From positions 1 to 64,000 of the forward strand of contig BLMC01000010.1 of the NCBI GenBank assembly GCA_011959805.1: a stretch of 64,000 nt of DNA, read 5' to 3'. The first letter of the stretch is position 1. Every line of letters begins with the position of its first letter. Position numbers and translations under genes: made by a program. The notes below the pieces were generated by a model. It was not told the DNA's origin and ran no database searches. It saw only the letters and a program-made list of their open reading frames with translations. Positions 1 to 64,000 of this stretch are shown in pieces. The DNA comes from Lachnospiraceae bacterium. GTDB taxonomy: Bacteria > Bacillota > Clostridia > Lachnospirales > Lachnospiraceae.

Positions 1-1
1 G

Positions 2-55
2 GAGCATGAAATGCGGAGCAATCCGTGGTATCATAGGGGGCAAAATACCTTTTGA
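2..55 (+). CDS. possible 3' end of an upstream gene, cut by the window edge
   Basis: An open frame enters from the left edge and ends at TGA 53-55 (17 residues ending RGQNTF). By position it could be the tail of an ABC permease belonging with the two ATPases downstream, but the residues do not show a recognisable permease C-terminus. Other frames are equally possible. Confidence 0.2.
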   Translation, partial: EHEMRSNPWYHRGQNTF

Positions 56-107
56 GACTTTTGGCTTTGTAATCAGAAGGATAAGGCAACAAGTGTCAAG
101 GTATTTT
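42..107 (+). repeat. inverted repeat ahead of the first ABC ATPase gene
   Basis: AAAATACCTT (42-51) and AAGGTATTTT (98-107) are perfect 10-bp complements around a 46-nt loop, just before the ATPase start at 134. The 3' arm ends in a short T run. It may be a weak terminator or attenuator, or chance in AT-rich DNA. Confidence 0.3.
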
Positions 108-133
108 TGCAGGCTTTTAGTTTTGAGGTGTTT

Positions 134-1072
134 ATGGAGAATAAGCAAAATCTTCCAATTTTGGAGGTCAATAATCTGTCTGTTTCATTTCAAATGTATG
201 ACAATATATTTAAACAAAAAACATTACAAGCTATTTCGGAATTAAACATAAAAGTATATGCTGGGGAGATTTTAGCGATTGCTGGCTCGTCCGGTTCAGG
301 AAAAAGTTTGCTGGCATCAGCAATTTTGGGAATTTTGCCAGAAAATGCTGCGGTTGTTGGAGAACTGTGCTATAATGGTCAAATATTGACACCTAAATTA
401 CAGAAGCAGTTAAGAGGAATGGAGATTGCATTAGTGCCACAGTCAGTAGATTTTTTGGACCCGCTAATGCGAACAGGAGTACAAGTAGATGGACATAAAA
501 AACCATATCCTACACAAAAGCGACGTGGAATTTTTCGGCGGTTTGGATTGCCAGAAGATACAGAAAAACACTATCCATTTCAACTTTCTGGCGGCATGGC
601 GCGGCGTGTTTTGGTCTCTACGGCACTGATAACAGATGCGCGGCTTATTATTGCAGATGAGCCAACACCGGGCATGAGTTTGGGACAGGCGCTAGAGGCG
701 CTAAAGATGTTTCGCGAGATGGCAAATGATGGAAAAGCGATAGTTTTAATTACACATGACATTGACCTTGCGTTTGCTTTTGCAGATAGAATTGCAGTCT
801 TTTATGCTGGAACCACAGTTGAAACGGCTAGCGCGCAGGATTTTCAGACAGGGCCAAAAGCGTTGCGCCACCCATACAGTAAGGCGCTTTGGCGTGCATT
901 ACCACAAAATGATTTTGCGCCGATTGCTGGTTTTCAACCTTATGCTGGAAATCTGCCAAAGGGGTGTCTGTTTGCACCAAGATGTAGTTGTAGTACCCCA
1001 AAGTGTACACAGGAAGATCCACCTATGCAATCGCTGCGCGGCGGGGAAGTGCGATGTTTTTATGCGGAGTAA
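134..1072 (+). CDS. Opp/Dpp/Nik-family ABC transporter ATP-binding protein (first ATPase)
   Basis: Cytoplasmic ATPase of a peptide- or nickel-type ABC importer, 312 aa, normal for OppD/NikD. Visible motifs: Walker A GSSGSGKS (51-58), a Q-loop VPQS, signature LSGGMARRV, Walker B LIIADEPTPG, switch THD. The C-terminus has the cysteine-containing tail typical of Opp-type ATPases (CLFAPRCSCSTPKC). The start is ATG 134 because GAGGTG lies 3 nt before it; an upstream TTG at 107 lacks a site. It is followed 42 nt later by a second ATPase, so the two should pair as NikDE/DppDF do. No permease or binding protein is inside the window, so the substrate is open. The signature has M where LSGGQ has Q. Confidence 0.85.
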   Translation: MENKQNLPILEVNNLSVSFQMYDNIFKQKTLQAISELNIKVYAGEILAIAGSSGSGKSLLASAILGILPENAAVVGELCYNGQILTPKLQKQLRGMEIALVPQSVDFLDPLMRTGVQVDGHKKPYPTQKRRGIFRRFGLPEDTEKHYPFQLSGGMARRVLVSTALITDARLIIADEPTPGMSLGQALEALKMFREMANDGKAIVLITHDIDLAFAFADRIAVFYAGTTVETASAQDFQTGPKALRHPYSKALWRALPQNDFAPIAGFQPYAGNLPKGCLFAPRCSCSTPKCTQEDPPMQSLRGGEVRCFYAE

Positions 1073-1114
1073 GCGGGAAAATAGAATTGTTAAAAAATAA
1101 GTGAGGTTACAAAA

Positions 1115-1741
1115 ATGTATCTCGAGGCAAAAAATATTTGTTTTCGCTATGGAAAACATCAGCCATGGATATTTCAAAATTTAAACTTTTGTGTAGAAAA
1201 AGGAACATGTATCGGCTTATCTGCGCCAAGTGGAGCAGGAAAGTCTACACTGGCAATGTTGCTTGCAGGATATCAAACACCTGTGGCAGGTGAGATTTTG
1301 CTAAATGGGAAGCCACTTCCAAAGAAGGGTATCTGTCCGGTACAATTGATTTATCAGCACCCAGAACAGGCAATTAATCCGCGTTGGCGATTGCGCAAAG
1401 TGCTTGAGGAGAGCGGGCAAATTTCGCAAGAATTACTTGCATCACTTGGGATTGAAAAAGCGTGGTTAGAACGTTTTCCAAGAGAACTTTCTGGTGGAGA
1501 ATTGCAACGCTTTTGTGTTGCGCGTGCATTGATGAGTGGTGCATCCTTTTTAATCTGTGATGAGATAAGCACCATGTTAGATGTTATCACGCAGGCGCAG
1601 ATTTGGCGTGTAGTCTGCGACGAGGCAAAAAAACACAACATGGGAATTGTGGTTATTACACATAACTTTCAGTTAGCAAAAAGGCTGTGTAGTCAAATTT
1701 TTGATTTGCAAGGGGATAGAGGAATACCTGTAATGATTTGA
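1115..1741 (+). CDS. Opp/Nik-family ABC transporter ATP-binding protein (second ATPase)
   Basis: Partner ATPase to the gene just upstream, 208 aa. Walker A APSGAGKST (37-45), signature LSGGELQRF, Walker B FLICDEIS, switch ITHN. The segment YQHPEQAINPRW corresponds to the Q-loop/SLNP region of NikE/OppF. It is shorter than typical OppF (about 300 aa) and lacks the Opp C-terminal extension; NikE-like proteins of 200-260 aa exist. RBS GTGAGG before ATG 1115. Walker B has DEIS in place of DEPT, and the H-loop region reads THNF, so ATPase sites may be asymmetric. Substrate unknown; nickel or short peptides are the family options. Confidence 0.82.
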   Translation: MYLEAKNICFRYGKHQPWIFQNLNFCVEKGTCIGLSAPSGAGKSTLAMLLAGYQTPVAGEILLNGKPLPKKGICPVQLIYQHPEQAINPRWRLRKVLEESGQISQELLASLGIEKAWLERFPRELSGGELQRFCVARALMSGASFLICDEISTMLDVITQAQIWRVVCDEAKKHNMGIVVITHNFQLAKRLCSQIFDLQGDRGIPVMI

Positions 1742-1784
1742 GAAAATTATTTGTCGTAGTATGTAATTTGCATTTTTCTTGTAG

Positions 1785-2096
1785 TGTTATGACTTTGTCG
1801 TTAGAACCGAAAATGTAAATCTTTTGCCAAAAGAGACAGAAAACTATCGTAGTGGTTGGTCATTGTATGATGGTGAGAAAATGGCAGATAAGCTTTTGGT
1901 TGGAAATGGAGAGGCGAATCAAGTAACATATTCCCTATTTTGCTTAAAAGAAGTCGTTTTTGATAATGGTTTTGTATGGAGTAATCCTGAATATAATCAA
2001 TTTTTTCAAACTTATGCGGGTAAGCAGATAGATGTCAATATTTTACAGAGCTATTATCCATACACATATCATTTGGAACTAGGGGAAAATTTATAA
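1785..2096 (+). pseudogene. unrecognised open frame, possibly the remnant of a longer gene
   Basis: An open frame runs from just after a stop at 1782-1784 to TAA 2094-2096. The only candidate start is TTG 1824, with no convincing ribosome binding site. The residues look protein-like (aromatic-rich, SGWSLYDGEKMADKLL, ending in YHLELGENL), so this may be the 3' part of a decayed gene. No family recognised. A strong terminator hairpin follows at 2166-2192. Confidence 0.3.
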
Positions 2097-2165
2097 TACC
2101 AAATTTTCTAAGAGAGAGCAAAAAGGCAATCGTTTCTTGACAAGACAGGAAACAAAGAGGGATAT

Positions 2166-2192
2166 AAAAAAGCAACTGACGTTTGCTTTTTT
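2166..2192 (+). terminator. intrinsic terminator
   Basis: AAAAAAGCAA (2166-2175) pairs with TTGCTTTTTT (2183-2192), a 10-bp stem with a 7-nt loop and a 3' T run. It ends the fragment upstream and separates it from the XRE regulator. The A/T symmetry allows it to work in both directions. Confidence 0.7.
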
Positions 2193-2258
2193 GCACTTAT
2201 AAAATTCTTTTTTCTTCTTTCAATGTACTATATAATAGCAATGAAGGAAGGTAATTTT

Positions 2259-2729
2259 ATGAATATGAAATTAATATCGAGATATTTACAATTTCTGCGT
2301 AAAAGTCACAATTTGACACAGGAAGACTTAGCGAAACAATTAAATATATCAAGACAGGCTGTTTCAAAATGGGAAACGGGCATAGCAATTCCTGATTTAG
2401 AAGTTTTATTGGACATCTCCAAGTTGTATGATGTCACGATAAACGATATATTAGAGCCTAATATACCGCCAGAACGGATAACTGATTTTGAGCAGATATC
2501 TACAATTTCTGAAAAGGAGTTACAAAAAATATTAGAACAATTTGATGCGTGTTTTCTTACAACAGCTTTAATGGGCGCATCACCTGAAACAAACAATTTA
2601 TGTGAAAGATTATTTCCCGATATAGATTTTGAGATGATGAGAAATAGGATTGGCAGAGTTAGGATTCAAACTGTTGAAAATATACAGAATCAAATTATTT
2701 GTATGATAAATTTACAGGCGTTAATGTGA
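2259..2729 (+). CDS. XRE-family helix-turn-helix transcriptional regulator
   Basis: DNA-binding protein of 156 aa. Residues about 6-60 form a Cro/C1-type HTH: LRKSHNLTQEDLAKQL then ISRQAVSKWETG and a DLEVLLDISKLYDVTINDIL tail, the standard Firmicutes arrangement. The remaining ~95 residues match no ligand domain I recognise. The start is ATG 2259 because AAGGAAGG (2244-2251) lies 7 nt upstream; an ATG at 2223 has no such site and sits in the probable promoter (TATAAT near 2231). Targets unknown; the unknown 140-aa gene 27 nt downstream is the likeliest operon partner. Confidence 0.8.
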   Translation: MNMKLISRYLQFLRKSHNLTQEDLAKQLNISRQAVSKWETGIAIPDLEVLLDISKLYDVTINDILEPNIPPERITDFEQISTISEKELQKILEQFDACFLTTALMGASPETNNLCERLFPDIDFEMMRNRIGRVRIQTVENIQNQIICMINLQALM

Positions 2730-2756
2730 AATTGTGATAAAAATGGGAGAAATTGA

Positions 2757-3179
2757 ATGAAACGAAAAAAATTAAGACGCATTATAGTAGATGGAAAAGC
2801 ATTTCTGTGGAATTATTTTTATGATGATATGGATTTTGTAAATTATCCTTATTCTTACTATTTGTTTGTGCCAGAAGAAAACCAGCAGTTAAAAGTCAGG
2901 GTATATTTTACCAAGTATGAGCCACAAATGAATTTAGATGTTTATACTTATGAAGGGACAGTTTGCCAATACCAAGGAGAGCAGACTGTGATGAATCTAT
3001 GTAGACCTTTTTTTGCAGCGCAGGTGATAAGGTATGTTTTTGAAAATTGCTGCGAGGAAACAGATACTGGCGAAGTGGAAATTAAAGATGGTGAAGCAAT
3101 TTTGGAAACTTTGGGATATTCAGATTTTTATGAAGATATTTGGGTAAAAGGTTTGGATAATAGGATACAGTTTATCTAG
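2757..3179 (+). CDS. conserved-looking hypothetical protein
   Basis: 140 aa, not recognised. Begins with a basic stretch (MKRKKLRR) and is rich in Tyr and Phe, with alternating beta-like segments (KVRVYFTKYEPQMNLDVYTYEGTV) and an acidic C-terminal half. No signal peptide, membrane segment or enzymatic motif. GGGAGAA lies 8 nt before ATG 2757. It follows the XRE regulator by 27 nt and is probably co-transcribed. Its last codons lie beside or within the 5' part of the RNA element at 3169-3310. Confidence 0.6.
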   Translation: MKRKKLRRIIVDGKAFLWNYFYDDMDFVNYPYSYYLFVPEENQQLKVRVYFTKYEPQMNLDVYTYEGTVCQYQGEQTVMNLCRPFFAAQVIRYVFENCCEETDTGEVEIKDGEAILETLGYSDFYEDIWVKGLDNRIQFI

Positions 3180-3310
3180 GACTTTGTACTATGCTGCAAA
3201 TTAGGGTTTATCAAGCCACGTAAGAACACATAGAGGTTGAAGTGCATCAAGCCATCGTGAAATGATTGTGCATGGCTTGATGCCTGTAACAGGAAGCTGA
3301 AGGCGGAACT
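3169..3310 (+). ncRNA. structured RNA element, copy 1 of 2 (partner at 58289-58431)
   Basis: A segment of about 140 nt with a clear homologue between rpsB and tsf. Shared pieces in order: AGGACTTTGTA; a small hairpin (GGTTT 3205-3209 / AAGCC 3213-3217); AGCCACG; a long stem (GCATCAAGCCAT 3244-3255 / ATGGCTTGATGC 3272-3283); and the invariant CCTGTAACAGGAAGC (3283-3297), itself a CCTG-TAA-CAGG hairpin. Closing pairs AGTTT (3169-3173)/GAACT (3306-3310) and CTTT (3182-3185)/AAGG (3300-3303) make it a multibranch fold. Two stem positions change in a compensatory way relative to copy 2. Here it precedes the macrodomain gene. Not assigned to a known family from memory. Confidence 0.65.
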
Positions 3311-3357
3311 ATTACGGATAATAGAATTGTAATTTTGCGTTTTTCATTTCTATTTGA

Positions 3358-3373
3358 GCCGCCAAAAGGCGGC
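3358..3373 (+). other. GC-rich hairpin next to the macrodomain gene RBS
   Basis: GCCGCC (3358-3363) and GGCGGC (3368-3373) form a 6-bp GC-only stem with an AAAA loop, ending 2 nt before the GGGGG ribosome-binding stretch of the macrodomain gene. There is no T run, so it is not a terminator; it could influence translation initiation. Confidence 0.5.
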
Positions 3374-3386
3374 ATGGGGGATTATT

Positions 3387-3908
3387 ATGATACAACTTAT
3401 AAAAGGAGATATTACGAAAATAGATAATATGGATGCGATTGTCAACGCAGCAAATAGCAGTTTACTTGGCGGTGGAGGTGTTGACGGGGCGATACATAGA
3501 GCAGCGGGGCCGGAATTATTGTTTGAGTGTCGTTTGCTTGGCGGTTGTAAGACAGGACAGGCAAAGATAACGAAAGCATATCGACTTTCGTGTCAATATA
3601 TTATTCACACGGTTGGACCTGTATGGAATGGAGGAAGCCATAATGAGGATGAACTGCTTGCCAATTGCTATCGCAATTCGCTTCAATTGGCAACAGAACA
3701 TAAGATTAGAAAGATTGCATTTCCTTCTATATCGACAGGAATTTATGCATTTCCAGTGGAACGAGCAGCAAAGATTGCAGTAAGAACTGTTCAACAATAT
3801 TTAAAGGAGAATCCAGATATGTTTGATATTGTTTTGTGGGTGTTGTTTGATGATAGAACCAAGGCTACTTATCAGGAGACAATAGAGACATTGAAAAGAG
3901 AAGTGTAA
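3387..3908 (+). CDS. macrodomain protein, probable O-acetyl-ADP-ribose deacetylase (YmdB/MacroD type)
   Basis: ADP-ribose-binding macrodomain of 173 aa, the full length of stand-alone bacterial MacroD/YmdB proteins, which release acetate from O-acetyl-ADP-ribose or remove mono-ADP-ribose from proteins. Visible: GDIT (7-10), [18 protein letters not shown] (20-37) including the catalytic Asn/Asp positions of the family, VGPVW, and the [10 protein letters not shown] loop. The start is ATG 3387, 6 nt after GGGGG; an upstream start at 3354 would run through the hairpin. The HD-domain gene starts 4 nt after the stop, so the pair should be translationally coupled. A structured RNA element sits in its 5' region. 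Confidence 0.88.
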
Positions 3909-3912
3909 TAAG

Positions 3913-4683
3913 ATGAAATTTGATAGACAAAGAGCGTTAAATGCATTTCAGAAATACACAGCACATTATGACAAGTCGGATAAAAAGATAAAATTGAAAA
4001 TTGACCACTCTTATAGAGTGTGTGGACTTTGCCAACAGATTGCGGTACAGTCAGGGTTTGATGAAAACGAAGTAGAATTAGCATGGCTGATGGGACTATT
4101 ACATGATATCGGACGCTTTGAACAGCTAAGAAGGTATGGTACATTTATCGATGCACAATCCATAGACCACGCGGAACTTGGCGCTGATATTTTATTTAAA
4201 GAGGGGAAAATTAGGGATTATATTGAGGATGACGCAGAGAATGAACTGCTTGAAAAGACAGTGCGATGTCACAATGCATATTGTGTGCCTACGCAGTATA
4301 CAACACGAGAGAAAAAATTTGCAGACTTACTGCGCGATGCGGATAAAATTGATATTTTGAAGGTTAATATTATTGTTCCATTTGAGGAAATTTACAATGT
4401 GACTACTTATGACTTGAAGCACTGTAAAGTGACAGAGGAAGTGATACAGGCGTTTTTTGAAGAACATGCAGTGCTTCGGAACTTGAAAAAAACACCTGTT
4501 GACTATTTGGTTGGACATATTTCACTTGTGTATGAGTTGGTTTATCCGATTAGCCGTAAACTTGTGCATAAGCAGGGATATCTGGACAAACTGATGAATT
4601 TTCAATCAGAACTTCCAGAAACAAATGCGCAGTTTGCGAAAATTCAGGAGAAAATGACAACGTATATGGAATACATTTTATGA
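3913..4683 (+). CDS. HD-domain phosphohydrolase
   Basis: 256-aa metal-dependent phosphohydrolase of the HD superfamily. Metal-ligand pattern: His32 (DHSYRV), the HD pair in LLHDIGRFEQ (64-65), His86 in DHAELG, and a later Asp in RDADKID. This spacing resembles HD proteins acting on nucleotides or oligoadenylates; the substrate cannot be read from the sequence. Start ATG 3913 lies 4 nt after the macrodomain stop, with AAGAGAAG as RBS inside that gene's end. Co-expression with an ADP-ribose hydrolase points to nucleotide or ADP-ribose turnover, an inference only. No membrane segment. Confidence 0.85.
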   Translation: MKFDRQRALNAFQKYTAHYDKSDKKIKLKIDHSYRVCGLCQQIAVQSGFDENEVELAWLMGLLHDIGRFEQLRRYGTFIDAQSIDHAELGADILFKEGKIRDYIEDDAENELLEKTVRCHNAYCVPTQYTTREKKFADLLRDADKIDILKVNIIVPFEEIYNVTTYDLKHCKVTEEVIQAFFEEHAVLRNLKKTPVDYLVGHISLVYELVYPISRKLVHKQGYLDKLMNFQSELPETNAQFAKIQEKMTTYMEYIL

Positions 4684-4987
4684 CAGAGTTGTCAGTTTTT
4701 ATAATTTTTCTAATGTATAGATTCTGTATTTTGAACAGAATTCAAAGTGATTCTAAAAATATATCTGGCCAACATAGAAAATTTAAAAGTTGGGATATCT
4801 CATGCCAAGGAGGCAACTGCTTCGGTGTGAGATATTTTTTTGATAGCAATCTCTTGTTAACTATGGTATGATTAACAGGTTAGTTATCTCAGCCGGAGAA
4901 AACTTCTGCGTGTGTTAAAGCTATCAGAAAAGTTGTTGAAAGACACGTATTAAATGAAAAAAGATGATATAAGGAGTACGAAAGATT
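4684..4987 (+). other. 304-bp intergenic region: terminator plus possible leader
   Basis: Contains the terminator at 4795-4841 and, after it, a stretch before the EamA gene with weak local pairing (TTAACA near 4871 with TGTTAA near 4914; GGAG/CTTC inside). A candidate promoter TTGATA...TATGGT lies near 4840-4868. A 63-codon frame (4680-4871) crosses the terminator and is not credible as a gene. No known riboswitch signature was recognised. Confidence 0.4.
4795..4841 (+). terminator. intrinsic terminator after the HD gene
   Basis: ATATCTCA (4795-4802) pairs with TGAGATAT (4828-4835), followed by a T run to 4841. The 25-nt apical part contains a smaller stem TGCC/GGCA (4803-4806/4812-4815), so this is a branched terminator. 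Confidence 0.65.
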
Positions 4988-5884
4988 ATGAATAAGTTTG
5001 TCGTTCGACAGTCTTTAATTTTATTTATGGCAGCTACAGTATGGGGAGTTGCATTTGTTGCGCAGAGTGTAGGAATGGACTATGTGGGACCCTACACTTT
5101 TATTGCAGTGCGAAATATAGTTGCGCTGGCAGTTCTTATACCATGTGCTATATTTATGGATAAGGGGCGTAAAAAAAGGGATATAGAGGCGTGTCATCAA
5201 AAGGAAAATAAAAAAGCATTAGTGATTGGTGGTATCTGTTGTGGTATCTGTCTTTTTACTGCGAGCACATTACAGCAGTTTGGTGTAAAATACACAACCG
5301 TAGGAAAAGCAGGATTTATCACAGCAATGTATCTTGTGCTTGTGCCTGTTTTTGGGATATTTCTCAAAAAGAAAACAGGGTTAAAAGTGTGGATTGCAGT
5401 CGCACTTGCGTCGCTGGGACTCTATTTATTGTGTATTACAAAAGGAGATTTTCAGTTGCAGAAGGGTGATATTTATATGTTGGGCTGTGCTGCTGTTTTT
5501 GCAGTACATATTCTGGTTGTGGATCACTTCTCACCGCTGGTAGATGGTGTGAAGCTCTCCTGTGTGCAGACGTTTACGAATGTGGTGCTTGGGGGAGTTA
5601 TGATGCTATTATTGGAACAGCCACACTTGTCAGATATTTTTGCAGCATGGCTTCCAATCGTATATGCAGGAGCACTTTCGAGCGGAGTTGGCTATACATT
5701 CCAAATTATTGGGCAAAAAGGTATGAATCCTACCGCAGCTTGTCTTATCTTAAGTCTGGAATCTGTAATTTCTGTGTTGGCTGGATGGCTATTGCTCCAT
5801 CAAACACTTACTGCAAGAGAATTGTTAGGTTGTGTACTTGCATTTGCTGCAATTATATTGGTTCAGCTGCCAGAAAGGAAATAA
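4988..5884 (+). CDS. EamA-family (DMT superfamily) membrane transporter
   Basis: 298-aa integral membrane protein with two EamA repeats and about ten hydrophobic segments, the usual size for DMT exporters of amino acids or metabolites. First repeat opens with TVWGVAFVAQSVGMDYVGPYTF; the second contains SSGVGYTFQIIGQKGMNPTAACLILSLE-like residues typical of the family's second half. RBS AAGGAGT (4971-4977) then ATG 4988. It stands alone, 104 bp after HD-gene terminator material and 67 bp before the chemoreceptor gene. Substrate cannot be predicted. Confidence 0.85.
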   Translation: MNKFVVRQSLILFMAATVWGVAFVAQSVGMDYVGPYTFIAVRNIVALAVLIPCAIFMDKGRKKRDIEACHQKENKKALVIGGICCGICLFTASTLQQFGVKYTTVGKAGFITAMYLVLVPVFGIFLKKKTGLKVWIAVALASLGLYLLCITKGDFQLQKGDIYMLGCAAVFAVHILVVDHFSPLVDGVKLSCVQTFTNVVLGGVMMLLLEQPHLSDIFAAWLPIVYAGALSSGVGYTFQIIGQKGMNPTAACLILSLESVISVLAGWLLLHQTLTARELLGCVLAFAAIILVQLPERK

Positions 5885-5951
5885 CTTGAAATTGAAGAAA
5901 AAATAAATTATACTCGTATTATAGGAATTTGTAATAGGGGGAATCATACAT

Positions 5952-7298
5952 ATGGAAAACAAAAAATACAGAAAAGTCTCTATTATAGTGACAATCAGTG
6001 TTTTGATGTTTGTTGTACTTACAATTGCTTTTACGATTAATAATGTAGTAGCGTGTAAAATGATGGAGAAAGAAGTGGTGAAGGTTTCTGGTATTTCGAT
6101 GGCAGAAGCAAGAGCGGAAATAATGGGGACCATCAAAACAGCAACAATGGTAAGTATTACTGTAGGAATTATTTCATTGGTTATCTTGGCTGTTTTTATG
6201 GAATTTTTGCTGGTGAAGCCACTCAAAAAAACAGTGTCAGAAATTCATAGAATTGCGCGCTATGATTTGACAGAAGGACAGATGGCAGATATTCGTGCTA
6301 TGTATACAAGGACAGATGAGATTGGAAGTATTAGCAGAAATATTATTTTAATGTATGATAATTTGCGGGACATTGTGAAACAAATTGATCAGACGGCAGG
6401 TGCGCTGTCAGAAAATGCAGGTGCGTTGGCAGAACACACAACACAGATTAAACATTCATCGGATGAGATTAGCGCAACAATGAATGACCTTAGCAGAGCA
6501 GCAATGTCGCAGGCAGGCGAAGCGACTACCAGCACCAATGAAGTTGCAAAGTTAGATGCGCTAATAGTACAAAATATTAGTGATACTGAGAATCTCAAAA
6601 ATAATGCCAGAGAGATGGACCAAGTAAAAAATAATGGGCTTACTGCAATAAGAGATTTGATGGACAAGACAGGAAAAAGTCGGGAAAGCATTGTAAGTGT
6701 GCGGATGGCAATGCAACAGAATAATGAACAGGCCCAGAAAATTGAGGCGACAAGTCAGAAGATTAATGACATTGCGGACCAGACGAATCTGCTTTCTTTA
6801 AATGCAGCGATAGAAGCGGCAAGAGCAGGCGAGGCAGGGAGAGGCTTTGCTGTTGTGGCGGAGGAGATTCGAGGACTTGCTGAAGAAACAAACAGTCTGA
6901 CAAACGAAATCGGTACAATTATTCAAGAACTTTTGGAGAAAACTGCGGATGCAACTAAAAATATGGAAAATATGGAGCAGATTTTTCAAGAGCAGGAAAA
7001 AAGCGTAGATGATACCAAAGAGAATTTTGTGCAAATTGAGCAGTGCCTTGAGAGTGTACAGTCAAGTGTTATCACGCTTTATGAGTCCAGTATGAACATG
7101 ACAGGAAGCAAGCAAGTGATTGTGGAAATGATTGATGGGATATCGGCGACTTCCGAGGAGAATGCGGCGGGCAGTGAAGAAGTATTGGCATCTGTGGAAA
7201 CACAGAACAATGTTATTACCAATATTACAAGTATGGCTCAAAATTTGTCTGTGTTGGCAGGAGAATTGGCAGAGCAGGCACACAAGTTTTCATATTAA
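5952..7298 (+). CDS. methyl-accepting chemotaxis protein with minimal extracellular part
   Basis: 448-aa chemoreceptor. Membrane segments at about 9-35 and 64-87 are separated by only ~28 residues, so there is no ligand-binding domain outside the cell. Then a HAMP-like stretch (about 88-140), a long methylation helix region, and the conserved hairpin tip ([19 protein letters not shown], about 290-310). The [14 protein letters not shown] segment near the C-terminus is a typical methylation-side motif. GGGGG before ATG 5952. It should signal to CheA/CheW encoded at 48-51 kb, perhaps by sensing membrane state or via partners. It has its own intergenic region and is not linked to other che genes. 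Confidence 0.9.
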
Positions 7299-7322
7299 AA
7301 CAGTGAGGAAGGTATATAGGAA

Positions 7323-8723
7323 ATGAAAAAGGACAATCTGTGGCTTAAGTACACAAATGAAGAAAAAAAGAAAGTACAGGAGACTTGCGAGCAGTATAAG
7401 GACTGTTTGAATCATGGAAAAACAGAGCGTGAATGTGTGACTCGCGTGATTGAGATGGCTCAAAAAAAGGGATATCGCGAGTTGTACTGCACATTGAAAG
7501 AGGGTACACCAATTAAGGCAGGGGATAAATTTTATGCAGTACAGATGGACAAAAGTATTGCGCTTTTTCAGATTGGTAGAAAACCATTGTCTGAGGGAAT
7601 GAATATTCTTGGCGCACATATTGATTCACCAAGAATTGATATTAAACAAAAGCCGCTTTATGAAAAAGAGGGTTTTGCCTATTTTGATACACATTATTAT
7701 GGTGGCATTAAAAAATATCAATGGACAACAATCCCGCTGGCAATTCATGGTGTAGTTGCCAAAAAAGATGGTACAATAATTCCGATTTGCATTGGTGAGA
7801 AAGAGGAAGAACCTGTGTTTGTTATCACAGATTTGCTGATACATTTGGCACAAAAGCAGATGACAGAAAAAGCGACGGAGGTTATCCAAGGGGAGAATCT
7901 TGATTTGTTAATTGGCAATTGCCCGCTAGAACAGGATGAGACATTAGAACAAGAGGAAAAAGAAACAATTAAGACGAATATTTTAAAAATTCTTGTAGAT
8001 TTTTATGATATTGAGGAGGAAGACTTACTCTCAGCAGAGTTAGAAATTGTGCCTGCGGGAAAAGCAAGAGATTTGGGGTTAGATAGGAGTATGATTCTTG
8101 CTTATGGTCATGATGATAGGGTATGTGCATTTACATCTGTTTTTGCAATGATGGATGTGGCAGAGGAAATTACAGAGTCTACTCTTTGCTGTCTTTTAGT
8201 TGATAAAGAGGAGATTGGAAATGTAGGGGCAACTGGAGCGGATTCTTGGTTTTTTGAGAATACAGTAGCAGAACTTGTCGCCGCCACAGAAAAAGATTCC
8301 CAGCTTCTTGTCCGTCGTGCATTGGCAAATTCCAAGATGTTATCCTCCGATGTCAGCGCAGGATATGATCCGTTATATGCATCTGTGTTTGAGAAAAATA
8401 ACACCGCATTTTTGGCAAAAGGACTTGCTTTTAACAAATATACAGGTTCACGTGGAAAGAGCGGGGCTAGTGATGCCAACGCAGAGTTTGTGGCAAGAAT
8501 TAGAAAGATTATGGATGACGCAGATGTGATGTATCAGTTTTCAGAGTTGGGAAAGGTTGACGCAGGCGGTGGCGGAACGATTGCACAAGATATGGCAAAA
8601 TATGGCATGAACGTGATTGATAGTGGCGTGCCTGTGATAAATATGCATGCGCCCTATGAGGCGGTTAGCAAGGCGGATGTGTACGAGGCTGTGCGTGGTT
8701 ACACAGCATTTTTAAGGGCTTAG
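7323..8723 (+). CDS. M18-family zinc aminopeptidase
   Basis: Cytosolic metallo-aminopeptidase of 466 aa, the family length, removing N-terminal (classically acidic) residues from peptides. Metal-binding and catalytic motifs: GAHIDSPR (97-104; His99 ligand, Asp101), GHDDR, DKEEIGNVGATG with the catalytic Glu pair, SADVSAGYD-like segment (SSDVSAGYDP), and a C-terminal NMHAPYEAVSKADV containing the last His. The large middle insertion is the M18 dimerisation domain. AAGGTATATAGGAA precedes ATG 7323, 24 bp after the chemoreceptor gene, so the two are probably co-transcribed. No signal peptide. Followed by an array of hairpins. Confidence 0.92.
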   Translation: MKKDNLWLKYTNEEKKKVQETCEQYKDCLNHGKTERECVTRVIEMAQKKGYRELYCTLKEGTPIKAGDKFYAVQMDKSIALFQIGRKPLSEGMNILGAHIDSPRIDIKQKPLYEKEGFAYFDTHYYGGIKKYQWTTIPLAIHGVVAKKDGTIIPICIGEKEEEPVFVITDLLIHLAQKQMTEKATEVIQGENLDLLIGNCPLEQDETLEQEEKETIKTNILKILVDFYDIEEEDLLSAELEIVPAGKARDLGLDRSMILAYGHDDRVCAFTSVFAMMDVAEEITESTLCCLLVDKEEIGNVGATGADSWFFENTVAELVAATEKDSQLLVRRALANSKMLSSDVSAGYDPLYASVFEKNNTAFLAKGLAFNKYTGSRGKSGASDANAEFVARIRKIMDDADVMYQFSELGKVDAGGGGTIAQDMAKYGMNVIDSGVPVINMHAPYEAVSKADVYEAVRGYTAFLRA

Positions 8724-8742
8724 GCCCTTTTTTTATGCACAG

Positions 8743-8869
8743 GGGTGCGTAAGGAATTTAGCAGCTTTGCTGCACGCACCCCGCGCGGCGAGTAGAGGAA
8801 GTAACTTTCCCTACTCGATTGCACGCGGGTACTCAAGTGAAAGTTTGTCAGTAGAAGCTGACGAACTTT
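8743..8869 (+). repeat. three consecutive hairpins downstream of the aminopeptidase gene
   Basis: Hairpin 1: GGGGTGCGT (8743-8751)/ACGCACCCC (8773-8781). Hairpin 2: CGAGTAG (8789-8795)/CTACTCG (8811-8817) with GGAA/TTCC inside, related to repeats at 16475 and 59537. Hairpin 3: GAAAGTTTGTCAG/CTGACGAACTTTC (about 8839-8869), 13 bp with one G.U pair. None has a clear T run right after it. The region is not coding and may be a composite intergenic repeat or mRNA-end structure. Confidence 0.6.
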
Positions 8870-8901
8870 CAACATATGTGTAAAAAAGAAAATAAAACCT
8901 C

Positions 8902-8930
8902 TTGACAAATATATCGTGCGGTGATATATT
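8902..8930 (+). promoter_or_regulatory. sigma-A promoter of the padR operon
   Basis: TTGACA (8902-8907), a 17-bp spacer and TATATT (8925-8930). The spacer and -10 box are occupied by the left arm of the 21-bp inverted repeat, so a protein bound there would block RNA polymerase. Confidence 0.75.
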
Positions 8931-8960
8931 AAAAATACGATATATCACCGCACGATATAT
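8909..8960. promoter_or_regulatory. double operator: 21-bp perfect inverted repeat, probable PadR autorepression site
   Basis: The 21-nt arm at 8909-8929 is repeated as its exact reverse complement at 8940-8960, with a 10-bp spacer. Each arm is itself a partial dyad: ATATATC, a 7-bp centre GTGCGGT, then GATATAT. The left arm covers the promoter spacer and -10 box, the right arm the start-site region. PadR-family repressors commonly bind dyads in their own promoters, so binding by the adjacent gene product is the natural inference. Confidence 0.7.
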
Positions 8961-9015
8961 CGAGTAATGATATGAAAAGCAATTTTATGTTGTGAAAGGA
9001 GGTACGACAAGTTTT

Positions 9016-9348
9016 ATGATAGAACAGGAAAATCCGTTGACGGAGGCAGTATACTATATTCTTTTGACACTTAGAAAACCAAATCATGGATATGGTATTA
9101 TTCAGGAAGTAGAACAGTTGACTGGCGGTCGCGTGGTATTGGGGGCTGGAACTTTATATGGTGCAATACAGACTCTCTTAAAAAAGGGTTGGATTGATAT
9201 TTATAGTATTGATACAGAATCTCGAAAAAAGAAAGAGTATATCATTTCAGATTTGGGAAAAAAAGTTTTTGAGATAGAGCGTCAGCGATTGGAGGAGCTG
9301 TTAAGAAATGCAGATTTAATGAAAGAGGGGGAAGAAAAAGATGATTAA
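9016..9348 (+). CDS. PadR-family transcriptional regulator
   Basis: Winged-helix repressor of 110 aa (short PadR s2-type). Pattern: PLTEAVYYILLTLRKPNHGYGI at the N-terminus, then the DNA-contacting wing GRVVLGAGTLYGAIQTLLKKGWI, then RKKKEYIISDLGKK, all typical of PadR, ending with a short dimerisation helix. The start is ATG 9016, 13 nt after AAAGGAGGT (8995-9003); a GTG at 8992 would place the RBS inside the gene. It overlaps the DUF2812 gene by 8 nt. PadR-DUF2812 pairs are common in Clostridia; the pair is probably autoregulated through the operator at 8909-8960. Confidence 0.9.
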   Translation: MIEQENPLTEAVYYILLTLRKPNHGYGIIQEVEQLTGGRVVLGAGTLYGAIQTLLKKGWIDIYSIDTESRKKKEYIISDLGKKVFEIERQRLEELLRNADLMKEGEEKDD

Positions 9349-10054
9349 ATTTCGTATTTATCTTGATAAGGAAGCAGAGGAAAAGTGGTTAAATCAAATG
9401 GCAGCAGATGGTTGGGCAATGGAATCATTTTTTGGGGGGATTTATCAATTTTCTGCCTGTGAAAAAGGAGCGTATACTTATCGTGTTGACTTTGGAGACA
9501 AATTATTTTCTGTTAGTGAGGATTATCGAGAGCTAATGCAGGATGCAGGGATTCAGATTATACAGACATGGGGCTATTGGGTGATACTGCGAAAGAAGAC
9601 ATCAGAAGGAGCATTTATGCTCTATACAGATTTAGCTTCTAACATTGAACACTATCAGAAAATTCGCAGAATGTTTAAAATTGTCACAATAATCGAGCTA
9701 ATTTGTCTGTTTATAGAACTTTATGTTGGGGCAGTTGAGGGAATTGTATTGGGGTATGCGTTTGCACTTCTAATTGGAGCATTGTTGTTATCTGTAATCA
9801 ATGCATTGTTTCAGACGAATCAGAAAATTGCAGAATTGGAAGAAAAAATGACAGGGATTGCAAGGAATAAAAAGAATACATATACATCAGCTTTTTTAAT
9901 TATTGGATTGTTGATGAATAGCTGTATCCTTTTTCTAATGGACTATATACCATATACGATTACAAAGGGATTACAAATTATAGCAATTATATTGATGCTT
10001 ATTGGACTTGCAAAGACCAGCACGAAAAGTCTATTTCGACATATTGACCAATAA
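9341..10054 (+). CDS. DUF2812 membrane protein
   Basis: 237 aa. The first ~100 residues are the soluble DUF2812 domain: FRIYLDKEAEEKWLNQMAADGW, YRVDFGDK, DAGIQIIQTWGYWVILRK. The C-terminal half has hydrophobic pairs near residues 110-150 and 180-230, so four membrane segments are likely. Function unknown; these proteins are habitually encoded with PadR regulators and may sense envelope stress. The start ATG 9341 lies within the end of padR, with GGGGG upstream, indicating translational coupling. Confidence 0.8.
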   Translation: MIKFRIYLDKEAEEKWLNQMAADGWAMESFFGGIYQFSACEKGAYTYRVDFGDKLFSVSEDYRELMQDAGIQIIQTWGYWVILRKKTSEGAFMLYTDLASNIEHYQKIRRMFKIVTIIELICLFIELYVGAVEGIVLGYAFALLIGALLLSVINALFQTNQKIAELEEKMTGIARNKKNTYTSAFLIIGLLMNSCILFLMDYIPYTITKGLQIIAIILMLIGLAKTSTKSLFRHIDQ

Positions 10055-10236
10055 GCAGTGATATTCGTTCTCTTTCTATAGCGTCTAATCTACAAAAAAT
10101 TGGACATACTGACTATGTGGCGAATCAATACACATGACCACATCAGAAATTTATCTGGTATGTGGCCGGTGCGAATAGGCAAGTGGAATCTTTCTTGCTC
10201 AGTTATATGGTTATGTAGTTTATGGAGGAGGCAAAA
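10055..10236 (+). other. intergenic region with a small dyad
   Basis: Separates DUF2812 from the next gene. CCACAT (about 10140) and ATGTGG (about 10159) form a short hairpin without a T run. No convincing promoter or terminator was identified. Confidence 0.3.
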
Positions 10237-10671
10237 ATGGTAGAACCAGATACAATTCGACTTTTGCGAGAGTGTGATGCAGGAATTAAAATGGGGATAG
10301 CATCAATCGATGATGTTGTTGATTATGTGCATCATGAAAAGCTGCGAAAATGTTTGACAGATTGTAAAGAAGAACATGATAAATTGCAACAGGAAATTGA
10401 AAAATTACTTGCGAAATATCATGATGACGGTAAAGAACCTAGTATTATGGCAAAAGGAATGTCGTGGATAAAGACCAATGTAAAATTAGTAATGAAAGAA
10501 TCTGATCACACGATTGCTGATTTGATGACAGACGGCTGTAATATGGGAATTAAATTTTTGCGAAAATATCTGAATGAGTACAAGGCAGCAGAGGAAAAAG
10601 CAAAAGACATTGCAAAAAGATTAATTAATATTGAGGAAAAACTTACGCTGGAAATCAGGGAGTTTTTGTAA
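10237..10671 (+). CDS. DUF2383-like four-helix (ferritin-like) protein
   Basis: 144 aa, almost entirely helical by pattern: RLLRECDAGIKMGIASIDDVV, an HHEKLRKCLTDCKEEHDKLQQEIEKLL helix, then TIADLMTDGCNMGIKFLRKYLNEY. This arrangement resembles DUF2383/PA2169-type proteins with a ferritin-like bundle; the His/Glu positions could bind metal but a full diiron set is not evident. The start is ATG 10237, 7 nt after GGAGGAGG; the ATG at 10222 would contain its own RBS. Followed directly by a terminator, then sigK, and possibly sporulation-related, which is inference. Confidence 0.65.
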   Translation: MVEPDTIRLLRECDAGIKMGIASIDDVVDYVHHEKLRKCLTDCKEEHDKLQQEIEKLLAKYHDDGKEPSIMAKGMSWIKTNVKLVMKESDHTIADLMTDGCNMGIKFLRKYLNEYKAAEEKAKDIAKRLINIEEKLTLEIREFL

Positions 10672-10701
10672 GAAAAGACAGGCATTTTGCTTGTCTTTTC
10701 T
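10671..10701 (+). terminator. intrinsic terminator
   Basis: AGAAAAGACA (10671-10680) pairs with TGTCTTTTCT (10692-10701) around GGCATTTTGCT; starts at the stop codon of the helical protein gene and isolates it from sigK. The stem is A/T-symmetrical and may work both ways. Confidence 0.75.
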
Positions 10702-10732
10702 GTGTTAAATTACTTTTTTTATTTGGAAAGGC

Positions 10733-10760
10733 ACTTAAATCGGATACAGGTCATACAATA
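10733..10760 (+). promoter_or_regulatory. sigma-E/sigma-K-type sporulation promoter of sigK
   Basis: CATACAAT (10752-10759) matches the -10 consensus of sigma E, and CATACAATA also fits the sigma K pattern CATANNNTA, with AC at 10733-10734 placed 17 bp upstream as sigma K expects. The sigma E -35 element is poor. The predicted start site near 10766 leaves a ~20-nt leader before the TTG start of sigK. Confidence 0.55.
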
Positions 10761-10786
10761 AAATAAATGAGTCCTGGGGGCATTTC

Positions 10787-11446
10787 TTGAAGACCTTTGA
10801 GCAACCTTTATCTGCCAAGGAGGAGACCGGATATCTGGAAGAAATGAACGGCGAGGATTTGGAAGCAGCCCATAGAGCAAGGCAGATTTTGATAGAAAGA
10901 AATCTGCGTCTGGTGGCACATGTGTCCAAGAAATACATGGGGTGCGGGGAAGACATGGAGGATTTGATATCCATCGGCACCATAGGACTTATCAAGGCAG
11001 TAAATACCTTTAAGCCAGAGAAAGGAAGCCGGCTTGCTACATATGCTGCAAAATGTATAGACAATGAGCTGTTGATGATGTTTCGGGCAAGAAAAAAAGT
11101 TACGCGGGAAGTATCCTTATATGAACCGATTGGCACTGATAAGGAGGGAAATGAGATTAACTTAATCGATGTCTGTGAGCAGGAACAACGCGATATTGTA
11201 GATGATATGGATATGATAGCGAAACTTAGATGCTTGCACCGCCTGATAGAAGAGAAACTTGATAATAGAGAACAAGAGATTATTCGCCTGCGATATGGAA
11301 TTCTGGGAACAAGCTTTATTGGTGAGGAGATGACACAGCGCGATATTGGAAAACTTTTGGGTATTTCCAGAAGTTATGTATCAAGAATAGAAAAGAAAGC
11401 CTTGGGAAAATTAAGAGCAGGTTTAGAAGCAGAAAATCTATGCTAG
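10787..11446 (+). CDS. sigK: sporulation RNA polymerase sigma factor sigma K, without pro-sequence
   Basis: Late mother-cell sigma factor, 219 aa. Region 2 reads NLRLVAHVSKKY, DLISIGTIGLIKAVNTF, LATYAAKCIDNELLM; region 4 ends REQEIIRLRYGI and TQRDIGKLLGISRSYVSRIEKKAL. These match Bacillus SigK closely from its PQPLS position (here EQPLS, residues 5-9). Start is TTG 10787 with GGGGG 6 nt upstream; a stop at 10736-10738 and no earlier start codon exclude the ~20-residue hydrophobic pro-peptide of Bacillus, so the product should be active without proteolysis, as in C. difficile. No intervening skin-type element inside the gene. Single gene between terminator and comM. Confidence 0.9.
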   Translation: MKTFEQPLSAKEETGYLEEMNGEDLEAAHRARQILIERNLRLVAHVSKKYMGCGEDMEDLISIGTIGLIKAVNTFKPEKGSRLATYAAKCIDNELLMMFRARKKVTREVSLYEPIGTDKEGNEINLIDVCEQEQRDIVDDMDMIAKLRCLHRLIEEKLDNREQEIIRLRYGILGTSFIGEEMTQRDIGKLLGISRSYVSRIEKKALGKLRAGLEAENLC

Positions 11447-11556
11447 AATGTGCTATTTTTTACATTTTGAGTGTTACTTTTTACATTTGTATTGTAATTG
11501 CAGATCGCCTATGGTATATATGTCGGAGTACAAGATAGATAAAGGAGCATCGTGGA

Positions 11557-13098
11557 ATGTATAGCAGAGTGATAACAGGTGCTGTCAATGGTATAGAGAG
11601 CATGTTTGCGGCAGTTGAAGTCGATGTGTCAAAGGGGATGCCTGGCTTTGAAATGGTAGGACAATTAAATAATGAGGTGCGGGAGGCAAAGGAGCGTGTT
11701 AGGATTGCATTAAAAAATGTTTCTGTACAAATCCCACCGATGCGAATAACAGTCAGCATATTTCCAGCAGAGATGCGCAAGGAAGGTGCTTCTTATGATT
11801 TGCCGATTGCGGTCGGTATTTTAGTATCATTAGGACTGATACCAGAGGAAGGAATTCAGAATACATTAATTATAGGGGAGCTCGGTCTTGACGGAGAAGT
11901 TCGTGCTGTTAAAGGAGTGCTTCCCATTGTGCAAAAAGCAAAGCAGGAACGGGTTACTCGATGTATTGTGCCAAAAGAAAACGTTAAAGAAGGCGCTGTG
12001 ATTGGCGGTATTGAAATTATCGGTGTAAGAACGCTCCAAGATACGATAGAATACCTTAGGGAGATTGAGGAGCGCAAGGCCCAAAAGATAGCACCAGCAG
12101 AACAAACACAGATAGAGAATTTGGAAGAGATAATTACAGACGTGGATTTTGCGGAAGTAAATGGTCAGGAGTCCATAAAACGCGCGATGGAAGTTGCAGC
12201 GGCTGGATTTCATCATATATTGATGGTGGGACCGCCAGGCTCAGGTAAGACTATGATCGCCAAAAGAATACCGACAATTTTACCGGATTTATCGATGGAG
12301 GAAAGTCTGGAAGTTTCTACTATTTACAGTGTTGCAGGACAGCTAGACAACAAAAAGGCACTCATTACAAGGAGACCATTTTTGGATCCTCATCACACAA
12401 TTTCCGACCAAGCACTTGCAGGCGGCGGGCGGATTCCCAGGCCCGGCGTCATTTCACTGGCGCATAGAGGTGTCTTATTTATGGACGAGCTACCGGAATT
12501 TCGTCGCAGTACAGTTGAGATACTTCGACAACCTCTTGAGGATAAGCGCATTCATATTGCCAGAACCTATGGCAGTTTTGTTTATCCGGCGGATTTTATG
12601 TTGGTGGCAGCGATGAACCCTTGTCCTTGTGGTCATTTTCCAGATCGGAATCGATGCAGATGTTCAGAGTCGGAGATTAAGAAGTATCTTTCCAGAATAT
12701 CGGGGCCAATCCTTGACCGTATTGATGTGGTGACAGAAGCGCCAAGGGTAGATATTAAACAGTTGTCTGCAGAGATGCACAATGAGAGTAGCACCGATAT
12801 CAAACGGCGTGTCTTAGAAGCAAGAGCACGTCAGGAATACCGTTACAAAGGGACAAGCTATCGGTTTAATGCAGAGCTGCGGCCAGGTGATATTAAAAGA
12901 TACTGTAAACTAAACATAAAAGCGCAGGATATGATAGAGGAAGTATTTACCAGGATGAATTTATCCGCACGTGCATATCATAAGATTATAAAGGTGGCGC
13001 GCACTATCGCAGATCTGGACGGGAAAGAAAATATTCTTATAGAACATCTTAGTGAGGCAATCTGTTATAGAATGAATGATCATAAATATTGGAATTAG
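11557..13098 (+). CDS. ComM/YifB-family Mg-chelatase-like AAA+ ATPase
   Basis: 513 aa, full length for the YifB/ComM family, a hexameric helicase that in naturally competent bacteria drives branch migration during DNA uptake recombination. Layout: an N-terminal Lon-like S5 fold (about 1-165, MPGFEMVGQLNNEVREAKERVR), an AAA+ core with Walker A VGPPGSGKT (near 224) and Walker B GVLFMDELPEF, then a four-cysteine cluster CPCGHFPDRNRCRC, and an arginine-finger/C-terminal lid. RBS AAAGGAG before ATG 11557. It precedes dprA by 36 bp, a common Firmicutes pairing, and both act on incoming single-stranded DNA. Confidence 0.92.
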   Translation: MYSRVITGAVNGIESMFAAVEVDVSKGMPGFEMVGQLNNEVREAKERVRIALKNVSVQIPPMRITVSIFPAEMRKEGASYDLPIAVGILVSLGLIPEEGIQNTLIIGELGLDGEVRAVKGVLPIVQKAKQERVTRCIVPKENVKEGAVIGGIEIIGVRTLQDTIEYLREIEERKAQKIAPAEQTQIENLEEIITDVDFAEVNGQESIKRAMEVAAAGFHHILMVGPPGSGKTMIAKRIPTILPDLSMEESLEVSTIYSVAGQLDNKKALITRRPFLDPHHTISDQALAGGGRIPRPGVISLAHRGVLFMDELPEFRRSTVEILRQPLEDKRIHIARTYGSFVYPADFMLVAAMNPCPCGHFPDRNRCRCSESEIKKYLSRISGPILDRIDVVTEAPRVDIKQLSAEMHNESSTDIKRRVLEARARQEYRYKGTSYRFNAELRPGDIKRYCKLNIKAQDMIEEVFTRMNLSARAYHKIIKVARTIADLDGKENILIEHLSEAICYRMNDHKYWN

Positions 13099-13134
13099 TG
13101 GGTTATTAATGGAATATTATGATATAGGGGAAGT

Positions 13135-14277
13135 ATGAAGGAGAACAAAGAAGAGATTACACAGCAAAAACAGTATGCTTGTTGGCTTGACACAATCTAT
13201 TGGATTACAAGTGATATGAAATATAAACTTTTAAGTGCGGTGGGCAGTGTGCAAGGTATTTATCATATAGAAGAAGGACAACTTACTACCATAATAGGAC
13301 GAAAGGGGTGTGAACGTTTTTGCCAACATAAAAATAGATATACACCACAGAAGGTTTGGAATTATATGAAGAAATTGGGGATTCGTTATACATACTGTGA
13401 AGATTCGGATTTTCCCAAAAAGCTTGTGAATATTCCAGACCCGCCTTTTGGTATTTTTTACAAAGGAAAGCTTCCGTCAAAAGGTGTTCCAGCAATCGCG
13501 ATGATTGGAGCCAGAAAGTGTAGTGAATATGGTAGGTATATGGCCGAAAATTTTGCGACTGTATTTGCGATGCATGGTATTAATGTGATAAGCGGAATGG
13601 CACAAGGGATAGATGGTATCAGCCAAAAATCTGCGTTGGCGGCGGGAGGTAATTCCTACGCAGTGCTTGGCTGTGGTGTTGATGTTGTGTATCCAAAAGT
13701 CAATGAGAAGCTTTATTATCAACTTTTGGAGCAAGGAGGCGTGCTGTCAGAGTATCCGCCGCAGATGGAGCCAAGACCAATGCTGTTTCCGCCAAGAAAT
13801 CGTATTATCAGTGCACTTTCAGATGTAGTGCTAGTTGTGGAGGCTCGTGAAAAGAGTGGCAGTTTGATTACGGTGGACATGGCCTTAGAACAGGGGAAGG
13901 AAGTGTATATTGTGCCAGGAAGGTGTACAGATAGTCTTAGTATGGGATGCAATCGACTTTTGCGACAAGGAGCTGCAATTGCGACTACGCCAGAAGATAT
14001 TATTGAGGATATGTACTGGGAAACACGATTACAAAAAGCAAATAACCCATTAGAAAAAGAAGAAAACGACAAGAATGATATTATTAGAAAACTTTCGTCG
14101 ACAACCAAAGAACTCTATGCGATTTTAGATGTTTTACCAATAACACAAGATGTAATTGTTTCGCGGTTAAGAGACAAGAAAAAAGCACTTTCGATACCTC
14201 AGATTTGTCAAGGTCTTGTAGAACTTGAGCTAAAAGGATTAGTTGTCAGTGAAAATAGGCAATATAGAAAAATTTGA
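13135..14277 (+). CDS. dprA: DNA-processing protein DprA
   Basis: 380 aa, loads RecA on incoming single-stranded DNA in transformation. The Rossmann-like core shows IGARKCSEYGRYMAENFA, SGMAQGIDGISQKSALAAGG, VLGCGVDVVYP and FPPRNRIISALSDVVLVVEA. There is an N-terminal SAM-like region and a C-terminal winged helix (IPQICQGLVELELKGLVV). AGGGGAAGT precedes ATG 13135. Sits between comM and topA; dprA-topA adjacency is conserved widely in Firmicutes. No competence genes for pilus assembly are in the window, so actual competence is not shown. Confidence 0.95.
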   Translation: MKENKEEITQQKQYACWLDTIYWITSDMKYKLLSAVGSVQGIYHIEEGQLTTIIGRKGCERFCQHKNRYTPQKVWNYMKKLGIRYTYCEDSDFPKKLVNIPDPPFGIFYKGKLPSKGVPAIAMIGARKCSEYGRYMAENFATVFAMHGINVISGMAQGIDGISQKSALAAGGNSYAVLGCGVDVVYPKVNEKLYYQLLEQGGVLSEYPPQMEPRPMLFPPRNRIISALSDVVLVVEAREKSGSLITVDMALEQGKEVYIVPGRCTDSLSMGCNRLLRQGAAIATTPEDIIEDMYWETRLQKANNPLEKEENDKNDIIRKLSSTTKELYAILDVLPITQDVIVSRLRDKKKALSIPQICQGLVELELKGLVVSENRQYRKI

Positions 14278-14319
14278 CAAAGGGGCATAAAATATTTGAC
14301 AAATTTTAGAAAATATTAC

Positions 14320-14348
14320 TTGCCACATGATAAAAATTAGGTTATAGT
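14320..14348 (+). promoter_or_regulatory. topA promoter
   Basis: TTGCCA (14320-14325), 17-bp spacer, TATAGT (14343-14348), 42 bp before the topA ATG. An alternative -35 TTGACA lies at 14296-14301. Sigma-A type. Confidence 0.6.
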
Positions 14349-14390
14349 GGTGAACGTAAGTCAAACAATATAAATTTAAGAGGTAACAGT

Positions 14391-16484
14391 ATGGCAAAGT
14401 ATTTGGTGATCGTTGAGTCACCCGCGAAAGTAAAGACGATCAAAAAATTTCTGGGTGCAAATTATGAGGTATTGGCGAGCAATGGTCATGTGCGCGATAT
14501 GCCCAAAAGCCAGCTGGGATTTGATGCAGAAAATGATTACGAACCGAAATATATAACTATTCGTGGAAAAGGAGATATTTTAGCAAAGCTTCGCAGGGAA
14601 GTAAAGAAGGCTGATAAAGTTTATCTTGCAACTGACCCTGACCGTGAGGGGGAAGCAATCTCTTGGCATTTGTATATCGCTCTAAAATTGGAGGACAAAA
14701 AGGTATATCGCATCACTTTTAATGAAATCACAAAGAATGCGGTAAAGGAATCTTTAAAAAATCCGAGGGAGATTGATATGAGCCTGGTCGATGCACAGCA
14801 AGCGCGACGTATGCTTGATAGAATGGTGGGATATCGAATTTCTCCACTTCTATGGGCAAAAATCAAGAGAGGTTTGAGTGCAGGAAGAGTACAATCGGTA
14901 GCGCTGCGTATTATCTGTGACAGAGAGGATGAGATTAATGCGTTTATTCCAGAAGAATACTGGACTTTGGAGGCTGCGTTAAAAATAAAAGGAGAGAAAA
15001 AATCCCTTATAGCAAAGTACCATGGGACAGGGGAGAAAAAAACGGAGATTTCTTCTAAGGAAGAAATGGATAAAATTTTAAAAGAACTGGAAGGGGCGCA
15101 TTTTGCAGTTACAGATATAAAAAAAGGAGAGCGTGTCAAGAAAGCACCACTGCCTTTTACAACGTCAACATTGCAGCAGGAGGCGAGCAAGACATTGAAT
15201 TTCTCAACGCAGAAAACAATGCGCCTTGCGCAGCAACTCTATGAAGGTGTGGAACTGAAGGGACAGGGAACGGTCGGTATCATCACTTATTTGCGAACAG
15301 ATTCGACTAGAGTTTCAGACGAAGCTGCGATAGCTTCCAAGGAATATATCGCTAAAAATTATGGCGCGCAGTATGCAGCGGAGACTGTAACAGAAAAGAA
15401 AAAAGATCAAAAAATACAAGATGCACATGAGGCGATACGCCCGACAGATATCAATAATACGCCAGCGGATTTAAAGGAATCGTTGAGCCGCGATCAGTTT
15501 CGCTTGTACCAGCTTATTTGGAAACGTTTTACTGCTAGTCGTATGACGCCAGCTAAATTTGAAACGACTTCTGTAAAGATAGATGCGCAAGGACATCAGT
15601 TTACGGTATCTGCTTCCAAACTGGAATTTGATGGTTTTATGAGTGTCTATAAAGAAGTGGATGAAGAGAAAGCGATATCCAATACACTTGTGAAAGATAT
15701 CACAAAGCAGACAATACTTTCGCTAGAGTCATTAGACCCTAAACAGCACTTTACACAGCCACCACCACACTATACAGAGGCCTCTCTTGTAAGGGCACTC
15801 GAAGAGCTTGGAATCGGTCGTCCTAGTACCTATGCACCCACAATCACAACGATTATTGCAAGGCGGTACGTAGTAAAGGAAGATAAAAATCTCTATATTT
15901 CCGAGTTGGGTGAAGTGGTAAATAATATGATGAAAGACGCATTTCCGTCAATAGTAGATGTGAATTTTACAGCAAATCTTGAAGCGTTGCTTGATAAGGT
16001 GGAAGATGGTGCAATTGCATGGAAAACAGTAGTGGGAAATTTCTACCCTGATTTGGATGAGGCAGTAAAAAAAGCAGAGAAAGAATTAGATGAAGTGGAG
16101 ATTGCGGACGAAGTCTCAGATGAGCTGTGTGATGTGTGTGGTAGAAATATGGTTATAAAATATGGACCTCACGGTAAATTTCTCGCTTGTCCAGGATTTC
16201 CAGAGTGCAAAAATACAAAACCTTACTTCGAGAAAATTGGTGTGTCCTGTCCGAAGTGTGGCAAGGAAGTTGTCATTAGAAAGACGAAAAAAGGCAGGAG
16301 ATATTATGGTTGTGAGGCGATACCAGAATGTGATTTTATGGTATGGCAAAAGCCTTCCAAAGAAAAGTGTGAGCAGTGTGGTGGAATCATGTTAATTAAG
16401 GGAAATAAACTTGTCTGTGCAGATGAACAGTGCGGTTTTGTGAAAAAAATAGAGGATATTGGTTCGGCAGTGCAAATCGAGTAG
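14391..16484 (+). CDS. topA: DNA topoisomerase I (type IA)
   Basis: 697 aa, removes negative supercoils by a Tyr-linked single-strand break. N-terminal Toprim domain KYLVIVESPAKVKTIKKF with metal site DPDREGEAISWH; active-site region GIITYLRTDSTRVSDEA with catalytic Tyr; then DAHEAIRPT. Three C-terminal four-cysteine zinc ribbons: CDVCGRNMV...CPGFPEC, CPKCGKEVV...C, CEQCGGIML...C. RBS AGAGGTAAC then ATG 14391. Lies between dprA and codY as in Bacillus (which has codV/clpQY between). The stop codon lies inside the hairpin repeat at 16475-16505, which probably also stops transcription or protects the 3' end. Confidence 0.97.
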   Translation: MAKYLVIVESPAKVKTIKKFLGANYEVLASNGHVRDMPKSQLGFDAENDYEPKYITIRGKGDILAKLRREVKKADKVYLATDPDREGEAISWHLYIALKLEDKKVYRITFNEITKNAVKESLKNPREIDMSLVDAQQARRMLDRMVGYRISPLLWAKIKRGLSAGRVQSVALRIICDREDEINAFIPEEYWTLEAALKIKGEKKSLIAKYHGTGEKKTEISSKEEMDKILKELEGAHFAVTDIKKGERVKKAPLPFTTSTLQQEASKTLNFSTQKTMRLAQQLYEGVELKGQGTVGIITYLRTDSTRVSDEAAIASKEYIAKNYGAQYAAETVTEKKKDQKIQDAHEAIRPTDINNTPADLKESLSRDQFRLYQLIWKRFTASRMTPAKFETTSVKIDAQGHQFTVSASKLEFDGFMSVYKEVDEEKAISNTLVKDITKQTILSLESLDPKQHFTQPPPHYTEASLVRALEELGIGRPSTYAPTITTIIARRYVVKEDKNLYISELGEVVNNMMKDAFPSIVDVNFTANLEALLDKVEDGAIAWKTVVGNFYPDLDEAVKKAEKELDEVEIADEVSDELCDVCGRNMVIKYGPHGKFLACPGFPECKNTKPYFEKIGVSCPKCGKEVVIRKTKKGRRYYGCEAIPECDFMVWQKPSKEKCEQCGGIMLIKGNKLVCADEQCGFVKKIEDIGSAVQIE

Positions 16485-16505
16485 GGAAGTTTTCCCTACT
16501 CGATT
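16475..16505. repeat. hairpin repeat CGAGTAG/CTACTCG, copy 2, overlapping the topA stop
   Basis: AATCGAGTAGGGAA (16475-16488) and TTCCCTACTCGATT (16492-16505) form a perfect 14-bp stem with a 3-nt loop. The topA TAG (16482-16484) is inside the 5' arm. Related copies lie at 8789-8820 and 59537-59569. A T-rich stretch does not follow at once, so terminator activity is uncertain. Confidence 0.7.
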
Positions 16506-16605
16506 GTATATAATACCCCTATTTGTATAGGTATAATCAAATTTTTATAAAATAATCAAAATTACGCGAAATTATAAAGTATTATTGAATTATTGACTGA
16601 AACTA

Positions 16606-16634
16606 TTGAAAAATAAAGATACGTATGTTAAAAT
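16606..16634 (+). promoter_or_regulatory. codY promoter candidate
   Basis: TTGAAA (16606-16611), 17-bp spacer, TAAAAT (16629-16634), about 80 bp before the codY start. Sigma-A type with two mismatches. Confidence 0.5.
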
Positions 16635-16717
16635 TTTAGTATAAAAGGGACTTATTTACGGAGAAATTGCAGAAGTTCTTGACAGCTGCAAACAATAAAT
16701 GGACTTGGAGGTTTGCC

Positions 16718-17503
16718 ATGGGTAGCGTACAATTGTTAGATAAAACAAGAAAAATAGGAAAACTTTTACACAATAATAATTCTAGTAAAGTAGTTTTTAA
16801 TGATATCTGCAAGGTAATCCGAGATATTGTGGACTCGAATGTATTAGTGATCAGCAAAAAAGGCAAAGTGTTGGGTGTTGGAAACTGTGAGGGCGTAGAT
16901 GAGCTAAAGGAACTTGTCGAGGACAATGTAGGTGGATTTATTGATCCAATGTTGAACGAAAGACTTTTGGGAGTTCTCTCAACGAAGGAGAATGTGAATC
17001 TTGCAACGTTAGGCTTTGAGAGTGAGGATATTCGCAAATATCAGGCAGTTATCACCCCAATTGAGATTGCCGGAGAGCGTTTGGGAACGTTATTTATCTA
17101 TAAATGTAACGAACAGTATGACATTGATGATATTATTTTGTGTGAATACGGTGTAACAGTGGTAGGACTTGAGATGCTCCGCGCTGTGAGTGAGGAAAAT
17201 GCGGAGGAGAGTCGAAAGATTGCTGTTGTAAAGTCAGCGATTTCTACATTATCTTTTTCTGAGATGGAAGCGATCACACATATTTTTGATGAGTTAAATG
17301 GTACAGAAGGGATTTTGGTTGCCAGCAAGATTGCAGACCGTGTAGGGATTACCCGAAGCGTGATTGTGAATGCACTGCGCAAGTTTGAGAGTGCAGGTGT
17401 AATTGAATCGCGTTCCTCAGGAATGAAGGGAACTTATATTAAGGTTCTTAATGATGTAGTGTTTGAGGAGGTAGAAGCATTAAAACGGCAATTAAACAAA
17501 TAA
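16718..17503 (+). CDS. codY: global nutritional regulator CodY
   Basis: 261 aa, same length as Bacillus CodY (259). The N-terminal GAF domain (about 1-155) binds branched-chain amino acids in the family; the C-terminal winged helix is almost invariant: ASKIADRVGITRSVIVNALRKFESAGVIESR and GMKGTYIKV. The start is ATG 16718, 6 nt after TGGAGG and giving MGSVQLLDKTRKIG, which aligns with the Bacillus N-terminus; a TTG at 16667 would add 17 foreign residues. Own promoter and own terminator (17549-17597). Lies immediately upstream of the fla/che locus; CodY-box matches at 17682 and 33132 suggest it controls that locus. Confidence 0.97.
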   Translation: MGSVQLLDKTRKIGKLLHNNNSSKVVFNDICKVIRDIVDSNVLVISKKGKVLGVGNCEGVDELKELVEDNVGGFIDPMLNERLLGVLSTKENVNLATLGFESEDIRKYQAVITPIEIAGERLGTLFIYKCNEQYDIDDIILCEYGVTVVGLEMLRAVSEENAEESRKIAVVKSAISTLSFSEMEAITHIFDELNGTEGILVASKIADRVGITRSVIVNALRKFESAGVIESRSSGMKGTYIKVLNDVVFEEVEALKRQLNK

Positions 17504-17548
17504 TCGTTTAAAATTGCAGAAATAATTTGAATTGTATCAACATAATAT

Positions 17549-17597
17549 AAAAAAGACTTATCTTACTTATTTATCAGGAAAAGATAAGTCTTTTTTT
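17549..17597 (+). terminator. codY intrinsic terminator
   Basis: AAAAGACTTATCTT (17551-17564) and AAGATAAGTCTTTT (17581-17594) make a 14-bp stem with a 3' T run. It separates codY from the flagellar genes. Confidence 0.85.
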
Positions 17598-17677
17598 GAT
17601 TTTGAGGTTAAAATAAAGAATTTACATAATAGAACAAAACAAATTCACATAATATTGCAAAATAATGAAAAAAATAC

Positions 17678-17705
17678 TTGAAATATTCTGAAAATAATCT
17701 ATAAT
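17678..17705 (+). promoter_or_regulatory. sigma-A promoter of the fla/che locus (upstream of flgB)
   Basis: TTGAAA (17678-17683), 16-bp spacer, TATAAT (17700-17705), leaving an ~80-nt leader before flgB. No sigma-D signature is present here, so early flagellar genes are read by the housekeeping polymerase, as in Bacillus. Confidence 0.7.
17682..17696. promoter_or_regulatory. imperfect CodY box inside the flgB promoter
   Basis: AATATTCTGAAAATA matches the CodY consensus AATTTTCWGAAAATT at 13 of 15 positions and lies between the -35 and -10 boxes, a position where binding would repress. In AT-rich DNA such partial matches are not rare, so it is supported mainly by its placement and by the perfect box at motA. 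Confidence 0.45.
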
Positions 17706-17790
17706 AGAGTAAGAAAGACGATATATTATGTAATCCATTAGAAGAATATTTGGTTTACATAGAATTAGAGGATAAAAAGGAGGAGTAAAG

Positions 17791-18183
17791 ATGTTAAACA
17801 ACTCAGGTGTATTTGACTACATTAATGTTTTGGGAACTTCAATGGATGCAGCTTCAACAAGAAACGATATTATCAATAATAATATTGCAAATGTGAATAC
17901 TCCCAACTATAAGAGAAAGGATATTCGCTTTGAGACAGAACTAAAGCACGCATTTGCAAGAGCGACTCAAGACTCTGTAGATGCGAGAGTAAAAAACCTG
18001 GATCTGGAAGCGTTGACCCCAGAAATTTATACCGATTATGCGGAGCTGTCATTCCGATATGATGGAAATAATGTCGATATCAACAATGAGAATGCAATTC
18101 TTGCAAAAAATCAGATTAAATACAATGGTATGATGGAACTGCTGAATAAGAACTTTTCACAGTTGAAATCAGTAATGAAATAG
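17791..18183 (+). CDS. flgB: flagellar basal-body rod protein FlgB
   Basis: 130 aa proximal rod subunit, exported by the flagellar type III apparatus. N-terminal rod motif with ASTRNDIINNNIANVNTPNYKRKDIRFE, the canonical NNIANxxTP(N)YK signature; the C-terminal helix has NAILAKNQIKYNGMMELLNKNF. Strong RBS AAGGAGGAG before ATG 17791. First gene of the locus, 11 bp from flgC. Confidence 0.97.
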   Translation: MLNNSGVFDYINVLGTSMDAASTRNDIINNNIANVNTPNYKRKDIRFETELKHAFARATQDSVDARVKNLDLEALTPEIYTDYAELSFRYDGNNVDINNENAILAKNQIKYNGMMELLNKNFSQLKSVMK

Positions 18184-18194
18184 GAGGTGGCTAA

Positions 18195-18689
18195 ATGGGA
18201 ATCTTTGATTCGTTTGATATCAGTGCATCAGGGATGTCTGCAGAACGATATCGCATGGATATTATTTCACAGAATATGGCAAATGCACATTCCACAAGAA
18301 CAGAAGATGGTACACCATATGTCAGAAAAGTTGTTACTTTTCAGGAAAAGACAGACACAAAAAACAGAAAGTTTTCACATATGTTGGACACCGCTTTTAG
18401 CAATCTGAGTGGTAGGCCACTTGGGGCTACGAATTCGGCAGAACTGACAAGCCCAGGAACAGGGGTAAAAGTGGGGGGACTGTATGAGGATACATGGACG
18501 GAAGATGTGATGGCATACGATCCAGAGCATCCAGATGCAGATGAGAATGGATATGTACATTATCCAAATGTAAATATCATTACAGAGATGACAAATATGA
18601 TTGACGCAAGCAGGGGTTATGAAGCCAACCAGGCGGCTTTTGAGGCCACAAAAGCGATGGCAAGTAAAGGGTTGGAAATGAATTTTTAA
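18195..18689 (+). CDS. flgC: flagellar basal-body rod protein FlgC
   Basis: 164 aa rod subunit. N-terminal GIFDSFDISASGMSAERYRMDIISQNMANAHSTRTEDGTPYVRK and C-terminal VNIITEMTNMIDASRGYEANQAAFEATKAMASKGLEMNF are both diagnostic of FlgC. AGGAGGTGG precedes ATG 18195 and overlaps the flgB stop region. Confidence 0.97.
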   Translation: MGIFDSFDISASGMSAERYRMDIISQNMANAHSTRTEDGTPYVRKVVTFQEKTDTKNRKFSHMLDTAFSNLSGRPLGATNSAELTSPGTGVKVGGLYEDTWTEDVMAYDPEHPDADENGYVHYPNVNIITEMTNMIDASRGYEANQAAFEATKAMASKGLEMNF

Positions 18690-18724
18690 GGATTAGTTAA
18701 GGGAGAGTATAGGGGGAAAGAACA

Positions 18725-19060
18725 ATGACAATCACAGCGGCGAAGGATATTAATGATCTGTACAAGGTCAGTTCGGATACAGCAAAAAATGCCTTGTACG
18801 GCACAAACAATGATAATGAGGGGACAAAGAGCAATCTATTTGGTTCGTTTTTAGATGCGGCAGTGAGCAACATTAACAATACAAACGAACTGTTATCAAA
18901 TCAGGAGAATGAGGTGCTAAAGTGGTCAATGGGAATCTCAGAGAATACACATGATTTGACGATTGCGGTTGGAAAGGCACAGACAGCGCTCGATTATACG
19001 GTTGCACTCCGCGATAAGCTTTTGGAAGCATATAAGGAGATCATGCAGATTCAAATCTAA
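18725..19060 (+). CDS. fliE: flagellar hook-basal body complex protein FliE
   Basis: 111 aa adaptor joining the MS ring to the rod. The C-terminal half has the FliE signature SFLDAAVSNINNTNELLSNQENEVLKWS and VGKAQTALDYTVALRDKLLEAYKEIMQIQI. The N-terminal 40 residues are variable, as usual. RBS AGGGGGAAAG before ATG 18725; 35 bp after flgC. Confidence 0.95.
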   Translation: MTITAAKDINDLYKVSSDTAKNALYGTNNDNEGTKSNLFGSFLDAAVSNINNTNELLSNQENEVLKWSMGISENTHDLTIAVGKAQTALDYTVALRDKLLEAYKEIMQIQI

Positions 19061-19127
19061 TGAGTTGGTTGTAATGGATTACCGGTAAAGGATTACAGGG
19101 GAATTTTGGGAGAAGGAGACACTTGAC

Positions 19128-20741
19128 ATGGTTGACAAGGTATTAGATTTTGGGAAAAAGCTATTAGAACGGATCAAAGAATGGTGGAATAAGTTTCAGC
19201 CAAAGCAGAAGACACTAATTATTGGGATTGGAGTGGTGCTTCTGTTAGCAATTGCAATATTGGTGGCAGTGCTTACGAAAAAACAGTATGTAAACATTGT
19301 CAATGCAGAGTCCACGAAAGAGGCAGCAGCAGTAAGAGACTTGCTAGATGGACAGGGGCTTGACTATAAGGTTTCATCAGATGGTTTACACTTTGATATT
19401 GTAAGTACACAGCAGTCAGACGCAAATTTGCTACTTGGCTCCAACAATATTCCGACAGCAGCATATACAATTGACGATGTGTTAAACGGAAGCTTTTCCA
19501 CAACAGAGGCGGATAAGCAGAAACGTTATAAACTTTTTATCGAGTCACAGATTGAGCAGGATGTAAAGAGTATGAAAGCAGTCAATACTGCTTCTTGCCA
19601 ACTGACGATTCCTGATGATAACGGTACACTTATTGCGCAGAACCGCGAGACTTATGCAAGTGTTCTTCTGGAACTCAATGAAGGTATTTCTTTTACGGAA
19701 GAGAATGCAGCTGCCATTGCAAGAATGGTAGCGACAGGACTTGGAAACCCGACAACAGATAATGTGACCATCACAGATGTAAATGGAAAGATTTGGTTCC
19801 CGATAGAGCAAAGTTATTCTACAATTGAAAAAGCTGATAATATGATGATGCTCAAGCAAGAAGCAGAAAGTCTAATTAAAAATGAAGTTAGACAGGTACT
19901 TCTGGGAACAAATGAGTTTAATCAGATTGAAGTGGGAACCAACATTTCGATGGATTTTTCACAGAAAGAAATCACACAGCACAATTATTCAACACCAGAT
20001 GATGAACATGATCAAGGATTGCTGGCGCACGAGGAAGTATATCAGTCAAATGCGACAGATGGTCTGGGTGGAGTACCTGGAACAGATTCCAATTCAGAGA
20101 CAGATTATATGATTGATGAGTCTTCAGGAACTAGAAATAGTACATATGAGCGAAAGAGTGATTATCTTCCAAATGAGGAGATTATCAAGACAACAGAAGC
20201 TACAGGAAAAATTGTATATAATGACAGTTCTATCTCTGTGGCAGCAGTAAGATACCGTGTTGTTCGAGAGGAAGATGTACGACTTCAAGGATTTTTAGAT
20301 GGTATTTCATGGGAAGAATATAAACTTGCAAACAGTGGCAAGACGAAGCTTGAGATCGATGAAGACTTAGTTGGTATGGTGGCAAATGCAACTGGTATAC
20401 CGACAAAAAATGTAAGCTTTGTGGCATACGAAGAGGTCCAGTTTATCGATACAATACAGTCTTCGGTAGAGCTTAAAGATATTGTACAGATCGTGTTGAT
20501 TGTAATTATTCTCACACTTCTGGCATTTGTAGTAATTATGAGTTTGAGAACCAGAAGAGAAGTGGAAGAAGAGGAAGAACTTGCGGTAGAAGATTTGCTT
20601 CAATCGCATGTTGATGAACTTGAGGGCATTGAGACAGAGCAGAAGTCTGAAGCGAGAAAACTAATAGAAAACTTTGTCGAGGAAAATCCAGAAGCAGTGG
20701 CTACGCTTTTAAGAAACTGGCTTGACGAGGATTGGGGGTAA
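19128..20741 (+). CDS. fliF: flagellar MS-ring protein FliF
   Basis: 537 aa membrane ring subunit that templates flagellar assembly. TM1 at about 28-50 (LIIGIGVVLLLAIAILVAVL), ring-building motifs with ESQIEQDVKSMKAV and NVTITDVNGK, TM2 near 455-478 (VLIVIILTLLAFVVIMS), and a short cytoplasmic tail for FliG binding ending ATLLRNWLDEDWG. RBS GAGAAGGAGAC before ATG 19128. The tail ends 6 bp before fliG. Confidence 0.97.
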   Translation: MVDKVLDFGKKLLERIKEWWNKFQPKQKTLIIGIGVVLLLAIAILVAVLTKKQYVNIVNAESTKEAAAVRDLLDGQGLDYKVSSDGLHFDIVSTQQSDANLLLGSNNIPTAAYTIDDVLNGSFSTTEADKQKRYKLFIESQIEQDVKSMKAVNTASCQLTIPDDNGTLIAQNRETYASVLLELNEGISFTEENAAAIARMVATGLGNPTTDNVTITDVNGKIWFPIEQSYSTIEKADNMMMLKQEAESLIKNEVRQVLLGTNEFNQIEVGTNISMDFSQKEITQHNYSTPDDEHDQGLLAHEEVYQSNATDGLGGVPGTDSNSETDYMIDESSGTRNSTYERKSDYLPNEEIIKTTEATGKIVYNDSSISVAAVRYRVVREEDVRLQGFLDGISWEEYKLANSGKTKLEIDEDLVGMVANATGIPTKNVSFVAYEEVQFIDTIQSSVELKDIVQIVLIVIILTLLAFVVIMSLRTRREVEEEEELAVEDLLQSHVDELEGIETEQKSEARKLIENFVEENPEAVATLLRNWLDEDWG

Positions 20742-20747
20742 CTAGTA

Positions 20748-21758
20748 ATGGCTAGTAATGAAGAGTTAAAGGGAATACAGAAGGCGGCGATTTTATTGAT
20801 TGCCCTCGGACCTGAGAAATCTTCCCTGATATTCAAACATTTAAAGGAAGAGGAGATCGAGGACCTGACACTTGAGATTGCGAATACCAAGAGCGTTACA
20901 CCACAGGTAAAAGAGAAGGTAATCAACGAATTCTATGAGGTATGTCTGGCACAGCAGTATATTGCAGAGGGTGGTATCGGCTATGCAAAGGAACTTTTGG
21001 AGAAAGCACTTGGCGCCGACAAGGCAATGGATGTGATTGGAAAGTTGACTGCTTCATTGCAGGTAAAGCCATTCGAGTTTGTCAAGAAAACAGATGCATC
21101 TCAGCTGTTGAACTTTATACAGGATGAGCATCCACAGACAATCGCATTGATTCTTTCTTATTTATCTGCAGGTCAGGCGGCTACAATTCTCGGGGCATTG
21201 GTACCGGAGAAACAGGCAGAAGTGGCCAGACGTATCGCTACAATGGACAGAACAAGTCCAGATGTGATTAAGGAAGTGGAGCGCGTACTTGAATCAAAGT
21301 TATCTTCTTTGGTAAATCAGGATTACACAATTATCGGCGGTGTGGACGCGGTTGTGGAGATTTTGAATACAGTAGACAGAGGAACAGAAAAACATATTAT
21401 GGAAACTCTCGAAGTGGAAGAACCAGAACTTGCAGACGAGATCAGGAAGAAAATGTTCGTATTCGAGGATATCTTGTTGCTCGACGACCGCGCAATCCAG
21501 CGTGTACTGCGCGATGTTGACAATAATGATCTTGCAATTGCATGTAAGGGTTCCACAGAGGAAGTACAAAATGCGATTTTTAGCAATATGTCAAAACGTC
21601 TTGCAGAGATGATTAAGGAAGATATGGAATTTATGGGACCAATCAGAATGAAAGACGTAGAAGAAGCGCAACAGAAGATTGTAAACATTATTAGAAAGCT
21701 TGAAGACTCTGCGGAGATCGTTATTTCTAGAGGTGGAGGTGACGAGATCGTTGTCTAA
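20748..21758 (+). CDS. fliG: flagellar motor switch protein FliG
   Basis: 336 aa C-ring protein coupling the switch to the stator. N-terminal domain binding FliF (IQKAAILLIALGPEKSSLIFKHLKEEEIE), middle ARM domain with EHPQTIALILSYL, C-terminal torque helix with VFEDILLLDDRAIQRVLRDVDNNDLAIACKG, holding the charged residues that contact MotA. ATG 20748 directly follows fliF; its last 8 bases overlap the fliH start. Confidence 0.97.
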   Translation: MASNEELKGIQKAAILLIALGPEKSSLIFKHLKEEEIEDLTLEIANTKSVTPQVKEKVINEFYEVCLAQQYIAEGGIGYAKELLEKALGADKAMDVIGKLTASLQVKPFEFVKKTDASQLLNFIQDEHPQTIALILSYLSAGQAATILGALVPEKQAEVARRIATMDRTSPDVIKEVERVLESKLSSLVNQDYTIIGGVDAVVEILNTVDRGTEKHIMETLEVEEPELADEIRKKMFVFEDILLLDDRAIQRVLRDVDNNDLAIACKGSTEEVQNAIFSNMSKRLAEMIKEDMEFMGPIRMKDVEEAQQKIVNIIRKLEDSAEIVISRGGGDEIVV

Positions 21759-22674
21759 TGGTGGCATATTAAAATCAGGCTGGGTCGTGGTAGACCCAGC
21801 AAATACAAGAATTATCGATTCCAATGCAAGAGCTGAGGCCAGACTACGAGAACTTGCAATAGAGCTTGCAAGAGAATGCGGTGAGGAACCAGACTTTGCA
21901 GACGGATTTACAGAGGGAATTAGTGCAGTCGAAGTATCGCAGTTAATTCGAGACGGTGAGGAAAATGTCTTTGGAGGTGGTTTTGCCTCAGATGAGAGTG
22001 GATTTTCGGAAGAAAGTACACCACCACAGCCACCCAGTCAAATGCAAGAGGAGCTAATTGCAGACGCACAAGCCCAAATAGAACAGATGCGTGAGGAAGC
22101 ACTCGCAGAGATTGAGCAAGCAAGAGTCCAGATGATGGAGGAAGCGAGAAATCAAGGATATCAAGAAGGCTTTGAACAGGGGCAAAACGATGGCTTTGCG
22201 CAGGGACATCGAGATGGACTTAATAGCGTGGCTGCAGAACGAGAGCAGGTTCAAATAGAAGCAGAACAAAAGATGGCGGCGATTGAGGAGGAGTATCAAC
22301 AGAAGATTAAAGAGATTGAACCTGTCTTTATTGATACTTTGACAGGAATTTATGAGCATATTTTTCATGTGAGTCTTAAAAATTCCAGAGAGTTAATTGT
22401 ATATCTGATTCAAAATACAATGCGTAATATTGAGACAGGTAGCACTTATCTGATTCATGTATCGAAAGAGGATTACCCTTTTGCAAGTATGCAGAAAAAG
22501 GAGCTAATCAAGGGAACAAATATTGCAATTGAGAATGTAGAACTTCTTGAGGATGTCACACTTGGGAAAAATGAGTGTATGATAGAGACAGGAAATGGTG
22601 TGTTTGATTGTAGTCTTGGAACACAGTTAGAGGCACTCAATGAGGAGTTAAGACTTTTGTCATATGAACCATAA
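21751..22674 (+). CDS. fliH: flagellar assembly protein FliH
   Basis: 307 aa stator of the export ATPase. Central coiled coil rich in Glu/Gln (EELIADAQAQIEQMREEALAEIEQ) with a short GxxxG-like stretch (GYQEGFEQGQNDGFAQGHRDG) typical of FliH, then the C-terminal HrpE/YscL-like domain ending with LGTQLEALNEELRLL. Start assigned to TTG 21751, 10 nt after GGTGGAGGTG and overlapping the fliG stop; earlier in-frame starts lie deep in fliG. The N-terminal residues SGWVVVDPANTRIIDSNARAE resemble Clostridial FliH. Confidence 0.9.
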   Translation: MSNGGILKSGWVVVDPANTRIIDSNARAEARLRELAIELARECGEEPDFADGFTEGISAVEVSQLIRDGEENVFGGGFASDESGFSEESTPPQPPSQMQEELIADAQAQIEQMREEALAEIEQARVQMMEEARNQGYQEGFEQGQNDGFAQGHRDGLNSVAAEREQVQIEAEQKMAAIEEEYQQKIKEIEPVFIDTLTGIYEHIFHVSLKNSRELIVYLIQNTMRNIETGSTYLIHVSKEDYPFASMQKKELIKGTNIAIENVELLEDVTLGKNECMIETGNGVFDCSLGTQLEALNEELRLLSYEP

Positions 22675-22687
22675 AAGGGGATAAAAC

Positions 22688-24010
22688 ATGGAAACAAATA
22701 TTTCCTTTCAGAAATATCAGGCAGTGGTAAACAAAAGTTTCTTTAAGAAGCTTGGCAAAGTGGAAAATGTGGTGGGACTTACGATTGAGTCTTCTGGACC
22801 AGATGCAAAACTTGGAGATATGTGTAAGATTTATACAGATTCTGAAAAGGAGCATGGTATTCTGGCGGAGGTCGTTGGTTTTAAAGATAAGAAGACACTT
22901 CTTATGCCCTATGAAGATACAGAAGGAATTGGTCTGGGTTGTATTGTTGAAAATATGAACTATCCGCTAAGTGTATCAGTAGGAGAAAGTCTTTTGGGAA
23001 AGACGCTAGACGGATTGGGCAGATGCATCGATGGTTTTGTGCCAGAACCAACTACGGTTAAGCGTTATCCGTTAGAAGCAACACCACCAGATCCTATGAG
23101 TAGAACGATTATCAGTGAGGTGCTGCCACTTGGTGTAAAGGCAGTAGACGGATTAATTACTGTAGGAAAAGGACAACGTATTGGAATTTTTGCGGGTTCT
23201 GGTGTAGGAAAGTCTACTTTAATGGGGATGTTTGCACGCAATACAAAAGCCGATATCAATGTGATTGCTCTGATTGGAGAGCGTGGACGTGAGGTAAGAG
23301 AGTTTATAGAACGTGATCTTGGGGAAGAGGGTATGCGTCGCTCTATTGTGGTTGTAGCGACTTCCGATAGACCAGCGCTAGAACGAAATAAAGCAGCAAA
23401 AACGGCAACTGCTATTGCAGAGTATTTCCGCGATCAGGGAAAAGATGTTCTGTTAATGATGGATTCTCTCACGCGATTTTCAATGGCACAACGAGAAATT
23501 GGGTTGGCGACAGGGGAACCTCCTGTGACAAGGGGATATCCGCCTAGTGTATATTCTGAGATGCCAAAACTTCTCGAACGTGCGGGTTGTTCTGAGAATG
23601 GATCAATCACAGGATTGTATACTGTTTTGGTAGAAGGTGAAGATTTTAACGAACCGATTACAGATACAGCAAGAAGTATTTTGGATGGACACATTATGCT
23701 GACTAGAAAACTTGCAAACAGAAATCATTATCCGGCAATTGATGTGTTGCAGAGCATTTCAAGATGTATGTCGATGATTGCATCTGGCGGGCATAAGGCC
23801 GCCGCTGGAAAATTAAAGAATATTATGGCTACCTATAATGAGGCAGAGGATTTGATTAATATCGGTGCCTACAAAAGAGGAAGTAATCCAAACATTGATA
23901 GAGCGATTAGTAAGATTGATGAAGTGAATGAATATTTGTTGCAGTCGACAGAGGATAAATTTAGTTTTGAGGAGACGGTAGAGCAACTAGAAACAATGTT
24001 TCAGCAGTAA
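22688..24010 (+). CDS. fliI: flagellum-specific ATPase FliI
   Basis: 440 aa, hexameric export ATPase of the flagellar type III system. Walker A GIFAGSGVGKSTLMG (about 165-179), ALIGERGREVREFIERDLG, Walker B VLLMMDSLTRFSMAQREIGLATGEPP, GSITGLYTVLVEGEDFNEP and a C-terminal regulatory helix bundle. AAAAGGGGAT before ATG 22688; 13 bp from fliH. Confidence 0.97.
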   Translation: METNISFQKYQAVVNKSFFKKLGKVENVVGLTIESSGPDAKLGDMCKIYTDSEKEHGILAEVVGFKDKKTLLMPYEDTEGIGLGCIVENMNYPLSVSVGESLLGKTLDGLGRCIDGFVPEPTTVKRYPLEATPPDPMSRTIISEVLPLGVKAVDGLITVGKGQRIGIFAGSGVGKSTLMGMFARNTKADINVIALIGERGREVREFIERDLGEEGMRRSIVVVATSDRPALERNKAAKTATAIAEYFRDQGKDVLLMMDSLTRFSMAQREIGLATGEPPVTRGYPPSVYSEMPKLLERAGCSENGSITGLYTVLVEGEDFNEPITDTARSILDGHIMLTRKLANRNHYPAIDVLQSISRCMSMIASGGHKAAAGKLKNIMATYNEAEDLINIGAYKRGSNPNIDRAISKIDEVNEYLLQSTEDKFSFEETVEQLETMFQQ

Positions 24011-24045
24011 GGAACTTTTCAGGAAAGTAAAAGGGTGGTAAGCAA

Positions 24046-24516
24046 ATGGCAGTTTTCCGTTACAAAATGCAAGGGATTCTTGACATTAAGGAAAAACTTG
24101 AAAATAAGGCGAAGCAAGAGTTTGCAGAGGCGAATATGCGACTTGACGCCGAAAAGAAGAAATTGGATGAATTTCACGCAAGAAAAGTTTATTATATGCA
24201 AGAGGGTGTGAGACTCCGCACAGAATTGATCGATGTGAGAAAAATCCGTGAGAATAAAATGGCAGTATTGAAGATGGACGAATATATCGCGGATCAGATG
24301 AAACAAGTAGCCCGCGCAGCTAAAGTGGTTGAAAAGGCAAGAGTAGCACTGCAAGAGCTTATGCAGGAAAGAAAGGCGCATGAAAAACTTAAAGAAAATG
24401 CGTTTGAGGAGTTTATGAAGGAGGAGCTGGCAGCGGAAAGCAAAGAGATTGATCAGTTGACTTCCTATACTTATGGACAGAAATTGATGGAAGAACATAG
24501 TATGAAAAGTTCGTGA
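24046..24516 (+). CDS. fliJ: flagellar export chaperone/coiled-coil protein FliJ
   Basis: 156 aa, nearly all coiled coil (FRYKMQGILDIKEKLENKAKQEFAEANMR... ALQELMQERKAHEKLKENAFEEF), the FliJ pattern. FliJ acts as the central stalk of the export ATPase and escorts chaperones. Position between fliI and a ylxF-type gene matches Bacillus. Start ATG 24046 with GGGTGG upstream. Confidence 0.92.
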   Translation: MAVFRYKMQGILDIKEKLENKAKQEFAEANMRLDAEKKKLDEFHARKVYYMQEGVRLRTELIDVRKIRENKMAVLKMDEYIADQMKQVARAAKVVEKARVALQELMQERKAHEKLKENAFEEFMKEELAAESKEIDQLTSYTYGQKLMEEHSMKSS

Positions 24517-24565
24517 GTTACGAAATTTAGTACGATAAAATCTATGGAAAGGCATGGTTAGCGAT

Positions 24566-25444
24566 ATGGCACGTAAGGACGAAAATTTAAGCCCCGACGC
24601 ACCGGAGATGCAGCTTAAACAGTTAAAACAGAGTCAGAAGGCGTTTAGACAGGAGCAGAAAAATCAGAAAAAAGAAGCTAAGAAGCGCGCAAAGGAGCTG
24701 GAAGATCAGGAGAGGGAATTAGATGAGCAGATAGACGGTACAAATGCTTCCGTAGTGGTGGTCACGATCTTTATCATCTTGATATGGCTGGGAATTCTGT
24801 GTTTATTGGTAAAAATGGATGTCGGCGGATTTGGTTCCAATGTGCTGACACCAATGCTCAAAGATATACCAGTCATCAATAAAATCCTTCCAACAGAAAA
24901 TGGAACAGAGTCGACAAAAGATAAGTCCTACAACGGATACAGCAGTATAAAAGAGGCAGTTGATCAGCTTGCAGAACAGGAGAAGAAACTAGAGCAATTG
25001 CAGAGCACAAACGCAGCATATTCTGAACAGATAGAAGCATTAAAAGCAGAAGTGCAGCGATTAAAAACCTTTGAGGACAATCAGGTAAAGTTCCAGCAGA
25101 TTAAAGAACAGTTCTATGAAGAAGTAGTCTATGCAGAGAATGGACCGGGTGCAGAGGCATATCGCGAATATTATGAGGAAATGGATCCTACAACGGCAGA
25201 GGCATTGTATAAGCAAGTAATCCAAGAACAGGCAGTGAGCGGCAAAATGAAGGATTATGTAGCGACTTACAGCAATATGGATGCGGCAAAAGCGGCGAGC
25301 ATTCTCGGGGCTATGACAGATAATTTGGATTTGGCAGCAGATATTCTCTCAAATCTTCCAGCGTCGACAAGAGGCAGTATTATGGGTGAGATGGACCCCG
25401 CTGTAGCGGCAAGGATTACCAAGATAATGAATCCGGGCAGTTGA
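24566..25444 (+). CDS. YlxF/MotE-like flagellar protein (MgtE N-terminal-like domain)
   Basis: 292 aa. A charged, Lys/Glu/Gln-rich N-terminus (LKQSQKAFRQEQKNQKKEAKKRAKELEDQE), one membrane segment near residue 60-85 (VVVVTIFIILIWLGILCLLV), a coiled coil (about 130-170), and a C-terminal alpha-helical domain with MDAAKAASILGAMTDNLDLAADILSNLPASTRGSIMGEMDP, the MgtE-N-like repeat found in YlxF/MotE. This matches its place between fliJ and fliK in Bacillus; MotE chaperones MotC in rhizobia, but the Firmicutes role is unproven. ATG 24566 is preferred over 24554, which is only 1 nt from GGAAAGG. Confidence 0.85.
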   Translation: MARKDENLSPDAPEMQLKQLKQSQKAFRQEQKNQKKEAKKRAKELEDQERELDEQIDGTNASVVVVTIFIILIWLGILCLLVKMDVGGFGSNVLTPMLKDIPVINKILPTENGTESTKDKSYNGYSSIKEAVDQLAEQEKKLEQLQSTNAAYSEQIEALKAEVQRLKTFEDNQVKFQQIKEQFYEEVVYAENGPGAEAYREYYEEMDPTTAEALYKQVIQEQAVSGKMKDYVATYSNMDAAKAASILGAMTDNLDLAADILSNLPASTRGSIMGEMDPAVAARITKIMNPGS

Positions 25445-25455
25445 GAAACAATTGC

Positions 25456-25482
25456 TAAAGTTTTCTGACAATTTGCCGATAT
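25456..25482 (+). promoter_or_regulatory. sigma-D (FliA) promoter upstream of fliK
   Basis: TAAA (25456-25459), exactly 15 bp, GCCGATAT (25475-25482) is a perfect match to the sigma-28/sigma-D consensus TAAA-N15-GCCGATAT. It lies in the largest gap of the early flagellar cluster and would start transcription near 25490, giving fliK and the hook genes a FliA-dependent promoter. Confidence 0.85.
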
Positions 25483-25509
25483 ATGTTATGTGATTATGTA
25501 AGCTGTACA

Positions 25510-25650
25510 TCATGGGATACAAAATGTGTTATATAATTTGTAATAGTTTAGCCATGCAGAATTTGGTAACTTATGAATAGCATAGCTGAACTTTTACTAT
25601 AATTTCTATAGAAATAGCATATTTTGTATCCCGTGAGATGGGATACAAAA
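25510..25650 (+). other. fliK leader with two mutually exclusive stems
   Basis: GGGATACAAAA occurs at 25514-25524 and again at 25640-25650; the complementary TTTTGTATCCC lies between at 25622-25632. The middle arm can pair with the upstream copy (extending to about 20 bp with wobbles, 25510-25529 with 25617-25636) or with the downstream copy (11 bp, 7-nt loop). No T run follows. It lies in the transcript expected from the sigma-D promoter at 25456, 30-40 nt ahead of the fliK start. Confidence 0.6.
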
Positions 25651-25688
25651 CACAGAGATAATGTCAGAAAGCGAAAGGAGGAATGAGG

Positions 25689-27245
25689 ATGACGGATACA
25701 ACCTTTAAAAACGCGATGTTTGGTGTCAATCCAGCGTTGAGTGCAGCAGCGAACAAGCAAAAATCAGCGCAGAATGCGGCAAAAAACGCACAAGATTTTG
25801 GCGCAGTGCTTGACAAGACAACACAAAAGATTGAAAAAACAGATCAGACAAAGCAATCTGCTACGGATAATACCAAAAATCAGACAAAACAATCTGAAAA
25901 GACAGCTTCTGCTGCAAGGGAGAAGGAAACGTCACAGAACACTGCGTCAGTGAAGGAAACAGCATCGGAGACAAAGGAAACAGCAAGCACCGAGAATGCG
26001 AATCAAGTCACAGATGAGATGGAGGAGTCTATTGATAAGCTGACTACTGATGAGATTGCAAAAGCTTTGCAACAGATTATTGCACAACTCCAAGAGCTGC
26101 TCGGAATCACGGACGACGAACTTCTAGGTGGTATGGAAGAGTTAGGATTGCAGCCGTTTGACTTGCTCAATGTCAACAATATGGCACAGCTTGTTGCGTC
26201 TGTCTCAGGAGAAGAGTCAACGATTGGTCTTGTCGCAAATGAAGAACTCTATGCTACACTGCAAAATATTACAGAGATGCTAGAGACACAGGTTAATAAT
26301 CTGCTTGAGAATACAGGTCTTACTAGCGAAGAACTTGAGGCTGTATTGCAGAAATTGCAGGAGCTAGAGAGCCAAAATCTTGACAGTCAACTTCAAAACG
26401 AGATGTGTTCAGAAGAAGCAGTCGAAAGTCTGGAAGGGTTAATGACAGAGGAAAAAACACAGCAGCAGGCTTCGGAAGGACCAATTATTATTCGGGAAGA
26501 CAATACAACATCAGAAGATCAATCTACAAAGCAAAATGATCAACTTTCAGAGAATCAGCAGGAAGATTTGGCTAAGATAGATACAAAGCCGCAGACTCAA
26601 GACACTGGGAGAGAATCCAAGAACAGCGAAAGTGATAAAGATGCGAGGAATTTTGGTCAGAACAATACAACACAAAATTTTCAGAATCAATTAAATGGGC
26701 TAAGTGATTCCGCAGCAGCAGAAGGCGTTGCAAAGTTTACTTCTGAAAGTACAGAAAGTATAATGAGGCAACTTGCAGATATGGTAAAGATTATAAAAAA
26801 TGAAAATCTTACCGAAATGGAATTACAGCTTCATCCAGCAAGCCTTGGAACAGTTAATGTATCACTGACGACAAAAGGCGGTATGGTAACAGCGGAGTTT
26901 ACCACACAGAATGAAGCGGTTAAGGCGGCAATTGAGGCACAGGCATCACAGTTGCGTGCAAATCTGGAAGAACAAGGTGTTAAGATTGAGGCGATTGAAG
27001 TCTCTGTGGAGAGTCACCAGATGGAGCGTGATCTTGACAAGAATGGTCAGGAACAGCAAAGACAGGCACAGGAGCAAGAGACAGAACGTATTCAGGGAAT
27101 GCGCAGAAACAGAAGCAACATCAATCTCAGGGCATTTATGAATGGGGAGGAACTTGAGGGAGAAATGCAAGGAGCTGACGATGCAACAAGGATTGCGATG
27201 GAAATTATGGCCGCAAATGGAAACACAATGGATTTATTAGTGTAA
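25689..27245 (+). CDS. fliK: flagellar hook-length control protein FliK
   Basis: 518 aa. Low-complexity N-terminal and middle parts (Gln/Thr/Ser/Glu-rich with DNTKNQTKQSEKT) act as the molecular ruler, while residues about 365-445 form the Flg_hook domain: MELQLHPASLGTVNVSLTTKGGMVTAEFTT and EEQGVKIEAIEVSVE. FliK is exported, measures hook length and switches FlhB specificity. ATG 25689 lies 7 nt after AGGAGG (25676-25681); an ATG at 25683 is too close. Transcribed probably from the sigma-D promoter at 25456. Confidence 0.92.
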   Translation: MTDTTFKNAMFGVNPALSAAANKQKSAQNAAKNAQDFGAVLDKTTQKIEKTDQTKQSATDNTKNQTKQSEKTASAAREKETSQNTASVKETASETKETASTENANQVTDEMEESIDKLTTDEIAKALQQIIAQLQELLGITDDELLGGMEELGLQPFDLLNVNNMAQLVASVSGEESTIGLVANEELYATLQNITEMLETQVNNLLENTGLTSEELEAVLQKLQELESQNLDSQLQNEMCSEEAVESLEGLMTEEKTQQQASEGPIIIREDNTTSEDQSTKQNDQLSENQQEDLAKIDTKPQTQDTGRESKNSESDKDARNFGQNNTTQNFQNQLNGLSDSAAAEGVAKFTSESTESIMRQLADMVKIIKNENLTEMELQLHPASLGTVNVSLTTKGGMVTAEFTTQNEAVKAAIEAQASQLRANLEEQGVKIEAIEVSVESHQMERDLDKNGQEQQRQAQEQETERIQGMRRNRSNINLRAFMNGEELEGEMQGADDATRIAMEIMAANGNTMDLLV

Positions 27246-27260
27246 AAGAGAGGTGGATAT

Positions 27261-28385
27261 ATGGGAAGTTTAGTGGCGCCGTTTGATGAGAAAGGCAATT
27301 TACAGACACATACCACATCTGGGGATTCCCTTAAGAAGAACGAAAAGAACAAGAATGCAGTAGACAGCGATATGTTCTTGACACTTTTGGTGGCAGAGAT
27401 GCAGAATCAGGACCCATTAGAGCCAACAAGCAATACAGAGTGGGTTTCACAGTATGCAACATTCACACAGGTTCAAAAGATGAGTGAGATGGCAGAGGCA
27501 GTTGACGTACTCAGAGCAAATGAGTTGATTGGTAAAGAAGTAATTGTGAAGACAACAAGCACAGATACCGGAGAAGTCAATTATAAACAGGGTATTGTTG
27601 ATTTTGTTGAGATTGAGAATGGTAAGCCATTGCTTGTAATTGACAATGCGAAGTATTCCATTAGTGATTTGGATACTGTTGTGAGCACAGAATACTCGCA
27701 GGCATATGGAAAGTATAGTACCTTTAAGGGAATGATAGACAGTTTGCCAGATGTAGCTTTTGCAGATAAATCTTATCAAAATGTAATTCAGGGTGCATTT
27801 GATTTCTATAACTCTATGAATGAGTACGAAAAGAACTATATGGCATTCTATGGTGCAGATCAGATGGAGAAATTTACCCAGTGGAAGCTTGAACTTGAAA
27901 ATTTGGGAGTAGAATTTAAGGACAGTTCGGAAGAAGAAGAGACAAAGACTTCTCTTGATGATATTCTGGAAAGTTTTAATACCAAGATGAATGCGATTAT
28001 TGATAAACTAAATCTATTGTCAAACAATACAAGCTCAGGGAGCACTGACAAGACAGATCAGGATTCTGCAGATAAGACCGAAGATACTGATAAGACAGAT
28101 GGTACTGACAAAACCGAAGATACTGATAAGACAGATGGTACTGATAAAACAGATGATTCTGACAATACAAATACAGATGGTTCTGACGGTACTGATAGTG
28201 CTGACAATACAGGAAATACAAATGGTTCTGACGGCACCAATAATACTGACAGTACAAACAATGCGAATGGTACAAACAATTCTGACGGCACAAACAATGC
28301 AAATGGTACAAATAGTTCCGATAATACAGGCGGATCTGACAATGCAAATGATGCTGATAATGCAGATGCAACACAGACAGCATAG
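27261..28385 (+). CDS. flgD: flagellar hook-capping protein FlgD with a long disordered tail
   Basis: 374 aa. Residues ~35-70 hold the FlgD signature DMFLTLLVAEMQNQDPLEPTSNTEWVSQYATFTQVQKM, followed by a TELIGKEVIV-like beta domain (ANELIGKEVIVKT). About residue 260 onward the protein is a 110-residue tail composed almost only of Thr, Asp, Asn, Lys, Gly and Ser in short degenerate repeats (DKTDGTDKTED, NNANGTNNSDGT). Normal FlgD is 140-270 aa, so the tail is an addition. RBS GAGAGGTGG before ATG 27261. It caps the growing hook and is exported. Confidence 0.9.
   Translation: MGSLVAPFDEKGNLQTHTTSGDSLKKNEKNKNAVDSDMFLTLLVAEMQNQDPLEPTSNTEWVSQYATFTQVQKMSEMAEAVDVLRANELIGKEVIVKTTSTDTGEVNYKQGIVDFVEIENGKPLLVIDNAKYSISDLDTVVSTEYSQAYGKYSTFKGMIDSLPDVAFADKSYQNVIQGAFDFYNSMNEYEKNYMAFYGADQMEKFTQWKLELENLGVEFKDSSEEEETKTSLDDILESFNTKMNAIIDKLNLLSNNTSSGSTDKTDQDSADKTEDTDKTDGTDKTEDTDKTDGTDKTDDSDNTNTDGSDGTDSADNTGNTNGSDGTNNTDSTNNANGTNNSDGTNNANGTNSSDNTGGSDNANDADNADATQTA
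28027..28380 (+). repeat. degenerate tandem repeat encoding the FlgD tail
   Basis: Repeats such as GATACTGATAAGACAGATGG recur with small changes across 28080-28150, then a related AAC/GGT-rich series to 28380. The repeats keep the reading frame; both strands are open over much of it, which yields long but meaningless antisense frames. Confidence 0.8.
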
Positions 28386-28426
28386 TTTGGCAAAATGAAA
28401 GGCTTTATGGTAAGGGGGAATGCAGC

Positions 28427-28834
28427 ATGAATATTAACAACAGTCAGTTCCTTTCCATTGAACAGCTACAGGATCAATACCTAAAACAGCAGAAAGTCAA
28501 TTCAGGAAATAAGTTGTCTCAGGGCATGAGCTTTGAAGAAATCCTGCAGAAACAACAGGTACAAGAGACACAGGCGAAAGAGGCTGTAAAGTTTTCAAAA
28601 CATGCGGCAAATAGACTGAGCGACAGGAAGATTGAACTAACTGACAAACAACTGGAAAGGTTAAATGACGGGACGAAAAAGGCAGGCCAGAAAGGGATCA
28701 GAGATTCTTTGGTACTCGTAGATCAGCTTGCATTTATCGTAAACACAAAGAGCAATACAGTTATTACAGCGATGGATCAGACAGAAGCAGACGAAAATAT
28801 TTATACGAATATTGACGGCGCCGTAATTATCTAA
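28427..28834 (+). CDS. flagellar operon protein, TIGR02530 type
   Basis: 135 aa soluble protein. The conserved core AVKFSKHAANRLSDRKIELTDKQLERLNDGTKKAGQKGIRDSLVLVDQLAFIVNTKSNTVITAMD is the hallmark of the small flagellar operon protein that lies between flgD and flgE in many Clostridia and other Firmicutes. Role unproven; exported hook factor or assembly aid are suggestions. GGGGGAATGCAGC precedes ATG 28427. Confidence 0.88.
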   Translation: MNINNSQFLSIEQLQDQYLKQQKVNSGNKLSQGMSFEEILQKQQVQETQAKEAVKFSKHAANRLSDRKIELTDKQLERLNDGTKKAGQKGIRDSLVLVDQLAFIVNTKSNTVITAMDQTEADENIYTNIDGAVII

Positions 28835-28943
28835 ATACAGGATGTAGAGACAATAGCCGGACCTTTTAAGGAGGCTTACTCCCTCGGAATGACGGATGAG
28901 GGTAGAAATCTACGACAAATATGATTTAGGAGGTCACTTAATT

Positions 28944-31001
28944 ATGATGAGAGCACTTTATTCTGGTGTATCTGGTCTTAGGACACATCAGACAAGAATG
29001 GACGTTATCGGTAACAACATTGCGAATGTAAACACAACTGCATTCAAAGCAAAACAGATGAATTTCTCTGATATGCTTTATCAGACAACTCAGGCTGCAA
29101 CTGGGGCAAATTCAGCAAATGGAACAGGTGGTACGAACCCTAGACAGATTGGTCTTGGTGTAAAGGCAGCAGCGATCAATACAACCATCACACAGGAAGG
29201 TGCAAACCAATCAACAGGAAATCCATTTGATCTAAAGCTTACAGGAGAGGCATTCTTCGTTGTAAGTGACGGTACAAGTACATTCTATACAAGAGATGGT
29301 TCTTTTGATGTGGATGATGCTGGAAACCTTTGTATGGCAAGTACAGGATATATTGTGCAGGGCTGGGGTGTTGACTCCAACGGCGATATCGTACAAGGTA
29401 GTGTCGGTGGGATTAATGTAACAGCACAGGATACCTTTGGAGCTGCGGCAACTACATTGGGCAGAATTACAGGTATTATTGATAGCAATGACAGTGAATT
29501 GGAGAACAAAACTGGTAAGCAGGTAACAGTTGACCTGTATGATAAAGCAGGATATGCATATAATATGAAGTTTGGTATTTTACCGACAAAGAGTGTGACA
29601 AATGGTACAAGGGATATTACAAATCGAGAGAAAGAATATGGATTAAGCGATACAATCTATAAGGTGGATACATCTAAGCTGACATTCAAATATACAGTGA
29701 ATGGCGAGACAAGAATTCTTTCTGATTCGGCAAGCCCTGAATTAATGGAAGATTTGAAAGCGGCGATATGGAAACATGTTTCTGGTGATACATCGAGTTC
29801 AGTTGCATATGGAATTAGCAACGTTGGTAATGGGCATGTTCTTGGAACGAAAGACAGTGCAGTGACAGTCAGTTTAGGGGCATTTATTCAAAATACAAAA
29901 TATAATGGAACAACACTGGCAGACAGTGCTTTAAGAAATGTAGGATTGCTCACAGTGGAATTTTCTGGTGACATTGGATTTACAAAGACGAAGCCAACCT
30001 ATCCACTCAGCGACAATGTAGTTGTCAGCAAGATATCCGAGGAGGCTGTCAACTATATTTATGATACGACAACGGCGACAAATGGGGCGTTTTCAAGCTG
30101 TACTGTTAAGACTAGTCTTGGTACAGGTACCGTATCTGTAACTTCATTACAACAAACCTATTTGGATGATGATGGTAATTCACAGACAGACTATACCTTT
30201 AAAGTTGGTACTACTGAAATTACAGGTGGGGCAAATAACGCGCCAATTCCAAGCAGTCTATATAATGATATTAACAGATTGTTGGCATTAGGAAAAGAGA
30301 GTGACATCACAAATACGTACACCACACAGGAAGCAAAAGAGACGGAGACTATTGAGAAAGGTAGCTTTAAGATTACTCTGTTAGGAATGACTGATGCGAC
30401 AGGGGCAGAGGTCAATATAGATACGCTTACTAATAATGGAACAACGTCATGGGATGTTTTCTATAATACAAGTGATGGTCAGTTTAGATATGTTGGGCAG
30501 GAAGGCAATGATTCTTTTAGTGTAAATTTAAGTATGCTTGGCGATAATTTTGATAATATTGATATTGACATGTCAGGAACTACCAATGGCAACAATGGTA
30601 ACAAGTCCTCTGTTACTGGCAAGAAGTTAGACGGACGTAAGATTGGAACAAGATCGGGCGTTTCTATTGGAACAGATGGTATTGTTACAGCGTTGTATAG
30701 TAATGGTATGTCCAGAAAAATTGGTCAGATTTGTGTGGCTACCTTCCCCAATGCTATGGGTCTTGAAAATTCTGGTGATAACCTTTACCAAGTAACAGCA
30801 GGTTCTGGAGATGCTTCTATTGTCGATATCAAGGCAAGCGGTACAGGAGTTATGACCAGCGGTGTACTGGAAATGTCCAATGTAGACCTTTCACAGCAGT
30901 TTACAGATATGATTACAACACAGAGAGGTTTCCAGGCAAATAGCCGTATTATCACTACTTCCGATACATTACTTGAGGAACTTGTAAACCTTAAGAGATA
31001 A
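28944..31001 (+). CDS. flgE: flagellar hook protein FlgE, enlarged
   Basis: 685 aa, against 260-430 in most bacteria. Both ends are standard: MMRALYSGVSGLRTHQTRMDVIGNNIANVNTTAFKAKQMNFSDML at the N-terminus and QICVATFPNAMGLENSGDNLYQV...VLEMSNVDLSQQFTDMITTQRGFQANSRIITTSDTLLEELVNLKR at the C-terminus. The extra ~300 residues lie in the middle (about 190-560), the surface-exposed part of hook proteins, and are Thr/Ser/Asn-rich. Start ATG 28944, 10 nt after AGGAGG (28928-28933). A terminator follows at 31025. Confidence 0.96.
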   Translation: MMRALYSGVSGLRTHQTRMDVIGNNIANVNTTAFKAKQMNFSDMLYQTTQAATGANSANGTGGTNPRQIGLGVKAAAINTTITQEGANQSTGNPFDLKLTGEAFFVVSDGTSTFYTRDGSFDVDDAGNLCMASTGYIVQGWGVDSNGDIVQGSVGGINVTAQDTFGAAATTLGRITGIIDSNDSELENKTGKQVTVDLYDKAGYAYNMKFGILPTKSVTNGTRDITNREKEYGLSDTIYKVDTSKLTFKYTVNGETRILSDSASPELMEDLKAAIWKHVSGDTSSSVAYGISNVGNGHVLGTKDSAVTVSLGAFIQNTKYNGTTLADSALRNVGLLTVEFSGDIGFTKTKPTYPLSDNVVVSKISEEAVNYIYDTTTATNGAFSSCTVKTSLGTGTVSVTSLQQTYLDDDGNSQTDYTFKVGTTEITGGANNAPIPSSLYNDINRLLALGKESDITNTYTTQEAKETETIEKGSFKITLLGMTDATGAEVNIDTLTNNGTTSWDVFYNTSDGQFRYVGQEGNDSFSVNLSMLGDNFDNIDIDMSGTTNGNNGNKSSVTGKKLDGRKIGTRSGVSIGTDGIVTALYSNGMSRKIGQICVATFPNAMGLENSGDNLYQVTAGSGDASIVDIKASGTGVMTSGVLEMSNVDLSQQFTDMITTQRGFQANSRIITTSDTLLEELVNLKR

Positions 31002-31024
31002 TAATATGAAATAATACAAATGGG

Positions 31025-31054
31025 CAGGGAAGAACATTTCCCTGTTCATTTTTT
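31025..31054 (+). terminator. intrinsic terminator after flgE
   Basis: CAGGGAA (31025-31031) pairs with TTCCCTG (31038-31044), followed by a T-rich stretch to 31054. It breaks the flagellar cluster between hook and motor genes. Confidence 0.75.
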
Positions 31055-31313
31055 GCCGGCAACAGTTGAATCATGAAAAATTGAATCTATAAAATGCTGT
31101 TGATTTTGTGTATTGGATTTTATAGGATGGACGTTAGGCATGAAATAAGTTGTTGAAAAGAGTTTGAATGAATTGTCAGATTGTACCAAACAACAATTTA
31201 TGAGTGGGTATAGTTGAACTATTATTCCTTGTCACACTTGTATCATGCAGTAAGTGCATGGTGTCGAAGTCAGCGCCAAAATGCCAGCTTTGTAGCGTTT
31301 TGTGTGGATCAAT

Positions 31314-31378
31314 GGTTATAATTCGTATTAATCATCTGAAAGGAATACGAACTTGGGCCGTGGGTGTGAATTATAACC
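31314..31378. repeat. 11-bp inverted repeat with an inner stem
   Basis: GGTTATAATTC (31314-31324) and GAATTATAACC (31368-31378) are perfect complements; inside, CGTATT (31324-31329) pairs with AATACG (31344-31349). The region lies upstream of the promoter at 31440, so if transcribed it belongs to another transcript, or it is a protein-binding site. Confidence 0.5.
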
Positions 31379-31416
31379 AACTGTTATGTTTCCAAATGTT
31401 TTTTATTCGGTTTGTC

Positions 31417-31445
31417 TTTTCATTGTTCAGGATATGTGATATACT
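31417..31445 (+). promoter_or_regulatory. extended -10 promoter before the glycosyltransferase leader
   Basis: TGATATACT (31437-31445) is an extended -10 element (TG-N-TATACT). At 17 bp upstream is a weak -35 TTTTCA (31417-31422). The predicted start near 31452 coincides with the first hairpin of the structured leader. Confidence 0.55.
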
Positions 31446-31449
31446 AATT

Positions 31450-31633
31450 AAGAAACACGGTCAGTTTCTTATCGTCGGATGCACGGCGTAAAGGACAGCG
31501 CTTTTTATCAGAAGTAAAGGTTAATTTCTGATAAGTTGTACTATCAACTGTGGATGTAAAATTTTTAGAAAGATATGATTTAGACTGCGGGGCGGCAACA
31601 ACCGCCCTGTACTTTTGCAGGGTATAGTACAAC
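31450..31633 (+). ncRNA. candidate structured leader RNA before the glycosyltransferase gene
   Basis: At least five helices can be drawn: AAGAAAC/GTTTCTT (31450-31456/31464-31470); CGTCG/CGGCG (31473-31477/31484-31488); TTATCAGAA/TTCTGATAA (31505-31513/31526-31534); a long-range GTTGTACTAT/ATAGTACAAC (31535-31544/31624-31633) enclosing GGGCGG/CCGCCC (31590-31595/31602-31607). The last stem competes with CCCTG/CAGGG (31605-31609/31618-31622). No known riboswitch consensus recognised. It starts at the extended -10 promoter and ends 110 nt before the gene. Confidence 0.55.
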
Positions 31634-31743
31634 AAATACTAAATTGATATAGTGATTGTCTGATTGTTTTGTGCAAGGAGTGAATGTATTTGTAATACAG
31701 AATAAAAGATTTATGAAAAAATAGGAGGGAGTGCATTATAAAT

Positions 31744-32850
31744 ATGGCAAGATTACCAGTCAGTGTGTGTATGATTGCAAAAAATGAAGAGCAATACATA
31801 GAGCAATGTCTCAAAAAGCTTTTGCGATACAATATGGAGATTGTGGTGGTAGATACCGGTTCCACGGACAAAACAAAGGAGATTGCAGCTAAATATACAA
31901 ATCATTTGTATGATTTTGTATGGTGTGATGATTTTAGTGCAGCGAGGAACTTTGCGGTATCAAAGGCATCAAATAATTGGATTTTGATTCTTGACTGTGA
32001 TGAATATATACAGGAATTGGATGTAGCAAAATTGCGTACTTGTATGCAAAAATATCCCAAAAACGTTGGTGTGTTAGAGATTCACAATGTTCACACTATT
32101 GTGGAAGGTGGGATTGAAAAAGAAGGCATACAATTGGAGGAAGTTCCCCGATTTTATAATAGAAATTACTATGAGTATCGGTTTCGGATTCACGAGCAGA
32201 TTACACCAAAGCGATTGTTTAATTATGATGAGATTATCTTGGAGACATTTCACCTGCCGATTGTGGTAAAGCATTATGGCTATGATATTCCGCAGAAGGA
32301 AATGATGAAAAAACAAGAGAGAAACCTAAAGCTTTTGTTAAGTTCTATCGGGGAAGTTCAGGAGATGGACGACTATGTTTATTTTCAGATAGGGCAATCC
32401 TACAATGTATTAGGAAATTATAAGAAGGCAGTTGAAGCGTATGATACCTGTCTTGCAATCAACGGCAATGCGGAGAAAAAATTTTTGAACACTTGTTTAG
32501 AGTCTTATGCAGATTGTCTGATAAAATTGGAGAATGTACAGGATGCATATAGATTGCTTGATATGAACAGAGAGTATCTAAGGACAACAAAACTTCGGTA
32601 TCTTTTTGGAAAAGCGGCATATATGTGTAAAGATTATAAAACAGCCTTCGGATTTTTGACAGGAATCACTGACGCGGCAGATTTTGAACAACTTGGCGAG
32701 AATGTTTTTGATGCATATACAAGGATTTTTGCAATTTGCCGCGAGACAGGACAGACAGATAAATTTGAACAATATAAAACAAAACTTGCGGAGTTTGGAA
32801 GGCAACATGGAAAACAAGTTACATTTCAGGGAGAGGGGGAAGTAGGCTAA
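31744..32850 (+). CDS. family 2 glycosyltransferase with C-terminal TPR-like helices, in the flagellar locus
   Basis: 368 aa. N-terminal GT-A fold: PVSVCMIAKNEEQYIEQCL, VVDTGSTDKTKEIA, DDFSAARNFAVSKASNNWILILDCDEY with a metal-binding DxD (LDCDEY). The C-terminal ~150 residues are helical repeats with TPR character (YFQIGQSYNVLGNYKKAVEAYDTCL). Such TPR-glycosyltransferases sit in flagellar gene clusters of C. difficile and relatives, where they add sugars to flagellin; acceptor here is unknown, hook protein is another option. Start ATG 31744 follows AGGAGG (31722-31727) with a long spacing of 16 nt. Followed after 1 nt by flbD. Confidence 0.85.
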   Translation: MARLPVSVCMIAKNEEQYIEQCLKKLLRYNMEIVVVDTGSTDKTKEIAAKYTNHLYDFVWCDDFSAARNFAVSKASNNWILILDCDEYIQELDVAKLRTCMQKYPKNVGVLEIHNVHTIVEGGIEKEGIQLEEVPRFYNRNYYEYRFRIHEQITPKRLFNYDEIILETFHLPIVVKHYGYDIPQKEMMKKQERNLKLLLSSIGEVQEMDDYVYFQIGQSYNVLGNYKKAVEAYDTCLAINGNAEKKFLNTCLESYADCLIKLENVQDAYRLLDMNREYLRTTKLRYLFGKAAYMCKDYKTAFGFLTGITDAADFEQLGENVFDAYTRIFAICRETGQTDKFEQYKTKLAEFGRQHGKQVTFQGEGEVG

Positions 32851-32851
32851 G

Positions 32852-33073
32852 ATGATAGAAGTAACAAAAATCAATGGTGTTAAGATTTTAGTAAACACCA
32901 GTTTGATTGAGATGGTCGAGGAGACACCAGATACAGTTATTACGTTAACCGACGGTAAAAAAATAATTGTAAAAGAAAGTAGACACGAAATCAAAAATCT
33001 AGTAAAATTAACAAGGCAGGAATATTTTGCGCAAATAGCGGGCATAGGAAGCATAGAAAATGCGGAAAAATGA
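32852..33073 (+). CDS. flbD: flagellar protein FlbD (SwrD)
   Basis: 73 aa. MIEVTKINGVKILVNTSLIEMVEETPDTVITLTDGKKIIVKES is the standard FlbD/SwrD N-terminus; Bacillus SwrD raises stator power for swarming. The start is 1 nt after the glycosyltransferase stop, with GGGGGAAGTAGG as RBS inside that gene, so translation is coupled. Confidence 0.93.
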   Translation: MIEVTKINGVKILVNTSLIEMVEETPDTVITLTDGKKIIVKESRHEIKNLVKLTRQEYFAQIAGIGSIENAEK

Positions 33074-33131
33074 AGCGTAAAAAGCCGCTTAAATAAAATG
33101 TATAATGTAGCAAATTAAGAAAATATAAGAA

Positions 33132-33146
33132 AATTTTCAGAAAATT
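33132..33146. promoter_or_regulatory. perfect CodY box upstream of motA
   Basis: AATTTTCAGAAAATT is an exact match (15 of 15) to the CodY consensus AATTTTCWGAAAATT. It ends 1 bp before the -35 box of the motA promoter, which suits either repression or activation. CodY is encoded 15.6 kb upstream in the same gene neighbourhood. Confidence 0.8.
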
Positions 33147-33147
33147 G

Positions 33148-33176
33148 TTGCAATTTATGTAACCTTAAAGTATTAT
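33148..33176 (+). promoter_or_regulatory. sigma-A promoter of motA
   Basis: TTGCAA (33148-33153), 17-bp spacer, TATTAT (33171-33176), with about 55 nt to the motA start. Likely starts the unit motA to flhB. Confidence 0.65.
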
Positions 33177-33237
33177 ATAACTATGGAGAAAAAAGGGCGT
33201 AGAGAGTACTATGCCTATGAAAAAGGGGTGTGTAAAA

Positions 33238-34029
33238 GTGGATATAGCGTCTTTAGTGGGAATGCTTGTGTGTATTGTCTTGGTTATATTCGGTATGATA
33301 GACTCAGCAGGCGGTATTAACGGAATTGGTTATTTCCTGGACCCAGCGTCAGCTTTGATTACTTTTGGTGGTTCCTTCTTCGCGACAATGATGTCGGTAA
33401 GTATGGCAAACTTTGTTGGTGGTCTTAAGAGTATGACATTGATTTTTAAACCAATAAGCGTCAATGTTCCAGAGATGATTACAAAGATTATAGAATTGTC
33501 CAACATTGCAAGAAAAGAGGGACTTCTTTCTCTGGAAGAAGCAGCAGGAAATCTTGATGACGAGTTTATGAAAAAGGGAATTATGCTGATTGTCGATGGT
33601 ACAGACCCAGAGCTGGTACGAGGAATTCTAGAGACGGAATTAAACAGTATTAATGATCGCCATAAATTAAGATCAGGTTTTTGGGATTCTTTGGGTGCCA
33701 TGGGTCCTGCGTGGGGTATGATTGGTACATTGGTTGGATTGATTTGTATGTTAAACAACATGTCTGATCCTTCTTCAATCGGACCTAAGATGGGTGTTGC
33801 TTTGATTACAACATTCTATGGTTCTATCCTTGCAAACTGGATTTGTACTCCAACATCGAGCAAGCTGCAAGCAAACAACGCAGTTGAGATGCAATCAAAA
33901 GAGATTATGATAGAAGGTCTATTGTCAATACAGGCAGGTGAGAACCCGCGTGTAATTGAGGAAAAATTAAAGTCATTCTTGTCACCGAGTGAGAGACCTT
34001 CCCAAGAAGGCGGTGGAGGTGAGGCTTAA
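33238..34029 (+). CDS. motA: flagellar motor stator protein MotA
   Basis: 263 aa ion-channel stator subunit with four membrane segments: MDIASLVGMLVCIVLVIFGMI near the N-terminus, one at about 35-55, and two in the C-terminal third (GPAWGMIGTLVGLICML, then MGVALITTFYGSILANWICTP). Charged cytoplasmic loop between. GTG 33238 is preferred, 8 nt after AAAGGGGTG; an ATG at 33211 would add nine non-family residues. Inserted here between flbD and fliL, unlike Bacillus, where motAB is elsewhere. motB overlaps its stop by 1 nt. Confidence 0.95.
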   Translation: MDIASLVGMLVCIVLVIFGMIDSAGGINGIGYFLDPASALITFGGSFFATMMSVSMANFVGGLKSMTLIFKPISVNVPEMITKIIELSNIARKEGLLSLEEAAGNLDDEFMKKGIMLIVDGTDPELVRGILETELNSINDRHKLRSGFWDSLGAMGPAWGMIGTLVGLICMLNNMSDPSSIGPKMGVALITTFYGSILANWICTPTSSKLQANNAVEMQSKEIMIEGLLSIQAGENPRVIEEKLKSFLSPSERPSQEGGGGEA

Positions 34030-34925
34030 TGGCAAAGAAAAAGGAAGAATTCCAACTCCCACCTGGAACCCCGGCACCGTGGATGGCCACATTCTCCGAT
34101 ATGATGACATTATTAATGTGTTTTTTCGTGCTATTGTTCTCTATGTCGGAAGTGGATGCTGCTAAGTTCGAGGAAGTTGCAAAGTCATTTCAATCCACAA
34201 TCAGTATTTTCAAAGCCGGATCAAAGGCTGTTGGCGATGGTATTTTAGTGAGTAACGGTGTGAGCCAACTTAATATGCTTGATGAATACATAAATAGCAG
34301 TGGAAAAACTGCTGAGTCGGATTCTAAGAGTCCTGATCCGACGAAGGATGGCGGTGCTGCGGCAGAGAAGTTGCAGGAAGTAGCCGCCCAACTTGATATG
34401 ACAAAAGAAGAAGTTGAGTCGTTGGTCGAGGCGCTTGACAATCTGGAACAAGAGAAGCTGAATCTTTCTGAGGAAATGGCAGAGAAAGTTGAGGAAGCAC
34501 TTGACGAAAGTATGATGGCTGATAAAGTGGATGTTGATTTTAATGCGGATTTTGTTACTCTTACATTAAATGGAGCATTTTTGTTTGATTCGGGAAAAGC
34601 GGATATCAAACCAGATGCAATACCTGTACTGGATAAGATTGGCGTGTTGCTTACAAAATATGCAGATTCGGGGATTGAGATTGAAGGACATACAGATTCT
34701 GTTCCACTAAACGGTGGTAGATATGAGAATAATGATGTGCTTAGCAGTTATAGAGCGCTTGCAGTGTTCAATTACTTGAAGGAAAATGCTACGCTTGACC
34801 CAGGAACTGTGAAACATTCTGGCAGAGGGGAATATCGACCGATTGCAGACAATACGACGCCGGAAGGCAGAGCAAAAAACAGACGGGTTGAAATAAAGAT
34901 ATACAATGCTTTAAGCACATATTAA
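34029..34925 (+). CDS. motB: flagellar motor stator protein MotB
   Basis: 298 aa. One N-terminal membrane segment, PWMATFSDMMTLLMCFFVLLFSMS (about 18-41), with the ion-conducting Asp in FSDMMTLL, a plug helix and coiled region, then an OmpA-type peptidoglycan-binding domain from about residue 185 (GIEIEGHTDSVP, RALAVFNYL, GRAKNRRVEIKI). The start overlaps the last base of motA, so the stator pair is coupled. Confidence 0.95.
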   Translation: MAKKKEEFQLPPGTPAPWMATFSDMMTLLMCFFVLLFSMSEVDAAKFEEVAKSFQSTISIFKAGSKAVGDGILVSNGVSQLNMLDEYINSSGKTAESDSKSPDPTKDGGAAAEKLQEVAAQLDMTKEEVESLVEALDNLEQEKLNLSEEMAEKVEEALDESMMADKVDVDFNADFVTLTLNGAFLFDSGKADIKPDAIPVLDKIGVLLTKYADSGIEIEGHTDSVPLNGGRYENNDVLSSYRALAVFNYLKENATLDPGTVKHSGRGEYRPIADNTTPEGRAKNRRVEIKIYNALSTY

Positions 34926-34943
34926 TGAAAGGGGAAAATAAAA

Positions 34944-35456
34944 ATGAAACGTAATCTGTTATCAATTATCATTCTGGCATTGCTTGTTGTCAATATTGTA
35001 TTATCGGCAATTATGATGGTAAGTGTGTCGAGTGCGTCCAAGAAGACGGCATCTTTAGTGGCAGATATTGCCACAGTCGTTGGGATTGAAATCAATGGAT
35101 TGCCAGATTCAGATTTGGCACCGACAGTATCTATGGCGGATACCGCAGTTCACAATGTTGCAGGGGAGCTGACAATTCCTTTGAAAAAGGGTGAGGATGG
35201 CGAGGACCACTATGCAGTTGGCAGTGTGTCACTGTCTATGGACTCTAAGAGCAAGGATTACAAGAAATATTCCGAGACAATGGCAGATATGGATGGAATT
35301 ATAAAGGATATTGTGTTTGCAGTCATGGGCAACTATACTGTGGATGAGGCAAGAACTAATTCCGAACCAATCAAGCAGGAGATTCTTAAAAAGATTCAGG
35401 AACGGTTTGATTCTACATTTATTTATAGTGTATCCTATAATTTCTTATATAATTGA
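34944..35456 (+). CDS. fliL: flagellar basal body-associated protein FliL
   Basis: 170 aa. N-terminal membrane anchor (LLSIIILALLVVNIVLSAIMMVSV, about 4-27) and an extracytoplasmic domain with stomatin-like layout seen in FliL, which strengthens stators. GAAAGGGGAAA precedes ATG 34944. The sequence is diverged, but position between motB and fliM, size and topology all agree. Confidence 0.85.
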   Translation: MKRNLLSIIILALLVVNIVLSAIMMVSVSSASKKTASLVADIATVVGIEINGLPDSDLAPTVSMADTAVHNVAGELTIPLKKGEDGEDHYAVGSVSLSMDSKSKDYKKYSETMADMDGIIKDIVFAVMGNYTVDEARTNSEPIKQEILKKIQERFDSTFIYSVSYNFLYN

Positions 35457-35537
35457 GAATTGGTATATACATAGACACAGGATAAATAAGGGGATATAAT
35501 GGACAGAATTATGAATATGTAGGGGGTGATTAACTAC

Positions 35538-36518
35538 ATGGGAGAGGTATTATCTCAAAGCGAAATAGACAGTTTGCTGGCGGCGTTAAGTTCCGGTGAG
35601 CTGGATGTAGAGGATATGCAGGAGAAGGACGAGCGGCAAGCGAAAAATTATGACTTCACTCGGCCTGCGAAATTCTCAAAAGAGCATTTAAGAACATTAA
35701 ATATGATTTTTGACCATTACGGAAGACTGTTATCAACTAATCTGCCGGTGTACCTCAGAAAGAATGTACAAGTAAGTGTTGCAAGTTCTGAGACGGTAAC
35801 TTTCGCTGAGTTTTCCAATGCTTTGTCAAATCCAGTGCTGCTCACAGTTGTTAATTTTTCACCGATGCCAGGCTCCATTATAATGGAGCTGACAAGTGGT
35901 CTAGGATATGCAATTATAGACCGAATGCTTGGCGGTAGAGGAGAATCTTTGGAAAAGGCAAGGGACTTTACAGAAATAGAGATGAGCATCATTGAGAGAA
36001 TCATGGTAATCTGTATGCAGTTACTTCGAGAACCCTGGAAGAATGTGGCAGAAGTCAATCCATATTTGGAAAGGATTGAGACAAATCCACAGTTTGCGCA
36101 GATTATTTCACCGAGCGATATGGTGGCGCTTGTGACCATGAATGTCAAGATTGGTGACGTCGAAGGTTTGATGAATGTATGTCTTCCGTTCTTTACGTTG
36201 GAATCCGTAATGGACAGACTGAATACGAAGTTCTGGTATTCCAGTTTGCAGAAGATGGATGACGAGGATTATGAACAGTTTATCGAATCGATGATACGCA
36301 GAGTTGATGTTCCTGTAAAAGCAGTTCTTGGAAAAAGCGTTATCACAGTGAATGACTTTGTAAATATACAGGTAGGAGATATTATACGGCTTGATTCAAA
36401 GATCGATGATGAACTGGATGTGTATGTGGGGGATATTAAGAAATTTAGTGCTGTGCCCGGCGCAAGCAAAGAGGCATATGCAGTAAGGATAACATCAGTA
36501 GTGAGGGAGGAGGAATAA
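35538..36518 (+). CDS. fliM: flagellar motor switch protein FliM
   Basis: 326 aa C-ring protein that binds phospho-CheY. The N-terminal peptide EVLSQSEIDSLLAAL is the CheY-binding motif; the middle CheC-like domain has KNYDFTRPAKFSKEHLRTL and LTSGLGYAIIDRMLGGRG, and a C-terminal SpoA domain ends VGDIKKFSAVPG. ATG 35538 is preferred, 11 nt after AGGGGGTGA; a GTG at 35526 lies in that RBS. The stop leads with 4 bp into fliY. Confidence 0.96.
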   Translation: MGEVLSQSEIDSLLAALSSGELDVEDMQEKDERQAKNYDFTRPAKFSKEHLRTLNMIFDHYGRLLSTNLPVYLRKNVQVSVASSETVTFAEFSNALSNPVLLTVVNFSPMPGSIIMELTSGLGYAIIDRMLGGRGESLEKARDFTEIEMSIIERIMVICMQLLREPWKNVAEVNPYLERIETNPQFAQIISPSDMVALVTMNVKIGDVEGLMNVCLPFFTLESVMDRLNTKFWYSSLQKMDDEDYEQFIESMIRRVDVPVKAVLGKSVITVNDFVNIQVGDIIRLDSKIDDELDVYVGDIKKFSAVPGASKEAYAVRITSVVREEE

Positions 36519-36522
36519 GACA

Positions 36523-37767
36523 ATGGATGGTATGTTATCTCAGGATGAAATAAATGCATTGTTGAACGGTGTGGATTTGTCAGCGGATTCAGGAACAGCG
36601 GATTCGTCGGCGTCTTCTTCAGCCGGAGAAGATCTTACCGATATAGAAAAAGATGCGATAGGAGAGGTAGCCAATATCAGTATGGGTACTTCTGCCACAA
36701 CACTTTTTTCATTAGTGAATAGAAAAGTAAATATTACTACACCAATTGTAGAAATGTGCACTTGGCAGGATGTGCTCAATACTTATGAGAGACCGTGTGT
36801 TTTTATTCAGATTAAGTATACTGTCGGACTAAATGGTACGAATATTTTAGTGTTAAAAGAGCATGACGTTAAAGTGATTACGGATTTGATGATGGGAGGA
36901 GACGGCACAAATATTGACGGTGAGCTTAGTGAGCTGCATTTAAGTGCGATATCTGAAGCTATGAATCAGATGATGGGGTCTTCGTCGACTTCACTTTCGT
37001 CTATGCTTGGCAAGACAATTGATATCAGTCCGCCAGAGGCAAGTCTTGTTGATTTGCATTCAAAAGAGCCACGCGAACTTTCTCCATTCCTCGAGGACAG
37101 ATTTGTAAAGATTTCATTCAGGATGCAGATAGATGATCTAGTGGACTCTACTCTGATGCAATTGTATCCTCTTGATTTTGCGAAGTCAGTTTATGAGACT
37201 TTTATGGCGCAACAGATGGGTGGTATATCAGAGCCAGCCCCAAGTCCAGCACCAGCGCCAAGTCCGGCACCTGCTCCGACACCTATGCCAGATATGGGAA
37301 TGCAGCAGATGGGAATGCCAATGGGTGGTATGGATATGGGAATGCCGCAAGGCGGATATGGAATGCCACCGCAGATGGGAATGCCACAAGGTGGATATGG
37401 AATGCCACCACAGATGGGAATGCCACAAGGCGGATATGGAATGCCACCACAGATGGGATATGGAATGCCAAATGTAAATATACAACCTGCACAGTTCCAA
37501 AATTTTGCACAGGGACAGGGTGAGATGGTGAGCGCGGAAAGTATCGGTCTAATTCGAGATGTTCCGTTGGAAGTAACCGTAGAGCTGGGAAGAACCAGCA
37601 AATCTATCTCAGATATTTTGGAGTTTGCTCCAGGTACTATTATAGAACTTGACAAGATTGCAGGAGAACCGATTGATGTGCTTGTAAACGGTAAGTTTGT
37701 CGCAAAAGGCGAAGTCGTGGTGATTGAGGAAAGTTTTGGCGTAAGGATTATGGAGATAATCAAATAA
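36523..37767 (+). CDS. fliY: flagellar motor switch phosphatase FliY with tandem-repeat linker
   Basis: 414 aa. N-terminal CheY-binding peptide (MLSQDEINALL), a CheC-type phosphatase domain with two E...N active sites (EKDAIGEVANISMGTSATTL and ISEAMNQMMGSSSTSL), a linker, and a C-terminal SpoA/FliN domain (VPLEVTVELGRTSKSISDILEF). FliY dephosphorylates CheY-P at the motor and also serves as FliN. The linker (about 230-320) is Pro/Ala-rich, then holds three 13-residue repeats MPQGGYGMPPQMG. No separate fliN is in the window. Confidence 0.95.
   Translation: MDGMLSQDEINALLNGVDLSADSGTADSSASSSAGEDLTDIEKDAIGEVANISMGTSATTLFSLVNRKVNITTPIVEMCTWQDVLNTYERPCVFIQIKYTVGLNGTNILVLKEHDVKVITDLMMGGDGTNIDGELSELHLSAISEAMNQMMGSSSTSLSSMLGKTIDISPPEASLVDLHSKEPRELSPFLEDRFVKISFRMQIDDLVDSTLMQLYPLDFAKSVYETFMAQQMGGISEPAPSPAPAPSPAPAPTPMPDMGMQQMGMPMGGMDMGMPQGGYGMPPQMGMPQGGYGMPPQMGMPQGGYGMPPQMGYGMPNVNIQPAQFQNFAQGQGEMVSAESIGLIRDVPLEVTVELGRTSKSISDILEFAPGTIIELDKIAGEPIDVLVNGKFVAKGEVVVIEESFGVRIMEIIK
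37342..37458 (+). repeat. 39-bp tandem repeat in fliY (three copies)
   Basis: Units at 37342-37380, 37381-37419 and 37420-37458 differ by only a few silent bases and encode MPQGGYGMPPQMG. Flanking sequence holds related partial units (MGMP, GYGMP). The near identity at DNA level suggests recent expansion. Confidence 0.9.
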
Positions 37768-37823
37768 TTGAAGCGCGATTTTAAGAAATATAAAGTTCAA
37801 ATTTAGAAAGGACAAGAATTATT

Positions 37824-38186
37824 ATGGCAAAGAGAATTCTAATCGTAGACGATGCTGCTTTTATGAGAATGATGATAAAGGACATTTTGACAAAGAACGG
37901 ATATGAGATTGCTGCTGAGGCTGAGAATGGTAAGATCGCAGTTGATAAATACAAGGAGGCATCACCAGATCTGACGCTTTTGGATATTACAATGCCAGAG
38001 ATGGATGGAATTCAGGCGCTCAAAGCAATCAAGGGAATTGATCCAGGTGCCAATGTTATCATGTGTTCTGCAATGGGACAGCAAGCGATGGTAATTGAAG
38101 CGATTCAGTCGGGTGCAAAGGACTTTATTGTAAAACCGTTTCAGGCGGAACGTGTTCTGGAGGCCGTTAAGAAGGTTGTAGGATAG
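37824..38186 (+). CDS. cheY: chemotaxis response regulator CheY
   Basis: 120 aa single receiver domain. Acidic pocket IVDDAAFMR (8-16), phosphorylatable Asp in TLLDITMPEMDG (near 54), switch Thr/Ser region IMCSAMGQ and Lys in VKPFQAERV (near 104). Phosphorylated by CheA and acts on FliM/FliY at the motor. GAAAGGACAAG before ATG 37824. Located between fliY and fliO, as in Bacillus. Confidence 0.96.
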   Translation: MAKRILIVDDAAFMRMMIKDILTKNGYEIAAEAENGKIAVDKYKEASPDLTLLDITMPEMDGIQALKAIKGIDPGANVIMCSAMGQQAMVIEAIQSGAKDFIVKPFQAERVLEAVKKVVG

Positions 38187-38193
38187 AAAAGCG

Positions 38194-38559
38194 ATGTTAT
38201 TATTATCGACACCAAACAGGTATGACTCTATTGTACAATTATTGACAGTGATTCTGATATTTATATTTGTATTGGCCCTTACATATTTTTCCACAAAACT
38301 GACTGCAGGTCTTCAAAAAGGAAGGCTTGCAGGTTCTAATGTGGAGGTATTGGAAACATTTAAGATAGCGCCAACCAAATATATACAGGTTGTGAGGATC
38401 GGTGAAAAATATTTTTCCTATGTAGTCTGTAAGGACACAGTTACTTTGCTTGGAGAAATGACAAAAGAGGATATTTTGACATGGAATAAAGCAGAGTCAG
38501 GGCCAGCGATCAATATGAATTTTAAAGAAATTCTTGATAAATTCAAAAAACAGCAGTAA
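38194..38559 (+). CDS. fliO: flagellar biosynthesis protein FliO
   Basis: 121 aa with one membrane segment (LLTVILIFIFVLALTYFSTKL, about 14-34) and a short cytoplasmic domain with VEVLETFKIAPTKYIQVVRIGEKYFSYVVCKDTVTLLGEM, the FliO pattern. It helps assemble the FliP ring. 7 bp after cheY and before fliP. Confidence 0.88.
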   Translation: MLLLSTPNRYDSIVQLLTVILIFIFVLALTYFSTKLTAGLQKGRLAGSNVEVLETFKIAPTKYIQVVRIGEKYFSYVVCKDTVTLLGEMTKEDILTWNKAESGPAINMNFKEILDKFKKQQ

Positions 38560-38605
38560 ACTAATTTTTGTGTGAGTGCAGATTACTGGATAAGGATAAT
38601 ATTAT

Positions 38606-39514
38606 ATGAAGAATAAGTGCAAGAAATATAATATCAGGCAGGAGTTTCGGAAAATTATATATATGTTCTGTATGGTTCTTATCATATTTTTCGCGGATGT
38701 TTTTGTTGCAGAAGCAACAAGTGATGACGGTGCGACATCAGAAGCGATTATTGACAATCAGCAGGGAGATGAGAATAGAACAAATATTAATGATCCTGGT
38801 ACTGCCCAGACAGGAGAAGATCTTCAGAAACTGAATATTGCGAATAATCTTACAATCACCTATGACAGTGGAAATGGAGAATTGAGTGGAACCTTGAGGA
38901 TACTGTTGATATTGACAGCAATCGCTATTATACCAATACTGCTGGTGACAGTTACCTCGTTTACAAGAATTTTGATCGTGCTTCATTTTACAAGACAAGC
39001 TTTAAACACACAGTCGGCACCACCTAATCAGATATTGATTGCAATTGCTTTGTTCTTGACATTTTTTATTATGCAGCCAGTATTTGGCAAGGTTTATACA
39101 GAGGCAATTGTGCCCTATGATGCAGGGGAAATTGGTTTTGAGGAGGCCTGCAGCATTGCGGCGGCTCCGATGAGACAGTTTATGTTTGAGCAGACACAGA
39201 GAGAGGATATTAATGCTTTTATGCAGATTGCGAATGTGGCATGGGATGGCGAGACAGAAGCACAGGTGCCTACTTCCGTATTGATTCCTTCTTTTATTGT
39301 AAGTGAACTTCGGACAGCTTTTATTATTGGATTTATAATCTATGTGCCATTTATTGTCATTGATATGGTAGTTGCATCAGTGCTTATGAGTATGGGTATG
39401 ATGATGCTTCCGCCAACGACAATTTCCATGCCGTTTAAGATTTTGTTGTTTGTGTTAGCAGATGGATGGAATTTGGTAATTTTATATCTTGTGCAAACGT
39501 TCTATGTGATGTAA
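38606..39514 (+). CDS. fliP: flagellar type III export gate protein FliP
   Basis: 302 aa. A cleavable-signal-like N-terminus (IIYMFCMVLIIFFADVFVAEA, about 15-35), an extended linker, then the FliP core: ILLILTAIAIIPILLVTVTSFTRILIVLHFTRQAL, IALALFLTFFIMQPVFGKVY-like stretch (ALFLTFFIMQPVF) and the C-terminal MMLPPTTISMPFKILLFVLADGWNL. Forms the export pore with FliQ and FliR. Longer than E. coli FliP (245 aa) because of the N-terminal linker. Confidence 0.96.
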   Translation: MKNKCKKYNIRQEFRKIIYMFCMVLIIFFADVFVAEATSDDGATSEAIIDNQQGDENRTNINDPGTAQTGEDLQKLNIANNLTITYDSGNGELSGTLRILLILTAIAIIPILLVTVTSFTRILIVLHFTRQALNTQSAPPNQILIAIALFLTFFIMQPVFGKVYTEAIVPYDAGEIGFEEACSIAAAPMRQFMFEQTQREDINAFMQIANVAWDGETEAQVPTSVLIPSFIVSELRTAFIIGFIIYVPFIVIDMVVASVLMSMGMMMLPPTTISMPFKILLFVLADGWNLVILYLVQTFYVM

Positions 39515-39550
39515 TCTATTCTTAGATCTCGGAAAGGGTGTGGTGATTCA

Positions 39551-39820
39551 ATGACAGTAGAGTTAGTGACTGATATTATGAAAGAGGGATTGTTTGTAAT
39601 TCTCAAAACTGCCGCTCCGCCATTGTTTGTATCGTTAATAATCGGTTTGGTTGTGAGTATTTTTCAGACAGTGACATCTATTCAGGAACAGACCCTTACT
39701 TTTGTTCCTAAGATTGTGGGAATGTTTATCTGTCTTATGCTTCTGGGAGATTGGATGTTAAATAATATGATTACTTATATGACTAATTTATATCAGAATT
39801 TTGCATTGTATATCAGATAG
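39551..39820 (+). CDS. fliQ: flagellar type III export gate protein FliQ
   Basis: 89 aa, two membrane segments (AAPPLFVSLIIGLVVSIFQTVTSIQEQTLTFVPKIVGMF... GDWMLNNMITY), the complete FliQ pattern. GGAAAGGGTGTGG precedes ATG 39551. Part of the FliPQR export gate. Confidence 0.96.
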   Translation: MTVELVTDIMKEGLFVILKTAAPPLFVSLIIGLVVSIFQTVTSIQEQTLTFVPKIVGMFICLMLLGDWMLNNMITYMTNLYQNFALYIR

Positions 39821-39837
39821 TGGAAGGAATAGGCAGT

Positions 39838-40620
39838 ATGGTAAATTTGTCATTCCCGCTGTCGGAGCTGGAGTATTTTTTGTTTGTATTTGTAAGAGTC
39901 GCATCTTTCATTTTTGTTGCTCCGTTTTTTAGTACAAAGGGTGTGCCCAATCGTGTAAAAATAGGATTAAGTGTGTTCATTGCATATATTATGTACTATT
40001 TTGGACCAGAGCATATTTATCCAGAATATAATACTGTACTGGGATTTTGTACGGTCGTGCTTAAGGAAGTGTCGGTGGGTTTGCTCATTGGTTTGGCAGC
40101 TCAGATGTGTACTTCCATTGTTTTATTTGCGGGAAGAATTATAGACATGGAAGTAGGACTATCTATGGCAAATGTATTTGATCCCACTACAAATGAGCAG
40201 TCCTCTATTACTGGTGCGCTCTTGCAATATGGAGTGATGTTAATATTGTATACGACAGGACTTCATCGATTTCTGCTAAAGGCACTGATGGAAACGTTTA
40301 TACTGGTGCCAATCAGTGGGGCACACATTAATACAGAGCGTCTGTTACAAACATTAATAGGTTTTTTGAGCAATTATATTATTATTGGATTTCGGATTTG
40401 TCTGCCAGTTTTCGCTAGTATTACACTTATGAATATTGTCCTTGCACTTTTGGCAAAGCTTGCACCACAAATGAATATGTTTTCTGTTGGTATTCAGCTC
40501 AAATTGTTGGCAGGACTTAGTGTTATTATGATAACAGTAACGTTGCTTCCTGATGTCTGTAGTTTTATTACGACACAGATACAGCAAATGATGGTTGCGA
40601 TAGTGGAGGGTATGATGTGA
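39838..40620 (+). CDS. fliR: flagellar type III export gate protein FliR
   Basis: 260 aa with six or more membrane segments. FVRVASFIFVAPFFSTKGVPNRVKIGLSVF, GLAAQMCTSIVLFAGRIIDMEVGLSMANVFDPTTNEQSSITG and FRICLPVFASITLMNIVLALLAKLAPQMNMFSVGIQLKLLAGL are all FliR signatures. ATG 39838 follows AAGGAATAGG; a GTG at 39820 would place this RBS inside the gene. Overlaps the flhB start by 4 nt. Confidence 0.95.
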   Translation: MVNLSFPLSELEYFLFVFVRVASFIFVAPFFSTKGVPNRVKIGLSVFIAYIMYYFGPEHIYPEYNTVLGFCTVVLKEVSVGLLIGLAAQMCTSIVLFAGRIIDMEVGLSMANVFDPTTNEQSSITGALLQYGVMLILYTTGLHRFLLKALMETFILVPISGAHINTERLLQTLIGFLSNYIIIGFRICLPVFASITLMNIVLALLAKLAPQMNMFSVGIQLKLLAGLSVIMITVTLLPDVCSFITTQIQQMMVAIVEGMM

Positions 40621-41729
40621 TATTAGAGTACAACTTACAATTTTTTGCGCAGGAAGGTCAAGGAGGAGAGAAGACAGAAGAACCAACTGCAAAAAAGAAG
40701 TCCGATACTCGTAAGGAAGGTAAAGTTCCCAAGAGTAAGGAGCTGTCGAGTGGTGTGGAGCTGATTGCTCTCTTTTTAATCTTAAAATTCTGGGTTGGCC
40801 ATATGGGCGAGAATTTTATGAAGTTATTTGGGGAGATTTACCAAAAGATACCAGAGTATACAACGTACTGGAATGGACGTATTGTCAGGGAAGACTATAA
40901 GATTTTGATTAACAGCGTGTATGTTGAACTCTTATGGCAGCTTCTTCCGTTTTTTATTATTGGTATGGCAATAGCGATTGGCATCAATATGATGCAGTTT
41001 AAGTTTCAGATTTCGACAAAGCCATTGCAGCCAAAATTCAGTAAATTTAATCCAATTTCAGGTATGAAGCGCTTGGTTTCTAAGGAGAAGATTGTTGAAT
41101 TAATCAAGTCCGTCGCAAAAATTATTTTGATTATGGCAGTAGTGTACTCCACAATCAAAGATAAGTGGGTTTATTTGGTTCAGTTTTATGGAATGCCACT
41201 TAACCAAGCAATAGAGTTAATTGGCAATGTAGTGATTGATATGGGACTCAAGATTTCCTTGGTATTTATGGTCATTGCATTTGCAGATTTATTTTATCAG
41301 CGCTATAAGTTTAAAAACGATATTAAGATGACAAAACAGGAAGTCAAAGATGAGTACAAAAACTCAGAAGGAGATCCACAAATTAAAGGAAAGATTCGGA
41401 ATAAGATGCGCGAGGCGTCACAGCGGCGCATGATGCAGGATGTGCCAAAGGCAGATGTTGTAATCACCAATCCAACCCACTATGCAGTTGCGATTCGATA
41501 TGATGCTATGACAGGTTCAGCGCCGTTAGTGCTTGCGAAAGGTGCAGATTATGTGGCCCAGAAAATTAAGGAGATTGCACGCGAAAATCATGTTGAGATT
41601 GTAGAGAATAAACCGCTTGCCCGTATGTTATATGCCAATGTGGATATTGGACAGGAGGTGCCACCAGAACTATATCAGTCTGTGGCGGAAGTCCTCGCTA
41701 TGGTATATAAAATGCAGGGAAAGATTTAG
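40617..41729 (+). CDS. flhB: flagellar export switch protein FlhB
   Basis: 370 aa. Begins with the Firmicutes N-terminus LQFFAQEGQGGEKTEEPTAKKKSDTRKEGKVPKSKEL, has four membrane segments and a C-terminal cytoplasmic domain with the self-cleaving NPTHYAVAIRYD motif (near 284). Cleavage there lets FliK switch export from hook to filament proteins. Start GTG 40617 overlaps the fliR stop (GTGA), so the two are coupled. A strong terminator follows at 41755. Confidence 0.96.
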   Translation: MILEYNLQFFAQEGQGGEKTEEPTAKKKSDTRKEGKVPKSKELSSGVELIALFLILKFWVGHMGENFMKLFGEIYQKIPEYTTYWNGRIVREDYKILINSVYVELLWQLLPFFIIGMAIAIGINMMQFKFQISTKPLQPKFSKFNPISGMKRLVSKEKIVELIKSVAKIILIMAVVYSTIKDKWVYLVQFYGMPLNQAIELIGNVVIDMGLKISLVFMVIAFADLFYQRYKFKNDIKMTKQEVKDEYKNSEGDPQIKGKIRNKMREASQRRMMQDVPKADVVITNPTHYAVAIRYDAMTGSAPLVLAKGADYVAQKIKEIARENHVEIVENKPLARMLYANVDIGQEVPPELYQSVAEVLAMVYKMQGKI

Positions 41730-41754
41730 AATTGTATATTGGAAGCTGTTTAGG

Positions 41755-41791
41755 ACTCTGTGCTTGTAGGTAAAAAAGCACAGAGTTTTTT
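41755..41791 (+). terminator. intrinsic terminator after flhB
   Basis: ACTCTGTGCTT (41755-41765) pairs with AAGCACAGAGT (41776-41786), an 11-bp stem followed by a T run. It ends the motA-flhB unit. Confidence 0.88.
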
Positions 41792-41892
41792 GTTTCAATT
41801 TGTGTAAGTAATATAAAAAATAAAAAAAGTCAAAAAATTTACAAATTATAGTATACAAATTATGTTAATTGTGCGATAATATAATTTATCAG

Positions 41893-41953
41893 AAGAACAC
41901 TGTTCTTTGTGCTGGAAATCCGACTATAAGAAGCTGTTCTTGCTTCTTATAGT
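41893..41953 (+). other. flhA leader hairpins with loop complementarity (possible pseudoknot)
   Basis: ACTATAAGAAGC (41923-41934) and GCTTCTTATAGT (41942-41953) form a perfect 12-bp stem whose 7-nt loop is TGTTCTT. The same heptamer occurs at 41901-41907, and AAGAACA (41893-41899) is complementary to both. So AAGAACA can pair either locally or with the hairpin loop. TATAAT-like promoter sequence lies just upstream (about 41877-41886). 66 nt remain to flhA. Confidence 0.55.
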
Positions 41954-42018
41954 ATGATATAGGAAAAACAGGGGATTATTGATAAAGGATTAAAAGGAGT
42001 TAAGGGGGAAAAAGAGAC

Positions 42019-44058
42019 ATGAAGATGAAGAAGGCAGACATAGGCGTTGCTCTTTATTTACTTGGCGCTATCATCATGTTGATCGTACCAATCAGTAGTA
42101 CTATGCTGGATGTGCTGTTAGCAATCAATATTTCGCTTGCGTTTACAATCCTGTTCACTACGATGTTTGCCAAGGAAGTTTTAGATTTGTCATTTTATCC
42201 GACAATTTTGCTGTTTACAACGGTATTCAGAATTGCTCTGAATGTATCGTCTACTCGTCTTATTTTATCGACAGGAAATCCGGGTAATGTTGTTGCGACA
42301 TTCGGTAATTTCGTAGGTGGCGGGGATCTTGTTATCGGTATTGTTGTCTTTATTATTTTGATTATCGTACAGTTTGTGGTTATCAACAAAGGTTCTGAGC
42401 GTGTCGCTGAGGTAACGGCCAGATTTACATTGGATGCAATGCCAGGTAAACAGATGGCAATTGATGCGGATTTGAATACAGGTGCGATCACAGATGCCGA
42501 GGCTAAGATTCAGCGAGAGAAGTTACAGCAAGAAGCAAGTTTTTTTGGTTCTATGGATGGTGCTGTTAAGTACGTAAAGGGAGATGCGACAGCAGGTCTA
42601 ATTATCACTTTTGTAAATATTATTGGTGGTATTATTATGGGAGTATTACGGCAGGGCATGGATGTTGGCGCTGCTGCTGATAAATTTACGATTCTTACGA
42701 TTGGTGATGGACTGGTAAGCCAGATTCCGTCTCTTCTTATATCATTGTCAACTGGTATCTTGGTTACAAAAGGGTCAAAAGAGGCAGATTTTGGTTCTGT
42801 GCTTGTGAATCAGCTTTTTGGAATACCGAAAGTGTTGTACATGGTAGGTGCAGTGCTTGCATTCTTGGGATTGGTGACACCACTAAATCCTTTGATTTTT
42901 GTTATTTTGGGCATAATTTTTATTGTGTGCGGACGTATGATTGCTTCCACAATTGAAGTGGCAGGGATTGAAGCAGAGACAGATATGGAAGAAGATACAG
43001 CGGACGAAATCCGAAAACCAGAAAATGTCAATTCATTGCTACAAGTAGACCCAATTGAACTTGAGTTTGGATATGGTATTATACCGCTTGCGGATGTCAA
43101 TCAAGGCGGTGATCTTTTGGACCGTGTAGTTATGATTCGTAGGCAGATAGCACTGGAACTTGGAACGGTAGTGCCGATTATTCGTCTGCGCGACAATATT
43201 CAGTTAAACCCCAACCAGTATATCATTAAGATTAAGGGAATTCAGGTGAGCGAGGGTGAGATTTTATTTGACCATTATATGGCGATGAATCCTGGTTTTG
43301 TGGAGGAGGAAATCTCGGGAATTCCTACTTTTGAGCCGTCATTCCATCTACCGGCAATCTGGATTACAGAAAATCAGAGAGAGCGTGCAGAAAGTGTGGG
43401 ATATACAGTTGTGGACCCGCCTTCTATTATAGCGACACATTTGACAGAGATTATTCGTCAGTATCTTGCAGATTTGCTCACAAGACAGGATGTACAAAAC
43501 CTTGTCAACAATGTGAAAGAAACCAATCCTTCGCTTGTGGATGAGCTTGTGCCAAAGCTATTGGGACTTGGAGATATCCAGAAAGTGTTACAGAATCTTT
43601 TAAAAGAAGGGATATCTGTGCGAGATTTGGTCACAATTTTTGAGACGCTTGCTGACCACGCAGCATCGACAAGGGACACAGATATTTTGACAGAATATGT
43701 AAGGCAAAGTTTAAAACGTGCGATCTCCAACAAGTATTTTCCAATAAATGAAACGACAAGTGTGGTTACGCTTGATCCTGGATTAGAGCAGGAGATTATG
43801 GGAAGTGTGAAACAGACAGAGCAAGGAGCTTATCTAACGCTTGATCCAGAAAAGACAAAGACAATTATGGCTTCTGTAGAATCAGAAGTAGGAAAACTTG
43901 AAAGACTTGGCAAGAATCCAATTGTGATTACATCGCCAATTGTTAGGATGTATTTTAAGAGACTTACCGAAGATTATTATAAAGATTTGGTGGTGGTATC
44001 TTATAATGAGATTGATTCAAACGTTGAATTACAATCAGTAGGAATGGTGACAGCATGA
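42019..44058 (+). CDS. flhA: flagellar export apparatus protein FlhA
   Basis: 679 aa. The N-terminal half has about eight membrane segments (VALYLLGAIIMLIVPISSTMLDVLLAINIS), the FHIPEP family signature RIALNVSSTRLIL, and GSERVAEVTARFTLDAMPGKQMAIDADLNTGAIT. The C-terminal cytoplasmic domain (from about 330) forms the nonameric ring that docks chaperones (PVIRLRDNIQLNPNQYIIKIKG). RBS AGGAGTTAAGGGGGAAAAAG. Overlaps flhF by 4 nt. Confidence 0.97.
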   Translation: MKMKKADIGVALYLLGAIIMLIVPISSTMLDVLLAINISLAFTILFTTMFAKEVLDLSFYPTILLFTTVFRIALNVSSTRLILSTGNPGNVVATFGNFVGGGDLVIGIVVFIILIIVQFVVINKGSERVAEVTARFTLDAMPGKQMAIDADLNTGAITDAEAKIQREKLQQEASFFGSMDGAVKYVKGDATAGLIITFVNIIGGIIMGVLRQGMDVGAAADKFTILTIGDGLVSQIPSLLISLSTGILVTKGSKEADFGSVLVNQLFGIPKVLYMVGAVLAFLGLVTPLNPLIFVILGIIFIVCGRMIASTIEVAGIEAETDMEEDTADEIRKPENVNSLLQVDPIELEFGYGIIPLADVNQGGDLLDRVVMIRRQIALELGTVVPIIRLRDNIQLNPNQYIIKIKGIQVSEGEILFDHYMAMNPGFVEEEISGIPTFEPSFHLPAIWITENQRERAESVGYTVVDPPSIIATHLTEIIRQYLADLLTRQDVQNLVNNVKETNPSLVDELVPKLLGLGDIQKVLQNLLKEGISVRDLVTIFETLADHAASTRDTDILTEYVRQSLKRAISNKYFPINETTSVVTLDPGLEQEIMGSVKQTEQGAYLTLDPEKTKTIMASVESEVGKLERLGKNPIVITSPIVRMYFKRLTEDYYKDLVVVSYNEIDSNVELQSVGMVTA

Positions 44059-45428
44059 TAATAAAGAAATTTCAGGGAAAAACAAAGGAAGAGGCACTTG
44101 CAAGTGCGAGGAAAGAGCTTGGCGAGAACATTGTTGAAATGAACGTCAAGGCGGTTAAGCCAAAAGGTTTAAAAGGCATCTTCAAAGGAACAAGGTTTGA
44201 GGTTACTGTTGCGCGGGAAGAGGAGAACGAAAAATATAGTACGATTTCTTCTGGAGAGATTCAGAAAGAAGGAGTGACGGTCAGTCTAGGGCAAACGGTA
44301 TCACAAGCAAAGATTATTCCAATGAAACAGCCTGAGAAACAGGAGGCAGTTGCAAAGGACGCGAAGGCAGTCGGTCAAGCAGTTGCGGATGTTCTCTCTT
44401 CTTTTCCATCACAAAAGCTGGATACAGTGAAGGAGGAAGGAATAAAGGAGAAGGGGATGTCTGAGATTAAGACAAATGAACCAACCAAGGAGAATCTTCG
44501 AGGAAATGGCTTGGAAGAAAAATTGGATAATTTGCAAAATCTAATTGAGAAGCAATTATCCCAACAGGAAAATAAGCCACAATCAGAAGAGACAAAAAGT
44601 GCTGAGAATGGAAATAGGAAAGAAAATACAGAACGTGTGAATTTCCTAAAGCTTTTGTACAATAAGATGATGGATAACGAAATCAGTGAAAAATATGCAA
44701 AAGACATTGTAGAGGAGATTGACAGAAACTGTAAGGCAGATGTTACATTGGATTTTATGCTGTCGGAAATATATCAAAGAATGATATTAAAACTTGGAAA
44801 ACCTTATGTTATGGAGGAAAATGAAAGAAAACCAAAGGTGATTTTCTTTGTAGGACCTACAGGAGTTGGGAAGACAACAACGATTGCCAAGATTGCATCG
44901 TCCTTTCGAGTAGAACACAAGAAGAAAGTCGCACTGCTCACAGCTGACACTTACAGAATTGCTGCGGCAGAACAGTTAAGAACTTATGCCAATATTCTTG
45001 AGGTGCCGTTTCGAGTTGTATACACAGCAAAGGAAATTGCAACATCGATAGAAGACTTTAGAGAATATGATTACATACTGGTGGATACCACAGGACATTC
45101 ACCTAATAATGAAGCACAGTGTGAGAGTATGAGCGATTTGATAAACTCTGTAGATAGCAATGCAGCCAAAGAAGTTTTCCTTGTGTTGTCAGCTTCAACA
45201 AAGTATGGAGATTTGATGAAGATTGCAGATACATATAAAGAAATAGCTGATTATAAATTAATTTTTACGAAATTAGATGAAACCGCTACGCTGGGAAATA
45301 TTTATAACCTGAAACTATATACGGGCGCGACACTTTCCTATGTGACATGCGGTCAGAATGTACCAGATGATATTGAGTATTTCAATCCGCAGTCAACTGT
45401 AAAACAGTTGCTTGGGGGAAGGCGTTGA
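44055..45428 (+). CDS. flhF: flagellar SRP-like GTPase FlhF
   Basis: 457 aa. N-terminal variable B region with charged, low-complexity stretch, then an N domain and an SRP-type G domain: VGPTGVGKTTTIAKIAS (about 270-286), LLTADTYRIAAAEQLRTYANILEVP, YILVDTTGHSPNN, IFTKLDETATLGNIYNL. FlhF sets flagellar number and position together with FlhG. Starts inside the end of flhA (ATGA overlap) and is followed by flhG. Confidence 0.96.
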   Translation: MIIKKFQGKTKEEALASARKELGENIVEMNVKAVKPKGLKGIFKGTRFEVTVAREEENEKYSTISSGEIQKEGVTVSLGQTVSQAKIIPMKQPEKQEAVAKDAKAVGQAVADVLSSFPSQKLDTVKEEGIKEKGMSEIKTNEPTKENLRGNGLEEKLDNLQNLIEKQLSQQENKPQSEETKSAENGNRKENTERVNFLKLLYNKMMDNEISEKYAKDIVEEIDRNCKADVTLDFMLSEIYQRMILKLGKPYVMEENERKPKVIFFVGPTGVGKTTTIAKIASSFRVEHKKKVALLTADTYRIAAAEQLRTYANILEVPFRVVYTAKEIATSIEDFREYDYILVDTTGHSPNNEAQCESMSDLINSVDSNAAKEVFLVLSASTKYGDLMKIADTYKEIADYKLIFTKLDETATLGNIYNLKLYTGATLSYVTCGQNVPDDIEYFNPQSTVKQLLGGRR

Positions 45429-45442
45429 TAGGAGGGGAATAA

Positions 45443-46327
45443 ATGGATCAGGCGGAACAGTTAAGAAATGTGATTAAAATGAATCCAGCTCCGAGACCAC
45501 TCTCAAGGGTTATCACGGTCACAAGTGGAAAGGGTGGTGTAGGGAAATCGAATACTTCTATTAATCTTGCCTGTCAATTCAAAAAGATGGGAAAGCGAGT
45601 CATTATATTGGATGCAGATTTTGGACTTGCGAATATCGAAATTATGTTTGGAACCGTACCAAAACATAATCTATGTGATCTCATATATCAAGGAAAAAAT
45701 ATTACAGATATCATAACCTGGGGACCTATGGACATAGGATTTATATCAGGGGGATCTGGAATTGCAGGTCTTTCAAATTTGAGTAGAGACTACTTAAATT
45801 ATATCATACAAAATCTTGCAAAATTAGATGCGATTGCCGATATTATTATTATAGATACAGGTGCAGGGATTTCTGATGCAGTGTTGGATTTTCTTGTTGC
45901 GAGTGGTGAAATTCTTGTGGTTGCTACCCCAGAACCTACATCGATTACAGATTCGTATTCGCTCTTAAAAGCGCTCAACCGCCATCCGCGATTCTCTAGG
46001 GAAGATTCAAAGATTATGGTGATAGCAAATAAGGTAGCAGGCGCAGCTGAGGGCGAGGTTATGTACAACAAACTTGAGACAGTAGTGAACAGATATCTTA
46101 AACTTCCAGTATCTTATCTTGGAGCAATTCCACAAGATTATCGTCTTGAGGATGCAGTCATGCAACAAAAGCCTGTCAGCCTTCAAAGTCCAAATGCAAA
46201 GTCATCGATTGCCTACGAAAAGATGGCGTATGTTTTGATGGATAAAGAATATGATAAATCGCTGGTCAAAAGGGGTATGGCGGCTTTTTTCTCACATATT
46301 GTAGCAGGAAATAAAAAAATGGGATAG
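45443..46327 (+). CDS. flhG: MinD-like ATPase FlhG (YlxH)
   Basis: 294 aa. N-terminal activator helix with MDQAEQLRNVIKMNP (the FlhF-activating element of FlhG, DQA...LR), deviant Walker A VTSGKGGVGKSNTSINLA (about 27-44), LDADFGLANIEIMFG, IIIDTGAGISDAVLDF, and the C-terminal membrane-targeting helix region. Works with FlhF on flagellar number. AGGAGGGGAAT precedes ATG 45443. Confidence 0.95.
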   Translation: MDQAEQLRNVIKMNPAPRPLSRVITVTSGKGGVGKSNTSINLACQFKKMGKRVIILDADFGLANIEIMFGTVPKHNLCDLIYQGKNITDIITWGPMDIGFISGGSGIAGLSNLSRDYLNYIIQNLAKLDAIADIIIIDTGAGISDAVLDFLVASGEILVVATPEPTSITDSYSLLKALNRHPRFSREDSKIMVIANKVAGAAEGEVMYNKLETVVNRYLKLPVSYLGAIPQDYRLEDAVMQQKPVSLQSPNAKSSIAYEKMAYVLMDKEYDKSLVKRGMAAFFSHIVAGNKKMG

Positions 46328-46354
46328 ATAACAAATGATCTTCAGGAGGAGTCT

Positions 46355-47080
46355 ATGATAGAAAAATTTATATCGTCGGGGGATAAATTAGAATTAAAAT
46401 CGACGGTCCGTGTTATTCTTCCTGATGGCACAGAAGGAGTAAAAACATACAAGTCTTCTGTGAATAATATTCTGGATGATGGACGGCTAGAGTTCGTGAT
46501 GCCGATGGAGCAGACAAAACTGGTATTGCTGCCAATAGATGGCGAATATGATGTGTGTTTCTTTTCGCACAGTGGTGTATATCGGGCGGATGTGCGGATT
46601 ATTGAGCGGCGGAAAGTCGATGGAATTTATGTTTTTGTGGTCGAGCTGATTAGCAATCTCCATAGATATCAGCGCAGAGAGTATTATCGCTTTAATTGTG
46701 TGATTGACATGGCTATCAAAGAGATGACAAGACAGGAGATTGATGCATATATTCAAGGAATGGTGTATCTTGTGCCAGACCGAGAGATGATAAGAGGTGT
46801 GATTGTAGATATTAGTGGCGGCGGTGCACGATTTGTCTCCAGACAGAAATTTTATGAGGACAGCTATATTTTGATGAAATTTAAACTCAATGTTATGGAA
46901 CGGGATAGATTGTTTTTGTTGGCTGCGAAGGTAATTTATTCTAACGAGATTGAAAACAGAGAGAATGAGTACGAAAATAGAGTTAAATTTGAATTTATTG
47001 ATACCACAACGCGAGAAGAAATTATTAAATATATCTTTGATGAGGAACGAAAAAATAGAAAGAATGGGAAGGGTCGTTGA
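46355..47080 (+). CDS. PilZ-domain flagellar brake protein (YcgR-like)
   Basis: 241 aa. The N-terminal YcgR-type domain (about 1-95, GDKLELKSTVRVILPDGTEGVKTYKSSV) is followed by a PilZ domain carrying the c-di-GMP-binding motifs YQRREYYRFNC (RxxxR, near 107-117) and VIVDISGGGARFVS (D/NxSxxG, near 148-161). So it should bind c-di-GMP and slow or bias the motor. It lies between flhG and cheB, a position without a counterpart in Bacillus. GGAGGAGTC precedes ATG 46355. Confidence 0.9.
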   Translation: MIEKFISSGDKLELKSTVRVILPDGTEGVKTYKSSVNNILDDGRLEFVMPMEQTKLVLLPIDGEYDVCFFSHSGVYRADVRIIERRKVDGIYVFVVELISNLHRYQRREYYRFNCVIDMAIKEMTRQEIDAYIQGMVYLVPDREMIRGVIVDISGGGARFVSRQKFYEDSYILMKFKLNVMERDRLFLLAAKVIYSNEIENRENEYENRVKFEFIDTTTREEIIKYIFDEERKNRKNGKGR

Positions 47081-47085
47081 ATAGT

Positions 47086-48195
47086 ATGACAATTAACTCA
47101 AATACATCAAAAATAAAGAAAAAAATACTTATAGTTGATGATTCTGCACTTATGAGAAGAGTTATGTGTGATATAATCGATTCAGATGAACGGTTCCAAG
47201 TAGTGGAGCAGGCTTTTGATGGTCAGGCAGCATATGAACTCTTGAAAAAAAATCAATATGATGGTGTAGTGCTCGATGTAAATATGCCAAAAATGAATGG
47301 GATTCAATTTCTGCGTGCTTTGCAGAAGGATAAGATTCGTGCCCGCATCATGATGGCAAGTACAGATACCAAAGATGGCGCGACGGTAACGATGGAAGCG
47401 CTCGATCTTGGAGCGATTGATTTTATAGAGAAACCAGTTAATATTGTCTATTTGAAAAGCAGTGGCTTTAAGGATAAGTTCCTAGATACACTCCATGCAG
47501 TTGTATCTAGCCGCCAGACCAATATTTCTAGCGCTCCTGTTTTGACAAGAGAAAAGCAGGAGGAAAATACACAAAAGCTTGTGAGTATTGTCAGGAAGAG
47601 TAAACCAATCGTAGGAGGTCAGAAGATTGTTGCACTTGCGTGCTCGACAGGAGGACCTAAAGCGTTGCAGAGTGTTGTACCACGACTTCCAGCAGAGCTT
47701 GCTGCTCCTGTGTTAATTGTACAACATATGCCAAAAGGATTCACACAGTCTCTTGCAGAGCGGCTTAATTCTATGAGTAAGATTAAGGTTAAGGAAGCGG
47801 TAGAAGGCGACGTACTTGAGAATGGTGTGGTATACATTTCGATGGGTGGTAAACATATGAATGTGGCGACAAGAGGAGGCAGAGCAACAATTACATATAC
47901 AGATGAACCGCCAAGAGAAGGTGTAAAACCATGTGCAAACTATATGTATGAATCTTTAAAATCAAGCAGTTATGCGCAAGTAGTCTGTGTAGTCCTGACA
48001 GGAATGGGTGCGGATGGTACTAGAGGAATCGTGAATTTGGAAACTTCAAAAAAGATACACGTTATCGCACAGGATGAGGCATCATCGACGGTGTATGGAA
48101 TGCCTAAGGCAATCGCTGCTACAGGACTGGTAAACCAAGTGGTCTCACTTGATAACGTGGCCCAGGAAATTATTATGAATGTGGGGGTCAGGTAA
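47086..48195 (+). CDS. cheB: protein-glutamate methylesterase CheB
   Basis: 369 aa. N-terminal receiver with ILIVDDSALMRR and the phosphoryl Asp in VVLDVNMPKMNG, linked to a methylesterase/deamidase domain with the Ser-His-Asp triad: ALACSTGGPKAL, VQHMPKGFTQSLAERLN, and TGMGADGTRG. It removes methyl groups from chemoreceptors. ATG 47086 chosen; a TTG at 47077 overlaps the PilZ stop and is possible. No cheR (methyltransferase) is in the window. Its stop abuts the cheA ATG. Confidence 0.95.
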   Translation: MTINSNTSKIKKKILIVDDSALMRRVMCDIIDSDERFQVVEQAFDGQAAYELLKKNQYDGVVLDVNMPKMNGIQFLRALQKDKIRARIMMASTDTKDGATVTMEALDLGAIDFIEKPVNIVYLKSSGFKDKFLDTLHAVVSSRQTNISSAPVLTREKQEENTQKLVSIVRKSKPIVGGQKIVALACSTGGPKALQSVVPRLPAELAAPVLIVQHMPKGFTQSLAERLNSMSKIKVKEAVEGDVLENGVVYISMGGKHMNVATRGGRATITYTDEPPREGVKPCANYMYESLKSSSYAQVVCVVLTGMGADGTRGIVNLETSKKIHVIAQDEASSTVYGMPKAIAATGLVNQVVSLDNVAQEIIMNVGVR

Positions 48196-50376
48196 ATGGA
48201 TACAAGTCAATATCTTGATATTTTCCTTGATGAATCAAAGGAGCACTTACAAAATCTAAGTGATCAGATTATGGATCTGGAGCAAAATCCTGAAAATATG
48301 GATACAATCAATGAAATATTTCGGGCAGCTCATTCGTTGAAAGGTATGGCAGGTACAATGGGATATAAGCGAATGCAGACGCTTACCCATGATATGGAAA
48401 ATGTTTTTTCGGAAGTTCGCAATGGTACATTTAAAGTATTACCTGGAATGATTGATATTTTGTTCAAGAGTTTGGATGCGCTGGAGGAATACGTCAACAA
48501 TATTCAACAGACAACAGAAGAGGGGACAAATGACAATCAGGACTTAATTGATGCACTCAATAGTATCTTAAAAAATAATGGTGAGGTTATCATCGGTGAA
48601 AGTGCTGCTTCTGCAAAGACAGAAGTGGTGGATACTCCTACTGCAAAGGAAAAAGGTCCAAACACCAAGAGGGAAAAGTGGCAGGATATTAAGATTACCG
48701 ATACAGAACGGATGCTGATTGACAAGGCATACACTGAAGGACTGAAAGTGTTTGGTGTGACAGTCTATGTCGAGGAGGCGTGCGTATTAAAGGCAGCAAG
48801 AGCATTTCTTGTATTTAAGGCGCTTGAAAAATTAGGAGAGATTATTGTATCTTCTCCAACTGCACAAGATATTGAGGATGAAAAATTTGACCTGACATTT
48901 AGTTTAATTCTAATCTCTGGAAACACAACACAAGAGATTGTTGACGCAGTTAAGAGTGTGTCTGAGATAGAGGAAGCATTCTGCGCAGAATATGTTTCTG
49001 AAAAATCTGAGAAGCCCGCAGAGCCAGAGAGAACCGTTGAGAGTAAGCCTGTGGAGGAGAGTAAGCCGGCTGCGACAACAACGACAACAGTGTCCAAAAC
49101 TGTTTCGGCGCCGACTCAGACATCAGCTGCAACAATAAAACCGACTGCACCTGCGACAGTAACACCATCTTCTTCGACGTCTTCATCCTCATCAAAACCA
49201 GCAACAAAACCTGTGGTAAACAGAACGGTCAGAGTAGATATCGAAAAATTGGATAATCTGATGAATCTGGTCAGTGAGCTTATTATTGCGAAGAACTCTT
49301 TGATTTCTGCCACAGCAGCAGATGATAATAAAGGAGATAATGGTTCTGTCAATGAACAGATTGAGTACCTCGAGAGTGTCACAACAAACTTGCATGAGTC
49401 GGTTATGAAAGTGCGAATGGTTCCAATTGAGAGTGTTGTGGCAAAATTTCCACGTATGATCCGTGATCTTTCCAAGAAATTGAATAAGAAAATGGAATTG
49501 TATATGACTGGTGAGGATACAGAACTTGACCGTACTGTGGTAGATGAGATTGGCGATCCGCTGATGCACATGCTTAGAAATTCGGCAGATCATGGTCTTG
49601 AGACAAATGATGTGCGTGTTGCAAACGGAAAACCAGAGGTTGGTTCTATTTTTCTCGATGCTTATCAAGACGGTAACAATGTCGTGATTGAGGTGCGGGA
49701 TGACGGTGGCGGAATCAATGTAGAAGCTGTCAGAAACAAAGCGATTGAGCGTGGTACAGTGACACCAGAACAAGCTGAGACCATGACAGAGAAGGAAATT
49801 ATCGATCTTTTGTTCTTGCCAAGTTTTTCAACGGCGAAGAAAGTGTCTGATGTATCTGGCCGTGGTGTTGGGCTCGATGTAGTAAAGTCAAAGATTGAGT
49901 CCTTGAGCGGTGAGGTTGAAGTGAAAAATCGCTTTGGTGAGGGATCTTCTTGGATTATTAGACTTCCTTTGACATTGGCGATTATTCAGGCGCTTATGGT
50001 TGTGATTGGCGATGAGAAATATGCGATTGCACTTGGTTCCATTCAAACAATTGAGGATGTTCTGCCAGAAGATATCAAACTTGTACAGGCGAAGGAAGTA
50101 ATTCACATTCGTGGAACTGTCATTCCAATTATCAGAATGGATAAAGTTTTGGATATGCCCCCAAGAGAAGGCGATAAGAATAAGAATCTCACCGTAATTA
50201 TTGTGAAAAAAGGTGAGAAACAAGCAGGTTTGGTAGTAGACGAGCTTATCGGGCAGCAGGAAGTAGTTATTAAGTCCATGGGCAAGTACATTAAGGTGCC
50301 AAAGATGATAAGTGGTGCTACAATCTTAGGAAACGGTGAAGTGGCACTGATCCTTGATACCAATGCATTGATTTGA
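48196..50376 (+). CDS. cheA: chemotaxis histidine kinase CheA
   Basis: 726 aa. P1 histidine phosphotransfer domain with FRAAHSLKGMAGTMG (phospho-His near 46), P2-like region (about 180-270), a Ser/Thr/Pro/Lys-rich linker (about 275-340, TTTTTVSKTVSAPTQTS), dimerisation domain, and ATP-binding P4 with HMLRNSADHGLE, VRDDGGGI, and GRGVGLDVVKSKI, ending in a CheW-like P5. Kinase for CheY and CheB under receptor control. ATG begins directly after the cheB TAA. Confidence 0.97.
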   Translation: MDTSQYLDIFLDESKEHLQNLSDQIMDLEQNPENMDTINEIFRAAHSLKGMAGTMGYKRMQTLTHDMENVFSEVRNGTFKVLPGMIDILFKSLDALEEYVNNIQQTTEEGTNDNQDLIDALNSILKNNGEVIIGESAASAKTEVVDTPTAKEKGPNTKREKWQDIKITDTERMLIDKAYTEGLKVFGVTVYVEEACVLKAARAFLVFKALEKLGEIIVSSPTAQDIEDEKFDLTFSLILISGNTTQEIVDAVKSVSEIEEAFCAEYVSEKSEKPAEPERTVESKPVEESKPAATTTTTVSKTVSAPTQTSAATIKPTAPATVTPSSSTSSSSSKPATKPVVNRTVRVDIEKLDNLMNLVSELIIAKNSLISATAADDNKGDNGSVNEQIEYLESVTTNLHESVMKVRMVPIESVVAKFPRMIRDLSKKLNKKMELYMTGEDTELDRTVVDEIGDPLMHMLRNSADHGLETNDVRVANGKPEVGSIFLDAYQDGNNVVIEVRDDGGGINVEAVRNKAIERGTVTPEQAETMTEKEIIDLLFLPSFSTAKKVSDVSGRGVGLDVVKSKIESLSGEVEVKNRFGEGSSWIIRLPLTLAIIQALMVVIGDEKYAIALGSIQTIEDVLPEDIKLVQAKEVIHIRGTVIPIIRMDKVLDMPPREGDKNKNLTVIIVKKGEKQAGLVVDELIGQQEVVIKSMGKYIKVPKMISGATILGNGEVALILDTNALI

Positions 50377-50417
50377 TTTTAATGACAATGAAAAGGAAGA
50401 AAGGCAGGGCATAGAAC

Positions 50418-50915
50418 ATGGATGAAGTAAAAATAAGGGATGATAAAAAACGGAACGTAAGTTTAAACCGTCCAGTAGAACACGATACAACACAGTTTAT
50501 CGTGACGCAGCTTGGCGGAGAGCAGTATGGGATCGATATTAAGTATATATCAAATATCATTCGGATGTCGAAGATCACAAGAGTACCTAAGGTGCCAAAT
50601 TATATTAAAGGTGTGATAAATGTGCGAGGAGTCGTCATTCCGACGATTAGTCTCAGATTGAAGATGGGGTTGCCAGAGGATGAGGTAACTAAAAAAACAC
50701 GTATTATTATCTTGACATTAGAACAACATGAATCGATTGGTGTGCTTGTTGACGAAGTAAAGGAAGTTGTGACACTCGACGAGGAACACATTGAGCGGAT
50801 GGGATATGAAAAAGATGAGAAGGAGCGGTTTCTTTCTGGTGTAGGTAAATCCGATGGGAAACTAATCTCATTGTTAGACATCACGTCAGTGCTTGCAGAA
50901 GTAGTAGATGTATAG
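50418..50915 (+). CDS. cheW: chemotaxis adaptor protein CheW
   Basis: 165 aa adaptor linking receptors to CheA. A ~30-residue N-terminal extension precedes the CheW fold: TQFIVTQLGGEQYGIDIKYISNIIRM, VPNYIKGVINVRGVVIPTISLRLKMG, TLEQHESIGVLVDEVKEVVTL. GAAAGGCAGG before ATG 50418. 42 bp after cheA. Confidence 0.95.
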   Translation: MDEVKIRDDKKRNVSLNRPVEHDTTQFIVTQLGGEQYGIDIKYISNIIRMSKITRVPKVPNYIKGVINVRGVVIPTISLRLKMGLPEDEVTKKTRIIILTLEQHESIGVLVDEVKEVVTLDEEHIERMGYEKDEKERFLSGVGKSDGKLISLLDITSVLAEVVDV

Positions 50916-50989
50916 TTAAACAGTTTACCCATGTGTGGGCAGACAGGATTTAGAGTGACTTTTTGATAGGGAAAGGCTTAGGTTTTATC

Positions 50990-51610
50990 ATGGCAGAGAA
51001 TATGAGTTTCGAGAGAGTTACGACAGAATATTATGATGTATTAAAGGAGCTAGGAAATATCGGGGCAGGAAATGCGACAACAGCGCTTGCACAAATGCTT
51101 CAGACAAAAGTGGATATGAAAGTTCCGCAGGTAAGACTTCTCGATTTCAAAGATGTTGGTGTAGTTATGGGGGGAGAGGAGCAGCTTGTCGTAGGTATTT
51201 ATCTAGCTGTGGAAGGTGATATCACAGGTAGTATTATGTTCATTTTGGAACAGAATGCCGGAAAGGCTCTTGTGTCTAAACTTATGGGAATGCCGCCTTC
51301 AGAAGGTGAGTTTAGTGAAATTGAAATTTCAGCGATGAAAGAGATTGGAAATATCATTACAGGGGCTTATTTGAATTCGTTGGCACAGATGACCAATCTC
51401 AAGATGCTTCCATCGGTTCCAGATCTGAATATCGATATGCTCAATGCAATATTAAGTGTTCCAGCGATAGAATTTGGTATTATAGGAGATCAGATTTTGC
51501 TGATACAGACGGTATTTACAGATGATGTGGATTTGAATGGTTATTTTATTCTGATGCCAGATCTTGAGTCTTACTCAAAGATGCTGGGTGCGCTCGGGTT
51601 GTCAATATAA
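50990..51610 (+). CDS. cheC: CheY-P phosphatase CheC
   Basis: 206 aa. Both CheC active sites are intact: ELGNIGAGNATTALAQML near the N-terminus and EIGNIITGAYLNSLAQMT in the middle, each E..N. It hydrolyses CheY-P and, with CheD, tunes receptor deamidation. Start ATG 50990, with AGGGAAAGG 13 nt upstream; a TTG at 50963 and an ATG 12 nt downstream are alternatives. A terminator follows immediately. Confidence 0.93.
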   Translation: MAENMSFERVTTEYYDVLKELGNIGAGNATTALAQMLQTKVDMKVPQVRLLDFKDVGVVMGGEEQLVVGIYLAVEGDITGSIMFILEQNAGKALVSKLMGMPPSEGEFSEIEISAMKEIGNIITGAYLNSLAQMTNLKMLPSVPDLNIDMLNAILSVPAIEFGIIGDQILLIQTVFTDDVDLNGYFILMPDLESYSKMLGALGLSI

Positions 51611-51630
51611 AAGACTCTCGGAGTCTTTTT
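51609..51630 (+). terminator. intrinsic terminator after cheC
   Basis: AAAAGACTC (51609-51617) and GAGTCTTTT (51621-51629) make a 9-bp stem with a TCG loop and T run. It starts inside the cheC stop codon and isolates cheD. Confidence 0.75.
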
Positions 51631-51797
51631 GCGCTGATGTTGTAAGAAGATTTTATGTCACAGATACATGAATTTATAAGTTTTATGCTGAATAAATTTA
51701 TGTGTATATAGAGAAATATTTACCGCAAAAGCAGGCGTAGGAAACACTCCGAGAGACTATTATAACTATATGAATACAGAGAAGGGGCATTGTATCT

Positions 51798-52283
51798 ATG
51801 GCAAATATAGTAAAAGTGGGAATGGCGGACCTGAATGTGTGTAAAAGTCCTGATGGTATTACAACCCTAGGACTAGGTTCCTGCGTGGGAATCTGTATCA
51901 GGGACCCGGTTGCAAAAGTTGGGGGACTTGCACATGCCATGCTGCCAGATAGTAGACAGATAGAAAATAATGCGAACAGAGCAAAGTTTGCGGATACAGG
52001 AATTGAAGATCTTGTGCAAAAAATTCTTGCAATAGGAGGCAGAAAGGCAAGATTGGAGGCAAAATTAGCGGGGGGCGCTCAGATGTTTGCATTTCAGAAT
52101 AAATCGGATATGGTACGTGTCGGAGAGAGAAATGTGGAGGCTAGTAAGAAGAAACTTAGAGAGCTGGGAATTCCGCTGAAAGCACAGGATACAGGGCTGA
52201 ATTATGGTCGTACAATTGTATTTTACCCTGAGACAGGAGAATTAATTATCCGTTCCGCAGGAAAACCCGAAAAAAAGATATAA
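51798..52283 (+). CDS. cheD: chemoreceptor glutamine deamidase CheD
   Basis: 161 aa. Active-site Cys in TTLGLGSCVGICIRD and His in GGLAHAMLPDS, with AKLAGGAQMF and NYGRTIVFYPETG, as in CheD. It deamidates receptor Gln residues and binds CheC. GAGAAGGGGCATT precedes ATG 51798. A 187-bp gap with the cheC terminator separates it from cheC, unusual because the two are usually coupled. Confidence 0.95.
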   Translation: MANIVKVGMADLNVCKSPDGITTLGLGSCVGICIRDPVAKVGGLAHAMLPDSRQIENNANRAKFADTGIEDLVQKILAIGGRKARLEAKLAGGAQMFAFQNKSDMVRVGERNVEASKKKLRELGIPLKAQDTGLNYGRTIVFYPETGELIIRSAGKPEKKI

Positions 52284-52307
52284 CAGAATAATTAAGGGGA
52301 GAATGAG

Positions 52308-52739
52308 ATGGGAAATAAGACAGGTCTTATCACGCCGTTTCTCATGCTTTTGGCAGGTGCGATAGCGTCTATTATTATGTATGTCAGAGGATACGAACTG
52401 ACGAAAATGTTGTGGGGATTATTAATTGTGCTACTGATATTTTATGTGCTTGGTGATGTGGCAAGATATCTTTATGCATCAATTAGACCCCGTATTATAC
52501 CGACAGGAGATCTTGAACTAATGGTTCAAGAAGCAAAAAGAAATGGAGATCTTACCGGAAATGTAGTTGCTTTTGCAAATGAGGAGCAAAAAGATATGGA
52601 AGGTATAGATGCAGATGGTTTTATGTCAGAAGATGCAGAAGGATATCCCGATGAGGAACTTTATGGATACACTGACGAAAATGCTGCTTCATCAATGGAA
52701 TATGAGAGTGAAGATCCTTTTGGGGAAGCAGAAAACTGA
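52308..52739 (+). CDS. uncharacterised membrane protein between cheD and fliA
   Basis: 143 aa, two membrane segments (LITPFLMLLAGAIASIIMYV, 6-25, and MLWGLLIVLLIFYVLGDVARYLY, 33-55), then a cytoplasmic-type tail rich in Asp/Glu with DGDLTG and acidic DEELYGYTDENAASS. No domain recognised. Located between cheD and the flagellar sigma gene, and so probably a motility accessory factor; the acidic tail could bind a partner. AGGGGAGAATGAG precedes ATG 52308. Confidence 0.7.
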   Translation: MGNKTGLITPFLMLLAGAIASIIMYVRGYELTKMLWGLLIVLLIFYVLGDVARYLYASIRPRIIPTGDLELMVQEAKRNGDLTGNVVAFANEEQKDMEGIDADGFMSEDAEGYPDEELYGYTDENAASSMEYESEDPFGEAEN

Positions 52740-52779
52740 TTATTTATGTAGGCAACATTGTGTATAACGGGGGAATAAC

Positions 52780-53544
52780 ATGAACGAAGCAGCACGCAAG
52801 AAACTTTGGGATGATTATGCCAGACTGAAGTCGCCAGATTTAAGGGAAAAACTTATATTGGAATATGCACCGTTGGTCAAGGTAGTGGCAGGGCGTCTTA
52901 GCATGTATCTTGGATACAATGTAGAATATGAGGATTTGGTAAGCTATGGAGTATTTGGCTTGATTGATGCTATCGATAAGTTTGATACTGGTAAGGAAGT
53001 AAAGTTTGAAACTTATGCCAGTCTGCGTATTCGCGGTGCTATTCTGGACCAGATTCGGAAGATGGACTGGATACCGCGCACGATTAGACAGCGTCAGAAG
53101 CAGATTGATACTGCGATGAAGGAGTTGGAACAAAAGAATGGAAAACCTCCTACAGATGTTGAGATTGCGTCATTTATAGGGATTAGTGCGGATGAGTTTC
53201 TCGATTGGCAAAATCAGGTCAAGGCGGACAATATCATATCTTTAAATGAATACGTGGAACAGGGAAATGATATTTCTTCAGAAAAGGGGATTACATCAGG
53301 ATTTGATACGCCGGAAAGTGTAATTGAAAAAAGTGAGTTAAAGGAAGTGTTAGAGGAAGCGCTAGAAGTATTGACAGATAAGGAGAAGAAGGTAATTTTA
53401 CTGTATTATTATGAGGAACTTACCCTGAAAGAAATCAGTCGTGTGCTCGAGGTATCGGAATCAAGAATATCACAGCTTCATACAAAAGCGCTTCAGAAAA
53501 TGAAGACAAAAATGGGAAATTATATTGGAATATTGGAGCAATAA
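52780..53544 (+). CDS. fliA: flagellar RNA polymerase sigma factor FliA/sigma D
   Basis: 254 aa, full-length sigma-28. Region 2: LILEYAPLVKVVAGRLSMYLG, YEDLVSYGVFGLIDAIDKFDTGKEVKFETYASLRIRGAILDQIRKMDWIPR, the diagnostic sigma-D form; region 3 RQKQIDTAMKELEQKNGKPPTD; region 4 EKKVILLYYYEELTLKEISRVLEVSESRISQLHTKAL. It reads late flagellar genes; one matching promoter is at 25456. No FlgM anti-sigma gene is in the window. Confidence 0.96.
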   Translation: MNEAARKKLWDDYARLKSPDLREKLILEYAPLVKVVAGRLSMYLGYNVEYEDLVSYGVFGLIDAIDKFDTGKEVKFETYASLRIRGAILDQIRKMDWIPRTIRQRQKQIDTAMKELEQKNGKPPTDVEIASFIGISADEFLDWQNQVKADNIISLNEYVEQGNDISSEKGITSGFDTPESVIEKSELKEVLEEALEVLTDKEKKVILLYYYEELTLKEISRVLEVSESRISQLHTKALQKMKTKMGNYIGILEQ

Positions 53545-53577
53545 CAGATGAAATGATTGCATGGAGGCAAGACTGAT

Positions 53578-55167
53578 ATGAATGGATTTTTTCAAATACA
53601 GATAAAGGAACAAGGGGTAAACCTGTTACTTTTTCCCCCAGTTGGGGATGGAGAAAAGATACGTGCCGCGGAATTAAAGGAGTATCTTAACAGAATAGGT
53701 ATACCCTATGATGTTAAGGCAATCAACTCTGCCCTTTCTTCTTTGGGTGAGGAGGAGGTTGTCCTTTTTTTGACTGCAATGAAGCTTTCCCCAGTGGATG
53801 CTATCTGTAATATTCAAGTGGCACTTGATAAAATGTCAGCGGTAATGCGTATATATCCGCCTAGTACAGGTGGCTTGCCAATGAGTAAAACACAGATTAT
53901 GGATACACTTGAACAGTTCAAAATAAGAGCGGGAATTGATGAGGAAGCGATAACAATAGCTCTGGAAGAAAGTCTTTATTGCACAGATATTGTTGTTGCG
54001 CGCGGGAAAATGCCTACCGTTGGTCGCGATGCGTCAATTGTTTATCATTTTGATACCAATAATAATATTCGTCCAGAATTAAAAGAGGATGGAACGGTAG
54101 ATTTTTTTAAGCTAAATACACTTCATCACTGTATAAAAGGGCAGGTTCTTGCAGAGATTATACCTGAGGAGAAAGGCGAGAATGGATTTGACATATATGG
54201 AACAGTTATGCTTGCAAGAGAGGTTAAAAAGATTACGTTTGCACATGGGCGGAATCTTGAGATTTCGCCAGATGGATTAAAACTAACTAGCATGGTAGAT
54301 GGGCATGCCTCTTTGGTAGATGATACAGTTTTTGTATCGGATGTATACAGTGTAGAAGATGTAGGAACTTTGACAGGAAATATTGAATATTATGGAGACG
54401 TGGAAGTAAAAGGAAATGTCTGTGAGAACTTTAGTGTGAAGACAGATGGGAATGTTTTTGTGACAGGTGTTGTAGAAGGTGCAGTTATAGAAGCCGGCAA
54501 AGATATTATTATTGCAAGAGGAATGCATGGACAAAACAAAGGTAGGCTGAAGGCTGGCGGAAATATTGTCGCAAAATTTATTTCTGCTGCGGAGGTAGAA
54601 GCAGATGGTTTTGTGGAGGCAGAACAGATTGTAAATGCCTATGTTTCTGCAGGAACGAATGTGAATGCAGACGCAGGAAAAGGATTGATTACAGGTGGCA
54701 AGGTTATGGCAAAAGTGGCAATCAATGCCAAAAATATAGGGTCACCTATGGGAGCTTCGACGATTGTTGAGGTTGGAAGTGACTTGAATGCTAAAAAGCG
54801 TCTTGCTGAACTTCAAAAGAGTGTGGGAGAAAAATCAAAAACAATACCTAAGTTAAGAAAATCTTTGGAAGATATTAGCATAAAGTTAAAGCAAGGAGTG
54901 AAAATGACGCAGGAACAATTAAAGAATGCCAAAATGTTACAGATTACTCTTGCGGAGACACAAGCAAATGTTAAGGAAGAACTAAAAGAGATTGAGAAGA
55001 TTGATAAAATGCTTAAAAATGAGGGAATGTCACATATCGATATCCGTGGAACAATGTATCAAGGAGTCGCTGTGGCGATTTCTGGAGCTACAATGACGGT
55101 AAAAAACGAATATACATTTTGTCGCTTGTACAAAAAAGATGCAGATATAGCTTCTACAAATTTGTAG
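53578..55167 (+). CDS. FapA-family (DUF342) protein in the flagellar locus
   Basis: 529 aa. The FapA/DUF342 pattern is present: an N-terminal domain (about 90-200) with VARGKMPTVGRDASIVYHF, GQVLAEIIPEEKGENGFDIYG, and a long right-handed beta-helix with repeated VEGAVIEAGKDIIIARGMHGQNKGRLKAGGNI and SAAEVEADGFVEAEQIV, then a C-terminal coiled coil (about 410-480). Role unclear; polymer-forming FapA proteins are linked to surface or signalling in Clostridia and Vibrio. ATG 53578 is preferred, with TGGAGGC upstream; a start at 53557 would precede the RBS. Confidence 0.85.
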   Translation: MNGFFQIQIKEQGVNLLLFPPVGDGEKIRAAELKEYLNRIGIPYDVKAINSALSSLGEEEVVLFLTAMKLSPVDAICNIQVALDKMSAVMRIYPPSTGGLPMSKTQIMDTLEQFKIRAGIDEEAITIALEESLYCTDIVVARGKMPTVGRDASIVYHFDTNNNIRPELKEDGTVDFFKLNTLHHCIKGQVLAEIIPEEKGENGFDIYGTVMLAREVKKITFAHGRNLEISPDGLKLTSMVDGHASLVDDTVFVSDVYSVEDVGTLTGNIEYYGDVEVKGNVCENFSVKTDGNVFVTGVVEGAVIEAGKDIIIARGMHGQNKGRLKAGGNIVAKFISAAEVEADGFVEAEQIVNAYVSAGTNVNADAGKGLITGGKVMAKVAINAKNIGSPMGASTIVEVGSDLNAKKRLAELQKSVGEKSKTIPKLRKSLEDISIKLKQGVKMTQEQLKNAKMLQITLAETQANVKEELKEIEKIDKMLKNEGMSHIDIRGTMYQGVAVAISGATMTVKNEYTFCRLYKKDADIASTNL

Positions 55168-55256
55168 GGGCTATTGCCTTTTTTGTCGAAATATATTACA
55201 ATAAAGCGAAATATGGTATCGCCATGTAAATTGAGCGGCCCAGAGGAGGGATAAAA

Positions 55257-55568
55257 ATGGCTATAAGTCCAATACTGCTTAATGGAAGTATTCAGCAGAC
55301 TGATAATGTTTTACACAATCAGGTAAAACAGGTAGAGAAGGGTGTCGTGGACCAGGGAAATATACAGGTTCAGACAGAAAAAAAAGAACAGCAGATGGCA
55401 AAACAGGTCGTTCATGCAGATGAAACCTTATTTAAGGAAGAGCGTTTCGATGCCAAAGAGAAAGGTCATAATGGTTATTCTGGTGACGGGGGAAAACGCA
55501 GGAAGAAAATAAAGGGTGACGGAAGAGTTGTCGAGAAATCCGAGGGTGGATTTGACATAAAGATATAG
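55257..55568 (+). CDS. hypothetical protein in the flagellar locus
   Basis: 103 aa, no recognised domain. N-terminal helix MAISPILLNGSIQQTDNVLHNQVKQVEKGVVDQGNIQ, then a charged, Lys-rich middle and basic stretch GGKRRKKIKGDGRV, low hydrophobicity. CAGAGGAGGG precedes ATG 55257. Cytoplasmic and probably partly disordered. Conserved position between FapA and a SwrB-position gene; function unknown. Confidence 0.65.
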   Translation: MAISPILLNGSIQQTDNVLHNQVKQVEKGVVDQGNIQVQTEKKEQQMAKQVVHADETLFKEERFDAKEKGHNGYSGDGGKRRKKIKGDGRVVEKSEGGFDIKI

Positions 55569-55658
55569 TGTGAAGCCTTGAATGCTTAATAAAACAGGCA
55601 AATGGGAATAGTGTGTTTTTGGTGTACATTGTAGAGGATTGGAAAGGTTTGGTAACAG

Positions 55659-56747
55659 ATGAATTGGTTGGAGATTGCGCTGCTAGTATTTGGAGCGTGT
55701 GCTTTTGCAGGAAGTTTTTTAGTCAAAGGGAAATCAGATGATGGAGGTGGGCAGGAGGTAGATGTGGATCTTATCCGAAGTGTTATAGACAAAGAGATGA
55801 GAGATGCCAAAGAACGGGTCACTGAAGTTGTAGATGAGACTCTGGAATATGCAGTAGAAAAGACAGAACGCGCCTCAGAACGTATTTCAAATGAAAAGAT
55901 TATGGCGATTAGCGAATATTCGGAAACAGTGCTTGCAGACATCAACAAATCTCATCAGGAAGTGGTCTTTCTGTACGATATGTTAAATGACAAGCATAAT
56001 AATCTTAAAGAAACGATAAAGCACGTAGATAAAACAGCAAAGGAAGCGGAAGAAGCGGCCAATGCAGCAGCGCTTGCTCTCGCAGCAAAAGCGAAGGAAG
56101 ACGCTGAGGCAAGAGAAAAAGAGATGGTAAGAAAAAATAATAATACTGATTGTACTTTGTTGGATAAGGAAGCGCAAGAGAAGGAATATGCGCGCCGACA
56201 GATGGCAAGACTTATTTTACCAATGCAGCAGGAAATGCAAATTCATCGACAGGTAGATGTGCGTGCTCTCGACATTGGTGCACTAGGGTTGGATATAGGG
56301 GAAAAAACACTCCCTGACAAACCAATAGAGTTGAGTCCACTTATAGTAAAAAGTGTGGAGATTATACCAGCGGATATTGTCATGTCAAAAGATATGCAAC
56401 CTGTACCAGAAAATACAGGTATTGTACCAGTCAGCGCAGCAGAGTTGCAGACATTTGGTTCTCGCCCTGAAGACATGAAAGTAGTGGATGTAAAACCGGC
56501 TGAGATTAGGCCCGTCGAGGTATATTCCTTTGTGGATCAAGCGCCACACATTGAAAGACCTGTGAAAAAAGAGGTCGCGGGAATGATAAAACCTCAAGAT
56601 GCTTTTTCAGGAGTAGTAGAGAATAATAATGATAGGATTTTAAGACTTTATAAAGAAGGTTATTCCAATGTCGATATTGCCAAGGAATTGGGACTTGGAG
56701 TTGGGGAGGTAAAACTGGTCATCAATCTGTTTAAGGGGGCTGTGTAA
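55659..56747 (+). CDS. membrane-anchored protein with C-terminal HTH-like motif, at the SwrB position
   Basis: 362 aa. One N-terminal membrane anchor (WLEIALLVFGACAFAGSFLV, 3-22), a coiled coil (about 40-160, RSVIDKEMRDAKERVTEVVDETLE), a long variable linker, and a C-terminal segment ILRLYKEGYSNVDIAKELGLGVGEVKLVINLFKG that looks like an HTH. This layout and the place between the flagellar sigma gene and rpsB match Bacillus SwrB (YlxL), a regulator of basal body maturation. Homology is suggested, not shown; DUF6115-type is the closest description I can give. Its last base is shared with the next gene. Confidence 0.7.
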   Translation: MNWLEIALLVFGACAFAGSFLVKGKSDDGGGQEVDVDLIRSVIDKEMRDAKERVTEVVDETLEYAVEKTERASERISNEKIMAISEYSETVLADINKSHQEVVFLYDMLNDKHNNLKETIKHVDKTAKEAEEAANAAALALAAKAKEDAEAREKEMVRKNNNTDCTLLDKEAQEKEYARRQMARLILPMQQEMQIHRQVDVRALDIGALGLDIGEKTLPDKPIELSPLIVKSVEIIPADIVMSKDMQPVPENTGIVPVSAAELQTFGSRPEDMKVVDVKPAEIRPVEVYSFVDQAPHIERPVKKEVAGMIKPQDAFSGVVENNNDRILRLYKEGYSNVDIAKELGLGVGEVKLVINLFKGAV

Positions 56748-57331
56748 TGAAACTAAAATATATGTTAAGGGGTCTTGGTCTAGGAATCTTAATTACCGCA
56801 GCGGTGATGGGAGCCTATACTAGGAGCGCTGTTGCAGATGCGAGAGTATCAGTTTTAAAGGAATATGGACTTGGAGAAGACAATGGACTGTCAGAAGAAA
56901 TGACAGAAAAACATTCTGAGGAGGTGTCCGAAACAGAACCAACGGAGCAATCAGCTAGTCGAAATGAGGAAAAGGAATCCGAGATTAGTTCAGTGCTGGA
57001 TGCGGCAAAAAGCGCAGAGCAGGATGACACTGTTGGTACAAAGACACAAGAGACAGAAGAGCAGTCCGATGTTTCTTCTGAAACATCGGAGAATGTAGTG
57101 ACAGTGGTTCCAACAGGTGAGGATGATATAGTCCATGTTGATGTGACAAAAGGTGATGATTCTGGAACAGTTTCCAGAAAGTTGTTTAACGCAGGACTAA
57201 TCGAGAATGCGTCGGAGTACGATGCATTTTTAATGCAGCATGGATATGACAAAAAGCTTAAGACAGGAACGATACAGATTCATGCTGGAGCAAGCTGGCA
57301 GGAGATTGCAGAAAATTTAACAGGGAAATAG
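56747..57331 (+). CDS. membrane-anchored MltG/YceG-like C-terminal fragment protein
   Basis: 194 aa. N-terminal membrane anchor (YMLRGLGLGILITAAVMGAYTRS, 4-26), a Ser/Glu/Thr-rich extracellular linker (about 40-130), then a ~55-residue region DIVHVDVTKGDDSGTVSRKLFNAGLIENASEYDAFLMQHGYDKKLKTGTIQI resembling the LysM-like/substrate domain of MltG-type lytic transglycosylases. The catalytic MltG domain is absent. Start overlaps the previous stop by 1 nt, so both are coupled. A terminator follows. Confidence 0.7.
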   Translation: MKLKYMLRGLGLGILITAAVMGAYTRSAVADARVSVLKEYGLGEDNGLSEEMTEKHSEEVSETEPTEQSASRNEEKESEISSVLDAAKSAEQDDTVGTKTQETEEQSDVSSETSENVVTVVPTGEDDIVHVDVTKGDDSGTVSRKLFNAGLIENASEYDAFLMQHGYDKKLKTGTIQIHAGASWQEIAENLTGK

Positions 57332-57342
57332 TGTTTGGAAAT

Positions 57343-57372
57343 AAAAAGACCTCTTGCATAGGAGGTTTTTTT
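57343..57372 (+). terminator. intrinsic terminator upstream of rpsB
   Basis: AAAAAGACCTC (57343-57353) pairs with GAGGTTTTTT (57362-57372, one G.U), and ends in a T run. It ends the flagellar locus before the ribosomal genes. Confidence 0.8.
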
Positions 57373-57389
57373 ATGTTATAGTAATCATG

Positions 57390-57533
57390 TTGTGGCTGTG
57401 TTTGACATTCTAGCCGCAACAAATGTAAAAAATAATAGTATTCACGTTTGCAGATTTGTGGTCCATGCCGTGGGTAGCCCACAGAGAGGAAGCGGACGGA
57501 AGCGCGGTACAACCGTAGAAAATGGAGGTAAAT
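57390..57533 (+). promoter_or_regulatory. possible rpsB leader
   Basis: A stem TTGTGGCT (57390-57397)/AGCCGCAA (57412-57419) is followed by a GC-rich stretch with hairpin GTGGG-TAG-CCCAC (57470-57482) and a GGAAGCGG...GCGCGG part just before AATGGAGG and the ATG. Such leaders often allow ribosomal protein autoregulation; no specific S2-binding motif was recognised. A TTGACA at 57401-57406 is a possible -35 box. Confidence 0.4.
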
Positions 57534-57534
57534 C

Positions 57535-58275
57535 ATGAGTGTTATTTCAATGAAGCAGTTATTGGAAGCAGGTGTTCATTTTGGACATCAGACAAGAAGA
57601 TGGAACCCTAAAATGGCTCCTTATATCTTCACAGAGAGAAATGGTATCTATATCATTGACTTACAGAAATCTGTAGGCAAAGTTGACGAGGCGTACAGAG
57701 CTGTAGCTGATATTGTAGCACAGGGCGGCACAATTCTTTTTGTAGGAACTAAGAAACAGGCGCAGGACGCTGTTCGTACAGAGGCAGAGCGCTGCGGTAT
57801 GTTCTATGTAAATGAGAGATGGCTGGGTGGTATGCTCACCAACTTTAAGACAATTAGAAGCAGAATTACCAGATTGAAAGCAATTGAGACAATGGCAGAG
57901 GATGGAACATTTGATGTTCTTCCAAAGAAGGAAGTTATTCAGATTAAGAAGGAATGGGAAAAGCTTGAGCGAAATCTTGGTGGTATTAAGAATATGACAA
58001 AGATTCCTGACGCAATTTTTGTTGTGGACCCAAAGAAGGAAAGAATTTGTGTACAGGAAGCACACACACTTGGTATTCCTCTGATTGGTATTGCAGATAC
58101 AAACTGCGATCCAGAAGAATTGGATTATGTAATTCCGGGAAATGATGATGCGATTAGAGCTGTCAAGTTGATTGTATCTGCCATGGCTGATGCTGTGATT
58201 GAGTCAAATCAGGGTGAGATGATGACAGATGCAGTGCCAGAAGAAGTGGTAGAGGAAGAGGCAGTAGCAGAGTAA
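57535..58275 (+). CDS. rpsB: 30S ribosomal protein S2
   Basis: 246 aa, normal length. Typical S2 sequence: [107 protein letters not shown], acidic tail [24 protein letters not shown] precedes ATG 57535. Lies after the flagellar locus as in Bacillus; followed by the second copy of the RNA element and tsf. Confidence 0.98.
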
Positions 58276-58288
58276 TTGAAGATAGAGT

Positions 58289-58431
58289 AACAGTTCAACC
58301 AGGACTTTGTAGCAAGTGCAAAGTATAGCTTATAAGCCACGAATAGCGCTGAAAGTAAGATGTATCAAGTCACTACGAAATAGTTTTGTATGATTTGATA
58401 CCTGTAACAGGAAGCCAAAGGCTGAATTGTT
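58289..58431 (+). ncRNA. structured RNA element, copy 2 of 2 (partner at 3169-3310), between rpsB and tsf
   Basis: Outer stem AACAGTTCA (58289-58297)/TGAATTGTT (58423-58431), 9 bp with one G.U; next CTTTG (58305-58309)/CAAAG (58416-58420); main stem GTATCAAGTCA (58362-58372)/TGATTTGATAC (58391-58401); then CCTG-TAA-CAGG (58401-58411). In the main stem, relative to copy 1, two pairs change C-G to U-A and one G-C becomes G.U, keeping the pairing. It occupies nearly all of the rpsB-tsf gap, ending 18 nt before the tsf RBS. Confidence 0.7.
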
Positions 58432-58461
58432 ATAAGATAGAGGAAGCAGGAGGAATATAAA

Positions 58462-59397
58462 ATGGCGATTACAGCAGCAATGGTAAAAGAGTTGAGAGAG
58501 ATGACAGGTGCCGGTATGATGGACTGTAAAAAGGCACTAAATGAGACAGATGGGAATATGGACGAGGCTGTTGAATATCTGAGAAAGAATGGACAAGCAA
58601 AGGCGGAAAAGAAGGCAGGAAGAATTGCAGCGGAAGGTCTTTGTAGAGTATGTACTGATGGTGACCAGGTAGCAGCAGTAGTGGAAGTAAATTCAGAGAC
58701 AGACTTTGTGGCAAAGAATGAACAATTCCAGAATTATGTTACAGCAGTTGCAAAACAGGCGCTTGCAACAAGCACTACAGATATGGATGCATTTCTTGCA
58801 GAGTCGTGGAATGAGGATTCTTCAAAGACAGTTAAGGAAGCATTAGTTGAGAAGATTGCCGTTATTGGAGAAAATCTTACCATTAGAAGATTTGAGAAAG
58901 TTACAGCGGAGAATGGTTGTGTTGTGACATATACACATGGTGGTGGAAAGATTGGTGTTATTGTAAATGCTGAGACAGCAGTAGTAAATGATGCAGTAAA
59001 AGAAGCACTTCTCAATCTGGCAATGCAAGTGGCAGCACTTTATCCGAAGTATGTATCTTCTGCGGAAATTTCTGAGGAATTTAAAGCACATGAGAAGGAG
59101 ATTATCGCGGAGCAGATTAAAAATGATCCTAAGATGGCTGGAAAACCGGAGAATGTTATTGAAGGTGCAGTAGTTGGTCGCCTTAATAAGGAACTTAAGG
59201 AAATGTGTTTGTTAGAGCAAGTTTATGTGAAGGCTGAAGATGGAAAACAGACAGTTAAACAATATCTTAATGAAGTTTCTAAGGAGAATGGAACAGAGAT
59301 TCAGATTAAGAATTTCGTTCGTTTTGAGACTGGGGAAGGTATTGAGAAGAAAGTGGATGACTTTGCTGCTGAGGTTGCAGCGCAGGCAGGAGTATAA
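58462..59397 (+). CDS. tsf: translation elongation factor Ts
   Basis: 311 aa, nucleotide exchange factor of EF-Tu. N-terminal ITAAMVKELREMTGAGMMDCKKALNETDGNMDEAVEYLR, VCTDGDQVAAVVEVNSETDFVAKNEQF, and later VSSAEISEEF and KEMCLLEQVYVKAED, all EF-Ts signatures. AGGAGGAATATAAA precedes ATG 58462. Terminator at 59451-59486. Confidence 0.98.
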   Translation: MAITAAMVKELREMTGAGMMDCKKALNETDGNMDEAVEYLRKNGQAKAEKKAGRIAAEGLCRVCTDGDQVAAVVEVNSETDFVAKNEQFQNYVTAVAKQALATSTTDMDAFLAESWNEDSSKTVKEALVEKIAVIGENLTIRRFEKVTAENGCVVTYTHGGGKIGVIVNAETAVVNDAVKEALLNLAMQVAALYPKYVSSAEISEEFKAHEKEIIAEQIKNDPKMAGKPENVIEGAVVGRLNKELKEMCLLEQVYVKAEDGKQTVKQYLNEVSKENGTEIQIKNFVRFETGEGIEKKVDDFAAEVAAQAGV

Positions 59398-59451
59398 TCT
59401 ATCTTTTGCACAGTGAAAAAGAAATTAAATTGTAAACTTTAGAGTAAATAA

Positions 59452-59486
59452 AAAGGGGCTTCGGATTTCTCTGAAGCCCCTTTATG
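59452..59486 (+). terminator. tsf intrinsic terminator
   Basis: AAAGGGGCTTC (59452-59462) pairs with GAAGCCCCTTT (59473-59483), 11 bp with a 10-nt loop. The stem ends with A/T on both sides, suitable for both strands. Confidence 0.85.
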
Positions 59487-59536
59487 CTATGCATACGAAC
59501 GCGAAAAGAAACTATACACCAAAAGCTGCCTGGGTC

Positions 59537-59569
59537 CGAGTAGGGAAGAGAAGCCCTCCCTACTCGATT
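59537..59569. repeat. hairpin repeat CGAGTAG/CTACTCG, copy 3, downstream of the RpiR-type gene
   Basis: CGAGTAGGGA (59537-59546) pairs with TCCCTACTCG (59557-59566), then ATT. It lies 5 bp from the stop of the minus-strand regulator gene and in a convergent gap with tsf. Shared with copies at 8789-8820 and 16475-16505. Confidence 0.65.
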
Positions 59570-59573
59570 CTAA

Positions 59574-60431
59574 TTATAGAAGCTTAGGCATAATTGCCTC
59601 GGCAGTTGCAGAGCGCGCCTTGGAGTAGATTACAGGGTTGCGTTTGCAAAAGACATAATACAAACATTCTATAATAAAAAGTTGTCCCAGTTTGGCAGCT
59701 ACAGACCCAGATTGCAGTGGACTTTCATTGTAGCCACATAATAGTACAACATCCGCGTATTTTGTAGCGCGTGAGTTGGGAAAGTGAGTGACCAGTATTA
59801 CTGATATATGGCGTTCTTTTGCAATGCGCATAATATCTTCCATATCTTTGGTGGAACCAGAGTAGGAAAAAAACAAGATCACATCCTCTTTTGTGGCGAG
59901 TGAGATGTTCATAACTTGCATATGTGAGTCCTCAATATGAACAAAACGAGAGGTGGCAGTAGAAAAACGTGCCCATGCTTCCATAGCCATTACCATGCTT
60001 CCACCTTGACCAAAACAAAAAACTCTATCAGCGGCAGAGATAAAATCAACTGCTCTGGAAATTTCAGTTTCGTCCAACAAATCCATAGTTTCATTTAAGG
60101 AGAGAATACTGGATGAATAAAGCTTATGAAAAATGCTTCCAAGAGTATCTTCCGAAGTAATTGTTTCAGGGGTGTCCGATGGGTCGCCAATATCCGTAAC
60201 ATAAGCAGCCTTAGCAAGTGCTAGTTTGAGGTTATTGTAACCTGACAAGCCGAGACTTCGGCAAAAGCGTGTGATGGAAGCCTCCGACACACCGCTGTTT
60301 TCTGCAAGGCTTGAGATAGACATATATTGGGAATCGTGGGTATTGGCAAGAATGTAGTCAGCCAGCTTTCGGCTGGAACGTGTAAGTGAATGGTATTGCT
60401 CCGTGATTAGTTCCAGAATATTTCCTGCCAA
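59574..60431 (-). CDS. MurR/RpiR-family transcriptional regulator
   Basis: 285 aa. N-terminal RpiR HTH (about 1-77: LADYILANTHDSQYMSISSLAENSGVSEASITRFCRSLGLSGYNNLKLALAK) and a C-terminal SIS sugar-phosphate-binding domain (about 120-250, DRVFCFGQGGSMVMAMEAW; ILFFSYSGSTKDMEDIMRIAKER). Start is TTG at 60429-60431 with AAAGGAG 8 nt upstream. Last gene of the amino-sugar operon, 15 bp after the ROK gene; it probably senses an amino-sugar phosphate and controls nagBA and the divergent gene. The operator candidate is the palindrome at 63416-63430. Confidence 0.9.
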   Translation of the reverse strand: MAGNILELITEQYHSLTRSSRKLADYILANTHDSQYMSISSLAENSGVSEASITRFCRSLGLSGYNNLKLALAKAAYVTDIGDPSDTPETITSEDTLGSIFHKLYSSSILSLNETMDLLDETEISRAVDFISAADRVFCFGQGGSMVMAMEAWARFSTATSRFVHIEDSHMQVMNISLATKEDVILFFSYSGSTKDMEDIMRIAKERHISVILVTHFPNSRATKYADVVLLCGYNESPLQSGSVAAKLGQLFIIECLYYVFCKRNPVIYSKARSATAEAIMPKLL

Positions 60432-60446
60432 ACAATCATCTCCTTT

Positions 60447-61325
60447 CTAAAGCTCAAGTACAGCAGCGCCTAACATACCAGCGCGGTTGCCAAGTGCTGC
60501 TCTCTCCAGTTTCACCTGACGAAAGCTGGACATGATATGGGGATACAGCCTTTCGTGGAGCTGTTCTATTATATAGGGCTGCTCCATAATACCACCGCCA
60601 AGGATTACACATTCGGGATTCAACATATGAATAATCGTGGTTAGTCCATATATTATTTCCATAATCCAGTGATCAACAAGTTTTTTTACATCGGGTTCTT
60701 CTAGGCGTTCAAAAATTTTACGCCCGTTGGTTAGTGTGGGGTCAAATTGCTGTGCACTTTTCACCAGTGCAGTGGCGGAAGCATATTTCTCATAGCAACC
60801 TGAAAACATGTCATCGTCAATCTTGCGCGCTTCGGGGTGTGTGACAATCGCGCCAAATTCACCAGCAGAATAGCTGCTTCCAGAGTATAATTTTCCATCG
60901 GAAAAAATCGCACCACCCACTCCAGTGCCATAGGTGAGACACACGAAATTTTTGCGACCTTTTCCAGCTCCAAAGACAAACTCTCCAATTGCAGCTGCAT
61001 TTACATCATTTTCGACCGCAACGGGCACATTAAACTCTTGTTCTAATAATTCTTTTAATTTTGTACCTGTGTAGCCAGGAATATTTTCATTTGCGTAGAT
61101 AATTTGTCCGCGCACAGGGTTTACTTGTCCAGCAGTGCTAACGCCAATGCGCTCAAATGGAGTGCGCTGTTGATATGCGGCAATAATTTCCTTTGCGCGC
61201 GCTGTCACATGCGAACTTCCTTGACTGGCTTCTGTTGGAGTTTCTTTGATGTCCGTTAGCATTCCGTCAATATACAGACCAGATTTAATTGCAGTGCCGC
61301 CAATATCAAGAACCAAGGTTGTCAT
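60447..61325 (-). CDS. ROK-family sugar kinase
   Basis: 292 aa. N-terminal phosphate-binding LVLDIGGTAIKSGLYIDG, acetate/sugar site GVSTAGQVNPVRG, VAVENDVNAAAIGEFVFGAG, and phosphate 2 GTGVGGAIFSDGKLYSGSSYSAGEFG, all ROK motifs. The usual zinc motif CxCGxxGCxE is degenerate: only FSGCYEKYASATAL. With nagA/nagB it is probably an N-acetylglucosamine or N-acetylmannosamine kinase. Start is the ATG at 61323-61325 with AAGGAGG 8 nt before it; an upstream start at 61349 would run through the RBS. Confidence 0.9.
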   Translation of the reverse strand: MTTLVLDIGGTAIKSGLYIDGMLTDIKETPTEASQGSSHVTARAKEIIAAYQQRTPFERIGVSTAGQVNPVRGQIIYANENIPGYTGTKLKELLEQEFNVPVAVENDVNAAAIGEFVFGAGKGRKNFVCLTYGTGVGGAIFSDGKLYSGSSYSAGEFGAIVTHPEARKIDDDMFSGCYEKYASATALVKSAQQFDPTLTNGRKIFERLEEPDVKKLVDHWIMEIIYGLTTIIHMLNPECVILGGGIMEQPYIIEQLHERLYPHIMSSFRQVKLERAALGNRAGMLGAAVLEL

Positions 61326-61341
61326 AGCCAAATCCTCCTTG

Positions 61342-62493
61342 CTATTCAATCAGTGAAGCGCGGTGAAATACCATTTTTAGTTCTAAATTGTCGTTTAAAA
61401 TTACAATATTTGCGTATTTGCCTGGAGTGAGACTTCCATAATGTTCGTAAATGCCAACTGCTTTTGCTGGATTGACAGCAGCGCATTTGATTGCACTTGC
61501 AAGAGGAATCCCCATGTCATGAACAGCAGTGCGCACGCAGTTCATAAGATTTGTCACAGAACCTGCGATTGTACCATCTTCAAGAACAGCCAAATTTCCT
61601 TTGACAGTGACATTTTGTCCACCGAGGTCATATTGGCCGTCGTCAAGACCTGCGGCGCGCATACTGTCGCTAATCAAAATAATTCTGTCATCACCAAAAA
61701 TTTTGAACGTGGTTCTTACCACTGCAGGATGAATGTGGATTCCATCACAGATTAATTCAGCCATACAGTGACTGTCATCGGCGGCTGCACCAATTGGACC
61801 AGGAGCACGATGAGTAAAAGGCGGCATGGCATTATAAGTGTGAGTCAACTGTGAAGCTCCACAGGCAATGGCTTCTTTTGCAGTGTCATAGTCTGCTGTT
61901 GTGTGTGCAATGGAGATATTGACACGACTGCTGTTTTCTCGAATAAATTCTAGCGCACCTTCTGTTTCAGGAGCAATTGCTACAGTGCGAAGCATCCCAT
62001 TGGAGACTTCTTGTAGACGATTCAGCATAGCAGTGTCAGCCAGAGCGATGTATTTTCCGTTCTGTGCACCTTTTTTGGCAGCGTTGATGAAAGGACCTTC
62101 CATATAAAGTCCACAGAAGTCTGCTGCATCAACGTCAGCCTGCTCGCTGAAATCCTTTGCGGCACAACAGATTTGAGTCAATACTTCTTCGGGCATAGTC
62201 ATGGTGGCAGGTGTGATAGAAGTTATGCCCTGACTTAATTCATAGTGTGCGATTGTACGCAGTGCTTCCACTGTGCCATCGCAACAATCACTTCCCATAC
62301 ACCCATGAAAATGAATATCAGTGAGACCGGGAATAACATAGTGTTCAGCAGCATCAATCACAGTTTCTTCGCCAGATGCATTGCGATAATCTTCTTCTGA
62401 TACAATTTTTTCGTCGCATATATATACGGTTTTGGGAGCAAAAGAGCCGTCTTCATGAAAGACAAGGCCATTGATAATTTTTTTGAGTGCCAT
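61342..62493 (-). CDS. nagA: N-acetylglucosamine-6-phosphate deacetylase
   Basis: 383 aa. Amidohydrolase fold; metal motif GLTDIHFHGCMGSD, YMEGPFINAAKKGAQN, HTYNAMPPFTHRAPG, GIHIHPAVV, and ILISDSMRAAGLDDGQYDLGG with the catalytic Asp. Cuts acetate from GlcNAc-6-P to give GlcN-6-P for NagB. Stop 16 bp before the ROK start. AAAGGCGGAC is the RBS before the ATG on the minus strand. Confidence 0.96.
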   Translation of the reverse strand: MALKKIINGLVFHEDGSFAPKTVYICDEKIVSEEDYRNASGEETVIDAAEHYVIPGLTDIHFHGCMGSDCCDGTVEALRTIAHYELSQGITSITPATMTMPEEVLTQICCAAKDFSEQADVDAADFCGLYMEGPFINAAKKGAQNGKYIALADTAMLNRLQEVSNGMLRTVAIAPETEGALEFIRENSSRVNISIAHTTADYDTAKEAIACGASQLTHTYNAMPPFTHRAPGPIGAAADDSHCMAELICDGIHIHPAVVRTTFKIFGDDRIILISDSMRAAGLDDGQYDLGGQNVTVKGNLAVLEDGTIAGSVTNLMNCVRTAVHDMGIPLASAIKCAAVNPAKAVGIYEHYGSLTPGKYANIVILNDNLELKMVFHRASLIE

Positions 62494-62540
62494 TTTGTCC
62501 GCCTTTCTTTTAACTAGTTTTTTGGAGAGTCAATAACAAA

Positions 62541-63269
62541 TTATTCGCATTTTGAGAGTGCAGCTTCGTCCGCTACTAGAATTACATTGCGATGGAGCTG
62601 TAAGATGGAAGCTGGTACTTGTGGTGTAATAGGGCCAAAAAATGCAGTTTTTACAATATCTGCTTTGTCTGCGCCAGATACGATAATCAAAATCTTGTGT
62701 GCAGACATAATTGTCTTAATACCCATTGTGTATGCTTGGCGTGGCACTTCTGCCTCTGTCTCAAAAAAGCGTGCATTCGCCTTGATTGTCTGCTCTGATA
62801 AGTCAATACAATGTGTCTCTGTAGAGAAAACATCACCGGGTTCATTAAAACCGATATGTCCGTTATGCCCCAGTCCTAAGAGCTGGAGATCTGGTTCGCC
62901 TACAGCGCGCAGAATCTCATTGTAATTGTGACATGCAACATTGCTGTCTGGTTCTGTTCCATCAGGAAGAAAAGTTTTGTTTTTGTTAATGTTTACCTTG
63001 CTAAAAAGGTTCTCATTCATAAAGTAATAGTAGCTTTGCGAATTGTCGCGCGTCAATCCTTTGTACTCGTCAAGATTTACTGTCATAACTTCTGAGAAGT
63101 CAAGGTCTCCTTTCTCATACCACTCTACAAGCTGGCGATAAGTGCCAACCGGAGAAGATCCAGTGGCAAGACCAAGAACGCAATTTGGCTTCATAATAAT
63201 TTGTGCCGAGATAAGGTTGGCAGCTTTGCGGCTCATGTCATTATAATCTTTTGCTCTGTAAATTTTCAT
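62541..63269 (-). CDS. nagB: glucosamine-6-phosphate deaminase
   Basis: 242 aa. LGLATGSSPVGTYRQLV (sugar-phosphate binding), MTVNLDEYKGL with catalytic Asp, and LLGLGHNGHIGFNEPG with the acid-base His; all NagB landmarks. Converts GlcN-6-P to fructose-6-P and ammonia. First gene of the minus-strand operon; AGGAGGTACAC 4-5 nt upstream of the ATG. Confidence 0.96.
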   Translation of the reverse strand: MKIYRAKDYNDMSRKAANLISAQIIMKPNCVLGLATGSSPVGTYRQLVEWYEKGDLDFSEVMTVNLDEYKGLTRDNSQSYYYFMNENLFSKVNINKNKTFLPDGTEPDSNVACHNYNEILRAVGEPDLQLLGLGHNGHIGFNEPGDVFSTETHCIDLSEQTIKANARFFETEAEVPRQAYTMGIKTIMSAHKILIIVSGADKADIVKTAFFGPITPQVPASILQLHRNVILVADEAALSKCE

Positions 63270-63340
63270 AGTGTACCTCCTGATTTAAAATCGAAATATG
63301 GTTTTATATCCTGATATGGGAAAAATCCCCTTATGAAATT

Positions 63341-63369
63341 ACTATAACATATTATTTGTGTTGTGGCAA
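63341..63369 (-). promoter_or_regulatory. nagB promoter (minus strand)
   Basis: On the minus strand, TTGCCA (63369-63364), 17-bp spacer, TATAGT (63346-63341). About 70 nt of leader before nagB. Same box sequence as the topA promoter. Confidence 0.7.
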
Positions 63370-63415
63370 TTGATAGAAGAAAAAAATGTTAAAAATTTTC
63401 TATAAAATTTAATGA

Positions 63416-63430
63416 TGAAAATAATTTTCA
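63416..63430. promoter_or_regulatory. palindrome TGAAAATAATTTTCA, operator candidate
   Basis: A perfect 15-bp dyad TGAAAAT-A-ATTTTCA in the gap between the divergent nagB and YhcH-type promoters, 8 bp before the latter's -35 box. RpiR/NanR-type regulators favour GAAA/TTTC dyads, so the adjacent regulator is the natural ligand; no binding data. Confidence 0.55.
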
Positions 63431-63438
63431 AAAATGTA

Positions 63439-63467
63439 TTGACAAAAATACAATCTGACCATACAAT
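63439..63467 (+). promoter_or_regulatory. promoter of the YhcH/TabA-type gene
   Basis: TTGACA (63439-63444), 17-bp spacer, TACAAT (63462-63467), a strong sigma-A promoter ~36 bp before the start codon. Confidence 0.8.
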
Positions 63468-63503
63468 AAAAATCCCATTTATCAAAACAGGAGGAGGACA
63501 AAT

Positions 63504-63956
63504 ATGATTTACACAGAAAGAACAAATCTAAACCACTATCGAGGTCTAAGCAGTTATTTGGATCAAGCAATCGATTATTTGTGCAACCACACATTGGGAA
63601 ATTCACACACAGGACACTATGAGATTGCGGGAGAACAAATTTATATGAATGTGTTTGAATATGAGACACTTTCTGAGGAGAATGCATTTTTTGAGGCACA
63701 TAAAAAGTATACAGATATACATATTATTGTATCTGGTGAGGAGAACGTCGGCATTTCTGATTTCTCTAAGGTATCCGTGAAGCGCTATGAAGAAGAACAG
63801 GATTTTTACGAGATAGAAGGACCTGTTGAACAATACATAAAATTGGTTCCAGAAAAGGTATTGATTCTTTTTCCTGAGGATGCGCACAAAGTTAAACTAG
63901 CTGTGGGGAGACCATCGATAGTAAAAAAAGTTGTTTTAAAAGTGTATGTAGATTAA
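63504..63956 (+). CDS. YhcH/YjgK/YiaL-family protein
   Basis: 150 aa, single-domain beta-barrel family (DUF386), often found in sialic acid and other carbohydrate operons (YhcH, TabA, EbgC). HKKYTDIHIIVSGEENVGISDF and LILFPEDAHKVKLAVG, with KVVLKVYVD at the end, match the family. Probably processes an amino-sugar or has anomerase-like activity; its partner is the divergent nagBA operon. AGGAGGAGGAC precedes ATG 63504. Confidence 0.88.
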   Translation: MIYTERTNLNHYRGLSSYLDQAIDYLCNHTLGNSHTGHYEIAGEQIYMNVFEYETLSEENAFFEAHKKYTDIHIIVSGEENVGISDFSKVSVKRYEEEQDFYEIEGPVEQYIKLVPEKVLILFPEDAHKVKLAVGRPSIVKKVVLKVYVD

Positions 63957-63964
63957 AGTGTATT

Positions 63965-63996
63965 AGAAAAACGAGTGTATTCGCACTCGTTTTTCT
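63965..63996. terminator. bidirectional intrinsic terminator
   Basis: AGAAAAACGAGTG (63965-63977) and CACTCGTTTTTCT (63984-63996) form a 13-bp stem with a 6-nt loop and T run on both strands. Confidence 0.85.
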
Positions 63997-64000
63997 ATGC

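Follow-up and report, generated by a model that had tools for sequence, protein, structure and literature searches.

Two copies of a structured element in the window

Two copies of one element lie on the plus strand of the window, that is, the whole 64,000-nucleotide stretch of Lachnospiraceae DNA that was analyzed. Copy 1 (152 bp, positions 3164-3315) is situated upstream of a Macro-domain gene, and copy 2 (147 bp, 58287-58433) occupies the rpsB-tsf gap between the genes for ribosomal protein S2 and EF-Ts. A preliminary description of the window had correctly placed two copies with shared sequence blocks here, the true bounds being slightly wider. These bounds were set by the inverted ends and the duplicated targets: both copies carry terminal inverted repeats of the GTAACAGTTCAGCC type and are flanked by perfect target duplications, 9 bp for copy 1 (GGATAATAG at 3155-3163, identical to 3316-3324) and 8 bp for copy 2 (AAGATAGA at 58279-58286, identical to 58434-58441). 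The same ends were returned by two covariance models, R1 and R2, that were trained without the window copies, and the R2 E-values for the two (9.2e-16 and 4.9e-13) show that they are not chance matches. The host ORF of copy 1 is truncated; it now encodes 140 aa with the stop inside the element, compared with 169 aa across the joined flanks.

The plus strand of the element folds into three parts. Hairpin A measures about 10 bp; the main stem has 11 bp, encloses a smaller hairpin of 4 bp and is bulged on its 3′ side; and the right-end hairpin, of 7+3 bp, pairs an internal GTAACAG repeat with the right end. In copy 1, the main stem with its inner hairpin and 3′ bulge spans 3244-3283 (arms 3244-3254 and 3273-3283), and the right-end hairpin, which has one C-A mismatch, spans 3286-3315; in copy 2, the corresponding plus-strand positions are 58362-58401 (arms 58362-58372 and 58391-58401) and 58404-58433. 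Hairpin A is an insertion variant in both window copies, with its 5′ arm region AGGACTTTGTA at 3178-3188 on the plus strand of copy 1, and in copy 2 it agrees poorly with the model of the family. Comparison of the main-stem arms of copy 1 (GCATCAAGCCA/TGGCTTGATGC) with those of copy 2 (GTATCAAGTCA/TGATTTGATAC) confirmed the changes that had been described, namely two pairs going from C-G to U-A and one from G-C to G.U.

Another feature of the window is a 58-bp mini element at 25540-25597, flanked by TATAATTT at 25532-25539 and 25598-25605. It has the same kind of ends, lacks the internal motif and gave no match to R2. It is a shortened member of another MITE family, one that shares these ends but has a different interior (ATGCAAAATTGA...) and a full length of about 187 bp, and that was also seen at loci L194, L195, L202, L300, L336, L354, L363 and L367.

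The fold is conserved by compensatory change

To assess the fold across copies, 43 non-redundant copies were kept, 41 of them were aligned together with copy 1, and 31 of these 42 entered a plain MAFFT alignment, from which insertion variants were excluded, as were most of the types whose stems differ. In this alignment, 95.8% of cells were paired and 11 of 41 pairs showed two-sided change, counts that include a six-pair pseudoknot that later failed and that holds 3 of the 11. Model-based searches then yielded two larger alignments. A4 comprised 123 matches from 100 sources (the search covered these sources, not all loci), and 34 of its 35 pairs had two-sided changes, in 332 cells versus 48 for shuffled partners. 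A5, from the genus survey, comprised 102 matches in 40 genomes; 96.4% of its cells were paired, and again 34 of 35 pairs had two-sided changes, in 752 cells, compared with 226 when partners were shuffled and no more than 115 when they were slid. Both alignments were model-fitted, their cells are non-independent, and covariation was counted without a tree. None of the 102 A5 copies was 95% or more identical to the model seed, only one reached 85%, and no flanks were shared with the earlier loci.

Subfamilies share the architecture and differ in the letters of their stems, and the inner hairpin and main stem covary though they are not transposase ends. That the fold was kept while the sequence was largely rewritten suggests that it matters to the element itself. 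Right-hairpin variants were seen at L335, L357, L362, L378, L123 and L422, where the internal repeat had changed together with the right end and the left end not always.

It is worth noting that the support is comparative rather than energetic. When folded alone, copy 2 was more stable than shuffled versions of itself (z -3.87) but copy 1 was not (z -0.77), and the minimum-energy folds of the window copies paired the two ends and did not form the right hairpin. Taken across the aligned copies, the sequences nevertheless confirm the conserved fold. The preliminary description had read the stem changes as a fold kept by compensatory change and had proposed a covariance-model search for further copies and covariation; both were found, and the covariation was strong.

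Additional pairings were considered and rejected. A pseudoknot of the hairpin A loop with a downstream GCGTAG was 81% paired in the 31 rows, but over all copies it was not above shuffled partners, and neither was pairing of the loop with the immediate flank. An excess of loop pairing appeared only at scattered offsets (2 and 11 in A4, 6 in A5), none common to both sets. An intrinsic terminator was also rejected, as no T excess was observed (2.63 T per 8 nt after the element, 2.64 before).

In Rfam, no family matched the window at gathering score, and a permissive search of 301 bp around copy 1 gave two chance-level matches only. Among 12 loci, the single match at gathering score lay elsewhere in L424, and the element was without a match in the permissive search. 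The L424 match is a Clostridiales-1 RNA (RF01699, 93.4 bits) at 152-310, about 1.2 kb from a copy. In the genome from which the window comes, a T-box leader (RF00230, 108.5 bits) was found near a copy, on the reverse strand of L016 at 1130-1394.

The element has many copies in its own genome and is patchily distributed in Lachnospiraceae

Model R1, built from the 31 copies with the window copies left out, gave 35 matches at E≤0.01 in the element's own genome, a number that includes one match found again on the other strand and one copy counted as two pieces; the count of two copies given at the outset was thus too low. Across Lachnospiraceae, R1 matched at E≤1e-6 in at least 44 of 397 genomes and at least 40 of 334 genera, lower bounds because eight candidates were scored per genome. 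Searching 391 Clostridia genomes sampled from the class with R2 gave six matches, all in Lachnospiraceae. The distribution is patchy: the same-genus genome G196 was without a match in the survey of eight scored candidates. A pattern scan of named genomes detected at least 116 stretches, and among the matches listed were Lachnospiraceae, Mediterraneibacter (itself of this family, and including the cultured M. agrestimuris DSM 111629) and Hominisplanchenecus, as well as single records titled "Clostridia bacterium" and "Bacterium 1xD42-87". A strict pattern applied to one genome per genus was positive in 1 of 250, the own genome only; finding the other copies took the covariance model. No copy was found in phage and plasmid collections by distant BLAST with one type-1 copy as the query. 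Four IMG/VR viral contigs (L177-L180) carry the right-end pattern, and phages or prophages may therefore carry the element.

Each copy is an insertion

Copies retrieved by a motif search of the own genome and lined up showed that the element ends in GTAACAGTTCAGCC ... GGCTGAACTGTTAC and that 8 bp is repeated just outside. The first wider set held 122 rows, in which a copy could appear more than once under alternative pairings, and 107 distinct right ends, 105 of which had both flanks. The two flanks agreed at 7-8 of 8 bases in 83 of 120 rows, compared with about 1% for shuffled flanks, and in 80 of the 105 when counted once per right end. Similarly, agreement was observed in 65 of the 102 copies of the second set, from the genus survey. 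All sets together provided 116 distinct perfect 8-bp duplications, with an A+T content of 70%.

Furthermore, copy 2 was missing from the rpsB-tsf gap in all ten same-genus genomes for which this gap was in hand (L520-L528 and L536); L520 and L521 have a short gap, in which one stretch resembles the target. The gap of L523 (G806) is longer than in its relatives. The right part of another copy was suspected there by eye, but the model gave no match, and this remnant was discarded.

Inverted ends together with a perfect target duplication indicated that each window copy is an insertion, so that the element is a MITE and not a resident leader RNA. It is short (about 137 bp in its common form), occurs in many copies, is bounded by terminal inverted repeats and target-site duplications, and contains no transposase gene. 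Hairpin elements of the IS200/IS605 type are not known to have inverted ends or a target duplication; as both are present here, the element does not fit that type. The positions before the Macro-domain gene and tsf are where the copies landed, and the element is not the leader dedicated to those genes that its placement in the preliminary description had suggested. Of that earlier reading, the conserved fold outside Rfam held, whereas the mobile insertion, with its inverted ends and target duplication, had been missed. Thus, the fold is real and strongly supported, and its setting is corrected to a mobile element.

Some loci showed unusual forms. On the reverse strand of L114, a copy (4775-4911 or 865-1001) is accompanied by tandem partial left ends spaced by copies of the duplication GTTTACAC. 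L087 and L228 hold elements of only 29 and 32 bp that have these ends and 7/8 flank matches, and the shorter of the two looks like a right-end hairpin with nothing else attached, which would fit a hairpin able to move on its own.

Copies lie preferentially in the direction of the neighboring genes

Gene context was examined with ORFs called by length only. The first context set took in 94 of 140 copies (elements of at most 200 bp in loci of at least 3 kb), of which 81 had a neighbor on both sides, 3 lay inside an ORF and 10 were without; copy 1 fell outside this set because its left end has five mismatches. The second comprised 98 of 102 copies, 90 with both neighbors, 6 inside an ORF and 2 without. 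Between co-directional genes, 51 copies ran with the genes and 18 against them in the first set, and 39 and 21 did so in the second, which amounts to 90 with and 39 against (p 8e-6) when pooled. For co-directional copies, the median distance from the upstream ORF to the start of the element was 18 bp in the first set and 29 bp in the second.

One strand of the element appears to be under selection

A double-stranded palindrome, or correction from arm to arm, would give G.T and A.C equally, whereas a folded single strand would favor G.U. The ratio of G.U to A.C was 103:52 in A4 and 82:23 in A5. In the register-fixed right hairpin of A5, it was 27:2, compared with 43:32 for the control pairs of left and right ends; the right-hairpin result rests on A5 because the pattern used to retrieve the A4 loci (from L061 onward) itself fixes this hairpin. 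The skew was weak in type-1 copies alone (87:55 cells, and 23:22 as distinct pair types; 149 of 284 copies counted), and their loop changes leaned the same way, at about 1.27:1 per base by our own normalization (raw 188:252).

Copies antisense to both neighbors showed a ratio of 26:12 and co-directional copies 63:26, and unpaired cells were about equally rare in the two groups (3.6% and 3.1%, p 0.86). The presence of the same skew in antisense copies argues against strand-biased mutation and against selection confined to the individual host mRNAs; it favors selection that acts on active elements as a lineage. An excess of G.U over A.C that extends to antisense copies indicates selection on one single strand and not merely a double-stranded palindrome. 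Judged from these sequence patterns, the selected strand is most likely RNA.

An IS66-family transposase is the most likely mover

An IS66 domain was detected in 14 of 20 carriers and in none of the other 6, and it was not found in the own genome, which is 86.5% complete. Some carriers hold IS66 elements with GTTAC-type ends and 8-bp duplications. That of L248 is 2251 bp long, with ends GTTACTGTTCAC and duplication GCTGCTTT, and that of L273 is 2323 bp, with ends GTTACTTTTCACGGGT, duplication TATCAATA and one stop in its transposase frame; L262/L275 have the ends GTTACAGTTCAC. The L248 transposase matched PF03050 and also NF033517, the latter below the curated cut-off, and relatives of this type were present in 8 of 29 genomes searched, the own genome being without one. 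IS66 insertions duplicate 8 bp. The MITE likewise has an 8-bp duplication and ends beginning with GTAA, as for the IS66 type, and a GTTAC end variant is also common, although the agreement between MITE and IS66 ends extends over about 11 bp only. Among 39 IS66 loci, the fold occurred only in L249, as a separate copy at the edge.

Two parent candidates were dismissed: a 1355-bp one in L082, whose poor ends fall within an unrelated ORF, seems to be a coincidence, and in L297 a GTAACAGTTCAGGC end is accompanied by no more than a C-terminal fragment of IS66. On the likeness of ends and duplications, the mover would most likely be an IS66-family transposase.

A structured MITE and the competing explanations

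We propose that this element of Lachnospiraceae, commonly about 137 bp long, is a MITE, a DNA transposon that does not move autonomously. Its terminal inverted repeats GTWACAGTTCAGCC are acted on by a transposase, probably of the IS66 family and supplied in trans, and 8 bp of target is duplicated at insertion, as the observed duplications show. Between the ends, the plus strand folds into the hairpin of about 10 bp, the 11-bp main stem and the right-end hairpin, the last formed with an internal version of the end repeat, as covariation shows. The G.U excess points to selection on one single strand of the element, presumably acting as RNA. The fold would help the element to persist or to move: insertions in operons may be better tolerated with it, or it may cooperate with the machinery of transposition. 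We regard this explanation as a whole as probable. A more specific version, in which the transcribed element binds an IS66-type transposase or a host factor and so promotes its own mobilization or survival, is a tentative conjecture from the sequences and rather doubtful. To our knowledge, the DDE (cut-and-paste) transposons are not a class known to need an RNA partner.

A resident cis-regulatory RNA, such as a leader or riboswitch-like element of the downstream genes, would have a conserved fold and would mostly run in the direction of its neighbors, as is observed here. It would not be bounded by target duplications or absent from corresponding sites, however, and the neighbors of the copies are unrelated (a Macro domain, ribosomal protein S2 and EF-Ts), 18 and 21 copies in the two sets are antisense to both neighbors, and Rfam gave no match. 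This account is thus contradicted as a general one and very improbable, and it is possible that single copies were co-opted. More serious is an ordinary palindromic MITE, in which template switching or gene conversion between the arms corrects imperfect palindromes again and again, so that pairs look compensatory although neither strand is selected. Such correction needs no selection to change both sides of a pair, the end repeats have to remain inverted regardless, and changes in the right end are followed by the internal repeat; even the 23:22 distinct pair types of type-1 copies are what it predicts. Equal G.U and A.C would be expected throughout, however, and the 82:23 of A5, the 27:2 of its right hairpin and the 26:12 of antisense copies all depart from this; moreover, the inner hairpin and main stem covary, yet are not transposase ends. 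We consider it unlikely.

The selected strand could also be single-stranded DNA that is folded and recognized at excision, replication or insertion, to which we give a small chance. G.T pairs better than A.C in DNA too, the skew is independent of gene orientation, and the orientation bias could reflect replication direction. Duplications of 8 bp and inverted ends are typical of double-strand DDE transposons, however, and unlike those of known single-strand transposons, and the position of copies close behind stop codons in co-directional pairs (medians 18 and 29 bp) better fits transcription. A MITE whose fold is selected as RNA is the reading that we prefer.

The usual view of MITEs is that they are remnants for which the ends suffice. 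In this element, about 35 base pairs, lying between the ends and including one of them, are conserved over about 40 genera with their letters largely replaced. With the fold conserved and one strand favored even in antisense copies, the interior of a MITE can be selected as a folded single strand. This explains a class of intergenic sequences, structured and conserved, which in this major family of the gut might be taken for riboswitches; the covariance model is available to annotate such elements.

Comparison with known elements

REP/BIME, ERIC, BOX and RUP repeats are likewise dispersed, hairpin-forming and intergenic, but they have other sequences and other hosts than the Lachnospiraceae MITE. 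The open-access literature searched, outside which most subscription papers lie, yielded no paper naming the element, nor were its end letters found there. The terms IS66, Lachnospir and Clostridi are absent from a 2024 review of prokaryotic MITEs (PMC10969869). In another paper, IS66 ends begin GTAAGCG... and GTAACCG... (PMC12888890). IS66 insertion sequences resemble the MITE in their GTTAC- or GTAA-beginning ends and, in MITE carriers, 8-bp duplications; unlike them, the MITE has no transposase gene, and the complete IS66 elements found here lack the fold.

QMITE2 and other prokaryotic MITEs, as that review describes them, have inverted ends, 7-9 bp direct repeats and a stable predicted transcript fold (PMC10969869), and in all three respects they are like the Lachnospiraceae MITE. 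The fold described there, however, is a prediction from one sequence, whereas the internal hairpins of the Lachnospiraceae MITE covary across genera.

In the literature searched, the closest known kind of element appears to be bcr1 of the Bacillus cereus group, which also shows compensatory changes. Together with bcr2 and bcr3, bcr1 is described as a short, dispersed, MITE-like repeat often found in UTRs or between operon genes (PMC3446304), and it is recorded with a conserved structure in another source (PMC2267715). So described, bcr1 and the Lachnospiraceae MITE are alike in being short, dispersed and MITE-like with a conserved structure. They differ in host group and sequence. Set against bcr1, the Lachnospiraceae MITE has stems that are entirely replaced from one subfamily to another, over about 40 genera.
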